Of a DNA stretch of 63,603 bases, positions 1-63,603 are shown in pieces. Each line of letters starts with the position of its first letter. Within the stretch, counting starts at the first letter, position 1. Below the pieces are notes generated by a model that saw nothing but the letters and a program-made list of their open reading frames with translations, did no database searches and was not told where the DNA came from. The stretch comes from Pseudobdellovibrionaceae bacterium. GTDB taxonomy: Bacteria; Bdellovibrionota; Bdellovibrionia; Bdellovibrionales; JAMPXM01. The stretch is taken from positions 1 to 63,603 of the forward strand of contig CANHQR010000015.1 in the NCBI GenBank assembly GCA_947462815.1. The letters run 5' to 3'. A program made the position numbers and the translations under genes.

Positions 1-1
1 C

Positions 2-184
2 CCGCAACAACTCCGCCGTGAATTGAAACAGAAGGCTCGACACGCCTGCGAAAATTGCGGCTCCCGCTACGCGCTCGAGATCGACCACATCCGGCCTTTC
101 GCGCGTGGGGGCCCAAGCACCCCTCGCAACTTGCGCGTGCTTTGTCGCGTCTGCAATCAGCGACGCGTGCTGAGCCGCGAATGA
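2..184 (+). CDS. HNH endonuclease, C-terminal fragment
   Basis: The gene is cut by the left edge of the window; only the last 60 codons are present, in the frame starting at base 2 and ending with TGA at 182-184. The fragment shows a complete-looking HNH nuclease core: a CxxC pair (CENCGS), then the IDHIRPFARGG core with its Asp-His, then an Asn (RNLRVLC) and a second CxxC pair (CRVCNQRR). The two Cys pairs are the usual structural zinc site of the McrA-like HNH group, and the His of IDH is the expected catalytic residue. The N-terminal part, which would tell whether this is a restriction enzyme, a homing-type nuclease or a toxin domain, lies outside the window. Confidence 0.85.
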   Translation, partial: PQQLRRELKQKARHACENCGSRYALEIDHIRPFARGGPSTPRNLRVLCRVCNQRRVLSRE

Positions 185-382
185 CCACGACGCGCACTGA
201 AATGCATGCGCTGAATAGCACGCACGGCACAGCGCGCACTGAGTAGCGTGCACTCAGCCAAAAATAATGAGCGACGACAACTCAGCTGCAAGTCATCAGC
301 GTAGATGGCCGTATTCTGTGGAGGTGGGGAGTGAGGAGCGGACATCCTCAATGGCGGCGGGAGGAAATGAGAGAGTACCAAC
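185..382. other. convergent intergenic region with short repeats
   Basis: About 200 bases lie between the HNH gene on plus and the pilin-like operon on minus. The stretch 190-255 repeats GCGCACTGA-like words and holds a small hairpin, CTGAGT and ACTCAG separated by seven bases near 239-257. It may help end transcription from either side, but there is no clear T-run. I see no gene here. Confidence 0.3.
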
Positions 383-1171
383 TCAAGGGGTCAGATCCGG
401 AGAAGGAATGGTTTGGAAAGGATCGAGGCGTTCGATGCATTGGGTAGAAAACTCCCCATTCAAGTAGCTCACTCGGCCGATCATTTGGCCGGCGGGGCAC
501 TCGAGAAGCGCAGGACTCAAATTTCGGCATTGGCTCGCAAGAGTCCGCGGATTGACGGCATAGAGATATTGCCCCGGCCCGCAGGGCGCTGGCAGCGCTC
601 GGCACTTCGCTCGTCCCTGGCTGTCGAAGCCGTGGAAAATTGGACGTGAAGCATCGATTTGTGCACAGGAGACCGCTTTCGACTGGACGAGATCGAGGGG
701 CACCTGAACATTGATGGGGATGGGCGCGAGTTTCAAGTCATCGCCCTCATAAATGAGGGTTCCCTCAAATTGAGCGCCGCTCGCCGATAACTTGAGTCGC
801 GGAAAGTCGGGACCAGGAACGAATCGAATCCCGCAGTTGGGTAGGGAAGGCGGACATTCCGCGCCAAAAACTCGAAGGGTCGAAATACTGGTGAGCTTGC
901 TCTGATGAATCCGACACGAGGTTACGCCGGCGCTGGAGTCGCAGCTTTGATAGGTGTTGGGACTCAACGCGAATTCCCTGAGGCGGACTTCGACATTGGT
1001 CATCAGCGCCCGAATTCGAAGAGTCCGCAGATGTTTTTGTTGAGTTGTCTCCATTTGTGGAATTGCAAACGAAGCGATTCCAACGATTACGACGAGCAGT
1101 AAGGCGACCACCATCGTGTTGCCGCGATTTGACGAGAGTGAAGGTCTGGGCATGCTGAATTTATGTCCCAT
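383..1171 (-). CDS. PilX-like pseudopilin / minor pilin
   Basis: A 262-residue protein predicted to be a type IV pilin-like (pseudopilin) envelope protein. After a short basic leader there is a hydrophobic helix, TMVVALLLVVIVGIASFAIP, of the kind that anchors pilins in the inner membrane and packs in the pilus core. The Glu normally at +5 after the prepilin cleavage Gly is not evident, so cleavage by prepilin peptidase is uncertain. The rest is Cys-rich with little recognisable structure. I start at the ATG at 1171 because it has GGAG seven bases upstream; the open frame extends further but only inside the upstream gene. The start overlaps the end of the preceding minus-strand gene by 11 bases, so translation is probably coupled. 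It is the last gene of a three-gene pilin-like operon; PilX-like is inferred from size, order and helix. Confidence 0.6.
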   Translation of the reverse strand: MGHKFSMPRPSLSSNRGNTMVVALLLVVIVGIASFAIPQMETTQQKHLRTLRIRALMTNVEVRLREFALSPNTYQSCDSSAGVTSCRIHQSKLTSISTLRVFGAECPPSLPNCGIRFVPGPDFPRLKLSASGAQFEGTLIYEGDDLKLAPIPINVQVPLDLVQSKAVSCAQIDASRPIFHGFDSQGRAKCRALPAPCGPGQYLYAVNPRTLASQCRNLSPALLECPAGQMIGRVSYLNGEFSTQCIERLDPFQTIPSPDLTP

Positions 1172-2408
1172 CAATGATCTCCGGAAGAGCCAATGCGCAA
1201 GTGCCAGAGATTTGAACCCGTGCACGAAACTTCGCTCCGCAGGTTTGCGTTGGATAATTGATCGAGCAACCGAAAGATCTCGATCCAACGGGTGTCTGAT
1301 TGAGAGAATAGGAGGTGTTGGGAGCATTAGGGGGTGGACTGCACGTCACTTCTTCGAACCCCACCACGGCCCCCGTTGGCCCGAACACTGGGTTTGAGCC
1401 GCAGACGTAAGATGGACATTGTCCCGGAGTCGCTTCGATCGTTTCCACCGCGCATGTTGCGGATGCGACCACGTAGCCTTTTGGGCAAACCGTCGCATTG
1501 ATTCCGTCGGGCGCAGAGTAGTCCTTCAGCCAGTTGGTCGACGGCTTGCCAAGAAAAACACACTGAGGACGTTGAACAACTCGTGCGTCAAAGGAGTTCG
1601 TTGCCACTCTGAGAAGCGCGTAGTTCGGTGGGCAAGTGGGACCTCGACTCGCTTGGCACTTCGGAAGGACTTCACCCTCAAACCCGTTGGCTGCAAAGTC
1701 GAGTCCGATCGCGAATTGATCGATCGGGCAAGAGGATGCTGAGGATTTCGCGCAGTATCGGGCACCTGTATCTCGATTGAAACCCACCATGAATAAGCTT
1801 TGTGTTCCGTCGCAGGTAGAGAGCAGGTGATCTCGTTGGATGCCATCAAAAGAAATCGGAAGTGTAAAATCCTGGTCGGCAAAGCCCGAGAAAGTCTGAC
1901 TTTCGCGTTGAGACGTCGGAGCGCCCGATAGAACACTGGTGCCGTCGGGCAAGACACCGATAACTCTGTAGGCCATCCAACATGCGGCCGAGTTTTCTGC
2001 ATCGGCCGGCGTACATCGAACTTCGTACTCGGTTTTGAGGCGGCAATTGTCACGCCCGAATTCCGAGCAAGCTTGCAGGTTATGATCCAGTTTCCATGCC
2101 GTCTTATGCTCGGCGATCCGCCCTGAGCTGTCCGCGAGCGGAAATGCTGATGGAGGCGCTTGGCCGTTGCGCATCTGCGTTCGAACGGCTTCAAAAGTTG
2201 AGGGCTCCGTGAGGCTCGCGATCATTCGGCTTTCGAGCTCCAGCACGGAAGCTTGAAGACTGCTTCGCTGATTGGACTGGTAGCCGAGTCGGACGAGATT
2301 TGAAAGTGCCAACAAGGGGACGATGATCACGGGGATTGTCGCGAGGATCTGAATCAAGCTCTGGGCACGTCGCGATCGACCAATCCTACTCTTCATGCCG
2401 TCCCTCAT
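1161..2408 (-). CDS. pseudopilin-like Cys-rich exported protein
   Basis: A 415-residue protein with a pilin-like N-terminus: a basic leader (KSRIGRSRRAQ) followed by a long hydrophobic stretch, SLIQILATIPVIIVPLLALS, and then a large periplasmic or surface domain with many Cys, including CPPN, CPKG and CPSYVCG-type pairs. The hydrophobic segment sits where a PilV/PilW-type minor pilin would have its core helix, but the canonical GF..E cleavage site is altered. The ATG at 2408 overlaps the upstream stop by four bases (ATGA). An alternative ATG at 2396 has a better ribosome site (GAGGG five bases before it), so the mature protein may be four residues shorter at its start. It is the middle gene of the operon; no known domain is recognised in the large C-terminal part. 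Confidence 0.6.
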   Translation of the reverse strand: MRDGMKSRIGRSRRAQSLIQILATIPVIIVPLLALSNLVRLGYQSNQRSSLQASVLELESRMIASLTEPSTFEAVRTQMRNGQAPPSAFPLADSSGRIAEHKTAWKLDHNLQACSEFGRDNCRLKTEYEVRCTPADAENSAACWMAYRVIGVLPDGTSVLSGAPTSQRESQTFSGFADQDFTLPISFDGIQRDHLLSTCDGTQSLFMVGFNRDTGARYCAKSSASSCPIDQFAIGLDFAANGFEGEVLPKCQASRGPTCPPNYALLRVATNSFDARVVQRPQCVFLGKPSTNWLKDYSAPDGINATVCPKGYVVASATCAVETIEATPGQCPSYVCGSNPVFGPTGAVVGFEEVTCSPPPNAPNTSYSLNQTPVGSRSFGCSINYPTQTCGAKFRARVQISGTCALALPEIIDGT

Positions 2409-4063
2409 GACGAACCCATACTAAAAGGATAGCAGCGACCGGGTTGAACGGCGCCTGGCCGTGCTCCCGGTGCGCCGTAAACACAATTTTGAATGACTCG
2501 ACTGCGTCGATCGAGCCGTAGAGTGCCCGAGCAGTCGGCATAGGGCCCATGACTCGTCAGGAGGATCTCCTTATAGCCGGGGTCGCATTGGGACTCACCC
2601 GTCGATATGTCGAACAGATCAGGTTGAGCATTGAACTCGTCGTCCTGAGGATTAGGAGATCCGCACAACGCGGACTCGTAGCGATATTGAACGGTGTGGC
2701 TGATCGTATAGAAGCACCCACGAGGCGGAAGCGGATCGAGTGCGAGGCACTCAGGTGTATTTCGGCGAAATCTCCATCGCCATCTTCGGGTGTCAATTCC
2801 AAATCCCGATCGAAGATCGAGCCCGCAATTCCCGGATTGTTGAATTTGTTTGACGAGGTCGCCGTAGAGACGGCGTTCGGAAAACTCAGGGCTCGGTGGT
2901 GGTGGACCGTTGTGCACCCAGTTGATACCAGTGTGATCTGCGCTTGCCGCGGCTTCATCGAGGTTGGTGATGTTGAAAGTCGATTCAGGAAACGCTGTGA
3001 TCACGCAGCGCTCTTGTGTCGAACTCACAAGACCACAGCCCGGGCATTTGCCAAAGCAGGGTGTGCAGTCGCCATTTTGAACATAGGCAAAGTCCACGTC
3101 GACGTCTTGATAGCACCTTTGATAGCAGGCCGCGCCTCCCGTCGCCGTTTCGCAATCGAGAGGCGGTTGAACATTGACCGTCGATCCAGAGCCCGTGGCG
3201 GGATCTTGCGATGTCGAGCAGGCCTGTTGGGAGTTGGACAGTCCGGATGCGGCGAGGCCTCGTGAGCAAAGTGCGCTTGTTTGCGCCAAAGGGCGGCAGG
3301 CCTCGAGCGTGGCGTTGCGACCCGCTCGATTCAAGTTGTCGAGATTCGAACAGTTGAATTCCGGTTGGATTTCTTCGCAAATGCCTCGCAGGCTCACAAA
3401 ATCAAGTCCCGTCAGCGATCCTGTTTGCGCACAAGAGAGGTCGACCTCTCCACGAGTAAAGAGCAAACGTCCCGCGAGCGAGCGAGAGCTTCGTCGAGGC
3501 TTCGCGATCGGAAAATCGCCGATCGCTCGCAACTGCACCACTTCGATTCCCACTTCAATTCGAGGGCAACGTTGAGGCGTATCGCAAACATGCTGATAGG
3601 TGACTTTTCGAGTGAAGACACAATCTGAATTACACAGACTGCCGTCCGCATGGAAGGAAGCATTGAGAAGTGTGGTCAGATTGCTGGGCTCGAAATTCTG
3701 CGCCGTGGAGCTCGCAAAGCTTTCGCAATTTGAGCCCATGGCGTTCATACATTCCTTCAGATTTACAGGAATCGTACCGAGTGCCTCGATCACGCGACGA
3801 TTGTTATCGACCAAGAGGCGCGCCTCGTTATGCAGCTCGTTGAGCACCGACTTTGTCGAGTGATGCCGCAGCTGGCCCGTCATACCCAATACCGTGCGAA
3901 AAGCGATGGCCGTCACGATGATCGTGATGGCGGAGCCGATGAGAATCTCCGGCAAACTGATTCCGGCTTGGCCTTGCGGACGGAGGTGCCTGAGCTTTCG
4001 AGGGAGTGAGCCGCGTCGATTTTCAAGCTGCCAAGAGCGATTTTCTTCAGGCGCAAAAAGCAT
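2405..4063 (-). CDS. PilW-like prepilin with large Cys-rich domain
   Basis: A 552-residue protein with a convincing type III prepilin signal near residue 33: a basic leader, then G|ISLPEILIGSAITIIV, with Glu at +5 after the cleavage Gly and a hydrophobic helix. This is the mark of a substrate for prepilin peptidase PilD. The remaining ~500 residues form a Cys-rich exported domain (for example CTPCFGKCPGCG) far larger than a usual PilW minor pilin. I chose the ATG at 4063 because AGGAG lies six bases upstream; the frame stays open to 4189 but without a better site. It is the first gene of the minus-strand operon and probably forms a minor-pilin tip complex with the two genes after it. The large Cys-rich domain could be an adhesin, which is inference. 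Confidence 0.65.
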   Translation of the reverse strand: MLFAPEENRSWQLENRRGSLPRKLRHLRPQGQAGISLPEILIGSAITIIVTAIAFRTVLGMTGQLRHHSTKSVLNELHNEARLLVDNNRRVIEALGTIPVNLKECMNAMGSNCESFASSTAQNFEPSNLTTLLNASFHADGSLCNSDCVFTRKVTYQHVCDTPQRCPRIEVGIEVVQLRAIGDFPIAKPRRSSRSLAGRLLFTRGEVDLSCAQTGSLTGLDFVSLRGICEEIQPEFNCSNLDNLNRAGRNATLEACRPLAQTSALCSRGLAASGLSNSQQACSTSQDPATGSGSTVNVQPPLDCETATGGAACYQRCYQDVDVDFAYVQNGDCTPCFGKCPGCGLVSSTQERCVITAFPESTFNITNLDEAAASADHTGINWVHNGPPPPSPEFSERRLYGDLVKQIQQSGNCGLDLRSGFGIDTRRWRWRFRRNTPECLALDPLPPRGCFYTISHTVQYRYESALCGSPNPQDDEFNAQPDLFDISTGESQCDPGYKEILLTSHGPYADCSGTLRLDRRSRVIQNCVYGAPGARPGAVQPGRCYPFSMGSS

Positions 4064-4500
4064 GCGGACTCCTGGATCTTCAGATCTGAGTATTTCGGGA
4101 GAGCCGACCCGGCTTCGGCACCCCAGCTGAACGCGTCTTGTTCGATGATAGAGGCAGGCAGATTGAGGTGTCGAGAGCCAGATAAACAAGCAGCTCGAGG
4201 GGCTGTCGGGGGAAATCGGGTCATGATGCTGAGTTCAAGGAGTCGGGCTTCGACAAGCTGCAAAAAAACGGAGGCGCTTCTGCGGTCATTTTAAGCAACT
4301 TGATGCATGTCCTCATCAATCCTCATCAAGAGGATTGACCCGCTGACGCGAGCCCCACAAGACTTAAAGCTTCGGACCCAAGGACGGGACCAAAGGCCTG
4401 GAAACTGTGGAGCTTTGTCCGCCTGCGAACCCGCCACGTCGTGAGCGACGGGGTGAGATTCGCGTGCAGCCCGCTTCCCTTTCTGGAAAGGAACTCGTCC
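4064..4500. other. divergent intergenic region, pilin operon / smc
   Basis: This 437-base gap lies between the divergently transcribed pilin-like operon and smc, so promoters for both should lie here. On plus, TTGACC at 4335-4340 is followed 18 bases later by AAGACT, a weak sigma-70-like pair. The smc ribosome site (GGAAAGGAA) sits at about 4484-4492. I see no supported gene. Confidence 0.3.
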
Positions 4501-7500
4501 GTGCGCATTAAAAAACTTGAACTCATCGGCTTCAAATCTTTCAAAGATCGCACCGTCATTCAATTCGACGCCGGCATCACCGGGATCGTCGGACCCAACG
4601 GTTGCGGTAAGTCGAACATCGTCGATGCGCTGATGTGGTCGATGGGTGAAATGTCGGCGAAGCATTTGCGTGGATCCTCGATGGAGGATGTGATTTTCGC
4701 CGGAGCCGAAGGCTACGCGCCGATGGGAATGTGCGAAGTTTCGCTCACACTTGAAAACGACGGTGGTCCTTTCCCGGTTCAATACCTCAAACACTCGGAA
4801 ATTATGGTGACTCGCCGTCTGCATCGCGGTGGCGAATCCGAATACTTCATCAATAAGGAGCCGGCCCGCCTTCGCGATATCCAAGAAATCTTCATGGATA
4901 CCGGCGCCGGCGCGAAGGGGTTTTCGATCATTCAACAGAACGCCATCGGTCAGTTGGTGACCTCGAAGCCTGAGGATCGCCGCCACCTCATCGAAGAGGC
5001 CGCCGGAATCACCAAGTTCAAGGCGCGCAAGCGAGAATCGCAGCGCAAGCTTGTCTCCACCGAACAGAATTTGGTTCGCCTGCATGACATCGTCAACGAA
5101 CTGAAGCGACAGATCGATTCGCTCGAGCGCCAAGCGCAGCGTGCGGAGCGCTACCGCAACTTGAAGCGCGAAGCCGAAGACTTGGATTTGTGGCTGTCCT
5201 CGCGGCAGTTTATTGAGCTGCGCGAGAAATCACAGACCGCTTTGGTCGAGTTGGCCGAGGCCCAAGCGGCTGAGGCCCAAGCGATGGCCAATACCGATCA
5301 GCAAGAGATGCAGTCGCAGGCCTTGCAAATGCAGGTTTCCGAAGCGCAAATGCGAGTCGAGGACCTGCAGACCGAAGCGCAGGAGCTCCAGCTGCAAGTG
5401 GGTACAGCCGAGCGCGAGATTCAAGAGCTTCGTTTTGAGATTGAGTCGGCTCGTCGCTCGCAAGAGATGACGGGCGGTATGCTCGAGACCAACGGCGCTC
5501 GCCGCTTGGCTTTGGCCGCGGAGGTCGAGCGTTTGCAGCGGGAGCTTGCGAGTGTGGCGGAGCGCGCGGCGAATTTTGAGCGCGATTACCAAGAGAAGAA
5601 AGAGCGTTGGGAAAACACCGCCAACCGTATCGAAGAAGTGGATCAAGAGCTGACGGACTCGCGCCGCGAGTTCCTGACCGTGTCACAAGCAGAAGCTTCG
5701 ATTCAAGGTCGCGTGACCGGTCTTGAAGATGGCGTACGCGCCCTCGAAGAACGCGCGGGCGATGCTCGTGCTGTGCTTGAAGAATTGCTCACGAAGAAGC
5801 TCGAGTTCGAAACTCGGCGCAAGAAGGTTTGGAACGAGCTCGAGAAAAACCGCCAAGAGAGCTTGGATCTCGCCCGCGACGTCGACTCCTTCAAAGAAAA
5901 CCGCGCCACGCTCGAGCGACAAATTGTCGAACGCCGCGCGGAAGTCGACGTATTCCGCGATGAGCTCGCGGAGATTACCGGTAAACTGTATGGACTCGAG
6001 AACTTGGCTTCGAACTTCGAAGGCTTCGAAGCCGGCGTGAAGTCGGTCATGTTTTGGCAGCGCCAGCGGCTCGAGGCCTTGCCTGAGGCGGATCGCGAAC
6101 AAGTCGCCTTCCACCCGGTTGCTGAAGTCGTCGAAGTGCCGGCTGAGTTCGAACTGGCGATGGAGGCCGCGCTGGGGCCTCGTTTACAGATGCTTTTAAG
6201 CCCCAATGCCGACACGGCATTGGAGGCGGTGAACTTCTTGAAAGATCAGAAATCTGGCCGATCGAGCTTTGTCGCCGGAGGTTTGCAGACGGTCGAAACG
6301 ACGGTGATCGAGCCGCCGCGTGAGCGGCTGCGCGCGATCCTCAGCGATGTCGTGCAAGCTCCGTCGAGTTTTCAATCCACCATCTCGCGTTTGCTTAAAA
6401 ACGTCGCGGTGGTCGATTCGATCAATGACGCTTTGGAGCTGCGTCGCGATTTCCCAATGTGGACCTTCGTGACCGTCGATGGCGACACGGTGACCCACGA
6501 GGGCGTGATCACCGGCGGGACGGCTGAGTCCGCCGACAGTGGAATCTTGGCTCGTCGTCGCGAGATCAAAGAGCTTTCACTCCGTAAAGACGAAGCGGCC
6601 GGTAAGCTCGGTTTGGCGCAAGCGAGCCTCAAAAAGATGGAAGAGAATCTGCACAACATCGATCACGAGCTGGAGTCGGTGGAGACGCGCGCGCAAGAAA
6701 AAGAAATCTTGCTCGCTTCGCTGAAGAAAGATCTCGAGCGAGCCGAGCAGGAGTTGGCGAACGCTGAGCAGGCGATTTCTCGCCAAGAGCGCGACGTGCA
6801 CTCGCTGGATTCGCAAGTTGAATCACGGCGCGCTGAGCTCGAAGAGTTGCAGATGCGTTTGACTTCGACCTTGGAACGCAAAGTGGAGTTGGAGTCCCAG
6901 ATTGCTCAGCTCACCCAGGATCTTGAAGTGGTGAGAGGGGGCGCGGGCGGATTGCAAGAGGAAGTGGCGCGCTTGCAGGCAGAGGCCTCGCAGTCGGCCT
7001 CGACTCGCGACAATTTGCAGAAGCAGCTCGACTTCATCAGTGCGCAGCTTCGTGAGGTCGATGAAACTCTGGCGAAGATGTCCGAAGAGTCGCAGAAATC
7101 GAATCAGACGATTTCGACCTCCTCCGTCGTCTTGGAAGAAAAGAAGCTGCAATTGGAAGAGATGATTCGCCGCTTGGAAGACGCGCGAGTGGAAGTTTCC
7201 ACGGCGCGCGATGCTTACGAGCGTGTCTCCGCGGAAGCCCTGGAACTGCAGCGCGTATTGGCGGGAGCAATGACCGCGAAGGCTCAACTCCAGGCGAAGA
7301 TGAATGAAGCCACCTTGATCGCCGAGCAGTGCCGTATGAAAGAGCAATATTTGGTCGATCAAATTCGCGAGCGCTACATGGTGGAACTCAGCGAGGTTGC
7401 GGAGCGCTACCGTGATCGCGACGGCGACACGTCCGAAGCTGAAGCGAAACTCAAAGACCTTCGCGAAAAGATCGGCAAAATCGGCGAAGTGAATCTGTCG

Positions 7501-8085
7501 GCCATTGAAGAGTTCGACAAAGTTCGCGAGCGCTACGAGTTCTTGTCCAAGCAGCAGCAAGATCTGGTCGACGCCAAAGAGCAGCTCAAAAAGGTCATCG
7601 ATCGAATCAATCGTGTTTGCGCGAAGCGCTTTAAGGATACTTTCGACCAGGTGAACGAGCGCTTCACCAAGGTCTTCCCCGTGTTGTTTGGGGGTGGCGA
7701 AGCGCAGCTGATTCTGGTTGAAGACCCTGAAAAGGGTGAAATGGGTATCGACATCATCGCCAAACCCCCAGGTAAAAAGCTGCAGAATATGTCGCTGCTT
7801 TCGGGTGGTGAAAAAGCGCTGACGGCGGTGTCGCTGATCTTCTCGATCTTCCTTGTTCGACCCTCGCCGTACTGTTTGCTGGATGAGGTGGATGCGCCGC
7901 TCGACGACGCGAACGTGTTCCGCTTCAACGACTTGGTCAAAGAAATGGCCAAGCGTTCGCAGATCATCGTTGTGACGCACAACAAGTTCACCATGGAAGT
8001 GGCGAGCCGCCTCTACGGCGTCACTATGGAAGAGCGTGGTGTGTCGAAGATGGTCAGTGTGAATCTGGACACCGTGCCTCGTTGA
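4501..8085 (+). CDS. smc: chromosome segregation protein SMC
   Basis: Structural maintenance of chromosomes ATPase, 1194 residues, the normal size. It dimerises through its hinge and, with ScpA and ScpB, condenses and organises the chromosome. Walker A is GPNGCGKSN at about residue 31, the hinge lies around residues 500-680, the ABC signature LSGGEKALTAVSLIF is near 1100 and Walker B CLLDEVDAPLDD near 1125, with two long Glu/Arg-rich coiled coils between. I start at the GTG at 4501 because AAGGAA precedes it by eight bases and the family begins at RIKKLELIGFKSF; the frame is open to 4441 but that extension has no family counterpart. It heads the plus-strand block that continues into ftsY. The ScpA and ScpB genes are not in the window. 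Confidence 0.97.
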   Translation: MRIKKLELIGFKSFKDRTVIQFDAGITGIVGPNGCGKSNIVDALMWSMGEMSAKHLRGSSMEDVIFAGAEGYAPMGMCEVSLTLENDGGPFPVQYLKHSEIMVTRRLHRGGESEYFINKEPARLRDIQEIFMDTGAGAKGFSIIQQNAIGQLVTSKPEDRRHLIEEAAGITKFKARKRESQRKLVSTEQNLVRLHDIVNELKRQIDSLERQAQRAERYRNLKREAEDLDLWLSSRQFIELREKSQTALVELAEAQAAEAQAMANTDQQEMQSQALQMQVSEAQMRVEDLQTEAQELQLQVGTAEREIQELRFEIESARRSQEMTGGMLETNGARRLALAAEVERLQRELASVAERAANFERDYQEKKERWENTANRIEEVDQELTDSRREFLTVSQAEASIQGRVTGLEDGVRALEERAGDARAVLEELLTKKLEFETRRKKVWNELEKNRQESLDLARDVDSFKENRATLERQIVERRAEVDVFRDELAEITGKLYGLENLASNFEGFEAGVKSVMFWQRQRLEALPEADREQVAFHPVAEVVEVPAEFELAMEAALGPRLQMLLSPNADTALEAVNFLKDQKSGRSSFVAGGLQTVETTVIEPPRERLRAILSDVVQAPSSFQSTISRLLKNVAVVDSINDALELRRDFPMWTFVTVDGDTVTHEGVITGGTAESADSGILARRREIKELSLRKDEAAGKLGLAQASLKKMEENLHNIDHELESVETRAQEKEILLASLKKDLERAEQELANAEQAISRQERDVHSLDSQVESRRAELEELQMRLTSTLERKVELESQIAQLTQDLEVVRGGAGGLQEEVARLQAEASQSASTRDNLQKQLDFISAQLREVDETLAKMSEESQKSNQTISTSSVVLEEKKLQLEEMIRRLEDARVEVSTARDAYERVSAEALELQRVLAGAMTAKAQLQAKMNEATLIAEQCRMKEQYLVDQIRERYMVELSEVAERYRDRDGDTSEAEAKLKDLREKIGKIGEVNLSAIEEFDKVRERYEFLSKQQQDLVDAKEQLKKVIDRINRVCAKRFKDTFDQVNERFTKVFPVLFGGGEAQLILVEDPEKGEMGIDIIAKPPGKKLQNMSLLSGGEKALTAVSLIFSIFLVRPSPYCLLDEVDAPLDDANVFRFNDLVKEMAKRSQIIVVTHNKFTMEVASRLYGVTMEERGVSKMVSVNLDTVPR

Positions 8086-8184
8086 TCGAGGTGCTGTTTA
8101 AGGCACGTCGACTTCGCCCGGCCTACGATGGGTGGCTTCGAATTCGGTATCGACGAATCGGCTGTGTTGCGGTAGGACGCGCGC

Positions 8185-8364
8185 ATGGCCGAAGAGCCCT
8201 TCTTGAGTCTCGGAACTTTTTTGGCGATCGGAAGCTTCGCGATCAGTCTGCTGGTCACGGTGGGCGTGGTATATTGGTATTTCAGCGCCCGAGCTCAAAC
8301 TCGCCCGTTCGAACAGGCTGAGCGCGAGTCGGCCGATCCGCAGATGAGCGCCGACGCGGATTGA
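8185..8364 (+). CDS. small single-pass membrane protein
   Basis: A 59-residue ORF between smc and ftsY. It begins MAEEPFLSLGTFLAIGS, has one hydrophobic helix (FAISLLVTVGVVYWYF) and a short charged tail ending in DAD. The ATG at 8185 has TAGGAC eight bases upstream. It ends 24 bases before ftsY, so it may be co-transcribed with it. Size and shape recall small inner-membrane factors such as CcoS-type proteins, but there is no specific match and I assign no function. Support comes from the intact frame, one clean membrane helix, a plausible ribosome site and a tight fit in an otherwise empty gap. Confidence 0.5.
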   Translation: MAEEPFLSLGTFLAIGSFAISLLVTVGVVYWYFSARAQTRPFEQAERESADPQMSADAD

Positions 8365-8388
8365 ATGTGCAAAAAATGAGGATTCGCT

Positions 8389-9567
8389 ATGCATGAAGTT
8401 CAGTTCTATGTGCTGTTGATGATTGTCGTTGTCGGCGGTGCAGGTGGCTTCGCCTTTTGGGCGAATCGCCGTGGCCGCCAAGACGTCGAGGCCCTGCATG
8501 CGGAAAAAGCCCGGCGTGCGAAAGAGGTCGAGGCGTTTGGTGCGACTCAGCCACGGGAAGCACGGGTCGAGCCAAAGACAACCGCAGCCACGCCTGCAAC
8601 CATGACCGCAACCACGCCCCTGGTCACGGCGATCCCTGTGACACCGGATGTGTGGACCAAAGCGCTAGGTGGAACTCGTGCGAGTTTATTCGGTCGATTG
8701 CAAAATATCTTTGGTGCGCGGCCTGTGCTCGAAGGCGCGGAGCTCGAGCAACTTGAAGAAGTGCTGTACACCGCCGATTTGGGGCCGCGAACTGTCGAGG
8801 CTTTGCTGGGCAAGGTGACCGAAGAAATTCGGCGCGAAGGCGGCGGCGGGTTTGAGGCCGTTCGCTCGGCGCTGGCACGTGAAATGCGCGAAATCTTGCT
8901 TCGCGCTCAGGGCGAAATGCCGGCGGAAGACGTGCGTCGCCTCAACGTGTGGGCGCAATCGCCCTCGGTCTTGATGGTCGTCGGTGTCAATGGAGCGGGT
9001 AAAACCACGACCATTGGCAAACTCAGTGCGAAGCTTGCGGCTGAAGGTCGTCGAGTTTTGGTGGCGGCGGGCGATACCTTTCGCGCAGCGGCAGGTGAGC
9101 AGCTCAAAGCTTGGACGGAGCGCGCGCAGGTGGAGATCTTTGATCCAGCGGGTGTTGAGGATCCCAGTGCCGTGGCTTATCAGGCTGTGGAGTATGGCAA
9201 GGCCAAGGGCTTTGATGTGGTGGTGATCGACACAGCGGGACGACTGCACACGCAAAAGAATCTGATGGAAGAGCTCAAGAAAATGAAACGCGTGGTGCAA
9301 AAGCTGATCACCGAGGCTCCGCACGAGACTCTACTCGTATTGGATGCCAACGCCGGTCAAAATGCGCTGATGCAGGCGCGCGAGTTTCACGCAGCCTTAC
9401 AGTGTTCGGGAGTTGTGCTGACCAAGCTCGACGGCTCGGCCAAGGGTGGTGTCGCCATTGGCCTCGCGCATGAAGTGGGTTTGCCCATCAAGCTCGTCGG
9501 CGTGGGAGAAAAGATCGGCGATTTGCGGAGTTTTGAGACTGAACCCTTTATTGAGTCCATTATTTGA
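8389..9567 (+). CDS. ftsY: signal recognition particle receptor FtsY
   Basis: SRP receptor GTPase, 392 residues. It docks ribosome-nascent-chain-SRP complexes at the inner membrane and hands them to SecYEG. The NG domain is complete: G1 GVNGAGKTTT near residue 198, DTFRAAAGEQL, DTAGRLH near 281 and TKLDGSAKGG near 344. Unlike E. coli FtsY, which has a long acidic A domain, this protein begins with a real membrane helix (FYVLLMIVVVGGAGGFAFWA) followed by a ~100-residue low-complexity Thr/Ala-rich linker, so it is probably an integral membrane protein. The ATG at 8389 has GAGGATTCGCT upstream. SecG is also encoded in this window, at 56376-56813. Confidence 0.96.
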   Translation: MHEVQFYVLLMIVVVGGAGGFAFWANRRGRQDVEALHAEKARRAKEVEAFGATQPREARVEPKTTAATPATMTATTPLVTAIPVTPDVWTKALGGTRASLFGRLQNIFGARPVLEGAELEQLEEVLYTADLGPRTVEALLGKVTEEIRREGGGGFEAVRSALAREMREILLRAQGEMPAEDVRRLNVWAQSPSVLMVVGVNGAGKTTTIGKLSAKLAAEGRRVLVAAGDTFRAAAGEQLKAWTERAQVEIFDPAGVEDPSAVAYQAVEYGKAKGFDVVVIDTAGRLHTQKNLMEELKKMKRVVQKLITEAPHETLLVLDANAGQNALMQAREFHAALQCSGVVLTKLDGSAKGGVAIGLAHEVGLPIKLVGVGEKIGDLRSFETEPFIESII

Positions 9568-9766
9568 AAGGCCTCGGGTTTGTCGTGCTGAGTCATTCGG
9601 GTCGGCCGACAAATGAGTCACTCGCCGAATTCGGCGGTTCGGACGAGAGGGTCGTCTGAGAGGCTCTCAGCTGCTTGTGGGTCGGCGCTCTTCCGTTTTT
9701 TTGAGAGTGCGTCAAGCTCAGGAATTGACTCGCCAATTATGCGCTATCCGCATAATGTGAAGGGGC
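9568..9766 (+). promoter_or_regulatory. ftsY-zapA intergenic region with two inverted repeats
   Basis: This 199-base gap separates ftsY from zapA. It contains a perfect 14-base palindrome CGCCGAATTCGGCG near 9624-9637, and a perfect 8-base inverted repeat ATTATGCG / CGCATAAT with a five-base spacer at 9736-9756, ending 10 bases before the zapA start. TTGACT at 9725-9730 is a possible -35 element, but no well-spaced -10 follows it. The second repeat could be an operator or an mRNA hairpin controlling zapA translation. There is no clear gene and no T-run terminator. Confidence 0.45.
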
Positions 9767-10234
9767 ATGGCTGGACTAGACAACGAGCGCCTTCAGCAGA
9801 GATCTCCTTCGCCTTCGCGAAAACCACAGGATGGCCCGATGGAATCGGGACGTGTGGCCAACGCAGGCGTCGGCGGCGGCGGAAAAAAGTCTCCGATGGA
9901 GACTTTGGCGGATCGATTGGCAGCAGCTCCGAATTCAGATCGGAAGGCGATGGCCTCGACGGTGAACATCGCCGGGGTACCGCTTCGACTGAAATCTTCT
10001 CATGACGATCAGACCGTGAATGAACTGGTTAGCCTCGTTGACCGAAAGGTCCGCGAAGCTCTGCCACTGACGAAGACTGGTTCAATTCAGAACGCCGCGA
10101 TTTTGGCGGCACTTCACATGGCCGAGGAGTTGGTCATGTTGAAGCGACGAACGCGAGATCTTATCGACGAGGTCGAAGAGCGAACTCGTCGGGTCATTGA
10201 AGATTTGGAGCAGTCCAGCCCCAAACAGGGGTGA
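9767..10234 (+). CDS. zapA: cell division protein ZapA
   Basis: ZapA-family regulator of the FtsZ ring, 155 residues as drawn. The family domain is the C-terminal ~90 residues: a strand-rich start (STVNIAGVPLRLKSSHDDQT), then VNELVSLVDRKVREAL and a long amphipathic helix (LHMAEELVMLKRRTRDLIDE) that dimerises and bundles FtsZ filaments. The N-terminal ~60 residues are low-complexity, Gly- and Ser-rich, and not part of the family. The start is uncertain: the ATG at 9767 has AAGGGG very close to it, and an internal ATG at 9950 would give a ZapA of standard size. The stop lies three bases before the next gene; zapA beside the 5-formyl-THF cyclo-ligase gene is a widespread gene order. Confidence 0.8.
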   Translation: MAGLDNERLQQRSPSPSRKPQDGPMESGRVANAGVGGGGKKSPMETLADRLAAAPNSDRKAMASTVNIAGVPLRLKSSHDDQTVNELVSLVDRKVREALPLTKTGSIQNAAILAALHMAEELVMLKRRTRDLIDEVEERTRRVIEDLEQSSPKQG

Positions 10235-10237
10235 GTT

Positions 10238-10942
10238 GTGACTGAGGCGAGTCAACAGACAAGCAAACTGCAACCGAGCATGGCCTCGTCTTTGGACGTT
10301 CCGGGCCAAGCACCAGCGGGACTCGCCTCGAAGGCTGAGCTGCGCCGTTGGATTCATCAGCGCATCTCCCATTCATCGGCCGTGAATTCAAATAGCCCCG
10401 CGGCAGATCGTGCGTCACGCCTCAACGAATTGCAGGCACGCGTCGAAAGACTTCTCGCCATGCATCCGGGGCTGTGGCTGGGGTATCGAGCCAAGGACCA
10501 TGAAGTCGCATTGCCCACATCCGTAACTTTGGCTTACCCGCGTGTTGAAGGTGAGCGGCTTGATTTTTGGGTGGGCGGACGTGAATTGGCTGTCTCACGC
10601 TATGGCGTGGAAGAGCCAGACCTTCAGGATTCGAGCTGGCGAGCCGTCGACCTTTCCCAAGTGGTGGGAGTTTTAGTTCCTGGGATCGCCTTTGATGTAC
10701 TCGGGCAGCGCTTGGGCCGCGGTGGCGGATATTACGACAGGTTTTTGCGTGAACTTTTGTTGAAGAGGACATCGGTATCTCGCCCGCTCATGGTGGGTGT
10801 CGGTTGGGCGGAACAGCTCATCGATCAGGTGCCGACTGAAGAGCATGATGTGATTCTCGATGGCGTGTTGACGGATCGACCGACGATCTGGCGATTCGCG
10901 GCGGCGCCCTCGGCGGGTGCTGGAAAGAAGGGTGGACGATGA
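10238..10942 (+). CDS. 5-formyltetrahydrofolate cyclo-ligase
   Basis: 5-FTHF cyclo-ligase (YgfA/MTHFS family), 234 residues. It converts 5-formyl-THF to 5,10-methenyl-THF with ATP, recycling folate. The C-terminal signature is clear: VVGVLVPGIAFDVLGQRLGRGGGYYDRFL holds the family's glycine-rich GQRLGRGGGYYDR motif, followed by VGVGWAEQLIDQVPTEEHD. The N-terminal Lys/Arg-rich helix (KAELRRWIHQRI) fits the family start, preceded by ~30 extra residues. The start is GTG at 10238 with GGGGTGAG upstream. It overlaps rny by four bases, so folate salvage, ZapA and RNase Y are likely one transcript. Confidence 0.92.
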   Translation: MTEASQQTSKLQPSMASSLDVPGQAPAGLASKAELRRWIHQRISHSSAVNSNSPAADRASRLNELQARVERLLAMHPGLWLGYRAKDHEVALPTSVTLAYPRVEGERLDFWVGGRELAVSRYGVEEPDLQDSSWRAVDLSQVVGVLVPGIAFDVLGQRLGRGGGYYDRFLRELLLKRTSVSRPLMVGVGWAEQLIDQVPTEEHDVILDGVLTDRPTIWRFAAAPSAGAGKKGGR

Positions 10943-12516
10943 ATGAAGTAACACTCACGATTGTGGCCTTGGTGGCAGGCTTGGCGGTGGGAGCCGTGGC
11001 CATGCTGCTGTATCGAAACGCGATGGACGAGCGCTCGAAGAAATCCGCAGCGGCTGAGGTGGAAAAAATGGTTTCGCGTGCTCGCCAAGAAGCCGGCAAA
11101 ATCGATCGCGACTCCAAGAATCGCGCCAAGGATTTCGAGGCTCGCGCGCGTAAAGCCGCCGAGAACGATATTCAAAAGCAGAAAGAGAAGCTCCAGCGCG
11201 AAGAAAAGAGTTTGGTTGAGCGCGAACAGCGACTGGAAAAGGAGCAGCAGCAGAAAGAGCAGGAGCTGCAGGCGCGTATGGGCGAAATCGCCGCGCGCGA
11301 TGAAAAACTCAAGATTGCCGAAAAGAAACTCATCGATTTGGAGGCGGAGGCCGAACGCCAAGCGGAGGAGTTGAAAGCTCGCTTGGAGCAAGTGGCCAAG
11401 CTCACGCAGGCTGAGGCCAAGCGTGAGATGGTGGAGGCGTTGACGGCCGATGCGCGCACGGAAGCGGCACGCAAGGCTCAAGAGTACGAGCAGGTCGCAA
11501 TGCAAGATGCTGAAGAGAAGGCGCGACGAACGATTGCTGTCGCGATCGCACGCTTCGCGAGTGAGTTCACGGCTGAGCGCACCGTCACCGTCATCAATTT
11601 GCCCAGCGAAGAGATGAAGGGGAAAATCATCGGTCGCGAGGGCCGCAATATCCGTTCTATTGAAGCGGCCTGCGGTGTGGACTTGATCGTCGATGAAACT
11701 CCAGAAGCCGTTGTGATTTCATCCTTTGATCCCGTCCGTCGCGAAGTCGCCAAGCGCACTCTGGACAAACTCTTGGAAGACGGCCGCGTGCATCCCGCGC
11801 GGATCGAAGAGGTGGCGGAGAAGGTCAAAAAGGATGTCTTTAAGGTCATGCGCGAAGACGGCGAAAAGGCTGTGTTCGATTTGGGTCTGCATGGTCTGCA
11901 TCCCGAAATCATAAAGGTCCTCGGCGGGCTGAAATACCGCATGGCGCTTTCGCAGAACCTCATGGAGCACTCGATTGAAGTGGCGCAACTGGCCGGGATG
12001 ATGGCGGCGGAGCTGGGCGAAGACGTCAAGCGCGCTCGTCGCGCGGGACTCCTGCATGATTTGGGTAAGGGTCTTGAGCACACCGTAGAAGGTTCGCATG
12101 CCATGGTCGGTGCCGACTTCTGTAAGAAGTACGGCGAAAGCGATGCCGTCGTGCATGCGATCCGCGCCCATCACGACGAAGAGAAGCCAGCGAGTGTGTT
12201 GGCCTTCATCGTTCAGGCGGCCAATGTGTTGTCGAACTCGCGTCCGGGTGCTCGTCGGCAGTCCATGGATGGTTACGTACGTCGCATGCAGGATCTCGAG
12301 AGTATCGCGAACTCCTTTGAGGGCGTGATCCGCAGCTTTGCGGTCCAGGCCGGCAAAGAGCTTCGCGTGATGGTTGAGGCCAGCCGCGTGAGCGATGAGA
12401 ACGCTCAGTCCATGAGCTATGACATCGCTCGCAAGATCGAGCGCGAGATGAGTCACCCGGGTCAAGTGCGAGTCAATGTGGTGCGGGAAGTTCGCGTCGT
12501 CGAACACGCGCGCTAA
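10939..12516 (+). CDS. rny: ribonuclease Y
   Basis: Membrane-anchored endoribonuclease Y, 525 residues, typical length. It starts bulk mRNA decay in bacteria that use it in place of RNase E. Order: an N-terminal membrane helix (LTIVALVAGLAVGAVAMLLY), a long Lys/Glu-rich coiled coil to about residue 200, a KH RNA-binding domain with KIIGREGRNIRSIE near 230, and an HD domain with the metal-binding pair in LLHDLGKGLEH near residue 372 and VHAIRAHHDEE near 410. The ATG overlaps the previous stop by four bases (ATGA). It is followed after 12 bases by tyrS, so degradation and translation genes share a transcript. Confidence 0.97.
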   Translation: MNEVTLTIVALVAGLAVGAVAMLLYRNAMDERSKKSAAAEVEKMVSRARQEAGKIDRDSKNRAKDFEARARKAAENDIQKQKEKLQREEKSLVEREQRLEKEQQQKEQELQARMGEIAARDEKLKIAEKKLIDLEAEAERQAEELKARLEQVAKLTQAEAKREMVEALTADARTEAARKAQEYEQVAMQDAEEKARRTIAVAIARFASEFTAERTVTVINLPSEEMKGKIIGREGRNIRSIEAACGVDLIVDETPEAVVISSFDPVRREVAKRTLDKLLEDGRVHPARIEEVAEKVKKDVFKVMREDGEKAVFDLGLHGLHPEIIKVLGGLKYRMALSQNLMEHSIEVAQLAGMMAAELGEDVKRARRAGLLHDLGKGLEHTVEGSHAMVGADFCKKYGESDAVVHAIRAHHDEEKPASVLAFIVQAANVLSNSRPGARRQSMDGYVRRMQDLESIANSFEGVIRSFAVQAGKELRVMVEASRVSDENAQSMSYDIARKIEREMSHPGQVRVNVVREVRVVEHAR

Positions 12517-12528
12517 GGGCGGGGCACT

Positions 12529-13776
12529 GTGAACTCAAGCGGACTTAAGAAAGCGACGCCTCAGGAGCAGCTGCAAATACTCAAGCGCGGGCTGGTGGAT
12601 TTCATCAGCGAGGCGGAGCTGCTCAAGAAGCTTGAGGCTTCTTACACCAAGAGCAAACCCCTGGTGGTCAAGTGGGGCGCGGATCCCTCGCGTCCTGACC
12701 TGCATCTGGGTCATGCCGTGGTGATCGAAAAGCTTCGTCAGTTTCAAGAGCTCGGGCACGATGTGCACTTTTTGATCGGCGATTTCACCGCCATGATCGG
12801 CGATCCTACCGGCAAAAATGAAACGCGACCTGCGCTCACACGCGATGAGGTGTTGGTGAACGCCAAGACCTATGCGCGACAGATTTTTAAAATCCTCGAT
12901 CCTGAACTCACGAAGACCGTCTATAACTCTTCTTGGCTGGACGCGCTCACACCTGTGGATTTTGTGCGTTTGGCTTCGCAGTACACGGTGGCGCGTATGC
13001 TCGAGCGCGATGATTTCTCAAAGCGCTTTAAGGGTGGCGTGCCGATTGCGCTACACGAGTTTCTCTATCCGCTTGTACAAGGCTATGACTCTGTGGCCAT
13101 GAAGGCCGATGTGGAGTTGGGTGGCACGGATCAGCTGTTCAACTTGATGGTGGGTCGGGATCTGCAGAAATCCGCCGGCCAAACTTCGCAAATCGTCATG
13201 ACCACACCCATCCTTGAAGGTCTGGATGGGGTTCAGAAAATGTCGAAGTCGCTAGATAACTACATCGGTTTTGAAGAGTCACCCCGCGATATGTTTGGCA
13301 AGTGCATGCGCGTGTCGGATCCCTTGATGCTTCGCTACTATGAGCTGGTGACCGATGTGCCGCTGACGGAGATTGCGACTTGGCGTGAGCATATGGCTTC
13401 GGGGGCGATCAATCCCCGGGACCTCAAGGTGCGCTTGGCGCGAACGGTGGTGAAGCGCTTTCATGGCGAGGCCGCGGCGGTCAATGCGGTTGAAGAATTC
13501 GAACGCATCTTCGTCAATAAGGGGTTACCCGATGACATGCCGGAGCGGTCTTTGCCTGCCTCGCGATTTGCTTTGGAGATCGATGTGGCGGCGCTCTTGA
13601 AAGAGCTTGAGCTGAGCGCCTCTTCGAGCGAGGCGCGCCGATTGATCGAGCAAGGTGGTTTAGAGATTGCCGGCGAAAAAGTGCGCACGATCAAGGCGCG
13701 CTTTGCTTGGTCGAGCGGGCAGGATGTCGTCATCAAGGCGGGTAAGAAGAAATTTTTGAAACTCAAAGTGACCTGA
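12529..13776 (+). CDS. tyrS: tyrosyl-tRNA synthetase
   Basis: Class I tyrosyl-tRNA synthetase, 415 residues, which charges tRNA-Tyr in the cytoplasm. The HIGH-type motif is HLGH ([10 protein letters not shown], near residue 58), the tyrosine pocket includes [17 protein letters not shown] near 200, and the KMSKS loop is intact ([13 protein letters not shown], near 237). The last ~65 residues ([20 protein letters not shown]) are an S4 RNA-binding domain that contacts the tRNA. The HLGH and KMSKS forms and the overall length fit the TyrZ-like subgroup. The start is GTG at 12529, 12 bases after rny. Confidence 0.96.
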
Positions 13777-13788
13777 AAGTGGGATGAA

Positions 13789-14541
13789 ATGAAAGTGAAG
13801 TTTGTCCCGCAGAATGTGGAAGTTGAGATTAAGCCCGGCCAAAGCGTGATGCATTTGGCGGAAGACAACGGCATCTACGTGAAGTCGGTCTGTCGAGGTG
13901 TGCCGAGCTGTGCGGAGTGCCGCGTACGAGTCGTTGAAGGGCAAGGCAATGCTTTAAGTCCGACTCGCGATGAGTTGAACCTCATCGGCTCAGGTTGGTT
14001 CTTGGATCAGCGCCGCTTGTCCTGTCAGTTGCAGTGTATCGGTAACATCACCGTCGACATGTCGGAGCAAATCGCCAAAAGCCAAGGCTTGGTGCTCGGT
14101 CAGAAGAAACGCAAAGCTCTACAAAATGATCGTGTTGAAGACGAGGTCGTCATCCGCGATCCCAGCGCGAGTCGCTCAGGCGATACGGAGGGCGAGGGTG
14201 CTGGAGAGGCCGATGCTCCACGTGCTCCGGCGCGCTCCGCTTCGGGTCACCGCGATCGTGATCGCGGCGGCCCGCGGTCACCCGCAGATCGTCAACCGCG
14301 AGCCGATCGTGGACCTCAGCGCGAGGCGCGGGGAACGCAAGGGGTTGGTCCGAATGCGAGCGCCTCGAGCGTCCAGACCTCGAATTCGACACCTCCCAAC
14401 TCCAGTGCTGGGCCTTCGCGCCGAGATGGGCGCCCCGAAGGTGGCGGTGGGCGTCGACGTCGTCGTGGTGGAGGCCGCGGTGGAGGTGGTGGCCCGCAAG
14501 GCGGGGGCGGTGGTGGACCACAAGGTGGCAACGCACCTTAG
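13789..14541 (+). CDS. 2Fe-2S ferredoxin domain with RGG-rich tail
   Basis: A 250-residue protein in two halves. Residues 1-95 are a plant-type 2Fe-2S ferredoxin: SVCRGVPSCAECRVRV supplies three ligands in CX5CX2C spacing and RRLSCQLQC supplies the fourth. Residues ~110-250 are predicted disordered: rich in Arg, Gly, Ser, Pro and Asp, ending in GGGRRRRRGGGRGGGGG and two GGGPQGG units. RGG tails of this kind are known for binding RNA and for phase separation in other proteins, so an RNA or RNase partner is a plausible inference. It is 12 bases after tyrS and close to rny. The tail is one uninterrupted frame with GC-rich codons; no frameshift is needed. The electron-transfer partner is unknown. 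Confidence 0.85.
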   Translation: MKVKFVPQNVEVEIKPGQSVMHLAEDNGIYVKSVCRGVPSCAECRVRVVEGQGNALSPTRDELNLIGSGWFLDQRRLSCQLQCIGNITVDMSEQIAKSQGLVLGQKKRKALQNDRVEDEVVIRDPSASRSGDTEGEGAGEADAPRAPARSASGHRDRDRGGPRSPADRQPRADRGPQREARGTQGVGPNASASSVQTSNSTPPNSSAGPSRRDGRPEGGGGRRRRRGGGRGGGGGPQGGGGGGPQGGNAP

Positions 14542-14543
14542 TT

Positions 14544-15006
14544 CTAGGCTCGGGCGAGTGAAGTCGGTATCGAGGCTGGTCGGCAATCTTCTCGATCCGC
14601 AGATCCTGTCCTTGGCTTGAGGCGTGACTGCGGTTGCCCCCCGCCCACACACACCCACACACACACATACACATACACACAGACGTTTCCTGATCCAACG
14701 ACGAGCAGATCGTTGATCTCGAGATAGTGGCCTGTACTTGTTTGGGTCCAGGTGAAGCTCGCCTTGCTTGTCCCAACCCGTAGTGGTTTCAGAGAAATCG
14801 GCGGCTCATTTTTTGATGGCCCAGCCATCGCCATTGTTCACACTCGCTCTTACATACAAGTTGCAGTTTGCATCCAGAGAAATGGACTTCACATAGTCGC
14901 TACTGTGGGCGTGAGACTCAGATTCCATGGCGGGCTTTCTGAATTCAGAATTCGAAGATCGCCCGAAGCGACATGGTTCACCAATTTGATGGGTTATAGG
15001 GGTCAT
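14544..15006 (-). pseudogene. broken ORF with A6 frameshift and TG repeats
   Basis: Two minus-strand frames look like pieces of one gene. The upstream piece (15006 to 14806) has the protein-like run YVKSISLDANCNLYVRASV and stops right after a run of six A. Removing one A from that run (near 14809-14814) carries the frame on into PPISLKPLRVGTSKASFTWT and GHYLEINDLLVVGSG, which then enters a TG-repeat tract and low-complexity residues. There is no good start or ribosome site. I read it as a decayed fragment, or a slippage-controlled ORF, of unknown function. Confidence 0.35.
14640..14683. repeat. CA/TG simple-sequence tract
   Basis: An imperfect dinucleotide repeat: blocks of (CA)n interrupted by CC and TA, from the C-run near 14640 to ACACACAGACG. 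Such tracts are uncommon in this GC-rich window and prone to slippage. It falls inside the broken minus-strand ORF. Confidence 0.8.
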
Positions 15007-15532
15007 CTGCTTGAGTCGCAGCGGGGGCCCGTGCGTCAGGTGTCGGCACGTCGACCCATTTCACCTCAGGCAGCACGCCCGTTTGGAGATACTTCTCGTA
15101 GATTTGTGATTTGAGCTCCGGAGGAATCGTCGAATTCATGATTTCTCGAAGCCGCTCCTCATCCTGGGGATCGACGTGGTTGGCTTTGTTGGGGTCAACG
15201 ATCGCGGCGAGTTGCAGTTGGGGATTTTCCCTGGAAGCCATCGGCTTCCCTTCACCCTGGTGAGAGCTTTGGGCTTGATCGATGAGTCCTTTTGCCAACT
15301 TTTGCATCGCAAGCTCGTCGGCATGCTCGGTTTCTAAGGCGCGTCTCTGGATCGCGGCAGGAGGAGCTCCGGGACGAATCGATTTACTGCGGTAGGCCTC
15401 CAGAGCGCCGGCGAGCTGATGTAGGCCTCCGGACTGAGGGCCCAGATCTCCCTGTTGCCGAAAGTCAAAAAGCAGGAGGCTCGTCAGCACGAGTACGATT
15501 CCAAAAGTGATGAACAGGAAGCCCTTAGCCAT
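14978..15532 (-). CDS. membrane-anchored hypothetical protein
   Basis: A 184-residue protein of no recognised family. Residues 4-23 (GFLFITFGIVLVLTSLLLFD) form a single N-terminal membrane helix or uncleaved signal; there is no lipobox Cys. The rest is a charged, probably periplasmic domain with Gln/Ala/Pro-rich stretches, EERLREIMNSTIPPELKSQI near the middle and an Asp/Pro/Asn-rich tail ending PYNPSNW. The ribosome site at the ATG (15532) is weak. It is divergent from gpmA, with 112 bases between the two starts, and its end overlaps the broken ORF region downstream. Confidence 0.6.
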   Translation of the reverse strand: MAKGFLFITFGIVLVLTSLLLFDFRQQGDLGPQSGGLHQLAGALEAYRSKSIRPGAPPAAIQRRALETEHADELAMQKLAKGLIDQAQSSHQGEGKPMASRENPQLQLAAIVDPNKANHVDPQDEERLREIMNSTIPPELKSQIYEKYLQTGVLPEVKWVDVPTPDARAPAATQADDPYNPSNW

Positions 15533-15644
15533 AGGAGCTTATCGGTCCGCTGGACCTCAAACTTTTGCGTCTCGATCTGAGGCAATGCAGGAGTAGCTGT
15601 GACGAGGATTGATTTGAGCCACGAGGAGCATTAGACGTGAAGAC

Positions 15645-16391
15645 ATGATCAAACTTGTCATGCTTCGACACGGTGAAAGTGTTTGGAACAAAGAAAATCG
15701 ATTTACCGGCTGGAAGGACGTTGGTCTTTCTGAGACCGGGCGTGCTGAAGCAACGCGCGCGGGACGAGCCTTGCGAGAGGCTGGATTCGAGTTTGATCGC
15801 GCCTATACGTCGCGGCTGAAGCGTGCGATCCACACCCTCGATTCCGTGCTGTTCGAGTTGGACTCGTCCTGGTTGCCGGTCACCAAGGCTTGGCAACTCA
15901 ATGAACGTCACTATGGTGCGCTGACGGGGCTCAATAAGTCTGAAACTGCAGCGAAGCACGGTGAAGATCAGGTGAAAATTTGGCGTCGGTCGTATTCAAC
16001 TCCGCCGCCACCGATGGCCAGCGATGATCCTGAGCATCCTTCTCGAGATCGCCGATACGCCGACGTACCCCGAGCACAATTGCCGAGTTGTGAAGCTCTT
16101 TCTCACACGGTCGCACGCGTGCAGCCCTACTGGGATCAAGAGATCGCACCCGCTCTTCGTTCAGGACAGCGGGTTTTGATCGCGGCTCATGGGAACTCAA
16201 TTCGTGCCATCTTGAAAATGCTCGAGAATATTTCAGAGTCCGACATCGTCGAGTTAAATATTCCGACAGCAATTCCCTTAGAAGTGACGTTGACACCTGA
16301 CTTGAAGTTCGTCTCGCGTCGCTACATTGGCGATGAGGCGATGATTCAGGCCGCCGTCGCCGCCGTCGCTCAACAAGGTAAGGCCAAATGA
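15645..16391 (+). CDS. gpmA: 2,3-bisphosphoglycerate-dependent phosphoglycerate mutase
   Basis: Glycolytic phosphoglycerate mutase, 248 residues, standard size for the cofactor-dependent enzyme. It interconverts 3- and 2-phosphoglycerate through a phosphohistidine. Catalytic His is in [20 protein letters not shown], followed by the family's [26 protein letters not shown] carries the second conserved block, and the second His is in [13 protein letters not shown]. The ATG at 15645 has only a weak GAAG upstream. It overlaps hemB by four bases. GapA and Pgk, the preceding glycolytic steps, are encoded at 60766-63051. Confidence 0.95.
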
Positions 16392-17365
16392 TCGAGCGTC
16401 CACGCCGTTTGCGCGCATCGAGCTCGATCCGCGACATGATCCGCGAAACTCGTTTGCATCCGTCGCAGTTGGTGTTGCCGATTTTCATCACAGAAGGTCG
16501 TCGCCTACGGCAGCCGATCTCCTCCATGCCGGGAGTGGCGCGTTTGTCGATTGATCAAGCGGTGGAAGAGTCCAAGCGAGCCCGAGATCTTGGAATTCGA
16601 GGACTGGCGCTGTTTCCAAAAGTCGAAGAGTCGCTCAAGACGCGCGAGGCTCACGAAGCTTTGAATCCGGAGGGCCTGGTGCCGAGAGCTCTTGCCGAGC
16701 TCAAGGCGAAAGTGCCAGACATGTATCTGATCACTGACGTCGCTTTGGATCCCTATTCGAGCGACGGCCACGATGGTTTGGTGCGGGACGGCCGGATTCT
16801 CAACGATGAAACGCTACCGGTCTTGGCGGAGATGGCGCTTGTGCAAGCTCGTGCCGGAGCGAGTTGCGTCGCTCCCAGCGATATGATGGACGGGCGAGTC
16901 GCGGCGATTCGCGCGCGTTTGGAGTACGAAAAGTTCCATGACGTGGCCATTCTGTCTTACACCGCGAAGTATGCTTCCTGCTTTTATGGTCCGTTCCGCG
17001 ACGCCTTAGATTCAGCTCCGCGAGCGGGCGACAAAAAGACCTATCAGATGGACTTCGCCAACCGCCGCGAGGCCCTGCGCGAAGCGCGTCTCGATCTTGC
17101 CGAAGGCGCCGACATCATGATGGTGAAACCTGCCGGTGCTTACTTGGATGTGATTGCGGACTTGCGCCGCGAGTTCGATGTGCCGATCGCGGCTTATCAA
17201 GTCAGCGGCGAGTACGCGATGATCGCTGCAGCGGCCGAGCGCGGCTGGGTTAACGCCGAGGCGGCCTACCTTGAAAGCGCGTTGGCGATTCGTCGAGCCG
17301 GGGCGGATTTGATTTTCACCTATGCCGCTTTTCAGCTGGCCCATTTGAGTGGTCGTGTGAATTGA
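16388..17365 (+). CDS. hemB: delta-aminolevulinic acid dehydratase (porphobilinogen synthase)
   Basis: HemB condenses two 5-aminolevulinate molecules to porphobilinogen in heme synthesis. It is 325 residues, full length. Active-site lysines lie in [17 protein letters not shown] and in [26 protein letters not shown] follows. The metal site reads [16 protein letters not shown], the Asp-rich form, not the Cys-rich form of zinc enzymes, so by family knowledge this is a magnesium- or potassium-dependent type like those of Pseudomonas and Bradyrhizobium. The ATG overlaps the gpmA stop by four bases, so the pair is likely translated together. Confidence 0.96.
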
Positions 17366-17690
17366 TTGAGAAATGACGAGGGCTTAGCATCATTGGAGCG
17401 GAGGCTGAGGGCCTCCCCCCCATTCGATGGGGTCGGCCGAGGCCTACGGGACTTGGTCCTCACAACCACGCAAGTGCTCCAGCTCAACGGTGCCAAATTG
17501 ATGAGAATTTGTTAGCCTAAGTGAAGGACTTTCATGCGGCGCATCAAATGCCGAGAAAGCCCTTCAGGCTTAAGTCTCCGAGCTTTCACAAGTTTTTTAG
17601 ATTTCAAAGTGCGACGTCGCGCTCTGTTAAGCTGGCCGAGTCTGTGCTAGAACCACTGCTTCGCTAACCGAAGCTAACTGGAGGCGCAGC
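17366..17690 (+). other. 325-base intergenic region after hemB
   Basis: Near 17399-17420 GGAGGC and GCCTCC can form a hairpin followed by a C-run, a possible but non-canonical end for the gpmA-hemB transcript. The rest is more AT-rich (AAGTTTTTTAGATTTCAAAG near 17590) and probably carries the promoter of the next gene; no well-spaced -35/-10 pair stands out. I see no gene. Confidence 0.35.
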
Positions 17691-18281
17691 GTGAATCACG
17701 ATCGGCTGAATTCTATTCCTTCTGACGAGAAAATCCTGAAGACCCGAGCTGATGAATTAGCTGATGACGCCGACGAGATGGATCAGGATGAAGGTTTTGG
17801 TGGTGGCGGTGGCGCCTATGCATCGGCCTTCGATGGCGATGAGACTTCGCTGCAAATGATTGAGGCTCTCGAGAAAGAGGCGAAGCGCCGCGGTCTCGAT
17901 GAGGAGGTCGAAGAGGATCTCGTGGACCTCGATCAAATCGACGACATTTTGGCATTGCCCGAAGATCAGTTCCCGCGCTTTACGCTCGCTAAGAATAAGG
18001 CTCGTTTTCTGCGCATGGTGAGCTGGTATAAGAACAAACAAGAGTGGTTGGAAGTGGCGCCTTTGTCGGGCGTGCAGAAGATGTTCAAGCAGCAGACTAA
18101 AGAGCTGGTGGGCATCCGCGCTTCAAAGCTCGACTTTGAGATGGAGCTTGAGACGGGCACATTGACGCCCTCGCAGCGCTCGTACCGTCGCGATGAGCTG
18201 AAGATGTGCAAAGTGCACGAAAAGATGGCGGTGAACCTGATCGCGAAGATGCAGGTGAAAATCAAGTCGGGCCGCCGGTAA
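17691..18281 (+). CDS. acidic hypothetical protein
   Basis: A 196-residue cytoplasmic protein without a recognised domain. The N-terminal ~90 residues are very acidic and low complexity (ADELADDADEMDQDEG, EEDLVDLDQIDD) with a Gly run; the C-terminal half is basic and helical (KNKARFLRMVSWYKNKQEW, MCKVHEKMAVNLIAKMQ). No signal or membrane segment. The GTG at 17691 has GGAGG six bases upstream. It stands alone with its own terminator at 18403-18438. The charge layout recalls RNA- or ribosome-associated small proteins, but that is only a guess. Confidence 0.75.
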   Translation: MNHDRLNSIPSDEKILKTRADELADDADEMDQDEGFGGGGGAYASAFDGDETSLQMIEALEKEAKRRGLDEEVEEDLVDLDQIDDILALPEDQFPRFTLAKNKARFLRMVSWYKNKQEWLEVAPLSGVQKMFKQQTKELVGIRASKLDFEMELETGTLTPSQRSYRRDELKMCKVHEKMAVNLIAKMQVKIKSGRR

Positions 18282-18314
18282 TTCCAGATGCGATCGACTC
18301 CGGTCGGTTGACCT

Positions 18315-18365
18315 GAAATTCTGCCCACTGAATTTTGCCCGTTAAATTTTGCCCATTAAATTTTG
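18315..18365 (+). repeat. 14-base tandem repeat (ATTTTGCCC units)
   Basis: About three and a half copies of a 14-base unit, CTGAATTTTGCCCG then TTAAATTTTGCCCA then TTAAATTTTGG, lie in the 3' untranslated region between the acidic protein gene and its terminator. The units are AT-rich against the local background. No function is evident. Confidence 0.75.
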
Positions 18366-18402
18366 GATGACCTCTGGATTGTCTGGAGATTTTAAGTGCG
18401 AA

Positions 18403-18438
18403 GCCCGAATCGTCGTCACACGATTCGGGCTTTTTTTT
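18403..18438 (+). terminator. Rho-independent terminator
   Basis: A perfect 10-base stem, GCCCGAATCG and CGATTCGGGC around an 8-base loop, is followed directly by eight T on the plus strand. It ends the transcript of the acidic hypothetical gene. The T-run touches the stop codon of the convergent gene at 18437. Confidence 0.93.
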
Positions 18439-19627
18439 ACCGTCGCGGGCGAACCGACGGAGTCGGCGTTGCGGCTGGGATGGGTGCAGAGGGATAGCCG
18501 GCCCTCTGGATCGCATTGCGGATCGAGTCGGGGAATTCGATGTTTAACAACTGGAAGATGGCGAAGTCCGGCCGTGGCGCAATGAGGTCATTCGAGTTCG
18601 CCACGAGATTGGTGATAACTCGGCGCTCGCCGAGACTGACTTGCGAGGCATCGTTAACCTGCATGGCATCGATGAGCCGATCGCGAGTCAGCAGCACACG
18701 GAAGGTGATCTGGATGTCCGTGATCCCATGTCGTCGGGCGAGTTGGTGGAAGCTGACAGGAACACGTGCGCTTCGGAAGAACTCATCGTAAGCGAGCTTA
18801 AAGTTCTGCAACTGACGTCGGCTGTGGCGAAGCAGATCTGGATTGCCGTTACAGTCATTGATGTCGCAGACGCGCGAGTGACCGCCGGCTTGCCGATCGG
18901 CCAGCTCCAGCTGGATGGCATGTCGTTGTGCCAAAAATGCGATTTCTTCCTGAACGCGCTCAGCACTTTGAATCGAAAGCGTCTGCATTCCTACGTGGCG
19001 ATCTTCAGGTATGGAGCGCCAACAATCGATGGCTGATTTATTGGCACAGGTCTGACTGCTGGTGACGACCTCCAATTTGAAACTCAGGTTCTTGAAGGGT
19101 TCTTGAAATTGCCCGCGCTCGACGGCCTGTCGGCGGGCCTCGCGCTGGTTGTTGACCTCATCGGCCTGCCGGCGAGACTCGGCTTGTGTTCGCGCCCGAC
19201 GATCATCTTCATTGGCGCGTCGACGTCGATCATCATCTTCGGATTCACGAAGCCTTCGCGCGCGATATTCATCATCGCGTCGGCGACGCTCGCGGTCTTC
19301 CTCCTCAGAACGACGACGGCGCTCGCGTTCTTCGTCTTCGCGTCGCTGTCGCTCGGGATTGTAACCGCCAACTGTTGCACCACCGACGGAGAGGCCTGAT
19401 CCGGCCCGTACGCCACCTGCTTGGATGCCACCAAAAGTTGTGGTGCCGTCGGGATGAAGAGTTGTGCCGCCCACAGAAAGTCCGGGTGCGACCTCTACGC
19501 CACCGAATGTGACTTGGGCTTGCGCGAAATGCGGGGGGCTCAGGGATGCACCCACGACAGCAAGTTGAGTCGCGAGGCGAAAGGCATTGCGAGCGCGAAT
19601 GCGCTGAATGATTCGTAAGGATCGCAT
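18437..19627 (-). CDS. secreted protein with charged Arg/Glu/Asp repeat region
   Basis: A 396-residue exported protein. A signal peptide (LATQLAVVGASLSPPHFAQAQ) ends near residue 38. Then come a Gly-rich segment with repeated FGG/SVGG words (VTFGGVEVAPGLSVGG, TFGGIQAGG), a ~95-residue tract made almost wholly of Arg, Glu, Asp and Gln (ERERRRRSEEEDRERRRRD), and a C-terminal domain of ~200 residues with four Cys (CANKSAIDCW, CDINDCNG). I start at the ATG at 19627 because GGAG lies seven bases upstream; an earlier start at 19669 lacks one. The middle tract is probably a long solvent-exposed helix. No family is recognised; a periplasmic or surface role is inferred from the signal. Confidence 0.75.
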   Translation of the reverse strand: MRSLRIIQRIRARNAFRLATQLAVVGASLSPPHFAQAQVTFGGVEVAPGLSVGGTTLHPDGTTTFGGIQAGGVRAGSGLSVGGATVGGYNPERQRREDEERERRRRSEEEDRERRRRDDEYRARRLRESEDDDRRRRANEDDRRARTQAESRRQADEVNNQREARRQAVERGQFQEPFKNLSFKLEVVTSSQTCANKSAIDCWRSIPEDRHVGMQTLSIQSAERVQEEIAFLAQRHAIQLELADRQAGGHSRVCDINDCNGNPDLLRHSRRQLQNFKLAYDEFFRSARVPVSFHQLARRHGITDIQITFRVLLTRDRLIDAMQVNDASQVSLGERRVITNLVANSNDLIAPRPDFAIFQLLNIEFPDSIRNAIQRAGYPSAPIPAATPTPSVRPRR

Positions 19628-20101
19628 ACGTGAGCTCCGAATCTTGGGGATCAGCCATTGTTTTGCCAACAGCTGACGCGTTTAAAATTTCAGCGTTAGG
19701 GAGGGCTGCAATTTTGAGAGCAGGCCGCGGCTGTACGCTCAAGTTCGAGTTCGCGTCGCGATCGAGGTTGTCCTCAATGTCCACAAAATTCGATTCGCGA
19801 CAGAGGTCGGGGCTTGAGGTTTGTCGAAGAAGTCGACAGCTCGTCTTATTTCGGGACTCATTTCGATGGCTTGCGAATCCGTGCCACTCGTCTCAACGAG
19901 TGTTTCAAAGTGAGGAATAAAATTCCGCAAAATGACTCATTTTCTGACGAAAGCCAGCCGATAGGTACATTGTGAGGCGTTTTTTGCGCCTTTTCAAAAC
20001 AGCAGATGAGACAGTTTTTGGCGTTTCGAGTGCTCCACTGATCAGGTCCGCTGGATGATTTTGAAACGAAAACCCCTGGGGTTAGGGGACGGAGGGTCCA
20101 C
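19628..20101. promoter_or_regulatory. divergent intergenic region, 474 bases
   Basis: This gap separates two divergent genes and should hold both promoters. Visible items on plus are a small hairpin AGGCG/CGCCT with a T-run around 19975-19996, and a palindromic AACCCCTGGGGTT near 20068-20086 just before the ribosome site (GGAGGGTCCAC) of the Fis-type gene. The palindrome may be an operator or part of the leader. I find no gene and no convincing -24/-12 or -35/-10 pair. Confidence 0.35.
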
Positions 20102-20515
20102 ATGGTACGTTCGTCGTTCATCGTCGTTTCCGACGATCAAGTCTTGATCCAGAAGGCACATCAATTTGGTCTTCTGAATGGAGTCTCGGTGCGGGTGATG
20201 ACGCCGAGTGAGTGGGAGACAATGTCGTCTTCAACTCAGGTGTCGTTGGTGCCTGGCCAAAGCCAAGCTGAATCGACGGGCGCCAAAGTTCTGCAGTTCC
20301 CGTCGGCTTCGGCCAATCCGGCTACGGGCACAGGCAAGATGGTTTCGACCATCGAGCATCTTGAAGCAGCGGCGATCGAAAATGCGATCGCAGCTTACAA
20401 GGGCAATTTGACCGAGGCCGCAAAAGCCTTGGGAATCGGTCGCGCGACTTTGTATCGCAAAGTGCGCTTGTTCAATATCGATCCTTCAGCGGCTCGTCGT
20501 CGCAAAGCCGCTTAA
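20102..20515 (+). CDS. small Fis-type DNA-binding protein
   Basis: A 137-residue protein with a C-terminal Fis-type (HTH_8) helix-turn-helix: IENAIAAYKGNLTEAAKALG then IGRATLYRKVRLFNI, the same fold that ends NtrC-family activators and Fis. The first ~40 residues (SSFIVVSDDQVLIQKAHQFG) resemble the start of a receiver domain but are too short for one; a Ser/Gln-rich linker joins the halves. It probably binds DNA as a dimer and acts as a local regulator. The ATG at 20102 has GGAGG upstream. It is 20 bases before the S41 protein gene, so it may be part of that transcript or control it. Confidence 0.8.
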   Translation: MVRSSFIVVSDDQVLIQKAHQFGLLNGVSVRVMTPSEWETMSSSTQVSLVPGQSQAESTGAKVLQFPSASANPATGTGKMVSTIEHLEAAAIENAIAAYKGNLTEAAKALGIGRATLYRKVRLFNIDPSAARRRKAA

Positions 20516-20534
20516 GGCTTGCGGATCCTGAAGC

Positions 20535-21956
20535 ATGTCAAACCCGACGACTTCATCCGAAGCCGTTGATCGCCTCGGCGATCAACGGAGTGCGGTGCAG
20601 GTTGTCGGGTTTGGTCTATTCAAGGTTCTACTGTGTAGTCTCGTCTTCGCCATTTGTGGGCGAGGCGCCTTCATTTGGGTCGAAGCTCGCGGCCTCGAGC
20701 AAGCATGGTGGCGCGTTTGCGACCTCGTTGAGGCCGAAATGCTACCGCCGGCCGATGAACACGAGCGTCGAAGACAAAATGACTTTATCGAAAACTGTCG
20801 AAGAGATTCGACCGCAGAGATCTCGCTGATCTTAAAAGCTCGTGAGCCCAAGCGAGAGTTCGCTCGGCGCATGACGGACCGATTGTCGATTTTTCGAATT
20901 TCTCATCTCTACATTTCAGCGCCTCAAGAGACTTGGGCCATCTGGCAGGGGGAATCCGTCGATACGGGTGCGCGAGCCAAGCTTATCGATGGTGAGGTGG
21001 TCTTGGTGGAAGTCCTCGATGATTCGCCGGCGCAAGAAGCGGGGCTTCGTGCGGGTGATCTGGTATTGAGCGTGGGCTCGCAACCTCTGTCTGAGCCGCA
21101 GGAGGTGCAAAGTCTCAGTGGGGTTTGGGAGATCTTGCGCACGCATCGTGAAAAACGTGAAAAAGACAATTCTCGCGAGTCGCGACTGAGTGTGCCCATT
21201 CAAGCTCGACCCTTGCAAGTTCCACTTGCGCCGTCGCTCTGGCGTCTGCAATCTGGCACGGCCTATATGCGCATTCCCAGTTTTTTGCCGCAGGTATTTG
21301 AAGGCGAGGGCTGGCAAGAGATGCTTGTGGCGCTGGGCGAGCTCAGTCGACGTCGTTCCCCTTTGATTGTCGATGTTCGGCGCAATGCCGGCGGAAGTTT
21401 TCCGGCAGCACTTCGAGCGATCTCCGCACTTCGCTGTCGTCCTGGCCTTGTGGGTTGGGTGCATCGAGGCTTTATACCCTCCATCGAAGAGGCCTCGCAG
21501 TATGCACTTCCTGATGATCTGTCGGCGCAAATTCAGTTGGAAAGACTGACGCGCGATGGAGCTTTGTCGCTCATGAGTCACTCGCAGCAACTTTGCTATT
21601 CGGGGCCGGTGTTGGTTTTGGTGGATGAAGAAACAGCGTCGGTCGCTGAGATCTTTGCACAAGCCATGAAAGAACGTCCGGAAACGCGTGTACTCGGTTG
21701 GCCGACGGCAGGACAGGTGGTGATGGCTCGCTGGTTTGAGTTGGACTCGATCGGACCTGGTTACAACTTGGTGTTACCTGTGGCGCGCTACGACTCCGCA
21801 AAGGGACAAACGCTCGAGCGCCGAGGAGTGCGACCGGACGTTGAGTTGATACGCGATCTGCAAAGTACTCAGCGCCTCGGTGATCCATGGCTGTATTGGG
21901 CGGATGAGTACGCTCGGTCCGGGCGCTTTCCTTCTGGAGCGAGTGTCTCATTCTGA
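20535..21956 (+). CDS. S41-family protease-like protein with PDZ domain
   Basis: A 473-residue membrane-anchored protein of the C-terminal processing peptidase (S41) superfamily. An N-terminal hydrophobic helix (FGLFKVLLCSLVFAICG) is followed by a helical region, a PDZ domain (VLDDSPAQEAGLRAGDLVLS) and the S41 core (LIVDVRRNAGGSFPAALRAI). The Ser of the catalytic motif is kept (EETASVAEIFAQAM), but the Lys expected 25 residues later, as in E. coli Tsp, is Gln (GWPTAGQVVMA). So it is either inactive, or uses a different catalytic set, as S41 members outside the Ser/Lys type do. It probably sits in the periplasm. Its neighbours are a Fis-type regulator, an RDD protein and a rhomboid, suggesting a membrane proteolysis cluster. 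Confidence 0.85.
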   Translation: MSNPTTSSEAVDRLGDQRSAVQVVGFGLFKVLLCSLVFAICGRGAFIWVEARGLEQAWWRVCDLVEAEMLPPADEHERRRQNDFIENCRRDSTAEISLILKAREPKREFARRMTDRLSIFRISHLYISAPQETWAIWQGESVDTGARAKLIDGEVVLVEVLDDSPAQEAGLRAGDLVLSVGSQPLSEPQEVQSLSGVWEILRTHREKREKDNSRESRLSVPIQARPLQVPLAPSLWRLQSGTAYMRIPSFLPQVFEGEGWQEMLVALGELSRRRSPLIVDVRRNAGGSFPAALRAISALRCRPGLVGWVHRGFIPSIEEASQYALPDDLSAQIQLERLTRDGALSLMSHSQQLCYSGPVLVLVDEETASVAEIFAQAMKERPETRVLGWPTAGQVVMARWFELDSIGPGYNLVLPVARYDSAKGQTLERRGVRPDVELIRDLQSTQRLGDPWLYWADEYARSGRFPSGASVSF

Positions 21957-22106
21957 GACGCTGTCAAAGACTCTGACATGTGCAGAGCGAACTGACGTCG
22001 TGAGATGAAAGAGCTCTCGAGATTTCAACAGCTTATGCCGATAAGTCCTCGTAGAGAGCGGGCCCTTGAGTTGCATTGCTTCAGGTTGAAGCGTTGGGAG
22101 GAATCG

Positions 22107-22856
22107 ATGCCACCAGATGATCGTTCTGATGATCGTTCATATGGTCGCAAAGATCCCAAGTCGTCAGGAACTCAATCGGGAGGAAACCGCATGTCCCGCA
22201 AAGTGATCGATATCAATGAGCGTTTGCCATCCAAAGATCCGCTCGAAAAACTTAAAGGCATGCGCGTGCGCTTGGATTTGGAGCAAGCTAAAGTCGCGAT
22301 TCCGATGTCACTCTTGTCGATTCTTGCTGTGGTGACGATGTTGAATTCGCAAATGTTCTCCGGACCGCGATCTGCAAGCGTGCAAAGTCGGGATTTGGCG
22401 AGCGAGGCCGTGCCGTCGCGCGGAATCGCCAGTGTTCCCACGGGAACTTCCGCCGAAGAAGACAGTCTGGTCCGTCGACTCGGGCAAGAGGGTTTGAGTA
22501 AAGGCTCGGCGCTAGGGCGGAAGCCCACAGCCTTGCAGCGCTTCACTCTTGGGGCGCTCGAAGGTCAATACGATGTGATGTTGGACGGTGAAAAAGTTCG
22601 CGCGCTGACCTTAAGTCCGGCGGCTCGTCCCGTGGCCTTTGGTGACAAGTTTCTGGATCAACATCGGGAGTTCTTACCGGCGCAGTTCGACAAGGTTCTG
22701 CAGGTGGGGAACGAGAGCGACGATCAAGGTCGCCATATGACCTACCAGCTCTTGAACCGATTGTCGTTACCAGTGGCCACAGTCGATGTGCGGCTCGATG
22801 CTGAGGGTCGTCTGCTCTCGCTGAAGGTCGCACCCGAGACTCGCTCGTACGAATGA
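22107..22856 (+). CDS. membrane-anchored hypothetical protein
   Basis: A 249-residue single-pass protein of unknown family. A short cytoplasmic N-terminus with repeated DDRS words and the run VIDINERLPSKDPLEKLKG precedes one membrane helix (AIPMSLLSILAVVTMLN); the rest is a periplasmic domain with strand-rich LEGQYDVMLDGEKVRALTLS and VATVDVRLDAEGRLLSLKV. Two start codons both have strong ribosome sites: ATG 22107 (GGAGGA, four bases) and ATG 22191 (GGAGGA, six bases). The shorter form would lack only the low-complexity N-terminus. It follows the S41 gene and precedes the RDD gene on plus. No function is assigned. Confidence 0.7.
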   Translation: MPPDDRSDDRSYGRKDPKSSGTQSGGNRMSRKVIDINERLPSKDPLEKLKGMRVRLDLEQAKVAIPMSLLSILAVVTMLNSQMFSGPRSASVQSRDLASEAVPSRGIASVPTGTSAEEDSLVRRLGQEGLSKGSALGRKPTALQRFTLGALEGQYDVMLDGEKVRALTLSPAARPVAFGDKFLDQHREFLPAQFDKVLQVGNESDDQGRHMTYQLLNRLSLPVATVDVRLDAEGRLLSLKVAPETRSYE

Positions 22857-22885
22857 TCTCAACCCCGCAAATGATTTGACGGATG

Positions 22886-22908
22886 ACCGGACGAAGGTTC
22901 CGTCCGGT
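22886..22908 (+). terminator. hairpin before RDD gene
   Basis: ACCGGACG and CGTCCGGT pair over eight bases around a 7-base loop. The T-run that follows is only three long, so it is either a weak terminator or a leader hairpin between the anchored hypothetical gene and the RDD gene. Confidence 0.45.
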
Positions 22909-22948
22909 TTCATCGCGAGACACAAGGCTCGGCTCCAGCCGGGCCTTT

Positions 22949-22964
22949 GGCTTTCCGAAAAGCC
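22949..22964 (+). promoter_or_regulatory. hairpin covering RDD gene translation start
   Basis: GGCTTT and AAAGCC form a 6-base stem with a CCGA loop, ending three bases before the ATG at 22968, just where a ribosome site should be. Together with the hairpin at 22886-22908 it gives a structured leader that could lower or control translation. Confidence 0.4.
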
Positions 22965-22967
22965 ATC

Positions 22968-25190
22968 ATGGTCATTGAGAATCCTTTCGAGCCCCAATCG
23001 GCGTCAAAGTCGAAGGACCTCGCGGCGTCCGCGATGGGTGCCGCTTCGCCGCTGGATCGCCTTGCGGCGCACATCGCAGATTTGGTGATCCTTCTTCCCC
23101 TGATGGCGATCGCGATGGCACCCTTTCGCCGTGAAGCCGTTTCGGCGCGCATGTCCCAAGATGTCGCGGCATCAGATCTGGCCGTTGTGAACGCCTTGAT
23201 GGCCGCCTTCATGGTGGGTGTGCTTTGGGAAACGCTGTTGATTGCGTGGAAGGGCACGACGCCCGGGCGAGCGATCTTTGGACTGCGAGTTGTGGATTTG
23301 TGGTCGGGGCGTCGGCCGAGACCGCTGAATGTGTTTTTGCGCGCGCTGTCTTGGTGGCTGAGTGTGCTGTGTTTGGGATTGCCCTTTATGGCGGTATTCT
23401 CGAACGATAAGCGTCGCCCCTTACATGATCGGGTGGCCGACACTGTGGTCGTCACGCGACATGCTCGCCGTGTGGCCGCACATCCCACGTCCTCCGAGTT
23501 GGCCTTTGGCGCGATGTTCATGACCGCGGGCTTGGTGATGCTCACGAGTCTGGGTTTGCTGCTTTCGAAGAAATGGTCCGACAAGGAAACGACAGCTTCG
23601 GCGAACTTCGCGAGCGAAGCTGGGGCACTTCTTTGCGATGAGATCACGCCGATTCATGAGGAGTGGAGACCCGCGCCGGGCCAGCCGCAAGCCTCACGAC
23701 TTTCCGTGGCATTGACGATGTTCTTTGCTTCAAGGGTCGATGCGACTTGTTTGCAGCGCGAAGCGGATCACGTGCTGTGGTCAAAAGAAGATTCCACGCT
23801 CGGCTATCTCGCTCTTGCGGTCTCTCGACCGGGCTTGGAGGGGCGCAAGTATCGCGACAAAGTTTGTGCGGATGATCGCGGCAGCGAAGCTTGCTTTGTG
23901 GCGCGAAGCTTTCACCCCGTTTCCGACATGAATTTACCTGAGGGCTCCTCTGACGAAGAAACTTTGGGCGTCCTGCAAAATTTGATGACAGAAGTGGAAG
24001 CGGCGCCACCTCTGAGTGCCAGCTCGGCGGAGTGGTATCGAGCCTTTCGTATGGAGAGATGGTGGCGATCAGATGCTGAGGCGGGACTGGCTGCGCTTCA
24101 GTCGCCGGCGCCGCATCGAGATTTGGATGCGACTTACACGGCCTGGCGGGCGCAGTTTCTATGGCAGTTAGGGCGTGAGAGCGAGGCGCGCACTATGCTT
24201 GATGAGAAGCTGCCTTTGCTTTATCCGCGCGAGCGGTTCCGGGCGCAAACCGCTTGGTGCGGAGCTGAGCTGGCGCTGCAAGGCTGTGGGGTGAGTGCGA
24301 AGAGGGTCTGCGCAGCACCGCTCGAGAGCCTCGAGCGTCATGAGCCGATCGCACAGTTCCTCAGCGATCGACAGGTTATCGACTTGTACCGAGGTGCAGA
24401 GTGCCGCGATCAGGGACGGCCCTCGGCGAGTGTGGTGGCTCGGCTATCGCGCGAAGCCTCGAGTGAAGTTCGTCGTTGGTTGACGGCGACGCAAGCTTGG
24501 CGAGAAGGCGATCGTCGTGCCGCGCGTGAGGAGATTGAAAAGCTTTTGGGCGTTGATTCGGTAGATATGAGTCCGGCTGCATTGACAAAGTCTTCAAAAT
24601 CCTCTCCTCAGATCGCCTCGATGGCGAAAATGAGCGATGAGTCTACGTCGCCACCGACTGAGGCTTCGGGTCGCGCCGACTTATTTTTGAATATTTCCCC
24701 GGAGCTACAAGTCGAGAGCCTCGCGCGCCTCGCGGAAATGCTCGACACCCAAAACGATGTTGATCGAAGACTGCTCAGATCTCTCACAGATCGCTGGTTG
24801 GGCGCGGGACTTGATTCGCGAACAAGGGATCTGCATGTCACAGATGCGGGTTTGCGCCTTCTGCGTCGGCTCGTCGAGGGTCGAGAAGTTCGCTCGGCTC
24901 TCGATGTGGCGAAAGTCCTCGATGAGAGCCTCGGCCGCGTCCCCAATCTGCGCGAGCGTTTGGCGATTCTTAGCTTTCAATCTGGCCAGCGTGAACTCGC
25001 CAAGTCCATTTTGCTGACGCCGGGTGGACAGCGCTCCAAAGGGGATCGAGCTGCTTCAGCGATCCGCGCTCCGGCACAAGTCGCATCACAAGGTCCCACG
25101 ACACCGCCTTTGCCCGCGCGGGCTTCCACTGAACCTTTGACCCCGGCAGAATCTCGCGTGCTATCGGAAATTCGTCGGAGTCGCCGATGA
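22968..25190 (+). CDS. RDD-family membrane protein with large C-terminal region
   Basis: A 740-residue protein. The N-terminal ~190 residues are an RDD domain: LDRLAAHIADLVILLPL carries the Arg and Asp, TTPGRAIFGLRVVD is the second conserved block, and KRRPLHDRVADTVVV the third, with several membrane helices between. A further helix (LAFGAMFMTAGLVMLTSLGL) follows. The remaining ~500 residues are soluble, helical, rich in Leu/Ala/Arg/Glu and contain Cys; they look like helical repeats (TPR- or SEL1-like spacing) but no unit is clear. RDD proteins are often linked to transport or ion antiport; the fused helical region is unusual. The ATG at 22968 is favoured; a TTG at 22947 is possible. It overlaps the rhomboid gene by four bases. 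Confidence 0.75.
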   Translation: MVIENPFEPQSASKSKDLAASAMGAASPLDRLAAHIADLVILLPLMAIAMAPFRREAVSARMSQDVAASDLAVVNALMAAFMVGVLWETLLIAWKGTTPGRAIFGLRVVDLWSGRRPRPLNVFLRALSWWLSVLCLGLPFMAVFSNDKRRPLHDRVADTVVVTRHARRVAAHPTSSELAFGAMFMTAGLVMLTSLGLLLSKKWSDKETTASANFASEAGALLCDEITPIHEEWRPAPGQPQASRLSVALTMFFASRVDATCLQREADHVLWSKEDSTLGYLALAVSRPGLEGRKYRDKVCADDRGSEACFVARSFHPVSDMNLPEGSSDEETLGVLQNLMTEVEAAPPLSASSAEWYRAFRMERWWRSDAEAGLAALQSPAPHRDLDATYTAWRAQFLWQLGRESEARTMLDEKLPLLYPRERFRAQTAWCGAELALQGCGVSAKRVCAAPLESLERHEPIAQFLSDRQVIDLYRGAECRDQGRPSASVVARLSREASSEVRRWLTATQAWREGDRRAAREEIEKLLGVDSVDMSPAALTKSSKSSPQIASMAKMSDESTSPPTEASGRADLFLNISPELQVESLARLAEMLDTQNDVDRRLLRSLTDRWLGAGLDSRTRDLHVTDAGLRLLRRLVEGREVRSALDVAKVLDESLGRVPNLRERLAILSFQSGQRELAKSILLTPGGQRSKGDRAASAIRAPAQVASQGPTTPPLPARASTEPLTPAESRVLSEIRRSRR

Positions 25191-26305
25191 TCTTCCCGCT
25201 TCTTCGCGGCTTACTTTGGTTTCATCGTGCGCCTCTCACGTGGCTGTTGGTCGCTGTAAATGTCGGCGTCTTCGCCTGGACTTATCCGGCGTTTGAGATA
25301 GCGGATCAAAATATCCAAGAGCTCGTCGAAGACAGCGACTTCGTGCATACGCATGGAATGTTGTATGCTCTGACCTTGGAAGAGACGGCATTAGAAGAGA
25401 TGTTTTCGGAAGAGATGGCATTAGGGGAAAGGGCTCTTCAAGAGAGGACGTTAGCAGGGAAGACGTTGGCGAAGCCTGCGTCGCCCTCAACAGATCGGTC
25501 GCCCTCAAGCCTGCCGACACAACTTCACCCGCATCCTTCCGTCTTGCAATTGGCGGACCGCGCGCGCCGAGGCGATCCTGTGGCACGGCGCTACTTGGGA
25601 ATCATCGCACTTCGCGATGGCGAGTTTATGCAGCTTGCGAAGTCGCGAACCAACTGGACGGGGGATCAAGTGGCCATTAACGCTTGGCGCGAACAGTTGG
25701 CGCGACTGGTGACGCTTCAGGAGCGGCATCCCTCTTTCCGTTTGGGCTTGTCAGCGGAACGACACGGCTGGATCTCTTGGTTCTCCTACCAAATCGCTCA
25801 CTCGGGTGGACTGCATCTGTTTTGGAATATGCTATTTCTTTTGCTTTTCGGAACTTTTGTTGAAAACGGCCGAGGTTCACGCGCGGTTTTTTGCATCACG
25901 TGGGTGGGCGGCCTAGCGGGGGCTCTGGCTTACGTCGGGATCTCCGGACTTTCGGCTTCGCCGCTGGTTGGGGCCAGTGCGGCGGTCTCCGCGTTGATCG
26001 GTGTGGTCGCTGGACATTTTCGCCGACGCTTGCCGTTTGTTTACTGGTTGTTGCCGTTTCGCGGTTACTACGGCGTCGCTTGGTTGCCTGCGTGGATTCT
26101 GGTGCCGGTCTTTTTGCTTCCCGATCTTTCAGGCTGGTTAGCCTCGCAGCCCGGAATTTCACAAGTGGCCTATACCGCGCATTTGGGTGGCGCCCTCGCG
26201 GGCTATGCGCTGAGCTTTGTATTTCCTGAGCGCCCCGGAGCTTACTCCGAGTTGGCCCAGAGCCTGACCGGAACCGCTGCCTCGAGTAGTCGTTGGGCGG
26301 CTTGA
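25187..26305 (+). CDS. rhomboid-family intramembrane serine protease
   Basis: A 372-residue polytopic protein of the rhomboid family, which cuts membrane proteins within or near the bilayer. HLFWNMLFLLLFGTF holds the family's His and Asn of the second helix, GASAAVSALIGVVAG has the catalytic Ser in GxSx, and AHLGGALAGYALSFVF has the partner His. Between the first helix (LTWLLVAVNVGVFAWTYP) and the second lies a ~130-residue insert. It begins with a five-residue periodic run (ALEEM.. ALGERALQERTLAGK..) encoded by degenerate 15-base repeats at about 25375-25480. The ATGA overlap with the RDD gene points to co-translation, so the RDD protein or a neighbour may be partner or substrate; this is inference. 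Confidence 0.9.
   Translation: MIFPLLRGLLWFHRAPLTWLLVAVNVGVFAWTYPAFEIADQNIQELVEDSDFVHTHGMLYALTLEETALEEMFSEEMALGERALQERTLAGKTLAKPASPSTDRSPSSLPTQLHPHPSVLQLADRARRGDPVARRYLGIIALRDGEFMQLAKSRTNWTGDQVAINAWREQLARLVTLQERHPSFRLGLSAERHGWISWFSYQIAHSGGLHLFWNMLFLLLFGTFVENGRGSRAVFCITWVGGLAGALAYVGISGLSASPLVGASAAVSALIGVVAGHFRRRLPFVYWLLPFRGYYGVAWLPAWILVPVFLLPDLSGWLASQPGISQVAYTAHLGGALAGYALSFVFPERPGAYSELAQSLTGTAASSSRWAA
25375..25480 (+). repeat. degenerate 15-base coding repeats in rhomboid gene
   Basis: About seven imperfect copies of a GAAGAGAYGGCATTA-like unit encode a five-residue period, with Leu or Ala recurring every fifth residue. They lie in the extramembrane insert of the rhomboid protein. Confidence 0.6.
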
Positions 26306-26370
26306 GCCCTCGCAGTCCGACGAGTCCGAACGATTTGTCGCGCTGATCCAGGTTGAAGTGATCTATAGAA

Positions 26371-26928
26371 TCAGATCGAGATATCCCGCAGGCGACCTTC
26401 GACGATCGGACGCAGTGTGGGAATCCATTGCTTGAGTTCTGAGAGATCTCGCAGCTGAATATTTTGTCGCATGACCTCGTCCAAGAGGTAACCGATGAGA
26501 GCGGCTTCCTCAGGCTTAAGTTGCAGCTGATCAGCGGCCGACTCCATCCACTTATCGAGATCTTTGAGTGAGCGCGAGATCATTTCCAAAGCCTGCTTCT
26601 GATCCGGCGTGAGATCCGCGACGACTTTGAATTTGACGCGAAGGCTGAAGCCGCACTCGCGCGCCCACCACTTCCATTCGCCCCGCGAGTTGGTGGACTG
26701 ATGCACGTTCGCAAAGTGATCGTAACAGCCTTATGCGGCCATTTCGGGGTCGCGATAGAAGGGAAGAACCGCAATCTTCACTTTTTTGAGAAGCTCAGCA
26801 CACACGGCCTCCAGATCCACGCGCACATCAGCGGTGAGTCGGATGAGCTTACACTGCCGCTCGAACCGCCATTGATGCCATCGAGTTGATCCAACCAAAA
26901 GGAATCCTGAGTCCCGTCTCCAATTCAA
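26371..26928 (-). pseudogene. decayed ORF with in-frame stop
   Basis: One reading frame stays protein-like from 26928 down to its stop at 26371, but is interrupted by a TAA at 26731-26733. Before the stop it reads VDLEAVCAELLKKVKIAVLP and FYRDPEMAA; after it, GEWKWWARECGFSLRVKFK and an acidic/helical end, LSELKQWIPTLRPIVEG. A GTG at 26706 could restart translation for a 111-residue protein, but its ribosome site is poor. The frame abuts and overlaps the end of the lipoprotein gene at 26849, so both may once have been one gene broken by a frameshift and this stop. An assembly error is possible. Confidence 0.5.
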
Positions 26929-27205
26929 CGGTCTGGAGGCTTTGGGCTACGATTCCGGCTGGGGCAGCTCCCGAGGAAAAGTAGTCGGATTCGTAGAGCC
27001 AGGTGCCTTTGGCGGGTGGCAAGTTCTCGCGGCCGAACCCCGTTGTCGAAGAGGGTGTTTGCGGGTTGGAGGCCACAGTCGAGGTACCCTCAATAACTTT
27101 TAGGTTGGTGTGAGCTTGAAAGCCGGGCGCGCAGGCCGAACTCAATAGGCCAATGCTGATGAGAGTGAGATAGCTTTGAAATCGGGAGCGAAGTGAGTGT
27201 GGCAT
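26849..27205 (-). CDS. lipoprotein, probably truncated
   Basis: A 118-residue exported lipoprotein. The signal is RFQSYLTLISIGLLSSAC, with Cys as the lipid attachment residue at a LSSAC lipobox. After it comes a Ser/Thr-rich segment, then GTWLYESDYFSSGAAPAG and VAQSLQTVELETG before a short, odd tail. ATG 27205 has GAGG six bases upstream. In a different frame near the end, the DNA reads SFWLDQLDGINGGSSGSV, more protein-like than the actual tail, suggesting a frameshift close to 26900. Homologues with a longer C-terminus would settle this. Promoter and partners are unknown; the next minus-strand gene upstream is over 270 bases away. Confidence 0.55.
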   Translation of the reverse strand: MPHSLRSRFQSYLTLISIGLLSSACAPGFQAHTNLKVIEGTSTVASNPQTPSSTTGFGRENLPPAKGTWLYESDYFSSGAAPAGIVAQSLQTVELETGLRIPFGWINSMASMAVRAAV

Positions 27206-27479
27206 TTCCAACCTCATGTCTTGTGAACTCACCAAGATCGAAATGGATGAAGAGCAAAGATGATTCCCACCAACTTGTCCCAGGCTAAAATTTGATTTGG
27301 CGGGAGGCGCAAGACATTAAATGAGACCTCAGCCGCGCCGCCGTCGCGCTTCAGTTGAGAAAAATCAGCCGATGGCGATGGGCGGTGACGCTTTGAGCTC
27401 GACGCTTGTGCAATGAATCGACAGGTCGTGAGGTAGGTCAGTGGGGCCCGGATGACGTCTCATTTTGAGACACTTCCGC

Positions 27480-29210
27480 TTAGCGCAAGACGCGCTTGAC
27501 CACCTTGCTGAAGACTTCGTTCCAATCAAACTTGGAGTCCAAGCGACTGAGCTTCAAGTCGCCGAGGCGGACCCCACTTTTCACGAGATGCGCTTGCCAA
27601 GTTTCCACACCTCGATCAATCAAAGTCACCGTGATGGGCTTGAGTTGTCCGAGATCCAAGGCGTAAGCGTAATGCGGATTCTGTTTCAGGGCCTCTTCAA
27701 AGGCATCCACAAAGCGCAAGATCTCCGGTGTGGTCGCGTCGCTTTGTACGAAGGCGCGATAAGCAAACAGTCCGTCGAGCACCGGTGTGAGCATGAAAAA
27801 TTCCGGACGAAGTCGGGTGCGCGAGCATGCGATCTCAAAGGCGCGTTCCACTTGCGCGGCATCGAGCTTTTCGCCACACAAGTCACTGGTTTTGTCCAAG
27901 CGTCCGCGAAAGCGAAGCGTGGGTGTCGCCTGGTTGCGGCCGGTGCAGAACAAAACATCGCGAAGTGGATATCGATACAAGCCGGAAGAAGTTGTCAGAA
28001 GTGGGGAGTAGGATCCACCGGCTTTCAGCTCGTGGGCCAAGCGCGGTCGCGAGTCCGGTCGCTCGAGATCGATGAACTCGAGAAAGTGACTGCCACAGGC
28101 CACCACGGGATCTGGTGCCCCGCTAAACGGAATGGTCACCACACCTTCGGTCGCGAGCAGCCCTTTTCCTTCGATCTCCGTTCGATCGGGAAGCAGGCCT
28201 TCAAGTCGCAAAGACGGCTCACTCGAGGGGCCATCTGTCCAGCAGCTGATCACTTTGAGTCGTGGCCAAACTTTGTTGGCAAACAAAATGGGACGATCGG
28301 CATGTCGCTCGTGTAGCTCCTCCACTTCGAGTCGCCGGGCCTGGGGTTCGATCGCAGCGACGACATCCTCCCAATGTGTTCGCATGATTTCGAAGATGGG
28401 GAAAAGGAACGTAGGCGACCAAACTGAAATCAAACCCAGATCGGCTTCGCTGAGCAGTGCCGCCGCTGTTTTGACTCGCCACTCTTGCAAGCGAGCCTCG
28501 ATCTCGGGCGATGAGGAGCTGGCGTCTTCAAGATGCAGACTTTGCAGCTGAGGCACCACCATGAACTGAGCGAGGGCCCATTTTGCGATGGGATTGAAGT
28601 AATCGAGGTCACTCGGCATGCCGATCGGAATTCCGCCAGGTGTCGCCCAGGCGCCTCGGCGAATGGCGGGTGAAATCGACCAATAGCTTTTTTGACCGAT
28701 GATTTCGGGATGTCGCCAATGGAGGTCCGCAAGCCAAGCGCTGGTGGCGGCCTCGAGCTCATCCAAAAATGGTCGCGTGTAAGGTATGAGCTTCGCAAAG
28801 CTCGATGAACCGCTCGTGCGTTCAAAGGCCACCACGTCGGCTGTGGTCAGCTCACCGCTTCGACCTTCAGTCGCGCGGCGAATCCAAGGTGCGAGCTCAT
28901 CGTAGCCGCGAACTGGAACCCGAGCTTGAAAGTCTTGGAAAGAACCAATGCGATCAAATCCGTGTTCGCGTCCAAAACGCGAGTCGAGATTCGCGCGCAG
29001 AATCTGGCGGAGACGCTCGAGCGAAGTTCTCTCAGGATGCGCCAGCTGGCGATCGAAGCGCTTCCACGCTTGGCGAATTGAGCGCAAGTAGGCCGTGTGC
29101 AGCGTGCGACGCGCCGAGCGCCGAATGAGGTCCGAGGCCTCGAAGTTTGCTTCGAGGCGACGCAGGCTCTGCCATCCGCGCCAGGCGGTGTGTCGCACGA
29201 GATTTGACAC
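27480..29210 (-). CDS. GH3 auxin-responsive-promoter family protein
   Basis: A 576-residue member of the GH3 family, acyl-adenylate enzymes that in plants join amino acids to jasmonate or auxin; bacterial members have no established substrate. Family features: the N-terminal LRANLDSRFGREHGFDRIGS block, RVPVRGYDELAPWIRRATEG, the P-loop-like ERTSGSSSFAKLIPYT that binds ATP, and the C-terminal AYRAFVQSDATTPEILRFVD part. The frame starts at ATG 29210. It begins six bases after the putA stop on the same strand, so it is almost surely in one operon with proline catabolism. An amino-acid conjugation or activation role is plausible but inferred. Confidence 0.9.
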   Translation of the reverse strand: MSNLVRHTAWRGWQSLRRLEANFEASDLIRRSARRTLHTAYLRSIRQAWKRFDRQLAHPERTSLERLRQILRANLDSRFGREHGFDRIGSFQDFQARVPVRGYDELAPWIRRATEGRSGELTTADVVAFERTSGSSSFAKLIPYTRPFLDELEAATSAWLADLHWRHPEIIGQKSYWSISPAIRRGAWATPGGIPIGMPSDLDYFNPIAKWALAQFMVVPQLQSLHLEDASSSSPEIEARLQEWRVKTAAALLSEADLGLISVWSPTFLFPIFEIMRTHWEDVVAAIEPQARRLEVEELHERHADRPILFANKVWPRLKVISCWTDGPSSEPSLRLEGLLPDRTEIEGKGLLATEGVVTIPFSGAPDPVVACGSHFLEFIDLERPDSRPRLAHELKAGGSYSPLLTTSSGLYRYPLRDVLFCTGRNQATPTLRFRGRLDKTSDLCGEKLDAAQVERAFEIACSRTRLRPEFFMLTPVLDGLFAYRAFVQSDATTPEILRFVDAFEEALKQNPHYAYALDLGQLKPITVTLIDRGVETWQAHLVKSGVRLGDLKLSRLDSKFDWNEVFSKVVKRVLR

Positions 29211-29216
29211 GGGTTC

Positions 29217-32200
29217 TTACTCGTCAGCGGGAGCAAAGCCGCGGCGAAGCGTGTTCTCCGTCACCACACGTGGCTCCATGTATTGTGTGACATAATCCGG
29301 GCCGCCAGTCTTTGAACCTACACCTGACATCTTGAAGCCGCCGAAGGGGTGGCGATCCACCATCGCACCTGTACAACCGCGGTTGATGTAGAGGTTGCCG
29401 ACTTCGAAGCGATCCCGAACATAAGCGATGTTCGCGGGGCTTCGCGAATACAAACCACCGGTGAGACCGTACTCGACATCGTTGGCGATCTTGACGGCAT
29501 CCTGCATGTCGCGCGCGCGAATCACCGCGAGCACGGGGCCAAAGATTTCTTCTTGTGCGAGTCGCGCGTTGGGTTTCACATCGACGAAGATGTGCGGTGG
29601 CACAAAGTAGCCATCGGCGGCACAGCCCTCGCTGATTTGTCCTCGGTAAAGCAGCTTCGCTTCGCGTGTGCCGACTTCGATCATTCCATCGATGCGCGAC
29701 TTCGCTTCGGCGTCGATCACCGGCGGAATGTCCGTATCGGCCCAAGCGGCGTCTTGCGTCTTCATGATCTTAACGGCCTCTCCGAGCCGGGTGACGAAGC
29801 GGTCGTAGATTTCATCGAGCACAATCACGCGCGAGCAGGCCGAGCACTTTTGTCCAGCGAAGCCAAAGGCTGAGTACAAAACGCCGCCGATGGCCTCATC
29901 GAGATCCGCATCGCTATCGATGATGATGGCGTTTTTCCCGCCGAGTTCGGCGATCACTTTCTTCATGTGGCGCTGAGCAGGCTGAACCACGGCGGCGATC
30001 TTTTGGATGTGAAGGCCCACGGCCTTTGAGCCCGTGAAGGAAATCATGGAGGTGAGGGGAGAGCTGGTCAGTGTATCGCCGATTTCCTCGCCAAACCCGT
30101 GAAGCAAGTTCACCACACCGGCGGGATAGCCGGCTTCTTTGAGGGCCTTCATGAACCACGAGGCGATCACAGGTGTTTGTTCCGCAGGCTTCATGATGAC
30201 CGTATTGCCAGACACAGCAGCGGCCGTAACCATGCCGCAAAGAATTGCGAGCGGGAAGTTCCAGGGCGCGATACAGACCACCACACCGCGCGGACGATAG
30301 TGGTAGTGGCTGGTTTCGCCGGGCACGCCGCCGACTTTCAGACCGTTGGCGAGGCGGCGCATGTCGCGGGCATAGTAGCGGCAGAAGTCGACAGCTTCAG
30401 CCAAGTCGCCATCGGCCTCGGCCCAGGGCTTTCCGGCTTCCAAGACTTCGAGGGCGGTCCACTGCACGCGATCGCGCTCCAGAATATCGGCGAGTCGCTC
30501 GAGCAAGCGAATGCGTTCGTCCACCGAAGTGACCGACCAAGTGGCGAAAGTTTCGTGCGCGGTTTTGAGTGCGAGTTCCGCCTCCGCCACACCCGCTGCA
30601 TGGGCGCGGCCAATGAGCTGCGAGGGTCGCGAGGGGTTACGCGACTCGATGAATTTGTTGGTTTTAATCTCCTTACCACCGATCACCAGCGGCCAGTCTT
30701 GCCCGAGTTGGCGCTCCACTTCGCTCATTGTTTTCTCAAGTCGCGCGCGTGGCGTGGACATCGCGAAATCGAGGAGCTCGAGATTGCGGAAGCGATCTTT
30801 GGGTTTGCCGCTGGCGTCCTTTTTTTCCAGATCTCGCGGGTCGCTGGATGTGGGAATCAAGCCTTCGGCTGGGTCTTTGAGCAAAGCTTCTGTCGATGCG
30901 CCTTCCGCGAACTTTGAGCGCAGAAAGCTTTCGTTGGAAGTGTTCTCGAGCAAACGTCGCACCAGATAGGCCATGCCGGGAATGAGCTCGCCCACCGGAG
31001 CATACTCGCGAACGCGGTAACCCTGCTTTACCAGCGAGCGTTTGAAGGGATCCGCCATCCCATAGAGCATTTGAATTTCAAAGCAGCGCGGATCCACGCC
31101 GAGGCGCTCTGCGGCCACGAGAGTCGCGGCGATGCTGCGCACGTTGTGAGAGGCGATGGCCACGCGAATGTGTTCGTGAGCTTCCAGCAGCATTTTCGCA
31201 CAAGCTTCGTAGTTGGCATCGGACTCGCGCTTGTTGGTGTAGACCGGCACTGGCCAACCCTGTTGCTGGGCGAAGACAGTTTCAAAGTCCCAGTAAGCGC
31301 CTTTTACGAGGCGGACGGTGAACGGCACGCCACGCTCGCGCGCGAAGCCGATCATACGACGGACGTCTTGCGCAGAGTCGCGCAAATAAGCTTGGAGCAC
31401 GCAGCCCCAATGCGGATAAGTTTTGAACTCGGCTTCCATGAGCAGCTCGCAGAAGACTTCGATGGTGAAGTCTTTGAGCTCGTACTGTTCCATGTCGAAG
31501 TTGAGGAACACGCCGCGCTCCATCGCGAGGCGCATGAGCGGACGCACGCGATCTTTGAGCCGCGCTTTAGATTTCTCCCAGGCTTTGAGGTCTAGGCCCG
31601 CATCGAGAGACGAAAGCTTCACGGAAACGTTCACGCGCGGAATCGGCCCTTTGTGATCTTCGTCAATTTGCGCGATATGATCCCAGTTCGCTGCGTCTTT
31701 GGCGAGCCAGGTGATCAATTCGGCATAGCGGCGCGTGTAGTCTTGTGCCTCGGCCTCGGACAGGCAGGCCTCGCCCAATAAATCCACCGTGAAAGCGATT
31801 TTGTTTTTCCGAGCTTTCTTCAAGACCGGCAGGGCTTCCTCGGCGCTTTCACCGGTGATGAACATCTTCGCCATTTGCACGACGTTCTTTTTCACCGCAC
31901 CCGCCATCAGGCCCGGTGCGAGCGAGCCTAAGCCGACGCCGAAGTTGAAGACCTTCGGGAGCTCCTCGCCACCTTCGGCGAAATATTCTTTCAAGTGGCG
32001 GGCGACTTCGCTTCCCGAGTTCAGATAGGGGAGCACGTCGACGAAGCGAAACATCTGCGTTTTGAAGCTTTCGTTCTTCATCGACCATTCCATGATCTGG
32101 CCGTACCAGTAGTCGCGACTAAACAGCGAAGGGCCTTCGGCCTCGGCCATGGCGAAAATGCTTTCGCCTTTGGCCTTGATGGCCGCTTGTGTGGAAGAGT

Positions 32201-32228
32201 CGACGGGGGTGAAGGTTGTTTCGGGCAT
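29217..32228 (-). CDS. putA: bifunctional proline dehydrogenase / glutamate-semialdehyde dehydrogenase
   Basis: PutA oxidises proline to glutamate in two steps. It is 1003 residues. The first ~480 residues are the FAD-linked proline dehydrogenase barrel (FTVRLVKGAYWDFETVFAQQ, FEIQMLYGMADPFKRSL), and residues ~510-1000 are the NAD-dependent aldehyde dehydrogenase, with the Glu of AELGGKNAIIIDSD and the catalytic Cys of GFAGQKCSACSRVIV. It lacks the N-terminal DNA-binding domain of E. coli PutA, so it does not regulate its own operon. ATG 32228 has GGGGAC upstream; the frame is open further but without support. It is followed six bases later by the GH3 gene. Catabolism of proline suits a bacterium living on protein. 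Confidence 0.97.
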   Translation of the reverse strand: MPETTFTPVDSSTQAAIKAKGESIFAMAEAEGPSLFSRDYWYGQIMEWSMKNESFKTQMFRFVDVLPYLNSGSEVARHLKEYFAEGGEELPKVFNFGVGLGSLAPGLMAGAVKKNVVQMAKMFITGESAEEALPVLKKARKNKIAFTVDLLGEACLSEAEAQDYTRRYAELITWLAKDAANWDHIAQIDEDHKGPIPRVNVSVKLSSLDAGLDLKAWEKSKARLKDRVRPLMRLAMERGVFLNFDMEQYELKDFTIEVFCELLMEAEFKTYPHWGCVLQAYLRDSAQDVRRMIGFARERGVPFTVRLVKGAYWDFETVFAQQQGWPVPVYTNKRESDANYEACAKMLLEAHEHIRVAIASHNVRSIAATLVAAERLGVDPRCFEIQMLYGMADPFKRSLVKQGYRVREYAPVGELIPGMAYLVRRLLENTSNESFLRSKFAEGASTEALLKDPAEGLIPTSSDPRDLEKKDASGKPKDRFRNLELLDFAMSTPRARLEKTMSEVERQLGQDWPLVIGGKEIKTNKFIESRNPSRPSQLIGRAHAAGVAEAELALKTAHETFATWSVTSVDERIRLLERLADILERDRVQWTALEVLEAGKPWAEADGDLAEAVDFCRYYARDMRRLANGLKVGGVPGETSHYHYRPRGVVVCIAPWNFPLAILCGMVTAAAVSGNTVIMKPAEQTPVIASWFMKALKEAGYPAGVVNLLHGFGEEIGDTLTSSPLTSMISFTGSKAVGLHIQKIAAVVQPAQRHMKKVIAELGGKNAIIIDSDADLDEAIGGVLYSAFGFAGQKCSACSRVIVLDEIYDRFVTRLGEAVKIMKTQDAAWADTDIPPVIDAEAKSRIDGMIEVGTREAKLLYRGQISEGCAADGYFVPPHIFVDVKPNARLAQEEIFGPVLAVIRARDMQDAVKIANDVEYGLTGGLYSRSPANIAYVRDRFEVGNLYINRGCTGAMVDRHPFGGFKMSGVGSKTGGPDYVTQYMEPRVVTENTLRRGFAPADE

Positions 32229-32358
32229 GAGGTCCCCTTTTTGAAAGAGCGAACGCGAATGAGGCTGGGGTCGAAATCTAGCCCAGCTTCGCCAGTCTGG
32301 GGAGTGGGGAATTGCGAAGTGCGTTAGCTTGAAATTTTGCCTATCGGCAAGGCGAGAC
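32229..32358 (-). promoter_or_regulatory. putA upstream region with inverted repeat
   Basis: The 130 bases between the histidine phosphatase gene and putA contain TTGCC-TATC-GGCAA, a 5-base inverted repeat at about 32337-32350. Reading on minus, TAGATT near 32275-32282 could be a -10 element. An operator for a proline-responsive regulator is conceivable, but not shown. Confidence 0.35.
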
Positions 32359-32892
32359 TTACTCGACGAAAGAGGCTGGGTTTGAATCCATTGCGGAATG
32401 GCGGCGCCATATCCCGTCTTGCCAACGATAATGCCGGGCATGACCGGGGCCCCAGGCTTCGCTTCGGCCCAGATCTGTGTCGTCAGAGCTTAAAAACAAG
32501 GCGGCCGCCTCCAGCCAATCGAGGTGCGAGCAAATCAGGATCGCCCGATGTTTGAGGCGAATCGGCTCGTCCAACCGATTGAGAAAATGCTGAACGCGCC
32601 TCTCAAATTCGCTGGCTGATTCATGGGCGAAGCGCTCGTCGAGCTCCTTGAGTACTTGCGGCGCGACGGATGGTCGCGAGCTCGCTGTCAACAGGGGCCC
32701 GACGCTCTCGCGCGTGCGCTGTTTCGGTGAAATGCCCACCCAATCGTAGGCGGGACGTCGCGGGTGTCGCGCGAACTTCTCGGCTTCGTTGCGACCTTGG
32801 GCGGTGAGTGCATCGCCGCCGGCAGGATCACGCTGAAAGTGCCGAAGGAGAGTGAGCTGGGTCGGTGAGGCGTCGGTCGCGTTTTCGTTCAT
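32359..32892 (-). CDS. histidine phosphatase superfamily protein (SixA-like)
   Basis: A 177-residue small histidine phosphatase. The catalytic RHG motif appears as LTLLRHFQRDPAGGDALTAQG, where His is kept but Gly is Phe; GRNEAEKFARHPRRPAYDW continues the fold, and a second His lies in ILICSHLDWLEAAALF. The size and the ALTAQG block fit the SixA/phosphohistidine phosphatase branch rather than phosphoglycerate mutase. The Gly to Phe change after the first His is unusual and may alter the phosphate pocket. Its ATG overlaps the stop of the upstream membrane protein gene by four bases, so the two are co-translated. Confidence 0.75.
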   Translation of the reverse strand: MNENATDASPTQLTLLRHFQRDPAGGDALTAQGRNEAEKFARHPRRPAYDWVGISPKQRTRESVGPLLTASSRPSVAPQVLKELDERFAHESASEFERRVQHFLNRLDEPIRLKHRAILICSHLDWLEAAALFLSSDDTDLGRSEAWGPGHARHYRWQDGIWRRHSAMDSNPASFVE

Positions 32893-34973
32893 GGTCGCTC
32901 CGAATTTGAGATGGCCGAAGGTGAATTGGCAGGCTGGGGCGGAAGGCTCGAGTCCGGGTGAGTCGCAGTTTCATTTTTGAGAAAGGGCTGGAGCGCCGCG
33001 AGGTAGAGGCAAATCTCTGCGCGCTCTTGCGGTGCCATCGCATTGGGCTCAGAAGTCTCGAATGTCGGGTTCGACGAAGCGCGGGGAAATGAGGCGGTAC
33101 AGTCGACGTCGAGCTCACGCAAGCGAATTGCGAACTCGCGTACAAGTTGAAACTGGATTCGGTAGCGGAGTGCTTGTTGTCCCTCCAGGGTTTGCGGATC
33201 CGGCGCGTGCCGGTGGAGTGGATAGAGGCGCTGCAGGAGCTCGGCAAAGTCGCGAACACCGAGCCGCCCCGGATAGAGAAGAACCTCATGCGAGGTGCGT
33301 CCCAGCATTTGCCATGTGATCGGTAGTCCGAGGGGGCTCCTCGACTCGGCTTGAGCGACTTGCCAATGGCGCATGGTCTGTTTGAGGGCGCGAAGGGAAA
33401 AGGGTTGATGATCGCTCCGTTTCGACCAATCCGGCTTGGGCCAAAGCGCCAAGTCCTCAGGTTCGAGAAGCGCGTACTCAAGAGGAAAGCTGGAGAAAGC
33501 ATCCAGAAAAAGCGTATCGCGAGCGCGAGCGCGAAGTGGCTCAAGACCCCAAGGTAAAATCACAAGAACCCCACAGGTGGCGAGGAGCAGCGAGCGCCCA
33601 AGTCGGGCGCCTCGTGGTTTCGCGAGGCCTTCCAGCGAACGAGAGATTCGCGCGAGCGAGTGAACGAGCACCAGCAAAGTGAGTGGCATCACGTAGAGCA
33701 GATACCGCGACGGGACTCCGAGGGGTTCAGTTTGCGGGACCGCAGAGTGGGGATCGAGGGCCAAGCGCGTGAGATAAAAACTCATGGACAGAGCGGCGAG
33801 GAGCCAAGGCCAGAGTCGAGCGATCGAGAGCGAAGTCTTCACCGAAGCCGCTTCGGCCGGCTCTATTGTCTTCGAGTTTTGGCCGAGGGCGAAAATGGCC
33901 GTGGCGGCGAAAACGATGAGGCTCCAAGTGAGTTCCGGGGCGAGCAGGCTCGCCTGCGGTTGAGCAAAGATCATTTGCCAGCGACTGAAATCCACCGAGG
34001 GCGGCGCGAGTTCGCCGAGACTCGCCAGCAGTGAGAGCTCCGCCAGTTGCAAGACGCCAATTTGACTCAGCAGCGAAGAGACGAGCAGCGCCAAAAGTGC
34101 AGCGACCCGTAAGACCGAAGCCCGCAGAAACTTTTGTGCGAAGTGAGTGGCGCGATCGCCCCAGTTCGAGCGAAAAAGTTGAGCGGTGGCGAGGGCTATG
34201 ACCGTGAGGGTGATCCACAGGGTGGTGTTTGCTCCGAACGCAGAGCGAATCTGCCAGCCGCCATCAAAACTGAGAGCGATCACACATTGCCCCAGTGTCA
34301 ACACGCTCAGCCAGGTCAACCAGCGCGCCAAGCCTTGGCGACCCGCACTCCAAAGCACGATGGGCAAAACACCCCAAGCAAAAATCAATATCGAAGGTCG
34401 AAGCGGAAGCATCCAAACTAAATTGAGCAGAAACCCACGAAGCTTTAGTCGGTCTGCCACTTCGGCCTGCTCGACCAGCACGAAGCCAGCGATCAGGACC
34501 AATTGATGTTGCAGGCTGATGGGCCAGAGATAGGCATCGATGAGGGCCGGGGAAAAGCACCAAGCGAGTCCGCCCAACCAGGTGAGGCCCTCGGATACGC
34601 CTTGTCGCCACAAGAGTCGCATAAACATGAAACCACAAAGCACATGTAAAAGAAGCTGAGCGATCATCCATAGGATGGGCTGGTCACCAGCGAGGCTTTC
34701 AAAAACGGTGAGGGGTAGGACGAGGCCCACGGCCCGCTCTTCTTGGAGCGACGACGTCAGAAGCGACCAGGCGCCGCGCGCTTGCAGTTCGGCGATCAAC
34801 CAGCTGGCGTCGTCAAAAAAACTCTGTAGGTACCATCGCGGACCGAAAGCACTCGTAAGGGCCAAGAAACTCAGCGAGGCCACGACTACGGATCGGGCGT
34901 GGGCTGTGGCCAGCGCGACTTGCAATTTTTTGAAGAGGTCTTTGAAGTCGCGGAAATTAAGGGCACCTAGCAT
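32889..34973 (-). CDS. polytopic membrane protein, GT-C glycosyltransferase-like
   Basis: A 694-residue protein with about 11 membrane helices in the first ~480 residues and a soluble C-terminal domain of ~200 residues. After the first helix (SVVVASLSFLALTSAF) the loop GPRWYLQSFFDDASWLIAE holds an Asp-Asp pair, placed as in GT-C enzymes that use lipid-linked sugars. The soluble part contains ATSHEVLLYPGRLGVRDF-type sequence without a known domain. I choose ATG 34973, which removes an extension with no hydrophobic or family feature, but its ribosome site is weak. It is divergent from hslO. Enzyme class is a structural guess from topology and the DD motif; it could be a polysaccharide or O-antigen assembly protein. 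Confidence 0.6.
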   Translation of the reverse strand: MLGALNFRDFKDLFKKLQVALATAHARSVVVASLSFLALTSAFGPRWYLQSFFDDASWLIAELQARGAWSLLTSSLQEERAVGLVLPLTVFESLAGDQPILWMIAQLLLHVLCGFMFMRLLWRQGVSEGLTWLGGLAWCFSPALIDAYLWPISLQHQLVLIAGFVLVEQAEVADRLKLRGFLLNLVWMLPLRPSILIFAWGVLPIVLWSAGRQGLARWLTWLSVLTLGQCVIALSFDGGWQIRSAFGANTTLWITLTVIALATAQLFRSNWGDRATHFAQKFLRASVLRVAALLALLVSSLLSQIGVLQLAELSLLASLGELAPPSVDFSRWQMIFAQPQASLLAPELTWSLIVFAATAIFALGQNSKTIEPAEAASVKTSLSIARLWPWLLAALSMSFYLTRLALDPHSAVPQTEPLGVPSRYLLYVMPLTLLVLVHSLARISRSLEGLAKPRGARLGRSLLLATCGVLVILPWGLEPLRARARDTLFLDAFSSFPLEYALLEPEDLALWPKPDWSKRSDHQPFSLRALKQTMRHWQVAQAESRSPLGLPITWQMLGRTSHEVLLYPGRLGVRDFAELLQRLYPLHRHAPDPQTLEGQQALRYRIQFQLVREFAIRLRELDVDCTASFPRASSNPTFETSEPNAMAPQERAEICLYLAALQPFLKNETATHPDSSLPPQPANSPSAISNSERP

Positions 34974-35168
34974 GCAATCATTAGATCGGTTGAGCGAGGG
35001 GCGGATCAACTGGTGCGCGGCAAGTCGGCAGTGCGTCAGTTGCCTCGAAGTCGGCTCTGTCGTTGGCAATTGAAGGCAAGGAAGACCGACATACGCCGTG
35101 TGCGTTTTCCGTTGTCGAGTGCAAAAAGTCGATGAGCTTCTGATCGAACTTCAGTAAGCTCATGGACT

Positions 35169-36092
35169 ATGTCGAAGACTGATGACTCGAAGCTCAAGTC
35201 GGCTGAGCGTGTGCGCAAAGTGCTGACGCAAGATCTGTTTGTGCGCGCGGCCGCCGTGAACGCCACGGCCGTCGTCGATGAAATGCGAGGCATTCACAAC
35301 TCCTTCCCTGTGGCGACCGTCGCCACCGGACGAGCCATGGTGGCCTCTCTTCTGATGGCCTCACATCTCAAGAACAAACAGGAGCTGTCGATTTATATTC
35401 AAGGCAATGGTCCGCTTTCGCGCGTTTTTGCCGAGGCGAGCTTTGAAGGGAAAGCGCGCGCGTACAGCACGGCCCCTCACCTCGAATCGCCGGCGGACTC
35501 GCAGAAAATTTTGTTGGCGCCCGCGATTGGGATTGGACTTCTCACAGTGACGCATCATTTGCCGATGGGAGGACCGCCGCATCGCGGAACCGTGGAGCTC
35601 TTGACGAGCGAAATCGGCGACGACATTGCCTACTACTTACAGCAGTCGCATCAAATTCCGTCCGTGGTCGCACTGGGTGTTCACGTCAATGCTTATGGTC
35701 GTGTGGACGCCGCCGGCGGAGTGTTGATCGAGTTGATGCCGGGTCACACGGAAGAGACGGTTCGCAAAATTGAGGCGGCGGTCAAGGCGGCTAAGCCCGT
35801 TTCGCAACGCCTACTCGAAGGTGCGACGGCCGACGATTTGCTGCGCGATTATCTGAGTGATTTCCAATTGATCGAGATGGAGCACGACTATCCCATCGAG
35901 TACAGCTGTCGCTGTACAGCTGAACGCGTGAAGCGAAGTGTTGGACTTCTGGGACTTGAAGAGCTCGATGAGATGATCGAGAAAGCTGAAGAAGTCGAAG
36001 TGGGCTGTGACTTTTGCGGTCGCAAGTACAAGATCACGACGGCCGAGCTCGAAGAAGTTCGGCGCAGCGTTTATAAGTCCAGCTTGAATTAG
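35169..36092 (+). CDS. hslO: Hsp33 redox-regulated chaperone
   Basis: Hsp33, 307 residues, a holdase switched on by oxidation. The C-terminal zinc site is complete: EYSCRCTAERVKRSV gives CxC and EVEVGCDFCGRKYKIT gives CxxC. The N-terminal domain has AVVDEMRGIHNSFPVATVA, QGNGPLSRVFAEASFEGKAR, and GMVTLTHHLP-like GLLTVTHHLPMGGPPHRG. The start is ATG 35169; there is no clear ribosome site. It is divergent from the GT-C-like gene with ~195 bases between starts. Its partner stress genes are not in the window. Confidence 0.96.
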   Translation: MSKTDDSKLKSAERVRKVLTQDLFVRAAAVNATAVVDEMRGIHNSFPVATVATGRAMVASLLMASHLKNKQELSIYIQGNGPLSRVFAEASFEGKARAYSTAPHLESPADSQKILLAPAIGIGLLTVTHHLPMGGPPHRGTVELLTSEIGDDIAYYLQQSHQIPSVVALGVHVNAYGRVDAAGGVLIELMPGHTEETVRKIEAAVKAAKPVSQRLLEGATADDLLRDYLSDFQLIEMEHDYPIEYSCRCTAERVKRSVGLLGLEELDEMIEKAEEVEVGCDFCGRKYKITTAELEEVRRSVYKSSLN

Positions 36093-36102
36093 TCGAATGA
36101 TT

Positions 36103-36375
36103 CTAGTTTGAGCGAGGATCTTGGCGTTGGCGACGGATCTTATAGTCGCCGATGGTGAGAGTTCCGTAAGTGAGCTTCCGCACGATTTCGAGAGTTTGTT
36201 CACGAAGTTCTTCGGCGTACTCGCTGCGAAGAGGCAGAGGGATTGCCGCTCGCTGCTCGGCGATCGTTTCGGCAACCACGGCATCGACGACGCATTCCGG
36301 GCGTTCGCCTTCGACCAAGGCGTTGCAGAGGTGATATTCGATGCGTTCGCGTAAGCTTTGCCATTTTAAGTTCAA
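36103..36375 (-). CDS. small hypothetical protein
   Basis: A 90-residue protein convergent with hslO. It is helical and charged (QSLRERIEYHLCNALVEGER, YAEELREQTLEIVRKLTYG) and ends in a basic tail, IRRQRQDPRSN. TTG 36375 has GGAG seven bases upstream; a GTG at 36399 without a ribosome site is the alternative. No signal or membrane helix, and no family recognised. Sequence looks coding by composition and lacks overlap with a better ORF. Confidence 0.5.
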   Translation of the reverse strand: MNLKWQSLRERIEYHLCNALVEGERPECVVDAVVAETIAEQRAAIPLPLRSEYAEELREQTLEIVRKLTYGTLTIGDYKIRRQRQDPRSN

Positions 36376-36536
36376 GCTGCTTCTCCAAGAGTAAGACACG
36401 GCATTCGGCTGACTTAAGCTGATCGGTCGAAGGCGTCGCGAATTTGATCAGGCGCAAGTCGAGGCGAGGCCTCAAGCTTTCGCGAATAGAGAAAAGTCTC
36501 GTGGACCTCGGGCTGGCCTCGACCTAAACTGAGGCT

Positions 36537-38108
36537 ATGTCCACACCCGTTTCCGGGAAAATTCCAAAAGCGGCACTCACACAAGACGAGCTTGAGCTCC
36601 TCGTCGAGCAGCTTGGCACTTGGTCGGGGGCGCAGTTTCAATCGATCACGGGCCTGCAGCTTGGCGACGCCCCGGAGGCTCCGCAGGATCTGATTTATGA
36701 GCTGCACTTTTACTTGGGGCGTGCACGTTCACTCGGCGGGCCTCGGGTTCTCATCCTCGATTTGGACCGCACCTCGCCCCAGCTCTGGCTTCTCGAAAGC
36801 GAAGCGGAGATTCAGGCCTGGCAAGCTTGCGTGCGGACCAAGCGCAAGCGACCTATGGAGCTCTTTTTGCGCTCACATTTTATCGGCCAACGCCTCTTGA
36901 GTGTCGAAAGTCGAGGTCCGGGGCTGGTGACGTTACAGTTCACCTGCGAGTCGGAGGGTCTGGCTGAGCTGGAGCTGAGCTTACGGCCGCGAGCCTCACA
37001 ATTCTTGGCTCGCAGGCGCAAAGTAGGTCGGGATTTGCAGCTCACCGAGTTCAAGCCCGAAGCCAGCCAGGCATGGATCGCCGCTGCGATACAAGAAGTC
37101 GGGGTTGGCGCGCTCGCCGGAAACAGGATCTTCAGCTTGCATCGTCAGCGTAACGAAAACTTCTTGGGGTCGATGGGTGCGAAGCCGAACTCAAATTTAA
37201 AGCAAGATTCAACTCAGGAGTCTGTTCAACATTTAGGTCAACAAATAGGTCAACATAAGGGGCGAGATTCAAGCCAGAGCACTGCGCCAGGCCGTCCCAC
37301 AAGGTCCGCGGCGGTGGGCGGTGTCGAGAAGACCGCTACGAAAATTTCCCACTCGCGATCTGCACGAGCCCTCGGAGCGGTACGAGCGGAGATTGAGGCC
37401 AAGAGCCAAGTACCGTGGCGGGCTTGGGCACAGCATGTGAAAGAAATTGGTTTTGAAGCTCCGCCGCTTTTTGCGAATGCGGAGTTGGAGAGAATCTGGA
37501 ATCGCGAGGCCCAACGAGCGCGCGTCGAGGGAATTAAGAATCACGATTTGGCGTCGAGATTCTTCGAACGAGCCAAAAAAATCGAACGCAAGCTTGAGGG
37601 CACTCGAAAACGTTTGGCCATACTGGAGAAATTGGCTGCAGGCGAAACTGAGCCCCCTGCAGATCGAGGCGCTCGGATTCGGAGATCTTCAGCCCTTGCG
37701 GGCGGAGACGCTGTGAAGAGATCGACCCCCTCTCTCATGGAGCAAGCCGAGGCTCGTGGCCGGAGCGTGGCAATCGCCGAAGACCTGATCTTCTACATTG
37801 GCAAGAGTGCCGAAGATAATTTACGACTCTTGCGACGAGCTCAGAGTTTTGATTTCTGGTTTCACGTCCGAGGCCGAACGGGAGCCCATGGAATATTACG
37901 TCGCGCTCGAGGTCGAGTGGTGAATGAGAGCGAGTTTTTGGCGTGTGCCCGGGCCTTGATCGAGCAGAGCTTGAAAAAACGGGCGCTCGATCTGCGAGGC
38001 GAAAGCTTTGACGTCAGCCTTTGCGAGGTACGTTTTGTAAAGCCCGTCAAAGGTGCCAAGGGACTCGTCCACTTCACCCATGACCGCACGCTCCGCATTA
38101 GATTCTGA
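36537..38108 (+). CDS. NFACT/RqcH-like protein (divergent)
   Basis: A 523-residue member of the NFACT (RqcH/Rqc2/FbpA) group, which binds stalled 50S subunits and directs C-terminal tailing of nascent chains. The C-terminal NFACT-R (DUF814) domain is clear: IGKSAEDNLRLLRRAQSFDF, then WFHVRGRTGAHGILRRARG, and GAKGLVHFTHDRTLRIRF. A central coiled-coil-like part (EGIKNHDLASRFFERAKKIE) follows. The N-terminal ~170 residues keep only weak NFACT-N character (ALTQDELELLVEQLGTWSGA), and the catalytic-looking motifs of canonical RqcH are not evident. Between them is a Gln/Ser-rich linker encoded in part by 12-base repeats at 37227-37262. Start ATG 36537. The protein is shorter than typical RqcH (~570). 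Confidence 0.75.
   Translation: MSTPVSGKIPKAALTQDELELLVEQLGTWSGAQFQSITGLQLGDAPEAPQDLIYELHFYLGRARSLGGPRVLILDLDRTSPQLWLLESEAEIQAWQACVRTKRKRPMELFLRSHFIGQRLLSVESRGPGLVTLQFTCESEGLAELELSLRPRASQFLARRRKVGRDLQLTEFKPEASQAWIAAAIQEVGVGALAGNRIFSLHRQRNENFLGSMGAKPNSNLKQDSTQESVQHLGQQIGQHKGRDSSQSTAPGRPTRSAAVGGVEKTATKISHSRSARALGAVRAEIEAKSQVPWRAWAQHVKEIGFEAPPLFANAELERIWNREAQRARVEGIKNHDLASRFFERAKKIERKLEGTRKRLAILEKLAAGETEPPADRGARIRRSSALAGGDAVKRSTPSLMEQAEARGRSVAIAEDLIFYIGKSAEDNLRLLRRAQSFDFWFHVRGRTGAHGILRRARGRVVNESEFLACARALIEQSLKKRALDLRGESFDVSLCEVRFVKPVKGAKGLVHFTHDRTLRIRF
37227..37262 (+). repeat. 12-base coding tandem repeat in NFACT gene
   Basis: Three copies, CAACATTTAGGT, CAACAAATAGGT and CAACATAAGGGG, encode QHLG-QQIG-QHKG in the low-complexity linker. 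Likely slippage-derived. Confidence 0.75.
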
Positions 38109-38223
38109 AAATATCTAAGATTTTCTTCACAACGTTGGTTCGGCTTTGGATACTTTTCCTAGCTACCCAACACGCCAAGTGCGCTTACGTTGAGTCAACT
38201 TCCAGCGCCCATCGGGATAACTC

Positions 38224-39459
38224 ATGAAGCTGAAACGGCAAGAGGATTTGAATTGGGGAAGATTCGGAGCCATGCTTGCTCTGACGATTGCAGCTACTCC
38301 AATCTGGTGGATGCAGTCGGGCGCGCGCGAGTTTCTTTTAAGCGGAGCCGCTGAACTTTGCTGGCCGGGATTTGACTCGTGCGCTGAGTGGCGTTTCGTA
38401 TCGCTTCGGCAGATTGACTTCGTCCTGATTTCAATGGGCGCCGGAGCGATCTTTTCATCGATTTGCTTGTGGTTGAGGCCAGCCAGTCGGCTCTCGTTTT
38501 GGAGTCTGGCCGTGGTGTTTGTCGCAAAGCTTTTGCTTTCAGCGCTGGATTACCGGTTGCGTGGCAATCATCACCAGATGGCGAACTTGGTAACTTTGAT
38601 TTTTCTCATCTTACCTCGGTCGGCAGGCGTGCCCATTTTCGCGTTGCTGATTCCTAGTTTTTATTTTGCAGCGGGTCTCCTGAAGCTGAATACCGAGTGG
38701 TTATCTGGAGCGGCGCTCGCAAACCGCTTACCGCTCAGTGGTTGGCTGCTGGAGTTTGGTCTGATCGGCGTTGTGCTCATGGAGTTGATAGGAATCTGGT
38801 GGCTTCTCGATCGCCGCCGGAGCCCATGGCGCTTTTGGGTTGTTATTGTGGTTCTCGTTGTATTCCATTTGGTGTCGATAAAATCTGTTGGTTTTTTCTA
38901 TCCTGTAGTCATGGCGGCCTTAGTATCCTGTTTCCTCTGGCAACATTTGGACTGGCCATGGCCTAAGAACGAAGCCAAAGAGGCCTTCCCCAGGTTCTTC
39001 AAATCTCCGTTTCAGTTTTGCAGATCAATTTGGGTCGCGATGAGCTGGCAGTTTAAACTTGCATGGCTAATCAGCTTAATCTTCTTAGGGATCCAATTTA
39101 TACCGGCGTCCATTTCCCCGCGAAACGACCTGAGCGGTGAAGGACGTCTAATCGCATCCAGCATGGTTCACAATCGGACCGAGTGTCGTGGGTTTATGGT
39201 TGGAAGATGGGGAGTTCACGAAGCAAAAATTCCTATGCCAGTGATGCAGTTGCCGATTCGGATCTGGTGTGATCCGCTCGTGTTCTATAATTACGCGCGA
39301 CTGGTTTGTCGGCAGAAGTCTCCGGATCGACTGGACTGGTATTTGCTGTCGCGCAACTCTTCTGAGGAAGCTTACCAACTCATCATACGCGCTGAAGACT
39401 TTTGCCGAGACTCTCGAAGATTTCCTTGGTTCGGTTCGCTTCCATGGAGGGCCGAATGA
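38224..39459 (+). CDS. HTTM-like multi-pass membrane protein
   Basis: A 411-residue protein with about eight membrane helices in the first ~310 residues and a C-terminal exported-type domain of ~100 residues with Cys. The block IPSFYFAAGLLKLNTEWLSG is close to the HTTM (vitamin-K-dependent carboxylase-like) family, as is VFHLVSIKSVGFFYPVVMAA. True HTTM catalysis is not shown and the C-terminal part (ECRGFMVGRWGVHEAKIPMP) is unknown. The ATG at 38224 lies behind a weak ribosome site. It overlaps the next gene by four bases. The DNA here reads as AT-richer than in the housekeeping blocks on either side. Confidence 0.65.
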   Translation: MKLKRQEDLNWGRFGAMLALTIAATPIWWMQSGAREFLLSGAAELCWPGFDSCAEWRFVSLRQIDFVLISMGAGAIFSSICLWLRPASRLSFWSLAVVFVAKLLLSALDYRLRGNHHQMANLVTLIFLILPRSAGVPIFALLIPSFYFAAGLLKLNTEWLSGAALANRLPLSGWLLEFGLIGVVLMELIGIWWLLDRRRSPWRFWVVIVVLVVFHLVSIKSVGFFYPVVMAALVSCFLWQHLDWPWPKNEAKEAFPRFFKSPFQFCRSIWVAMSWQFKLAWLISLIFLGIQFIPASISPRNDLSGEGRLIASSMVHNRTECRGFMVGRWGVHEAKIPMPVMQLPIRIWCDPLVFYNYARLVCRQKSPDRLDWYLLSRNSSEEAYQLIIRAEDFCRDSRRFPWFGSLPWRAE

Positions 39460-39959
39460 GGCTACTCGTCGAAATAGTCCTTGGATGCGTTTTGTTGTTC
39501 TGTTGCCTTTCAATACGGTGGCCAACAGGTCGGGCCGAACCTCCGCGCGAAGGCATGGGCCTAGTTAAGTTCAACCTCGAGGAGTCATCGAACTCGCCGT
39601 CAAGCTCAGCCCGCTGGACTAAGATTGACGATAAAAGCTACCGGCTGCTGATTCGCGAGACCGCCGGAGGGCGTGAAATCGCAGCTGCGACACTTTCTTG
39701 GTTGGAAGAGGGCAAGATTTTTACGAGCGAACAAGGGGACCTCTTGATCTACCAGTCTTCTCAGATCTGGAGTCGCGATCGTTCAAGATGGCGAGCATGG
39801 ATGGTCCGAGATGGATGGGCTGTGGAGTCTGCGACCTGGAAGAAGGGTTTGAGTGATGGGTTTTGGGAACTGATTTGGAAGAAAATGAGTCAAGATGGGA
39901 ATTCCCGCCAGGAGAGAGAGTGGCGAAACAGAGATCTAGAACGTGTTCATGGGCCCTGA
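39456..39959 (+). CDS. small exported hypothetical protein
   Basis: A 167-residue protein. Signal peptide MRLLVEIVLGCVLLFCCLSI with RWPTGRAEPP after it; no lipobox. The rest is a small, mixed domain (YRLLIRETAGGREIAAATLS, WRAWMVRDGWAVESATWKKG), ending in a charged tail. ATG 39456 overlaps the HTTM-like stop (ATGA). A faint likeness in RWPTG and in VKFNLEE to the N-terminus of the next protein (RWPTGYV, VKFSLKEE) may mean shared origin. It precedes the first large exported gene by 33 bases. Confidence 0.6.
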   Translation: MRLLVEIVLGCVLLFCCLSIRWPTGRAEPPREGMGLVKFNLEESSNSPSSSARWTKIDDKSYRLLIRETAGGREIAAATLSWLEEGKIFTSEQGDLLIYQSSQIWSRDRSRWRAWMVRDGWAVESATWKKGLSDGFWELIWKKMSQDGNSRQEREWRNRDLERVHGP

Positions 39960-39992
39960 TTGTTCTTCCAGAAGCTCAAAGGAGACTGAGGT

Positions 39993-42140
39993 ATGTCGAC
40001 GGCGCTTCATGACCGACGAATTCAGGCCCGAATGATAGGTTTTATTCTGACCCTAGTCTTCACTACTTTCTGGGTTATAGCAGTCGATGCAGCTCCTATC
40101 TCAGAAAACTGTCCTGCAGCTTCTCGATGGCCAACGGGCTACGTCACGCTGTTTCGAAGTTCAGACGTTATTGAGGGTTTAAGAATTGAGGATGATCATG
40201 CGATCGGTTATGGGTTAGTAGATCTGGTTAAGTTTTCTCTTAAGGAAGAGCAATTTCATAATTCCCCCCCACAGCCTAAGCCTTTGGACATAAAGAAAGA
40301 GCTGAGCTACGGATCGTTCCGGTTCAAAACTCTCAGAGAGAGTTTCGGACCTGGTTTGATGTTGGTGGAAAACGTATCGCATATTTGTGTCTCAGTTCCC
40401 AGGCGGGCTCGCGAAGATCGAGAAGTCTGGTCCGACCTTGAGGTCTTTCATCTGAAACAGGATCAGGATTTTTGCTCCGCGAAAGGCCCGAGCCCGGCGC
40501 TTCACCCTGCAACTCAAAGGCTTTTGAACTTCGGCGCTCAGTTGACTGGCCCTGCGAGTTTCCGAGCTGACCGAGATCTTGAGTTTCTCCTCCGTTTGTT
40601 GGCGCAGCCCGAGGCTCGTCGACTGCACACTGAGCGTCCTGAAATTTTTGAGGCTGTTCTCCAGGGTGTGTTGTTTCATTCCAATTTTCTTTTTGCTGAG
40701 CTCAGCCGGCGCCATCCTTGGTTAAGTGAGGGCTTCGGCTACGGCTATCAGTTCGATTATAAGGCGCGGCAATATTGTAGAAATGTAGCGAACGAGGCTC
40801 TGGCATTACGCAGTACGAGTGATTTCATCGATGCTTGGGGTTCGTCCATCGCTCATCGACGAGACTTAAAGATTCAAGACTTCAAGTTCCTTTACCCGAT
40901 CTTCGGAGTACTCAGGCAAGTTCTTCCCACTCATGGCGAGGATCGGCTTAACTTTTTAGTTTCGAAAATTCTGCAGCCTCTTGCGAACTCTGCAGTCGAC
41001 CATCCGGCGACCAAGATTTACTGGCGATCGGTTTCTTTTCAGCTCTTAGAGAAGCTGATCAAATCTTGGTTTGAGGGAACTGAATGGTGGCCTGAGCGGA
41101 CTGACTTAGTCGCGACTAAGTATCGCAAAAATTTAAGATTTGATCTCGTCGGCAACTTTCCATTTTCGGAGAAATCAAAGCCCAACGCTTTCGGTTTCTT
41201 TGTTGAGCCACGTTGGACACTCACTATTCCCAAGCAGACCGCCGACGGTGAAGTCCTTGTCGATCGGGTGACCCAATGGCGTCAGCGCCGGACTCCTATC
41301 AAAGCGCACACTCGCGTGGTCGCTGAGAATCAACTAAGACATATACCGCGCGAGCGACACGATCACGTATCAGCTTTTGCGGACGGAGCATTTGACGTTG
41401 TCGTTGCGACCATGAGTTACGGACCTGAGCGCGACCTCAAGCTTTTGGAAGAGCAAAAAGCTTTTTACTCGGAATTAGGATTCAAGTCTTGGCGCAAAAC
41501 CCGAGATGAGCAAGCACCACAAAGCTTTCAGAGGGGTATTGAAAGTGGCGAGTGGGATGTACTACTTAAGCAAGCCCATTCGGCCGGCGATTTGGTGAAT
41601 CTCATGTGGATTGGCCAGGAGGGAGATTGGTGGCGAGCCGAGCGAATTCGAGCGGACGGGCGAACGGATCGGGTACATTTGTTCGTGCCTGAGATCAGTA
41701 AAAAAAGTTCGAAGTTTTGGATCAGCCTCGAAGCTTTTCGCAATTGGGTGAAAAATCGCGAAGCAGCGACTGCGCGCGAGTTGGTGTGGATCAACTTGTC
41801 GTGCAACTCCGGTGCAAAAGCCGTCCGAGAAATTCAAGCTGTTAATTCAGGTGTATTTGTTCCAATTGCTTCTGTTGGCCGTGTCGAGCCCTTGCAGCGA
41901 TCGCAAAAGCTTGGCCTTGAGCAAGTACCATTGATCATGGGATTACTGGACGGAAAAAGCTTTGCAGAAATTCAGGAGAGTCTTAATTTAAAGCGCGCCA
42001 TAGCGGGGCCTGGCACTGAGTTCGCCTTCCCCAATGATGCCAATCTCATCCGCAACTTGCGGCTTTTTGGTCAACGATCCATCAGAATTGACCAAGTGGT
42101 TTCTAACCCTAGGTCGAACAGCGGACACATGGGCTACTAA
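39993..42140 (+). CDS. large exported protein, paralogue A
   Basis: A 715-residue exported protein of no recognised family. A signal peptide (IGFILTLVFTTFWVIAVDAA) is followed by a mature chain that shares over its whole length many exact runs with the protein encoded at 42873-45038, for example HPWLSEG, DLVGNFPFS and WINLSCNS. Candidate functional residues are an HDH pair near residues 456-458, followed by VVVATMSYG, and a conserved LSCNS Cys at 604 (VWINLSCNSGAKAVREI). Their order recalls the His and Cys of clan CD (caspase/CHAT-like) peptidases, but this is weak. Conserved Trp and Asp/Glu fill the middle. ATG 39993 has GGAG eight bases upstream. It is convergent with a small exported gene at 42270. 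Confidence 0.8.
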   Translation: MSTALHDRRIQARMIGFILTLVFTTFWVIAVDAAPISENCPAASRWPTGYVTLFRSSDVIEGLRIEDDHAIGYGLVDLVKFSLKEEQFHNSPPQPKPLDIKKELSYGSFRFKTLRESFGPGLMLVENVSHICVSVPRRAREDREVWSDLEVFHLKQDQDFCSAKGPSPALHPATQRLLNFGAQLTGPASFRADRDLEFLLRLLAQPEARRLHTERPEIFEAVLQGVLFHSNFLFAELSRRHPWLSEGFGYGYQFDYKARQYCRNVANEALALRSTSDFIDAWGSSIAHRRDLKIQDFKFLYPIFGVLRQVLPTHGEDRLNFLVSKILQPLANSAVDHPATKIYWRSVSFQLLEKLIKSWFEGTEWWPERTDLVATKYRKNLRFDLVGNFPFSEKSKPNAFGFFVEPRWTLTIPKQTADGEVLVDRVTQWRQRRTPIKAHTRVVAENQLRHIPRERHDHVSAFADGAFDVVVATMSYGPERDLKLLEEQKAFYSELGFKSWRKTRDEQAPQSFQRGIESGEWDVLLKQAHSAGDLVNLMWIGQEGDWWRAERIRADGRTDRVHLFVPEISKKSSKFWISLEAFRNWVKNREAATARELVWINLSCNSGAKAVREIQAVNSGVFVPIASVGRVEPLQRSQKLGLEQVPLIMGLLDGKSFAEIQESLNLKRAIAGPGTEFAFPNDANLIRNLRLFGQRSIRIDQVVSNPRSNSGHMGY

Positions 42141-42184
42141 GATGAACTTAGATTTGCCGTATTCAATATCTTCAGGGCTCTACC

Positions 42185-42230
42185 GAGGACTGACCGGCAG
42201 GGCCCCACAAATCGGTCGAGCTAAGTCCTC
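42185..42230 (+). terminator. stem-loop between convergent genes
   Basis: GAGGACT and AGTCCTC pair at the base, with an inner GACCG/CGGTC pair, giving a long hairpin; only two T follow before AACTTT. It lies between the stops of the large and small exported genes and probably ends one or both transcripts. Confidence 0.5.
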
Positions 42231-42269
42231 TTAACTTTGAAAATTCGGTCATGGCTCGGTCGATGGTGT

Positions 42270-42605
42270 TTAATCGCCTCCGTAGAAGCGGTAGCCACCG
42301 CAGGAGGGTGAGGGGCAAGCCGCTTGGCCGCGTTGATAGCCTGAGTTGTAACCCTCGCGATGGCCTTGTTGCCGACCCAGGTTGTGCATTTTTTCCAGCA
42401 ACACAGGCTGGTTGCTCGTCACATTATCGAGGGACTTAAGACAACTTTGGAGATCTTCGGCGGGAGTCTGCGCCGGTAAACGCGAACAATCGATTTTTGC
42501 CGTTGCATTTTGGTCGGAAGCAGCTTCAGAAGCATGCGCGTAAACTGCCGTGCAGAAGCTTCCGACGAGCATTGCGGCGAAAATGTAATTGGTCAGGGAC
42601 TTCAT
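42270..42605 (-). CDS. small exported Gly/Tyr-rich protein, paralogue A
   Basis: A 111-residue exported protein. The signal peptide is SLTNYIFAAMLVGSFCTAVY with AHASEA. The mature part has KIDCSRLPAQTPAEDLQSCL, a helical linker, then GRQQGHREGYNSGYQRGQ and an end in YRFYGGD. It shares KxDCSRLPA.T, the second Cys in CL, EK..xxGR..G..EGY..G and terminal YGGD with the protein at 45133-45441. ATG 42605 has AGAGGTG upstream; a GTG six bases earlier is possible. It is convergent with the large exported gene. No known family. The Gly/Tyr tail suggests a surface or secreted fibre-like part, by appearance only. Confidence 0.75.
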   Translation of the reverse strand: MKSLTNYIFAAMLVGSFCTAVYAHASEAASDQNATAKIDCSRLPAQTPAEDLQSCLKSLDNVTSNQPVLLEKMHNLGRQQGHREGYNSGYQRGQAACPSPSCGGYRFYGGD

Positions 42606-42872
42606 AGGCACCTCTCTTGTTTAATGTTAGCGGATCTAATTTCTCGATTTTTCTGTTCCAGTTGGCAATTCATGGAAGGAGCAAGTTCAGGACCACTTGC
42701 CAAACTTTTTGCTGGAGCTGAGAATCGTAAAGGGGAGTGATTGCCAACGAACGCTGACGACTGTCTATAGTTTTGACACCGCCTTTGGTTCACGATGGGC
42801 CATTCGACTTTTATCTTTGGGTTAAATACGGTCGTAAGAGTTTGAGCGCGGAGGGGTTTGAGGAGTCGCCCT
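42606..42872. promoter_or_regulatory. divergent region between unit A small gene and unit B large gene
   Basis: 267 bases separate two divergent starts, so promoters of both must lie here. No clean -35/-10 pair stands out on either strand. The ribosome site of the plus gene (GAGGAG) is at 42861-42866. I see no other gene. Confidence 0.3.
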
Positions 42873-45038
42873 GTGCGGAGGAGGTGGATCATCGGCATCG
42901 CAAGGTCACTGCATTACGTTTGGGAGTTGATCTACGTTGGGCTTTTGATGCTGCCTATGCCAGCTTTGGCCAAGCCGCTGCCCGGACTGGGAGACGCAAT
43001 CCCCGCAGCGGGCTGTGCTATTTCGCAGATGTGGCCCGATGGTTATGTGGCCCAGGGCCGAAGCCTTGAAGCGCTCCAAGGCTTGCGAATTGTGGATGGA
43101 GTCGTCGAAGTCTACGGCTCCCGAGATCTGCTCAAGTTCTCAATCTCAAAAGAGAGCTTTGACCGCACGGACCCGCAGCCGGCACCTGCCAATTTGCAAA
43201 CCCAACTCAATCATGGAAAGTGGAGCTTTCGAATATTTCGGGAGAGCTTTGGGTCCGGTGTTGTTTTGGTTGAGAAACGAAGTCAACTCTGTGTCGTCAC
43301 ACCCAAGCCAGCTGCGGAAGATCAAGAAATCTGGGATGATCTTGAAGTCTTTCATATCAAGCGAGAGCAGGACTTTTGTGAGGCCAAATCACCAAGTCCA
43401 ACCTTGCATTCGGCAACGCAACGGCTTCTCAACTTTGGAGCTCAGCTCGAAGGTCCAAATCGTTTTCAAGCCGAGCGAGATCTTAGGTTCCTGCTCCGAA
43501 TTCTAGCCCAGCCCGAGGCTCGCCGGTTACATCGAGAAAATCCTGATTTTTTCGAGGCCGTTTTGCAGGGGGTTTTACATCAATCAAATTTTCTTTTTGC
43601 GGAAATCAGCCGACGCCATCCTTGGCTGAGTGAAGGCATGGGTTATGGGTATGTCATGAAGTACCGGCCTCGCCGTTATTGTCGGAACCTCGCTAATGAA
43701 GCGCTGGCTCTACAAAGTGCGATGAACTTCGTTGAGGCCTGGGGATCAGCTATTGCGGATCTTCGAGACCTGAAGCTAAAAGACTTTTATTTTCTTTATC
43801 CGAGCTTCGGCGTTCTTCGACACATTCGCGGCGATACACTCGATTATTTGGTAGCCAAGATGTTGCAGCCAATTTCAAATTCGGCCGAAGTCCATCCAAG
43901 CACGAAGATTTATTGGCGATCGGTGTTGTTTCAGTTGATCGAGATGGTGGTCAAGTCTTGGTTTGAGGACACTGTCTATTGGTGGGAGCGCACAGATCTT
44001 GTCGCGACAAAGCAAGGAGAGGCGTTGCGGTTTGACTTAGTCGGAAACTTTCCATTTTCAAAAAAGTCGAAGCCTAACGAATTCGGACTCTTCATCGAGC
44101 CGAGCTGGACTCTACCCATTCCTGCGCAGACTACAGATGGGCAAGTCTTGGTTGATCGCGTGACGCGGTGGCGTCAGCTTCGCACCAAGTTTACGGCGCA
44201 AACGCGAGTCGTCGTCGAGGATCATGTTCGACATCTTGCTCGGGATCGTCACGACCACAGCACCGCCTACGGTGACGGCAGTCTCGACATCGTCGTGGCC
44301 ACCATGAGCTATGGAGCGAAAGGGGACGTCAAGCTGACGGAAGAGCAAAAGGCCTTTTACACAGAGCTTGGCTTCACGTCCTGGAAGAAATCGCGCGATC
44401 TTGAGGCCCTAAAGAGCTTTCAGCAAGGCATCGAAAGCGGTGGGTGGGACATATTATTGAAGCAAGCGCATGCCGGGGGAGACTTGGTCAATCTCATGTG
44501 GATCTCTAAAGAAGGGGAATGGTGGCGAGCTCAGCGCCGCCGAGCCGACGGTCGTTTGGATCGCGTCCATCTCTTTGTTCCAGATGAGATCGCCTCGGGA
44601 GGGACGACCATGATTAGTCTCGAGTCTTTTAGAGATTGGGTTCGTCGTCGCGAAGCGCTTCATAAGCGCGAGTTAGTTTGGATCAACCTGTCTTGTAATT
44701 CGGTTGCGAAAGCCGTTCGAGAGATCCAGGCGGTGAATTCGGGGTTATTTGTGCCCATCGTGTCGGTACGTCGTGCTGAACCTCTGGATCGGAGTCGCAA
44801 ACTTGGCCTTCAGCAGGTGCCGCTCATGCTGGGCTTGCTCGACGGCAAGAGCTTTGTGGAAATTCAGAGGGATGTCGAATTGACGAATCGAACAGCGGGT
44901 TCGGGCTTGAAGTTTGCCTTTCCCAACGATGACATTCTGGTGAAAAACTTGGGACTATTCGGCGGGCGCGCCGTTCGTGTCGATCAGAGTGTGACCACGG
45001 CGAGATCCGGTGGAGAGCAGGTCTTTATGGGGTATTGA
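42873..45038 (+). CDS. large exported protein, paralogue B
   Basis: A 721-residue exported protein, paralogue of the 39993-42140 product and collinear with it. Signal: HYVWELIYVGLLMLPMPALA. Shared blocks include AISQMWPDGYVAQGR, LVEKRSQLC, LLNFGAQL, DLVGNFPFSKKSKPNEFG, the HDH pair near residues 460-462, and VWINLSCNSVAKAVREIQAV with Cys near 608. Conservation of these candidate residues in both copies argues for function. GTG 42873 has GAGGAG seven bases upstream; a TTG at 42858 is the alternative. It is followed by a terminator at 45061-45096 and by a convergent small exported gene, the same layout as unit A. Confidence 0.8.
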   Translation: MRRRWIIGIARSLHYVWELIYVGLLMLPMPALAKPLPGLGDAIPAAGCAISQMWPDGYVAQGRSLEALQGLRIVDGVVEVYGSRDLLKFSISKESFDRTDPQPAPANLQTQLNHGKWSFRIFRESFGSGVVLVEKRSQLCVVTPKPAAEDQEIWDDLEVFHIKREQDFCEAKSPSPTLHSATQRLLNFGAQLEGPNRFQAERDLRFLLRILAQPEARRLHRENPDFFEAVLQGVLHQSNFLFAEISRRHPWLSEGMGYGYVMKYRPRRYCRNLANEALALQSAMNFVEAWGSAIADLRDLKLKDFYFLYPSFGVLRHIRGDTLDYLVAKMLQPISNSAEVHPSTKIYWRSVLFQLIEMVVKSWFEDTVYWWERTDLVATKQGEALRFDLVGNFPFSKKSKPNEFGLFIEPSWTLPIPAQTTDGQVLVDRVTRWRQLRTKFTAQTRVVVEDHVRHLARDRHDHSTAYGDGSLDIVVATMSYGAKGDVKLTEEQKAFYTELGFTSWKKSRDLEALKSFQQGIESGGWDILLKQAHAGGDLVNLMWISKEGEWWRAQRRRADGRLDRVHLFVPDEIASGGTTMISLESFRDWVRRREALHKRELVWINLSCNSVAKAVREIQAVNSGLFVPIVSVRRAEPLDRSRKLGLQQVPLMLGLLDGKSFVEIQRDVELTNRTAGSGLKFAFPNDDILVKNLGLFGGRAVRVDQSVTTARSGGEQVFMGY

Positions 45039-45060
45039 GTCCGAAGGCCTCTGCTTGTCC

Positions 45061-45096
45061 AAAAAAAAGCCCCGCCGCGACAGCGATCGCGGGGCC
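45061..45096 (-). terminator. Rho-independent terminator
   Basis: On minus, GCCCCGC pairs with GCGGGGC around a 13-base loop and is followed by eight T (45068 to 45061). It ends the small exported gene 45133-45441 and may also stop the convergent plus transcript. Confidence 0.9.
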
Positions 45097-45132
45097 TTTC
45101 AGAAATCGCTAGTTTAGACTCGACTATTGAGA

Positions 45133-45441
45133 TCAATCGCCACCGTAACCACCGGAGTACCCCGAAGAGTAACTTCGGCCCGCTCGATAACCTTCCTCCA
45201 AGCCTGAGCGTCGACCATCGGCGAAGGCCTTCTCCGCTTTAGTTTGGCTCGAAGCCTGCTCGGATCGAAGCGCTTGGAGGCAAAGCGTGAGCTGCTCGTT
45301 GCTGGTGTCCGCTGGCAATCGCGAGCAGTCGAGCTTGGCTACTTCGGCCTTTTGAGCCTGATCTGCGGCTTGCGCGATACCCGTCGTCATTGAGGCACAG
45401 GCGAACAATGCAGCGAGCGTGAGTTTTGTCAGAGATCTCAT
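45133..45441 (-). CDS. small exported Gly/Tyr-rich protein, paralogue B
   Basis: A 102-residue exported protein. Signal: TLAALFACASMTTGIAQAAD, cut near AQA|AD. The mature part has KLDCSRLPADTSNEQLTLCL, then EKAFADGRRSGLEEGYRAGR and a YSSGYSGGYGGD end. It is a paralogue of the 42270-42605 product; both keep two Cys, the EGY..G motif and the YGGD end. ATG 45441 has AGGAAG upstream and the terminator at 45061-45096 downstream. It is convergent with large paralogue B. No family recognised. Confidence 0.78.
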   Translation of the reverse strand: MRSLTKLTLAALFACASMTTGIAQAADQAQKAEVAKLDCSRLPADTSNEQLTLCLQALRSEQASSQTKAEKAFADGRRSGLEEGYRAGRSYSSGYSGGYGGD

Positions 45442-45938
45442 AAAACTTCCTTTCTATGTTCGATTCCCATGTTCGATTCCCATCGGAGTCAGACCCAAGA
45501 ATCGTAGTTGATCGTTTCGATTTCGATGTCGCCATCGACAAGGCTCGAAGAAGCAAAGGCGAGACCAGTGGGCCGAAGTTTAAACTGCTTCTTAGGACTG
45601 ACAGGCAAGATGTGGCCCAATCGGGCCAACGCCTGTTTAAGAGTTCGACGACACGCTCAACAGGTTTTCGCTTAAATTTTAAGCTCCCATCAAGGCATCT
45701 CGAGTGAGTTTGGGAAGGCTGAGTGCGCGGTGGGGCTTGACAGGGCAATTGGGAGACCGATGATAATCGCGAGCTGGGCCGAAATGATAAATCTGAATGA
45801 TTTCGCGAGCGTGAAGACTTCACCCGCGCGGTCCAGCCAAATGAGTTTCCGATCTGAAATTGATGAATTTGAGAATGTGATCAGTCAGTTTGAATTTCAG
45901 CTGTGAACCAGCTGAGAGCTCAGAGGAGGAATGCGAAA
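45442..45938. other. 497-base intergenic region with direct repeat
   Basis: Between the small exported gene on minus and the ABC operon on plus lies a tandem direct repeat of 13 bases, ATGTTCGATTCCC, twice at 45456-45481, next to the minus-strand start. Promoters for both genes are expected; I cannot place them with confidence. The open frame on minus from 45823 has no sign of being a gene. Confidence 0.4.
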
Positions 45939-46976
45939 GTGTCAGGTCAAGTTGCTTCGTCCACACCATCAGCAGGTTCGGCGCAGAAGTCCTCAACATC
46001 CACCGCTCCCCTCATGATCGAGGTCAAGGGCCTCCGCAAGAGTTACGGTCCCATCACCGCGATTCGGGATATCAACTTCTCGGTGCGAAAAGGGGAAGTG
46101 GTCGGGTTCTTGGGGCCCAACGGCGCAGGTAAATCCACCACGATGAAGATCATCACCGGGGCGATGGCGCCGACGGATGGTTCCGTCAAAGTTTCCGGCT
46201 ACGATGTTTTTGAAGATCCCATTGAGGTCAAAAGGCGCATCGGCTATCTGCCGGAGAATCCGCCCGTCTACAGCGAAATGAACGTCGAAAGCTATCTGCG
46301 CTTCGTCGCTCAGTTGAAGGGTGTCGCAGCCGCGAATGTGGGCGTGCAGGTGGAACGAGCCATCGAGAAGACAGATTTGGGAAGCGTTCGTCGCCGCCTG
46401 ATCGCCAATCTCTCAAAAGGCTTCCGCCAGCGCGTGGGAATTGCCCAAGCCTTGGTTTCGAATCCCGATGTTTTGATTTTGGATGAACCGACTTCGGGCC
46501 TTGATCCTCGTCAAGTTGCGGAAGTGCGCTCGTTGATTCAAGAACTCAAGGGCGAGCACACCATTATTCTCTCGACCCACATCCTTCCTGAAGTGCAGGA
46601 GATGTGTGAACGCATCATCATTATTAATCGCGGGCAAATCGTCGCGGAGGACTCGCTCGCGGGTCTGACGGAACGCATGCAGCACTCGCGGAGTGGTTTG
46701 GAGGTCAGTGTTCGATTGGCTCGGCCCTCAGAAGCCGTGACGCGGGCTCTGAGCGATGTGGCCGGTGTATCAAGTGTTCGCTTGGACGCGGGCATTTATA
46801 AAGTCCAACTGTCGGTGAATCAATTGGACGCCGTCGAGAAATTGGCCGAGGCGGCCGTTGCCACGCGAGCCGGGCTTTTGGAGCTTCAGCATCAGGCCTT
46901 TGATCTCGAAGACATCTTTCTCAAACTCACAGCGAATGATGATCAGGCCGCCGTTGCGGCAGGGGGTGCGCAATGA
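45939..46976 (+). CDS. ABC transporter ATP-binding protein, GldA-like
   Basis: A 345-residue ATPase of an ABC-2 type exporter. Walker A is GFLGPNGAGKSTTMKIITGA, Q-loop region IGYLPENPPVYSEMNVESYL, signature LSKGFRQRVGIAQALVSNPD and Walker B VLILDEPTSGLDPRQ, with switch His in IILSTHILPEVQ. It has a ~25-residue Ser/Thr-rich N-terminus before the domain and a C-terminal regulatory part after it. GTG 45939 has AGGAGG ten bases upstream. The four-gene order ATPase-permease-auxiliary-DUF4340 matches the Gld-like exporter clusters known in several phyla; substrate unknown. Confidence 0.88.
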   Translation: MSGQVASSTPSAGSAQKSSTSTAPLMIEVKGLRKSYGPITAIRDINFSVRKGEVVGFLGPNGAGKSTTMKIITGAMAPTDGSVKVSGYDVFEDPIEVKRRIGYLPENPPVYSEMNVESYLRFVAQLKGVAAANVGVQVERAIEKTDLGSVRRRLIANLSKGFRQRVGIAQALVSNPDVLILDEPTSGLDPRQVAEVRSLIQELKGEHTIILSTHILPEVQEMCERIIIINRGQIVAEDSLAGLTERMQHSRSGLEVSVRLARPSEAVTRALSDVAGVSSVRLDAGIYKVQLSVNQLDAVEKLAEAAVATRAGLLELQHQAFDLEDIFLKLTANDDQAAVAAGGAQ

Positions 46977-47752
46977 AGTCGTGGATTCGTGGCACATGGG
47001 TGCTGGCCGCTAAGGACTTGCGGAATCTCTTTTTGAGCCCGCTGTTTTACATCATCACCGGACTTTGCACCATTGTGTGGACCCTCGTTTACTTTTTGTC
47101 GCTGCAGGAGTTCGCGAGCCAAGCGACGATGGCACAATTCGGCGGCCCCCAGGGTGGACCAAATTTGCACTTCGTGGTGTTCGCGAAGCATGTCTCGATT
47201 GTGAACTTGGTGATGATTTTTGCGGTGAGCGCGCTCTCCATGCGTCTGTTCACCGAGGAAAAGCGGGCCGGCACCATGCCGCTTCTGCTGACTTCGCCTG
47301 TGTCGGCGACGCAGATCACCCTCGGTAAATTCAAGGCGGGTGTTGCGGCGGCCTGGGCGCTGCTCGCCATCTCGGCCGTGTATCCCGTGAGTTTGGCAGT
47401 TTACTCCAGCATTGAGTGGGGGCCTTTGGCGACGAGCTATCTGGGGCTCATGCTGGTGGTGGCCTGCTACGTCGGTGTCGGAATGTTCGCCTCGAGTCTC
47501 ACCGACAACACCGTAGTCTCAGTCATTATGGCATTGATTTTAAACGTGCTTCTTTGGTTTGTGGGCGCTCTGTCTGAGGCCTCGCCGGGCGGTGCGGCCA
47601 ACGCCGTGTTCGAGCACCTGAACTTCGGAGCTCATTTCGTCAACTTCATCAAAGGCTCATTGTCGGTGGCTAGCATCGTTTTCTTTGCTTCCGTCATGGC
47701 TTTGGCCGTTTTCCTCACTCAGCGCGTGGTTGAGTCGGCTCGTTGGAGGTAA
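46973..47752 (+). CDS. ABC-2 permease, GldF-like
   Basis: A 259-residue permease with six membrane helices. LRNLFLSPLFYIITGLC, the EEKRAGTMPLLLTSPVSATQ motif that couples to the ATPase, and the end ASVMALAVFLTQRVVESARW are typical. It overlaps the ATPase gene by four bases (ATGA) and is followed by the auxiliary gene after one base. The long first periplasmic loop has an Asn/Gly-rich stretch (QFGGPQGGPNLHF). Confidence 0.9.
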   Translation: MKSWIRGTWVLAAKDLRNLFLSPLFYIITGLCTIVWTLVYFLSLQEFASQATMAQFGGPQGGPNLHFVVFAKHVSIVNLVMIFAVSALSMRLFTEEKRAGTMPLLLTSPVSATQITLGKFKAGVAAAWALLAISAVYPVSLAVYSSIEWGPLATSYLGLMLVVACYVGVGMFASSLTDNTVVSVIMALILNVLLWFVGALSEASPGGAANAVFEHLNFGAHFVNFIKGSLSVASIVFFASVMALAVFLTQRVVESARWR

Positions 47753-47753
47753 C

Positions 47754-49271
47754 ATGCAGAAGTTATCGCGTTTTGCTTTGCTGTTCTCTGGACTCTTTGC
47801 GGTTGCGGTCGTCGTCGCCCGAATCATCTTGGGCGGTTGGCACGAGGCGATGTGGGTGCCGCTGGGCCTTTCGGTGTTCTTTTTCTTCTTTGGAGTCTTC
47901 ACCAATTGGCGAATGATGCTCGACTTCTTCATTCTGAAAACCACCAAGCACGGCATGAATATGGGAGTGCTGATTCTCACCTTCTTGGTATTGCTGGTGG
48001 TGGTGAATTTCCTCGCCGTGAGCCAAGACAAGAAGTGGGACTTCACATCGGAAGGTTTGAACTCACTTTCCGAACAATCGATTAAAGCCGTCCAGTCGCT
48101 GACCGCGGATACGGAACTCGTGTTTTTATTTCGTCGAGGCGAGGGCGATGAGCAGAATCGGCGAATGACTCAGGACTTGGCGAACATGTACACAGCGGCT
48201 GGTCCCAAGCTGAAGTTCAAAATGCACAATGCACTGGAGCGACCGGATTTGGCCAAACAGTTGGAGTTCACTTCGGGTCAGTTCGGACTCTTCCTCGTGC
48301 AAGGGGAGAAACGGCAAAAGGTCGAGCAGATCACCGAGGAAGAAGTGACGCGAGCTCTGCTCAGACTTTCGAAAGAGAAACGCAAGAGCATCTACTTTAC
48401 AGTCGGTCATGGTGAAGCTGATTTGAACGGTCGAACGGCCGAAGGCTTGGCCATGCTCAAACGCGACTTGGAAAGTTCGTACGAGGTAAAAACTCTCGAG
48501 CTCTTTAAAGACACCAAAGTTCCGGATGATGCCGAACTGGTCGTCGTCGCGGGTCCCCGCCAACGGTTTTTGCCGGCTGAGGCCGATGCCCTCTTTGAGT
48601 ACGCGAAGCGCGGTGGCAGCTTGATTCTCGGCTTAGATCCCGATGCGGAGCACGGGCTTGAGGGCTTGGTGAAAAAATTCGGAATCGAGTACCAAGGCAA
48701 CTTCGTTCTCGATCCTCGGGCGATGATTCCCGGACGCGGGAACGTGGCCGCTCTCGGCACGAACTTCTCTTCCACAGCGGAAGCAACACGCCCTCTCACG
48801 CAGGGTTATGCCGTGTTCATGCTGAGCTCGGCAGTCAATAAATCGCCCGATGCTCCGCAGGATTTCCGCTTTGACGATTTGGTGAGAACTGATGAACGAG
48901 CGATTGGGACACCCTCGCTCGAGATGGCCAATCGAATGCAGCGACCCGGACCCCACACTCTCATGCTGAGCGCCAAGGGAAAGTTACCGGGTGCGGAGAA
49001 AGAGTTTGAAGTCGTCGTGGCGGGTGACTCGGACTTTATGCGCAATGAAATGTATCGCGGCAGCCTCAATCGCGATTTGGCGACCAACATGGTATCGGCT
49101 CTCGCAAAAGATACGGACTTGGTTTCGATCAAACCGAAGATGCCCAAAGGCACTGCACTGTATGTGACGAACACTCAGCTGATGATCATTTTGTTCGCCT
49201 TCTGTTTGCCTGTGCCGATTTTGTCTTTCTTCATGGGTGGATTCTTGTGGTGGCGACGCAAGTCGGCGTAA
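47754..49271 (+). CDS. ABC auxiliary membrane protein, GldG-like
   Basis: A 505-residue protein of the ABC_transp_aux type found with GldA/GldF-like exporters. N-terminal membrane helices (FGVFTNWRMMLDFFIL region and MGVLILTFLVLLVVVNFLAV) precede a periplasmic domain with GHGEADLNGRTAEGLAMLKR and VVVAGPRQRFLPAEADALF, and a last membrane helix (MIILFAFCLPVPILSFFMGG) with a basic end. ATG 47754 has GGAGG three bases upstream. It is translated next to the permease gene. A mechanical or substrate-capture role is inferred from family context. Confidence 0.88.
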   Translation: MQKLSRFALLFSGLFAVAVVVARIILGGWHEAMWVPLGLSVFFFFFGVFTNWRMMLDFFILKTTKHGMNMGVLILTFLVLLVVVNFLAVSQDKKWDFTSEGLNSLSEQSIKAVQSLTADTELVFLFRRGEGDEQNRRMTQDLANMYTAAGPKLKFKMHNALERPDLAKQLEFTSGQFGLFLVQGEKRQKVEQITEEEVTRALLRLSKEKRKSIYFTVGHGEADLNGRTAEGLAMLKRDLESSYEVKTLELFKDTKVPDDAELVVVAGPRQRFLPAEADALFEYAKRGGSLILGLDPDAEHGLEGLVKKFGIEYQGNFVLDPRAMIPGRGNVAALGTNFSSTAEATRPLTQGYAVFMLSSAVNKSPDAPQDFRFDDLVRTDERAIGTPSLEMANRMQRPGPHTLMLSAKGKLPGAEKEFEVVVAGDSDFMRNEMYRGSLNRDLATNMVSALAKDTDLVSIKPKMPKGTALYVTNTQLMIILFAFCLPVPILSFFMGGFLWWRRKSA

Positions 49272-49290
49272 AGCGCGTGGAGGGTTGAAG

Positions 49291-50847
49291 ATGGGTTCAG
49301 GACAAAAATCATCGCGCAAGTTTCCGATGACGCCCGTGTTCGTAGCTTTGGTCGCGGGACTGGCGACTTGGACTTATATCTCACAGTACAAAGGGGCTGA
49401 GGACAAAAAGCGAAACGAGGAGCAGTCCAAGGCGCTCTTGCCGTTCTCCAACAAGGACGTGGATCGAATTGAGCTGACTCGTCCTCAGGGGCGATTGGTG
49501 CTGGCGCGTGACGCCAAAGGCTGGCGCATGCTGGAGCCTCTGCAGGATCTTGCCGATGAACAGGCCATCGATCAGCTGCTTTCGAGCCTGACCGTCGAAA
49601 AAGTGAAAGAGACCGTGGTGGAGGCCGAAGATATCGCATGGACGACCTTTGGGTTGCACGAGCCAACGCACAGTGTGCTCGTCAAAACATCCAAGGCCGA
49701 GCGGCGATGGAAGATCGGCTCAGTGAGGGCCTACGACGGCGAACTCTACGCGCGGATCGGCGATGAGAATAAAGTCGTACTTCTCGGCGGCGTCCTCCTG
49801 GCTCCGATGGAGAAACCTGCCAAAGAACTCCGCGATCATCGACTTTTTCCGGTGGACTCTGGCTCGCTTCATCCTGCGTTTACACGGGTCGCATTGAAGA
49901 CACCGAGTCGAAGCCTTGAACTAGAAAAGTCCGAGGGGACGTGGAATCTGAAGTCAGATGCGACACCGACTTGGCCGCTCGAGGAGCGTAAGGTCACCCA
50001 GCTGATCGACAGCGTGACTGCACTTCGAGGCAACGAAGTTTTGGCCGAGGACGCCAAAGCGGCAGCCGCTGTGCGCGCACATCGTCTCAATGGACCCAAG
50101 GTGCTGGTGAAGCTGGAAGCCCCTGAGGCTGATGGTCGGGCAGCGGCTCGTTATGAAGCCACGCTGATTATTCCGGGGACCCAAGACGCTCACTTTGCGG
50201 CCACATCGTCGGCGCGACCACAAGTCTTTCAGCTCACTAAAGCGCAACTCGATCGTATTCATGTGGACGCCGATGAACTTCGCGATTTGAAGTTCCCGTT
50301 CACGTACCAGCTCTCCGATGCGGCCCGCGTGGAGTTCGTCTCGACGAAAAGTTCTATGCCTTTGCCGAGCCTCAAAAAACAAGACGGGCGATGGGTTTTG
50401 GAGTCCCGGCCCGAGCTTTGGCCCCAACATGAGTTAGATGTCGCGAAGGTGGACTCGATCCTCTCCGAGATTCAACAACTCGAAGCGGTGCGCGTGGAGA
50501 GCCGATCAGCCAAGCTACCTCAGGCAGGTGACTTGGGTGCGATCAGCGTGAGGATTTCGGCCACCGATGGCCGCGAGTTGTGGTCGGGTGTTTTCGCAAT
50601 TGAGGCCGCAGGGGGCGGGAATACGTCGAAGAAGCATAATGGTCATCAGCATGCCGAGGAAGAGGATCTTGAAGGAGGGGCTTCGCAGAGTCTTGTCGCC
50701 ACAAGTTCGCGTGTGCCGGGCAGAAAGTTTTTGTTGAGTAGCGCGGCTCTCGATAAGCTGAAGTTCGAGCAGGTGATGAAGTCAAAGGCCCCCCCCGCGG
50801 CAACTTCCTCGCCGGTTCCCATTGAGAAAACTGCGGAGAAGAAATGA
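49291..50847 (+). CDS. DUF4340 domain protein
   Basis: A 518-residue membrane-anchored protein. An N-terminal helix (TPVFVALVAGLATWTYISQY) is followed by DUF4340 repeats: DVDRIELTRPQGRLVLARDA, VEAEDIAWTTFGLHEPTHSV, and WKIGSVRAYDGELYARIGD, and similar blocks later (VDSILSEIQQLEAVRVESRS). A His/Glu-rich insert (KKHNGHQHAEEEDLEGG) near residue 450 could bind metal. ATG 49291 has GGAGGG seven bases upstream. It is the fourth gene of the Gld-like cluster and overlaps the GHMP kinase gene by four bases. Confidence 0.88.
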   Translation: MGSGQKSSRKFPMTPVFVALVAGLATWTYISQYKGAEDKKRNEEQSKALLPFSNKDVDRIELTRPQGRLVLARDAKGWRMLEPLQDLADEQAIDQLLSSLTVEKVKETVVEAEDIAWTTFGLHEPTHSVLVKTSKAERRWKIGSVRAYDGELYARIGDENKVVLLGGVLLAPMEKPAKELRDHRLFPVDSGSLHPAFTRVALKTPSRSLELEKSEGTWNLKSDATPTWPLEERKVTQLIDSVTALRGNEVLAEDAKAAAAVRAHRLNGPKVLVKLEAPEADGRAAARYEATLIIPGTQDAHFAATSSARPQVFQLTKAQLDRIHVDADELRDLKFPFTYQLSDAARVEFVSTKSSMPLPSLKKQDGRWVLESRPELWPQHELDVAKVDSILSEIQQLEAVRVESRSAKLPQAGDLGAISVRISATDGRELWSGVFAIEAAGGGNTSKKHNGHQHAEEEDLEGGASQSLVATSSRVPGRKFLLSSAALDKLKFEQVMKSKAPPAATSSPVPIEKTAEKK

Positions 50848-51866
50848 ACGCAACCTTGTCTGAGGTCCGCCAGCAAAGTCCCACACGCGTCGATTTGGCG
50901 GGCGGCACCTTGGACTGTTGGCCGCTGTATCTCTTTTTAGATAATCCCGTCACGATCAACGTGGCCATCGACATCTTTACAGGCGCGGAGCTCAAGTCGC
51001 TTCCTTCTCAACACCTTCGGCTCGCCACGCGGGATCTGAAAGTGACGCGCGAATACGCGAGTTGGTCAGAGGCGTTGGCGTCGACAGAGCCCGAGCTTTC
51101 TTTCCACCGCAGCATCTTGCAGTACTTTTATGAAGAGCATCGGGAGCGCGTCCAAGCGCGCGGTTTGTCCCTGGAGACATGGTCTCAGTCGCCCGTGGGC
51201 GGTGGCTTGGGTGGCTCGTCGTCTTTGACGATTTCGGTGCTTAAGGCGATTTCGTCTTGGTTGGGTCTGCAGTGGTCGGTGTCCGATTTGGTGCGCTTGG
51301 CCTCACATCTCGAAGCGCGCATGCTTTTGAAACCGACCGGCACCCAAGACTATTTTCCGCCACTGGAGGGTGGACTTTGTGTGATCACGTACGGAGCCGA
51401 GGGGCCTCGGCATGTTCGGCACCGCTTTGAACCGAGTTTTTTCGCAGGGCGATTTGCGCTGGTTTACACGGGACGAAGTCATCATAGTGGTATCAACAAC
51501 TGGCAGGTTATTAAAGACTGGTTGGATGGAGATCGCCGGACTCGCGAGGCGATGTTGGACCTGGCGAAAATTTCTAAGCAAATTACCGAGGTGGTGCTCC
51601 AAAGAAACGCGGAAGCTATGCCGGAGCTTTTGGCGCGCGAATATGAAGCTCGAACGCGTTTATCAGAGGGCTTTTCCTCTCCTGAAATTCGCGCTCTCCA
51701 CGAGATCGCTCGTAGCCAAGGCGGACATGTGAAGATTTGCGGTGCCGGGGGCGGAGGCTGCGTGATGTTGTGGTCTCCGAATCGGCAAATCGAGTCGCTC
51801 AAAGCCGAGGTTCGTCGGCGCGCGCCTCAGTGCCAAGTGCTTGAGGCCCAACCGTGGCAAGTCTAA
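50844..51866 (+). CDS. GHMP-family sugar kinase (heptose kinase-like)
   Basis: A 340-residue GHMP kinase. Motif 1 TRVDLAGGTLDCWPLYLF, the ATP loop PVGGGLGGSSSLTISVLKA and motif 3 KICGAGGGGCVMLW are intact. Closest named type by motif is D-glycero-D-manno-heptose-7-phosphate kinase (HddA), used for capsule or S-layer heptose, but mevalonate- or galactose-type substrates cannot be excluded. It overlaps the DUF4340 gene by four bases and the DUF429-like gene by 13, so it is firmly in the operon. No heptose isomerase or epimerase is nearby. Confidence 0.85.
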   Translation: MNATLSEVRQQSPTRVDLAGGTLDCWPLYLFLDNPVTINVAIDIFTGAELKSLPSQHLRLATRDLKVTREYASWSEALASTEPELSFHRSILQYFYEEHRERVQARGLSLETWSQSPVGGGLGGSSSLTISVLKAISSWLGLQWSVSDLVRLASHLEARMLLKPTGTQDYFPPLEGGLCVITYGAEGPRHVRHRFEPSFFAGRFALVYTGRSHHSGINNWQVIKDWLDGDRRTREAMLDLAKISKQITEVVLQRNAEAMPELLAREYEARTRLSEGFSSPEIRALHEIARSQGGHVKICGAGGGGCVMLWSPNRQIESLKAEVRRRAPQCQVLEAQPWQV

Positions 51867-52807
51867 AACGGAAAGCCAAAACTGCGCGGTCCACAGTTAA
51901 GTCGGCCTCGACGCGAAAGAGTTTGCGCCTTCACCGCTTTGCCGGAGTGGCGATGGGCGGCGGTAAGTCGGAAAAGACGTCCCTGGCCATTATCGAGTAT
52001 TACCCTGCAGAAAAACGCCTGTTCCTTCGTGCTCTCCGTGATCGGATCGCGGATGAGGATCGACTCGAGCCCCGGCGAGACGATCAGCGCGGCAAGCGAC
52101 GCGTGTCTCATGACCAAGTCTTGTTTGAGCTACTCACCAAGGGCGAGAAGGGATTGGAGATCATCGCCTTCGATGCGCCTTTGCAGCTTCCGAAATGCAT
52201 TCGTTGCACCTTGCCTTGTCCTGGATATGAGCGCTGCGATTTGCCGGCGATTCGTTGGCATTGGGAGATGTTTCGGGCCCGCCAAGCCAAGAAACGTCCA
52301 ACGAAGATCTTCACGCCCTACACAGAGAGGTGTGCTGAGGTTTGGATCTCGCAGGAACTGGAGGAAGAGTTCCACCCCTCTCACGCTCTAGGAGCGAATG
52401 CTGCGCCCTTAGCGGCCCGCTTACACTATTTGGCTCGGCGGTTGCGCGCGGTGAATAGCCGTCAAAAGGGTCGCAATAAAAATGAGTCGAAGACGGAGCT
52501 CATCGAAGTCTTTCCCAAGCTGAGCGTTTGGCGGATCGGTTCGCAGCTGAAGCTCCCGAAATCTCAGCTTCGCTTTCATCGCCATGGGCAGGAATCCGAT
52601 GTGGCTCGACATCAGTTTCTCAAGGCTTTAGTCGAGAGCGAGCAAGCTTTCATTTACCAGCAAGACGTCAAACTCATGGTGGAGAACCCGCAGGTGTTCG
52701 ACGCCTTCATCGCCGCCTACACGGCTTTTCTCAAGCACCTGGGGCGCACGCAACCTCGACCTCCGGGATATCCCAAGGACGAGATCTGGATTGAGTTTCC
52801 GGCCTGA
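51854..52807 (+). CDS. DUF429-like protein
   Basis: A 317-residue protein resembling DUF429 (a predicted RNase H-fold family). Blocks: FAGVAMGGGKSEKTSLAIIE, IIAFDAPLQLPKC, TELIEVFPKLSVWRI and QVFDAFIAAYTAFLKHLG, whose Asp and Glu are the likely metal ligands. It has a basic N-terminus and a Cys cluster (CIRCTLPCPGYERCD) after the second block, which may bind zinc. Start GTG 51854 with GAGG upstream, overlapping the kinase gene. Nuclease activity is a family guess. Its role in the operon is unclear. Confidence 0.7.
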   Translation: MASLKRKAKTARSTVKSASTRKSLRLHRFAGVAMGGGKSEKTSLAIIEYYPAEKRLFLRALRDRIADEDRLEPRRDDQRGKRRVSHDQVLFELLTKGEKGLEIIAFDAPLQLPKCIRCTLPCPGYERCDLPAIRWHWEMFRARQAKKRPTKIFTPYTERCAEVWISQELEEEFHPSHALGANAAPLAARLHYLARRLRAVNSRQKGRNKNESKTELIEVFPKLSVWRIGSQLKLPKSQLRFHRHGQESDVARHQFLKALVESEQAFIYQQDVKLMVENPQVFDAFIAAYTAFLKHLGRTQPRPPGYPKDEIWIEFPA

Positions 52808-52844
52808 GCTTGGGAAATCTCGAGCTTCATCATAGGATGAAGGT

Positions 52845-53945
52845 ATGATGCGCGCGGTGAAACTCGCTCTTCCACTCACTGTGATGCTTGTTGCTGGGCT
52901 GGCGCCTCGACGGCGGCCTTGCAGCTTGCAGCTCCGCGGTGTTTCCCGACGGGGGGTGCGTTCCCTCGGACTCGTCATTCGCGTGCTCGTGCTCGTGCTC
53001 TGGTCATCGCCGAGCTTGGCGCAAAGGTCAGCTTCCGCAATTTCCTTGGGCTTTCAGCCGATCGAGCGAATTGCGGTTTTCCCGATTAAGTTGGATCAGC
53101 AGGCTGAGGTCGACCAGCTCACCCGGCGTAGCCTCGAGGAAGCCTGGTGGCAAGTGCGCGAAGAGTTGGTCGGCACCGGTCGCTTTACGGTGGCCAGCCG
53201 AAGCTTTCTGATGCGTGCCGATAGTTTTCAAGCTCGCGGTCAGATGGAAGCGGCGGATGTGGTCATCTTGTCTAAACATCTCAACGCTGAAGCCATTTTC
53301 ACACTACGTCTTGAGGGACGCCGGCTGATCTTGGCCGCTTGGGAGGGGCGTAGTGGGCACCTCCTCTGGGATCGCAGCACTGAGCTTCACGCCTCGATCT
53401 TGATTCGCGAACAAATCGGTAAAGTGGCGCGCGAGCTCACCCGCGAATTTATCGCCGCTGTACCCTATCAAGGTGTGGGATTGGTGGACTCGCTCACGGG
53501 CCAAGCTGTCGTCGAAGATGGAGACCTCAGAATCGCTCGGGTGGAGTTGGGTCAAGGGACTGAGCTCGGCGAAGGGGATTTGGTCCATTGGGTGAACCTG
53601 GAGCGTGTGAATCTCAAGCCGCTTCTCAGCGGGGGTCTTCAAGCCCGCGTCTTGGCCGAAGGCCGCATTCTCAAGATCGAAGATCGCGTGGCGCAAGTGG
53701 AGCTCACACGGATTCAGGACCTGCGCGTGGTGCGAAGTGGAGCTCCTGTGCGCATTCCGAAAGAGGCCGAGCGTCTTGCGAGCCTCGTGAAGTTCAAAGA
53801 ACAACAAGTCGGCGGAGCCGGCCTCGCTCCTCTGTTGGCCCTCGAAGGCCTGAAAGCTGAAGAGAGCAGTTCGCAAAAGAAGCCTTTGGCCACCACGCTC
53901 TCGATTTTAGGTTCATTGGCGGCCGTGCTGCTGCTCGCATTTTAG
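52845..53945 (+). CDS. exported hypothetical protein with C-terminal anchor
   Basis: A 366-residue protein. A long N-terminal region with two hydrophobic stretches (LALPLTVMLVAGLAP, LGLVIRVLVLVLWSSPSLAQ) ends at an AQ|RS-like cut. The mature part has IERIAVFPIKLDQQAEVDQL, reminiscent of CsgG/FlgT-type periplasmic domains, then a strand-rich region (GDLVHWVNLERVNLKPLLSG) and a last membrane helix (TLSILGSLAAVLLLAF). ATG 52845 has GGATGAAGG upstream; a second ATG follows directly. It is 37 bases from the DUF429-like stop, possibly in the same operon. No firm family. Confidence 0.65.
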   Translation: MMRAVKLALPLTVMLVAGLAPRRRPCSLQLRGVSRRGVRSLGLVIRVLVLVLWSSPSLAQRSASAISLGFQPIERIAVFPIKLDQQAEVDQLTRRSLEEAWWQVREELVGTGRFTVASRSFLMRADSFQARGQMEAADVVILSKHLNAEAIFTLRLEGRRLILAAWEGRSGHLLWDRSTELHASILIREQIGKVARELTREFIAAVPYQGVGLVDSLTGQAVVEDGDLRIARVELGQGTELGEGDLVHWVNLERVNLKPLLSGGLQARVLAEGRILKIEDRVAQVELTRIQDLRVVRSGAPVRIPKEAERLASLVKFKEQQVGGAGLAPLLALEGLKAEESSSQKKPLATTLSILGSLAAVLLLAF

Positions 53946-54091
53946 AGGTCTCCGTTCTGAAAGAGGTCTTCATCGCCCGTTTGGAACCACCTCGTCGGCA
54001 GAAACGGGTGGCGTCGAACGTCGAAGAGATTTTGCGATTGCCTCTCAGCCATACCGTGACGTCAAAGCGTAGACTCGGCTAGACTACAATC
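53946..54091 (+). promoter_or_regulatory. App1-like gene promoter region
   Basis: The 146-base gap ends with GTGACG and TAGACT 18 bases apart (54057-54086), a plausible weak sigma-70 pair. The -10 lies only six bases before the ATG, and there is no ribosome site, so this may be a leaderless mRNA. Confidence 0.4.
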
Positions 54092-55168
54092 ATGGCCGAT
54101 TGGCAGTTGCGCTCTGAGATTGACGGAGATGTCGTGTTTTTTCGCTACGCGGGCGAGAGTCTCGAGCGCGCCTTCAGCGAGGTCTATGTCTGGGATTTAG
54201 ATAAAACCTATCTCGACACTTCGTGGGCCTCCATGGGTGAGCTCTGGCAAACCGCGATGGAGCACGCTTTTCAAAAGCGCAACGTTCCCGGTACGGCCAC
54301 CTTGGTGCAAGCTTTGCGCAGTGGTTGGGAAGAAAAGCGGGGCCAACTCGCCTTTCCCATCTACTTCATCACCGCGAGTCCGCCGCAGATGGAAGAAAAG
54401 ATTCTCGAGAAACTCGAGCTCGATGAGATTCGACCTCTCGGCGCCTTCTTCAAAGACAATCTTAAAAACTGGAAGCCCTCGCGGTGGTGGCGTCTCACCA
54501 AGCAGGTGGGCTTTAAAGTTCAGGCGCTTTTGCAACTGCGTACGCGACTCAAAGACGACGTCAGGCAGGTTCTCTGGGGAGATGACTCGGAGAGCGACGC
54601 GATCATTTATACTTTGTATTCGGACATCTGCGCGCGTCGATGGAGCGAAAAGGATCTCATTGAGATTCTTTCCCGACTGCATGTGATCGGTGAGCAAACC
54701 GAGACCATCCTCGAGCTACAGCAGCAAATTCCCGTGCAGGATCCGGTCGATAAGATCTACATCAATCTCGCGACGGACACGGATCCCGAGTACTACCTGA
54801 AGTTTGGGCGTCGGTGTGTGCCGACCACGAACACTTTGCAAGCGGCTCTCGATTTGTTTCAGGACGGACGCTTGAGCCTCTCTAAACTCATCGAAGTCGC
54901 GACAGATCTCCGCGACAACTATGCTTTCTCTCGCGAGGACATGGAGTGGAGCATCGACAATTTGGTGCGGCGGCAGATCTTGGGGCGTCCCGCTTTGGAA
55001 GCGGCGCTGTTGGAACTTCAGGGTGGAGGCTTCGTCAATCGCAGCTTCCAACCTTCTCTCAAGGCCCGCGATGTGGCCGAGGCTCGCGACGGGCGAGTGT
55101 ACAAGCTCGAGGGTGTGCACGACGAATGGATTCACGAGAGCATCGACTACTTTCATGAGTTTCGCTGA
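54092..55168 (+). CDS. App1/DUF2183-like HAD phosphatase
   Basis: A 358-residue cytoplasmic protein of the HAD superfamily. Motif I is VYVWDLDKTYLDTSW (DxDxT), motif II lies in AFPIYFITASPPQMEEKI, Lys in FFKDNLKNWKPSRWWRL and motif III in RQVLWGDDSESDAIIYTLYS, an arrangement like the phosphatidate phosphatase App1 (DUF2183) group. The C-terminal ~140 residues are helical and unassigned. Substrate is unknown; lipid phosphate is the family's known case. ATG 54092 has no ribosome site. It is convergent with the FecR/AgmX gene. Confidence 0.8.
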   Translation: MADWQLRSEIDGDVVFFRYAGESLERAFSEVYVWDLDKTYLDTSWASMGELWQTAMEHAFQKRNVPGTATLVQALRSGWEEKRGQLAFPIYFITASPPQMEEKILEKLELDEIRPLGAFFKDNLKNWKPSRWWRLTKQVGFKVQALLQLRTRLKDDVRQVLWGDDSESDAIIYTLYSDICARRWSEKDLIEILSRLHVIGEQTETILELQQQIPVQDPVDKIYINLATDTDPEYYLKFGRRCVPTTNTLQAALDLFQDGRLSLSKLIEVATDLRDNYAFSREDMEWSIDNLVRRQILGRPALEAALLELQGGGFVNRSFQPSLKARDVAEARDGRVYKLEGVHDEWIHESIDYFHEFR

Positions 55169-55206
55169 GCGAAGCCCTTGTCTAAGACGCGATGGCTGAA
55201 TTCCCT

Positions 55207-56289
55207 TTACTGAAGGGTAATCGGGAACTCGTTGATTTGAATCGCTGAACCGGAAAAGCCGCGGAATAGCACCCGGCTCATCGCCTCGATGACACAGCGA
55301 TTGAAAACTTCATCCTGAAAAGGTGCGGATTGAATTTTCACATCTGCAGACTTTCCGCTCGGCAAAATGCGGAAACTCATTTTCACTTCGCCGCGCGGGA
55401 GTTGGGCGGCTGCCGTCGAGCTTTGAGTCATTCGATTGACCATCGCGATGTAGCACTTTTGAAAGCCACCACCTTGTTTGCGAACTGTATCGCGAATCTC
55501 ACTGTCACTGAGGCTTGCATCTGAAGCCTGCGACACGGCTGGAGCCGGCGGGGAAGCAAGGCCCGTGGCTGCAGGTGGGTTTCCACCGGGAGGTGTTCTT
55601 GGTGCAGAGGGGGTCGTTACAGGGTTCATTGCAGGGTTCGAGGGTGCACCGCCTGAGGGAAGTGGGACCACAGGCGCCGAGCCCAAAGCCAGTTCCGCCT
55701 CAGCGTCGGCCGGTCCATCGACGCCCACGACTTGTTCGGGGACGCGAATTAATGGCACCTCGTCCAAGGCGTGAGCGAGATCGGCGGATTGGAGGTCGAT
55801 CAAACGACCATCGCGCCAGAGTGTGAAGCCTCCGGCCTCGGCGTTGGCGATGACCTTCACGCGGCCCGCAAGCAAAGTGGCTTGGGTCTTTTCGTTTCGA
55901 GTCGGATCAATTTCAGCGACGAGGCGTGAATTCTCCATCAAACGCAAACTGGGGCCCGGTTGATAATCGATATCGACGAAGGCCCCAGGGCCCGTGCGCA
56001 GAACCTGTTCGGCGAAAATAGCTTCGCCATTACCTAGTTGCCGGAAGCTTCGTGCTCGGCGTGGCCTGAGCTCGACAAAACCTTCCAAGTTGGTCACTTG
56101 GCCGACCATTCGACCCTGATCTGCCAACTGAGGCTCACTTTCACTTTGAAAGAAAAAAATCGCGGCGATGGCGACGCCGGAGGCGGCCGCGATCGCGAAA
56201 GCCTGTTGGGCCTTTTCCAAAGCTGTGGCCCGATTCGATTTTGAATTTGTCGTAGATCCCGGCTTCCGTGCCAATTCGTCGACTCCCAA
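55207..56289 (-). CDS. FecR-domain protein with AgmX/TonB-like C-terminus
   Basis: A 360-residue membrane-anchored protein. One N-terminal helix (AFAIAAASGVAIAAIFFF), a FecR-like domain (RMVGQVTNLEGFVELRPRR, GEAIFAEQVLRTGPGAFVDI), a Pro/Ala-rich linker, and a TonB/AgmX-PglI-type end (VRKQGGGFQKCYIAMVNR, GEVKMSFRILPSGKSADVKI, FNRCVIEAMSRVLFRGF). AgmX-type proteins occur in gliding and social motility of myxobacteria. The start is uncertain: TTG 56289 is the first codon that keeps the helix intact, and the frame is open 50 bases further without ATG or GTG. It precedes no same-strand gene closely; secG lies 87 bases upstream. Confidence 0.75.
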   Translation of the reverse strand: MGVDELARKPGSTTNSKSNRATALEKAQQAFAIAAASGVAIAAIFFFQSESEPQLADQGRMVGQVTNLEGFVELRPRRARSFRQLGNGEAIFAEQVLRTGPGAFVDIDYQPGPSLRLMENSRLVAEIDPTRNEKTQATLLAGRVKVIANAEAGGFTLWRDGRLIDLQSADLAHALDEVPLIRVPEQVVGVDGPADAEAELALGSAPVVPLPSGGAPSNPAMNPVTTPSAPRTPPGGNPPAATGLASPPAPAVSQASDASLSDSEIRDTVRKQGGGFQKCYIAMVNRMTQSSTAAAQLPRGEVKMSFRILPSGKSADVKIQSAPFQDEVFNRCVIEAMSRVLFRGFSGSAIQINEFPITLQ

Positions 56290-56375
56290 AGCGCCCGAGA
56301 CGCTCTCGATTATTTTGTCATCGAGTCGTGAGTCGGGCCAATGACTTCTTTAGAGTTTGGCTGGGATTCGCGAAC

Positions 56376-56813
56376 TTACTTATTGCCGGTGGAAGTCGTG
56401 GTGCCAGGAGCCGTGGAACCAGGAGCTGCGGCGCCAGGAGTTGTACCGGATGCGGGAGTTGTCGAGTCGGCCGTGCCCGTCGCATTGGGAGCCGTGTTCG
56501 GAGCTGCTGCTGGAGCTGCATCTTGAATCGAAGTCGGTGCGGCGCCTGTCGTGGCGGGAAGCGTGTCCAAAACCGAACGGCTTTCCTGTTTCGACGCCAA
56601 GGAGAGCAGCAGTGCGCAAGCGCCGAAAACGATCGCCGCCCAGCGCGTGAGCTTTTGCAGAACTGTGGTCGCGCCCGTTGCGCCTAAAACTGTGTTGCTG
56701 CCGCCACCGCCAAACATAGCACCGGGATTATTCGACTTGGGGTCTTGCAAAAGCACCAAAGCGATCAGCAACAGACAGGCGATGATGTGGACGGTGGCGA
56801 TCAACGTAACCAT
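56376..56813 (-). CDS. secG: preprotein translocase subunit SecG
   Basis: SecG, 145 residues. The two membrane helices are VTLIATVHIIACLLLIALVL and AAIVFGACALLLSLAS, with the family's loop QDPKSNNPGAMFGGGGSNTV and GATGATTVLQKLTRWA. After residue ~80 there is a low-complexity Ala/Thr/Pro/Gly tail, longer than in E. coli SecG (110 residues). It forms SecYEG with SecY and SecE, encoded elsewhere. In some related genomes secG sits after gap-pgk-tpi; here that cluster is 4 kb away on the other strand. Confidence 0.92.
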   Translation of the reverse strand: MVTLIATVHIIACLLLIALVLLQDPKSNNPGAMFGGGGSNTVLGATGATTVLQKLTRWAAIVFGACALLLSLASKQESRSVLDTLPATTGAAPTSIQDAAPAAAPNTAPNATGTADSTTPASGTTPGAAAPGSTAPGTTTSTGNK

Positions 56814-56891
56814 GTGGATCCTCTTTTCGAAGACCTTGATATAACGAAGGCTTTGGGCGAAGGTCCAACTATTTTTGCGCAGCGTTATAAA

Positions 56892-57911
56892 TTAGGCAGC
56901 CGAGTTGCTGGAGCCCGCTGAATCTTTAGGCATGGCTTCGCCGGTCACGGTCCCGATTGTGGATGTAAAGGTCGAGGTCAGTTCGCTGCGAGCGATCACT
57001 TGACCCACCACATGACCCGCAAGTTGCATGAAGCGAATATCGAAGTCAGACAGCGCGGTTTTCGTATCGGGCAAGCGAGCTGACACCGCTCCCCAAATCT
57101 CCGCACCGAAACGAATCGGCACGACAATAATGGCGTTGAAGGAGATTGACTTGGTGAGTGTGGCCACTGCCGCCATAGTCGGATCTCCTTTGAGGTTGTC
57201 GAGCGCCAGAATTTTCTCGCTTTGTAAAACGAAGGCGATCTCGGGGTATTTTTGTAGATCAATATTGAAGCCATCGATGTCGCGTTTGTCATTGGCGCCG
57301 CGGACCGTACCCTTTTGCGCATCGAGATCGCATTGAATCGTTGATACGCGCACGGCCCCAACGGTGAGCGCAATCATGCCCATCAAGTTGTGGAGTGCGA
57401 TCTGGACAGGTTGCGGCTTTAGGCTCTCGCGCAATAGAAGTTCCGTGAGATGGAGATACTTGAGCGCCAAGGCTGACGTGGATTGATCGGTCGCAGCTAC
57501 TTGTTTCACTTCGCGCTTGGGCTGCATGTGTAGGACCAAGCGGCCTAACACATCCTCGGGCTTGAGCGGTTTCACTAAATAATCCGCGGCTCCATGACGC
57601 AAACACTCGCTCACATTGTGCACCGAATTGTGTGCGCTCATCATGAACACGCGCGACTTGCCCTCGCCAATTAGATTTTCCTGGCGCATGTGCTTGAGAA
57701 AGGTGGGTCCATTCATTTCAGGCATCAGGAAGTCATATGACACGAAGTGCGGTTTCCAGTCTTTACTGACTTTGACAGCTTCAGGTCCTGAGGTGACGAA
57801 TTTAGCTTGAAAGCCGTGGCCTCGCAAAAATTCGGCGAGCTTCTCCGCCACCAAAGGCGAATCATCCGTGACTAACACGCGTGTTGTACTGGGATAAAGG
57901 CGCTCGCTCAT
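56892..57911 (-). CDS. response regulator with GAF domain
   Basis: A 339-residue protein. Residues ~10-130 are a receiver: LVTDDSPLVAEKLAEFLRG with acid pair DD, phospho-Asp in FVSYDFLMPEMNGPTFLK, Ser in FMMSAHNSVHN and Lys in ADYLVKPLKPEDV. Residues ~170-315 are a GAF-like domain (LMGMIALTVGAVRVSTIQCD, GAEIWGAVSARLPDTKT). There is no output HTH or enzyme, so it acts through protein contact or binds a ligand. No kinase gene is adjacent. It is divergent from tmk. Confidence 0.9.
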   Translation of the reverse strand: MSERLYPSTTRVLVTDDSPLVAEKLAEFLRGHGFQAKFVTSGPEAVKVSKDWKPHFVSYDFLMPEMNGPTFLKHMRQENLIGEGKSRVFMMSAHNSVHNVSECLRHGAADYLVKPLKPEDVLGRLVLHMQPKREVKQVAATDQSTSALALKYLHLTELLLRESLKPQPVQIALHNLMGMIALTVGAVRVSTIQCDLDAQKGTVRGANDKRDIDGFNIDLQKYPEIAFVLQSEKILALDNLKGDPTMAAVATLTKSISFNAIIVVPIRFGAEIWGAVSARLPDTKTALSDFDIRFMQLAGHVVGQVIARSELTSTFTSTIGTVTGEAMPKDSAGSSNSAA

Positions 57912-58027
57912 ACCTAACTTTTCGGCATTTAATGTCGAATTCCAGAGCCTTGCGCATCGAGTCTAGACCCTGGTCGAGGAGTGCCCATGACGTGACAGAA
58001 AGCTGAAGTGTAGGGCACGAATGGGGC

Positions 58028-58648
58028 ATGCATTTTCTCAGCTTTGAAGGCCTGGATGGGTCGGGCAAATCCACCTTGATGAAGACGCTGGCCAAGTACC
58101 TTCGGGACTTGGGTCGAGCTGTGATTACCACGCGTGAGCCGGGCGGCACACCCCTCGCTGAAGACGTTCGGAATTTGATCTTGCGCGTGGGCGAGGAGGC
58201 TCCGGTGCCCCGCTCTGAGCTCTTCCTCTACGAAGCTAGCCGCGCTCAGCACGTGGCGAAGGTGATTCGGCCGGCTCTCGACCAGGGAACTTGGGTGTTG
58301 TGCGATCGGTTCAGCGAGTCCTCGGTCGCTTTCCAGTGCTATGGGCGGCAATTGCCTCGGCAGCAGGTGGACCTCTTGAATCGCTTTGCAGAGGACGGCG
58401 TGCGGCCTGAACTGGTCGTGTTGTTAGATCTGCCTTTGGAGGTCGCTCGCGCCCGTCAAGGTCGTCGAGCCGAAGCCGCCGATCGCATGGAACGCGAGGC
58501 CGACGACTTTCATCAACGTGTGCGCCGCGGTTTTCTCGAGCAATCTCAGGAGGAACCGGAGCGTTGGTTGGTGCTGGATGCTGCGCTGTCGGCCGACGAG
58601 CTGTTTTCCTTAACGCGTGCGGAGCTTGAGCGGCGGGGTTGGTTGTGA
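58028..58648 (+). CDS. tmk: thymidylate kinase
   Basis: dTMP kinase, 206 residues, makes dTDP for DNA synthesis. P-loop FEGLDGSGKSTLMKTLAKYL, DR region ITTREPGGTPLAEDVRNLIL, WVLCDRFSESSVAFQ, and LID RQGRRAEAADRMEREADDF are in place. ATG 58028 has GGGG upstream. It overlaps holB by four bases, a common tmk-holB pairing. Confidence 0.96.
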   Translation: MHFLSFEGLDGSGKSTLMKTLAKYLRDLGRAVITTREPGGTPLAEDVRNLILRVGEEAPVPRSELFLYEASRAQHVAKVIRPALDQGTWVLCDRFSESSVAFQCYGRQLPRQQVDLLNRFAEDGVRPELVVLLDLPLEVARARQGRRAEAADRMEREADDFHQRVRRGFLEQSQEEPERWLVLDAALSADELFSLTRAELERRGWL

Positions 58649-59619
58649 ACCATGTCTTCAAGAGCGACATGCCCACGCCGTTTTGGTCAGATGAGTTTCG
58701 CTCGCGAATCCTGGGGCATCGCGAGGTGCTCGCGCGGCTGGAGAGCTTGGCAACACAAGGTCGAACGCCGCCCTCGCTGATCTTCTCAGGTCCGTCGGGA
58801 ATCGGCAAAAAACGCGTGGCGCTGGAGTTTGCGCAAGTTTTGGTGGGTGACCGCAAGTCTTTGGATTTCGAGGCCTCGATGGCGATGACGGAGCACATCC
58901 TCTATGTGCGTCCGGATGGGGCCTCCATCAAGATCGATCAGGTTCGCGAGGCCAATCAGTTTCTGCAGCTCAGGCGTCTGGGACGATCACGCGTATTGAT
59001 TTTTGATGAAGCGCATCTGCTCAACGAGCAAGCGGCCAACGCGATGCTGAAGAGTGTGGAGGAGCCACCCGAGCAAACGCACTTTCTGTTCATCACGCCC
59101 TCGGCCTCGCAGGTCTTGCCGACGATTCGCTCGCGTTCCCAAACTCTCAATTTCGCGCCTCTGGATCGGGCTGCACTGTCGGAAGCCCTGAGACTTCAAG
59201 GTTTGAAAGTCGCGTTGACGCCCGAGCTGGAGGCTTTATGCGGTGGCTCCGTGGCCGTGGCGCTCGATAACCTCGGCGATGAAGTCGCACTGGAAATTGC
59301 GCAAGCGGTGAAGCGATTCATGCAAGCTTTGGGAACCGAACAGGCGGGACGTGAGCTGCAAACTTGGAAAGACCTGGTCAAAGAACGCGACCAGCACATT
59401 CTGGTGAGTCGACTGTTGGTCCAAGAGATCGCCGCTTCTTGGCGAGAGCAAGTGCGTAGGCCTGAGAATCCCCTCGACCGCCGTCAGCTGGAAAAGCTTT
59501 CGCAGTTGGCGCTGGAGTCCCAAGCCGATCTCTATCGAAATGTCGATCGGCATCTCATTTGGGAAAATTTCCTGATCGCCTCGCAGCGGGCCCTGCAAGA
59601 AGCTCGTGTTTCGCGTTGA
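58645..59619 (+). CDS. holB: DNA polymerase III subunit delta'
   Basis: Clamp-loader delta' subunit, 324 residues. The AAA+ core has a P-loop-like SGPSGIGKKRVALEFAQVL, then VLIFDEAHLLNEQAANAMLK and SVEEPPEQTHFLFITPSASQ, and the sensor 1 region TIRSRSQTLNFAPLDRAAL. The usual zinc-binding Cys of the family are absent. GTG 58645 overlaps the tmk stop; ATG 58669 is the alternative. It is followed by tatD. Confidence 0.92.
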   Translation: MNHVFKSDMPTPFWSDEFRSRILGHREVLARLESLATQGRTPPSLIFSGPSGIGKKRVALEFAQVLVGDRKSLDFEASMAMTEHILYVRPDGASIKIDQVREANQFLQLRRLGRSRVLIFDEAHLLNEQAANAMLKSVEEPPEQTHFLFITPSASQVLPTIRSRSQTLNFAPLDRAALSEALRLQGLKVALTPELEALCGGSVAVALDNLGDEVALEIAQAVKRFMQALGTEQAGRELQTWKDLVKERDQHILVSRLLVQEIAASWREQVRRPENPLDRRQLEKLSQLALESQADLYRNVDRHLIWENFLIASQRALQEARVSR

Positions 59620-59732
59620 GATCCGCGGGCGGGAATCGCCGTGGAAGTTTGCGTCGGGATGCGTAATGAGCGACAATCAGATTGTGTTCAGAGCATCGTG
59701 ACCAACGAACCAACCGATCGGCGAGGTGGGCC

Positions 59733-60563
59733 ATGTCGCAGTCCCATTCAGGTCCAGCGCAGAAAACGAACAAGCCCGTGACCGACACCTCCTTGCGTTG
59801 GATCGACATTCACGTGCACCTCAACATGCTCAAAAGCGATGCGGAGGCAGCTTTGGCCACGGCGGCGGCGCAAGGTGTGACCCGCGTGATCACCATCGGC
59901 ACAGAGCCGAAAGATCATCCTCTGGTTTTGGACTGGGCGGCTCGACGTTTTCCGCAGGTGGCCTGCACTCTCGGCGTGCATCCGCACGAGGCGACACTTT
60001 GGTCGGAGCAAGTCCGCCAGTTTATCTTCGACAATCGACAAGCCAAAGGCTTGGTGGCCGTCGGCGAAATCGGCCTGGATTACTATTACAACAATAGCCC
60101 ACAAGATGTGCAGATCGCCGCCTTTCGCGAGCAGTTGGAATTGGCTGAGGAATTGGGACTGCCGGTGCAGATTCACACCCGCGATGCGGACGCGGATACG
60201 GCGAAGATCTTGCGCGAATTCCGCGGCCGAGTCCGCGGGCTCCTGCATTGCTTCACCTCCTCGGCCGAACTCGCGCGCGAAGCCTTGGATTGCGGTTTTG
60301 ATTTGAGCTTTAGCGGCGTGGTGACTTTTAAGAATGCCCAGGCTCTGCGGGACGTGGTGCGGAGTGTGCCGCTCGATCGTCTTCACGTCGAAACCGATGC
60401 GCCGTTTTTGGCTCCCGTACCGATGCGCGGGAAGGGCAATGTCCCCGAGTTCGTGCTGCACACCGCCCAGGCGGTGGCGGAGATCAAGTCGGTCTCGCTC
60501 GCCGAGCTCTCGCGGCAGACAGTGGCCAACGCTTCTCGTTTGTTTTCGCGACTTGATGGCTAA
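59733..60563 (+). CDS. TatD family metal-dependent hydrolase
   Basis: TatD-type DNase/hydrolase, 276 residues. Metal motifs: RWIDIHVHLNM (HxH), VAVGEIGLDYYYNN (Glu), PVQIHTRDADADTAKI (His), LLHCFTSS (His) and HVETDAPFLAPVPMRGKGN (Asp). ATG 59733 has GAGGTG six bases upstream; the longer frame from 59682 has no support. It is 113 bases after holB. Confidence 0.94.
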   Translation: MSQSHSGPAQKTNKPVTDTSLRWIDIHVHLNMLKSDAEAALATAAAQGVTRVITIGTEPKDHPLVLDWAARRFPQVACTLGVHPHEATLWSEQVRQFIFDNRQAKGLVAVGEIGLDYYYNNSPQDVQIAAFREQLELAEELGLPVQIHTRDADADTAKILREFRGRVRGLLHCFTSSAELAREALDCGFDLSFSGVVTFKNAQALRDVVRSVPLDRLHVETDAPFLAPVPMRGKGNVPEFVLHTAQAVAEIKSVSLAELSRQTVANASRLFSRLDG

Positions 60564-60664
60564 AGACGGCGAATAATGCAGCTTGTCGCCGGTTGGCCCG
60601 AGTCGTCCCCCGGTTGAGCGCAGGGGGCTGTCGAACTTCCTGAAAACTTACGGCCTCTTGCGCG

Positions 60665-60693
60665 TTGCCCTTCGGCCTCGCGGGGACTAAACT
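60665..60693 (+). promoter_or_regulatory. gapA-pgk promoter
   Basis: TTGCCC at 60665-60670 and TAAACT at 60688-60693 are spaced by exactly 17 bases, a good sigma-70-type match. It lies 72 bases upstream of gapA, whose ribosome site (GAGGAGGCGTTTTC) follows. Confidence 0.7.
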
Positions 60694-60765
60694 CGCGCGG
60701 AAATCCTGGCCGTTTTCCAAAGGGTCTTGTCGTGGTCGAAGGTCCACCTTCGAGGAGGCGTTTTC

Positions 60766-61779
60766 GTGGCGAAACTTCGCGTTGGCATCAATGGTTTTGG
60801 TCGCATCGGTCGCGTGTTTTTCCGAGCTGGCTTTGAGCAGCTCGAGATTGTCGGTATCAACAACATGGGCGACGCCAAGCAGGCGGCACATTTGCTCAAG
60901 TACGATTCGACCCATGGTGTGTTCCCGGCTGAAGTCAGCGTCGATGCCGATGGGCAAGCGATTCGCGTGAGCGGCAAGGCGATTCCTCTTTCTTCTTCGA
61001 AAGACCCCGCACAAATCCCCTGGAAGGCTTGGGGAGCCGACATCGTCGTGGATTGCACCGGTGCCTTCAACGATAAGCGCGAGGAGCTTCTGAAACACAT
61101 CGCCGGTGGTGCGAAGAAAGTGATCGCTTCAGCTCCGGCGAAGGCGGCCGATCTCACCGTGGTTTATGGCATTAACCATGAGGCCTACGACCCGTCTCAA
61201 CATCAAATTCTCTCCAACGCCTCTTGCACCACCAACTGTTTAGCGCCGGTGGCCAAAGTGCTCCATGAAACCTTCGGAATTGAACGAGGCCTGATGACCA
61301 CGGTCCACGCCTTCACCAACGACCAACAAGTCTTGGATGCGCCCCACAAGGATCTCCGTCGCGCACGTACAGCGAGTGCTTCGATCATTCCAACGACGAC
61401 AGGTGCTGCGAAAGCCGTTACCGAAGTTCTTCCTGAGTTGAAAGGCCGCTTGGACGGCACTTCGGTTCGCGTGCCGACGCAAAACGTATCTTTGGTTGAT
61501 TTGACCTTCGCGGCGCAAAAAGATCTCACCGTTCAAGCCATCAACGATGCGCTGGTTGCGGCTTCGCAAGGTGCACTGAAAGGTGTCCTCGCCTGTGAGT
61601 CGGCTCCGCTGGTGTCTGTGGACTTTAACGGCAACCGCTATTCGTCCATCGTCGATTTGCCGTCGACCATGGTCAGCGGCACCCGCATGGCAAAGGTTTT
61701 CTCCTGGTACGACAATGAAACAGGCTTCTCAGCTCGTATGGTAGATTTGGCAATTCATATGGCCAAGAAAGGTCTCTGA
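60766..61779 (+). CDS. gapA: glyceraldehyde-3-phosphate dehydrogenase
   Basis: GAPDH, 337 residues. Rossmann start RVGINGFGRIGRVFFRAGFE, catalytic Cys in NASCTTNCLAPVAKVLHETF, His in LMTTVHAFTNDQQVLDAPH and end SWYDNETGFSARMVDL. At the NAD adenosine-binding position the family Asp (as in E. coli INDL) is Asn: IVGINNMGDAKQAAHLLKYD. This can loosen NAD preference, so NADP use should be considered. GTG 60766 has AGGAGG nine bases upstream. It is three bases from pgk. Confidence 0.96.
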   Translation: MAKLRVGINGFGRIGRVFFRAGFEQLEIVGINNMGDAKQAAHLLKYDSTHGVFPAEVSVDADGQAIRVSGKAIPLSSSKDPAQIPWKAWGADIVVDCTGAFNDKREELLKHIAGGAKKVIASAPAKAADLTVVYGINHEAYDPSQHQILSNASCTTNCLAPVAKVLHETFGIERGLMTTVHAFTNDQQVLDAPHKDLRRARTASASIIPTTTGAAKAVTEVLPELKGRLDGTSVRVPTQNVSLVDLTFAAQKDLTVQAINDALVAASQGALKGVLACESAPLVSVDFNGNRYSSIVDLPSTMVSGTRMAKVFSWYDNETGFSARMVDLAIHMAKKGL

Positions 61780-61782
61780 GTC

Positions 61783-63051
61783 ATGAGCGCAGGCTTCGGC
61801 AAGATCGCGACCGGACTTCAGGGCATCAAGAGCATCGAAGACTTTGATTTGAAGGATCAGCGCGTTTTCATCCGCTGTGACTTCAACGTGCCGACCGAAG
61901 GCCCTGCCGGTCAGGTGAAGATTACAGATGATACGCGGATTCGCGCGGCTCTTCCCACGATTCGCTATGCGATGGACAAAGGTGCAAAGGTGATCCTGGC
62001 CTCGCACTTTGGTCGTCCCGAGAAGAAAGAAGATCGCCTACTTTACTCTCTGGAGCCGGTCGCGGATCGCCTCGGCGAGCTTCTGCAGGCTGAAGTGATT
62101 TTGATCGAGGAGCCAACATCAGATGCGCCGAAAGCTCTGCTGCCGGGCCTTAAGCCCAAGCAGATTTTGCTTTTGGAAAACCTGCGCTTTGAAGAAGGTG
62201 AAACGAAAAATTCTGTGGAGTTTGCCAACATCATGGCGAGCTATACGGATGTTTACATCAACGATGCCTTCGGAGCTTCTCATCGGGCTCACGCCAGCAT
62301 CGACGCGCTCGCGCGCGCCGTGGCGAAGCGCGGTTGCGGATATCTGATCAAGAAGGAAATCGAAAACCTGAGTCGCCTCACGTCGCATCCCTCGCCGCCG
62401 TTTTTGGCGATCATGGGCGGCGCTAAAGTGAGCGATAAGATCAAGGTGATCGAAAACCTTATGGACTCAGTCGATGGTTTCTTGATTGGCGGCGCGATGG
62501 CTTACACCTTCTTGCAGGCCAAGGGTGTGTCTGTCGGAAAGTCGAAGTTTGAAAAGGATAAAGTGGGCTTTGCCAAAGAACTCATCGAGCGAGTTGCGGC
62601 CCGTGGCAAGAAACTCCTCTTACCGATTGATCATGTTGTGGCGAACGACTTCTTGGCGCCCTCCCAAGTCGAAAGAACGACGGGAGATGATATTCCCGCA
62701 GATCGCTTGGCACTCGACATCGGGCCTAAGACGACCGAGCTGTACCGAAAAGAGATTGCTCGGGCCAAGACTGTGTTTTGGAACGGACCGATGGGTGTGT
62801 TTGAACGCAGTGAATTTGCCCAAGGCTCATTTGGTGTGGCGGAAGCCTTGGCGCAACTCTCGCAGTCAGGCGGTCTCGCCGTGGTGGGTGGCGGAGACTC
62901 GGCGTCGGCGGCCGAGGCCAGCGGCTTTGCAGCTCAGATGTCGCATATTTCCACGGGTGGTGGGGCCTCGCTGGAATACCTCGAGGGCGCTAAGCTTCCC
63001 GGTCTGGAAGCGCTGCGTGTGCTGCGCGAGTCCGTGACTCCGAAGTTGTGA
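61783..63051 (+). CDS. pgk: phosphoglycerate kinase
   Basis: PGK, 422 residues. [79 protein letters not shown] and [19 protein letters not shown] are all present; ends in [23 protein letters not shown] 61783 follows the gapA stop by three bases. It produces ATP and 3-phosphoglycerate, the substrate of GpmA at 15645. Confidence 0.97.
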
Positions 63052-63083
63052 GGCTTAAGACTTTGAGCTCGAGGAGGATCGGC

Positions 63084-63578
63084 ATGCGCCATCAACGAGC
63101 TCTTTTCCGTCGACCGAAGTCTTTCTTTCTGAGCGTCCCCTGGACGTCCGCTCTGTCGGGACTTCTCTTGGGACTGACGTTACCCACGATACTGGTTGGC
63201 TGTGCGATCATGCATCACACCCAAGTGGGCGAGATCGACTCTCAGGCTGTTCTAAAAGGCCGACGTTTCGAAATTCTCATCAGTGAAACGGGTGTGAACT
63301 TCGATGAAGTGGCCCAAGTCGGTAAGGCGCTCACGCAACATCAGAAGACGCGCGACGACATCGGCGGGGTCGCAGGCTTGATCGCCCTGTTTCAGATGGG
63401 TCCGCGCACGGGCAATCAGGTTTTTTCTCCCGTGTATGCCGATAAAGCCTTCGATCTGATTCGCAAAGAGTGTCCCCGCGGAACAGTCAGTGGGTTGGTC
63501 TCAATCCGTGAAACCGCCAAGTATCCAGTCGTCAGTGGTGAAATCGTCAAAATCATCGGCTATTGCCGAGAGACATGA
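63084..63578 (+). CDS. lipoprotein of unknown function
   Basis: A 164-residue lipoprotein. A basic start and hydrophobic helix (ALSGLLLGLTLPTILVGCAI) end in a LVGC lipobox. The mature part, FEILISETGVNFDEVAQVGK, YADKAFDLIRKECPRGTVSG and SGEIVKIIGYCRET, has two Cys and no known family. ATG 63084 has GAGGAGGATCGGC upstream; the longer frame from 63048 overlaps pgk and has no such site. It is followed by the start of another gene. Confidence 0.7.
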   Translation: MRHQRALFRRPKSFFLSVPWTSALSGLLLGLTLPTILVGCAIMHHTQVGEIDSQAVLKGRRFEILISETGVNFDEVAQVGKALTQHQKTRDDIGGVAGLIALFQMGPRTGNQVFSPVYADKAFDLIRKECPRGTVSGLVSIRETAKYPVVSGEIVKIIGYCRET

Positions 63579-63585
63579 GGTGCTT

Positions 63586-63603
63586 ATGAAAACATTCCAC
63601 AAG
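63586..63603 (+). CDS. start of next gene (partial)
   Basis: ATG at 63586 with GAGGTG six bases upstream gives MKTFHK before the window ends. The ribosome site and tight spacing after the lipoprotein support a real start. The product cannot be named. Confidence 0.5.

Follow-up and report, generated by a model that had tools for sequence, protein, structure and literature searches.

An old tandem duplication of a large and a small exported protein, the large one from a new exported family of probable caspase fold

Introduction

Most discussion of caspase-type enzymes in bacteria treats them as proteases of cell death or defence that act inside the cell. Secreted cysteine peptidases that are co-encoded with a small inhibitor are represented by the staphopain/staphostatin type, in which the enzyme is papain-like and the inhibitor stays cytoplasmic. 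Clan CD, which includes the C14 caspases and metacaspases, C13 legumain, C11 clostripain and C25 gingipain, rests on a structural definition that does not require sequence resemblance among its families (PMC12445089). In caspases, as described by McLuskey and Mottram, beta3 and alpha3 are separated by a small three-stranded sheet, and beta3 and beta4 carry the His and the Cys, respectively, at their C-terminal ends (PMC4357240). Some bacterial metacaspases combine a propeller with the caspase domain, and a widely distributed form of these also contains NACHT (PMC3501461).

Here we analyse a two-gene unit that occurs twice in a contig of a Pseudobdellovibrionaceae bacterium (CANHQR010000015.1; the window is the whole stretch of 63,603 nucleotides). 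The duplicated pair is real and old, and its large protein represents a new exported family that probably folds like a caspase and recurrently has a small neighbour. A preliminary description of the same DNA had offered three readings of the pair: enzyme and cognate partner, effector and inhibitor, or surface fibre components. The first of these fits best, and as a whole the data are best explained by exported caspase-fold cysteine hydrolases that work with a small exported protein, a reading to which we assign a probability of about 0.6. As in the staphopain/staphostatin type, the gene of the putative enzyme adjoins a small-protein gene; unlike in that system, the large and the small protein are both exported, and in relatives the partner gene usually lies upstream.

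Results

The order of genes on the window is L1, S1, L2, S2, such that large and small genes alternate and the small ones are convergent. L1 (39993..42140, plus strand) encodes a 715-residue exported protein that matches the profile of the family described below. Its paralogue L2 (42858..45038, plus strand) has 726 residues if counted from the TTG at 42858, which starts the longest frame, or 721 from the in-frame GTG at 42873; this GTG, with GAGGAG seven bases upstream, is at least as plausible a start. The small paralogues S1 (42270..42605, minus strand, 111 residues) and S2 (45133..45441, minus strand, 102 residues) have the ribosome-binding-like sequences AGAGAGGTG and AAAGGAAG, respectively, directly 5′ of their ATG codons. 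The ORF list places all four reading frames at, or a few bases from, where the preliminary description had them, and by inspection each protein starts with a Sec-type signal peptide. L1 and L2 are 64% identical across 686 residues (E 0.0) and S1 and S2 38% identical across 90 residues (E 3e-15): the duplicated unit is real, far beyond chance. The genome has no third copy of either gene. Between L2 and S2 lies a GC-rich hairpin with A/T tracts (45060..45100), possibly a two-way terminator for the convergent genes; a terminator-like match on the minus strand (45086-45072) comes from a scan that yielded no more than shuffled sequences did.

Codon comparison of L1 with L2 gave a pS of 0.82 and a pN of 0.25, third codon positions varying most, and comparison of S1 with S2 gave a pS of 0.68 and a pN of 0.46 (dS 1.8, dN 0.71), which is a coding signature for the small ORFs as well. 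Synonymous sites have reached or almost reached saturation, whereas the proteins are conserved; the tandem duplication is therefore old, and all four genes were kept. The duplication seen in the preliminary description thus stands, as an old event and not a recent one. Judged by these rates, both kinds of protein have stayed under constraint, the large more than the small.

Neither L1 nor L2 has a sequence match in Pfam, NCBIfam, PADLOC or the PDB, and the same searches returned no usable match for S1 or S2; the preliminary description had likewise recognised no family for either. Calmodulin matches trace back to a D/G-rich stretch and seem spurious. Pattern scans of genome contigs found no relatives, and a plasmid search gave no match. 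A whole-genome search found distant relatives of the large protein, first within the same family and order and then, patchily, in 29 of 369 genomes and 24 of 182 genera of the phylum. The relatives are mostly exported proteins of 780-1100 residues, in which the C-terminal 350 residues are best conserved; in several, a beta-propeller at the N-terminus is recognisable from WD40 matches, with E-values of 2e-25 (L062) and 1e-8 (L058) and weaker signals in others. At about 720 residues the window copies are shorter and have no propeller match. At two loci (L033 in genome G119 and L035 in G133) the large gene overlaps at its 3′ end with the gene of a 450-residue protein; these two proteins are related, and one matches DUF2891 (E 1e-10).

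Many of the relatives have a small exported neighbour of their own. Clustering of neighbouring genes revealed related small ORFs at five loci, immediately upstream of the large gene and on the same strand. A profile made from nine such proteins found two further members beside large genes, one of them downstream rather than upstream, and phylum-wide this small protein adjoins a large gene at 11 loci in 10 genomes. It has about 80-120 residues, with two invariant Cys and, by inspection, a signal peptide. Its gene often overlaps the 5′ end of the large gene, an arrangement suggestive of translational coupling. As the profile was seeded largely with adjacent genes, the adjacency is not fully independent evidence; its least circular part is the five-locus cluster together with the downstream case. 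About 20 of the 31 large-gene loci carry no small partner of this type, some of these loci being cut by contig ends. One genome (G327) has two large genes on different contigs (L056 and L063), each with its own upstream small partner. In seven genomes of one bacterial family (L101-L107) the two-Cys protein stands alone, with no large gene beside it, and mostly has a basic C-terminal tail.

The small protein of the relatives is not that of the window. It has no member in the window genome, and comparison by hhalign detected no relation that would make S1/S2 a diverged form of this protein. No S1/S2 homologue was found beside any other large gene, and a phylum-wide profile search of 369 genomes returned weak partial matches, none of them convincing; a match of S2 to HdeA (E 1.2) was too weak to use. 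The expectation that the same two-gene layout would recur in other genomes was therefore not borne out for S1/S2 specifically, and with S1/S2 lacking relatives, this exact pair is known from this genome only. The partner half of the enzyme-and-partner proposal accordingly holds in part: the 10 other genomes do place a small exported two-Cys protein next to a large gene, and it is a different protein. The place of this partner, upstream of the large gene, is taken in the window by a 167-residue exported protein (39456..39959, plus strand) that ends 34 bases before L1; it has no sequence relation to the relatives' partner and no convincing relative in the order.

What suggests that S1 and S2 would be cognate partners of L1 and L2 is their retention in this one genome. 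Both contain the motif K-x-D-C-S-R-L-P-A with a second Cys 15 residues past the first (KIDCSRLPA..SCL in S1, KLDCSRLPA..LCL in S2, two Cys in each), and both end in YGGD. Both also contain a GxxxG run, with Gly at each fourth residue five times in S1 (shuffle p 0.00015) and four times in S2 (p 0.005).

The strongest competing explanation accepts L1 and L2 as caspase-fold cysteine hydrolases and regards S1 and S2 as unrelated small envelope proteins that were caught in the tandem duplication and have hitch-hiked since. We consider this a serious contender, at somewhat below even odds. It would account for the absence of S homologues beside other large genes and from the 369 genomes, as well as for the faster evolution of S (pN 0.46 versus 0.25 for L) and for its opposite direction, which precludes a common transcript with L. 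It sits less easily with the conservation of the signal peptide, the two Cys, the GxxxG run and the YGGD end in both S copies despite near-saturated synonymous sites, and with small exported two-Cys neighbours being a feature of the wider large family.

For the large protein, we read residue conservation from a 29-row family alignment. In the conserved domain one column is almost always His (28 of 29 members, in the motif D-Y-x-x-K-E-A-H-S-D-G-D) and one almost always Cys (27 of 28, in L-x-Y-x-N-x-S-C-W-S); neither residue is conserved in a second column. The candidate catalytic residues in these columns, all with checked codons on the plus strand, are His529 (QAHSAGD, 41577..41579) and Cys604 (NLSCNS, 41802..41804) in L1, and His538 (QAHAGGD, 44469..44471) and Cys613 (NLSCNS, 44694..44696) in L2. 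The sole exception to both columns is the propeller-bearing L062 (ORF 4794-7625 on contig C114 of genome G271), which reads SRSDGD and SGYWS, with Arg and Tyr in place of the candidate His and Cys. Such a joint loss is as expected of a functional or catalytic pair in a protein turning pseudoenzyme, and L062 is likely to be one; pseudo-variants that have lost His and Cys are known among bacterial orthocaspases (PMC6426788, PMC3501461).

We then turned to predicted structure. An AlphaFold model of the L1 C-terminal region based on 29 sequences was confident, with a pLDDT of 88.7 and a pTM of 0.86 (a whole-length run with five sequences was poor, with a pLDDT of 46.5, and was not used). In the model, residues 366-715 form a beta domain of five N-terminal strands followed by a caspase-like domain with the order beta1-alpha1-beta2-alpha2-beta3-His-antiparallel strands-alpha3-beta4-Cys-alpha4-beta5-helices-beta6, which is the order found in caspases (PMC4357240). 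In this prediction the His and then the Cys follow directly on beta3 and beta4, the places that they take in the mainly parallel sheet of clan CD. The top Foldseek match in the PDB was caspase-3, with a probability of 0.89, an E-value of 0.008, TM-scores of 0.30 and 0.41 and a large rmsd; the other 49 matches listed had probabilities of at most 0.54, and no fold match reached E < 0.001. In the viral library a C14 caspase-domain protein ranked third.

Sequence comparison linked the family to none of the peptidase families tested. None of the 29 members has a Pfam peptidase match; no window protein or relative scored over the cut-off for C14 (MEROPS, PF00656), no member of the large family did so for C25 (MEROPS, PF01364), and the window genome has neither C14 nor C25. 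No CHAT domain was found in 144 sampled genomes of the phylum. Against C14 and C25 peptidases of the phylum, hhalign gave probabilities of 4.5% and 0.4%, neither of them significant, though beta1-alpha1 was aligned in both comparisons. L1 and L2 thus share with clan CD the predicted strand and helix order, the small sheet that separates beta3 from alpha3, and the placement of His and Cys, and differ in having no detectable sequence or profile similarity, HSxG and Ser-Cys in place of the classical His-Gly and Ala-Cys motifs, a His-Cys spacing of 75 residues versus about 42-49 in caspase-7, PmC11 and MARTX-CPD (PMC4357240 numbering), and an extra N-terminal beta domain. Propeller-bearing relatives resemble the bacterial metacaspases and orthocaspases with WD40 in joining a caspase-type domain to a WD40 propeller (PMC3501461, PMC6426788); unlike these, the large family is exported, has its propeller at the N-terminus and has no Pfam C14 match, and the window copies are propeller-less.

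On the strength of the model, L1 and L2 would act like, and probably fold like, a clan CD peptidase, outside every named clan CD family tested, and probably represent a new exported family of caspase-fold (clan CD-like) cysteine hydrolases, presumably peptidases. The same comparisons bear on a second alternative, in which the domain is a Rossmann-like binding module whose conserved His and Cys serve as a metal site, a redox centre or a structural contact instead of a hydrolase dyad. Among the matches listed, many of those below the first are Rossmann dehydrogenases with similar E-values, and the large family has no significant sequence link to peptidases, both of which speak for this alternative. 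Against it, the succession of beta3, His, extra antiparallel strands, beta4 and Cys is the clan CD arrangement, and L062 lost both residues jointly; we regard it as unlikely. What favours the enzyme half of the enzyme-and-partner proposal is thus the presence of a conserved His and Cys in a fold predicted to be caspase-like.

Discussion

In the mechanism that we favour, L1 and L2 would be exported (periplasmic or secreted) cysteine hydrolases of the caspase/haemoglobinase fold, most likely endopeptidases, in which His529/538 would activate Cys604/613 and the Cys would attack the substrate bond. The N-terminal beta-propeller of the relatives, absent from L1 and L2, would probably present substrate or partner. 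The enzyme would work with a small disulfide-capable exported protein, which would be the two-Cys protein in many relatives, and in the window lineage the unrelated S1/S2 may fill this role. Such a partner would most likely restrain or assist the enzyme during export, as an inhibitor or as a prodomain supplied in trans; effector plus inhibitor, the second proposal of the preliminary description, is a possible reading of L and S. Only tentatively would we extend this to a general system of control outside the cytoplasm, in which exported caspase-fold proteases each have a dedicated small exported protein that some lineages have swapped for an unrelated one, with two specific pairs in the window.

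It is improbable, in our judgement, that L1 and L2 are caspase-like in fold and act as transamidases or ligases, joining peptides to the surface or to peptidoglycan with the small protein as their substrate. Clan CD does include ligase activity, in legumain (PMC9604545), and a small exported partner with a Gly/Tyr-rich YGGD end in both S copies would suit such a role; the small partner of the relatives, in contrast, has no Gly-rich tail. We consider very improbable the idea that S1 and S2 are RiPP precursors or surface fibre subunits: apart from the Gly/Tyr-rich end, it draws on a weak match of S2 to the GrrA/OscA1 cyclophane RiPP model (19.9 bits against a cut-off of 31, E 9e-4), whereas S1 gives no RiPP match, no radical-SAM gene was found among the flanking genes scanned, and a FliH match of S made through the GxxxG run indicates that matches of this kind look compositional. 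As to the earlier suggestion of surface fibre components, nothing supports it for the large protein, and for S the Gly/Tyr tail leaves it faintly plausible.

An exported family of this kind, sometimes with a propeller and often with a small exported protein encoded next to it, would suggest that caspase-like proteolysis takes place in the envelope or extracellularly. It also gives proteins without an entry in public family libraries a function that can be tested. The natural pseudoenzyme and the two paralogous pairs provide material for establishing who works with whom, and interest in the system would rise if interaction of the pair or enzyme activity were shown. Directly after the duplicated unit, the window carries an ABC transporter operon of the GldA/GldF/GldG kind (45903-50847), with ABC_tran, ABC2_membrane, ABC_transp_aux and DUF4340 domains.
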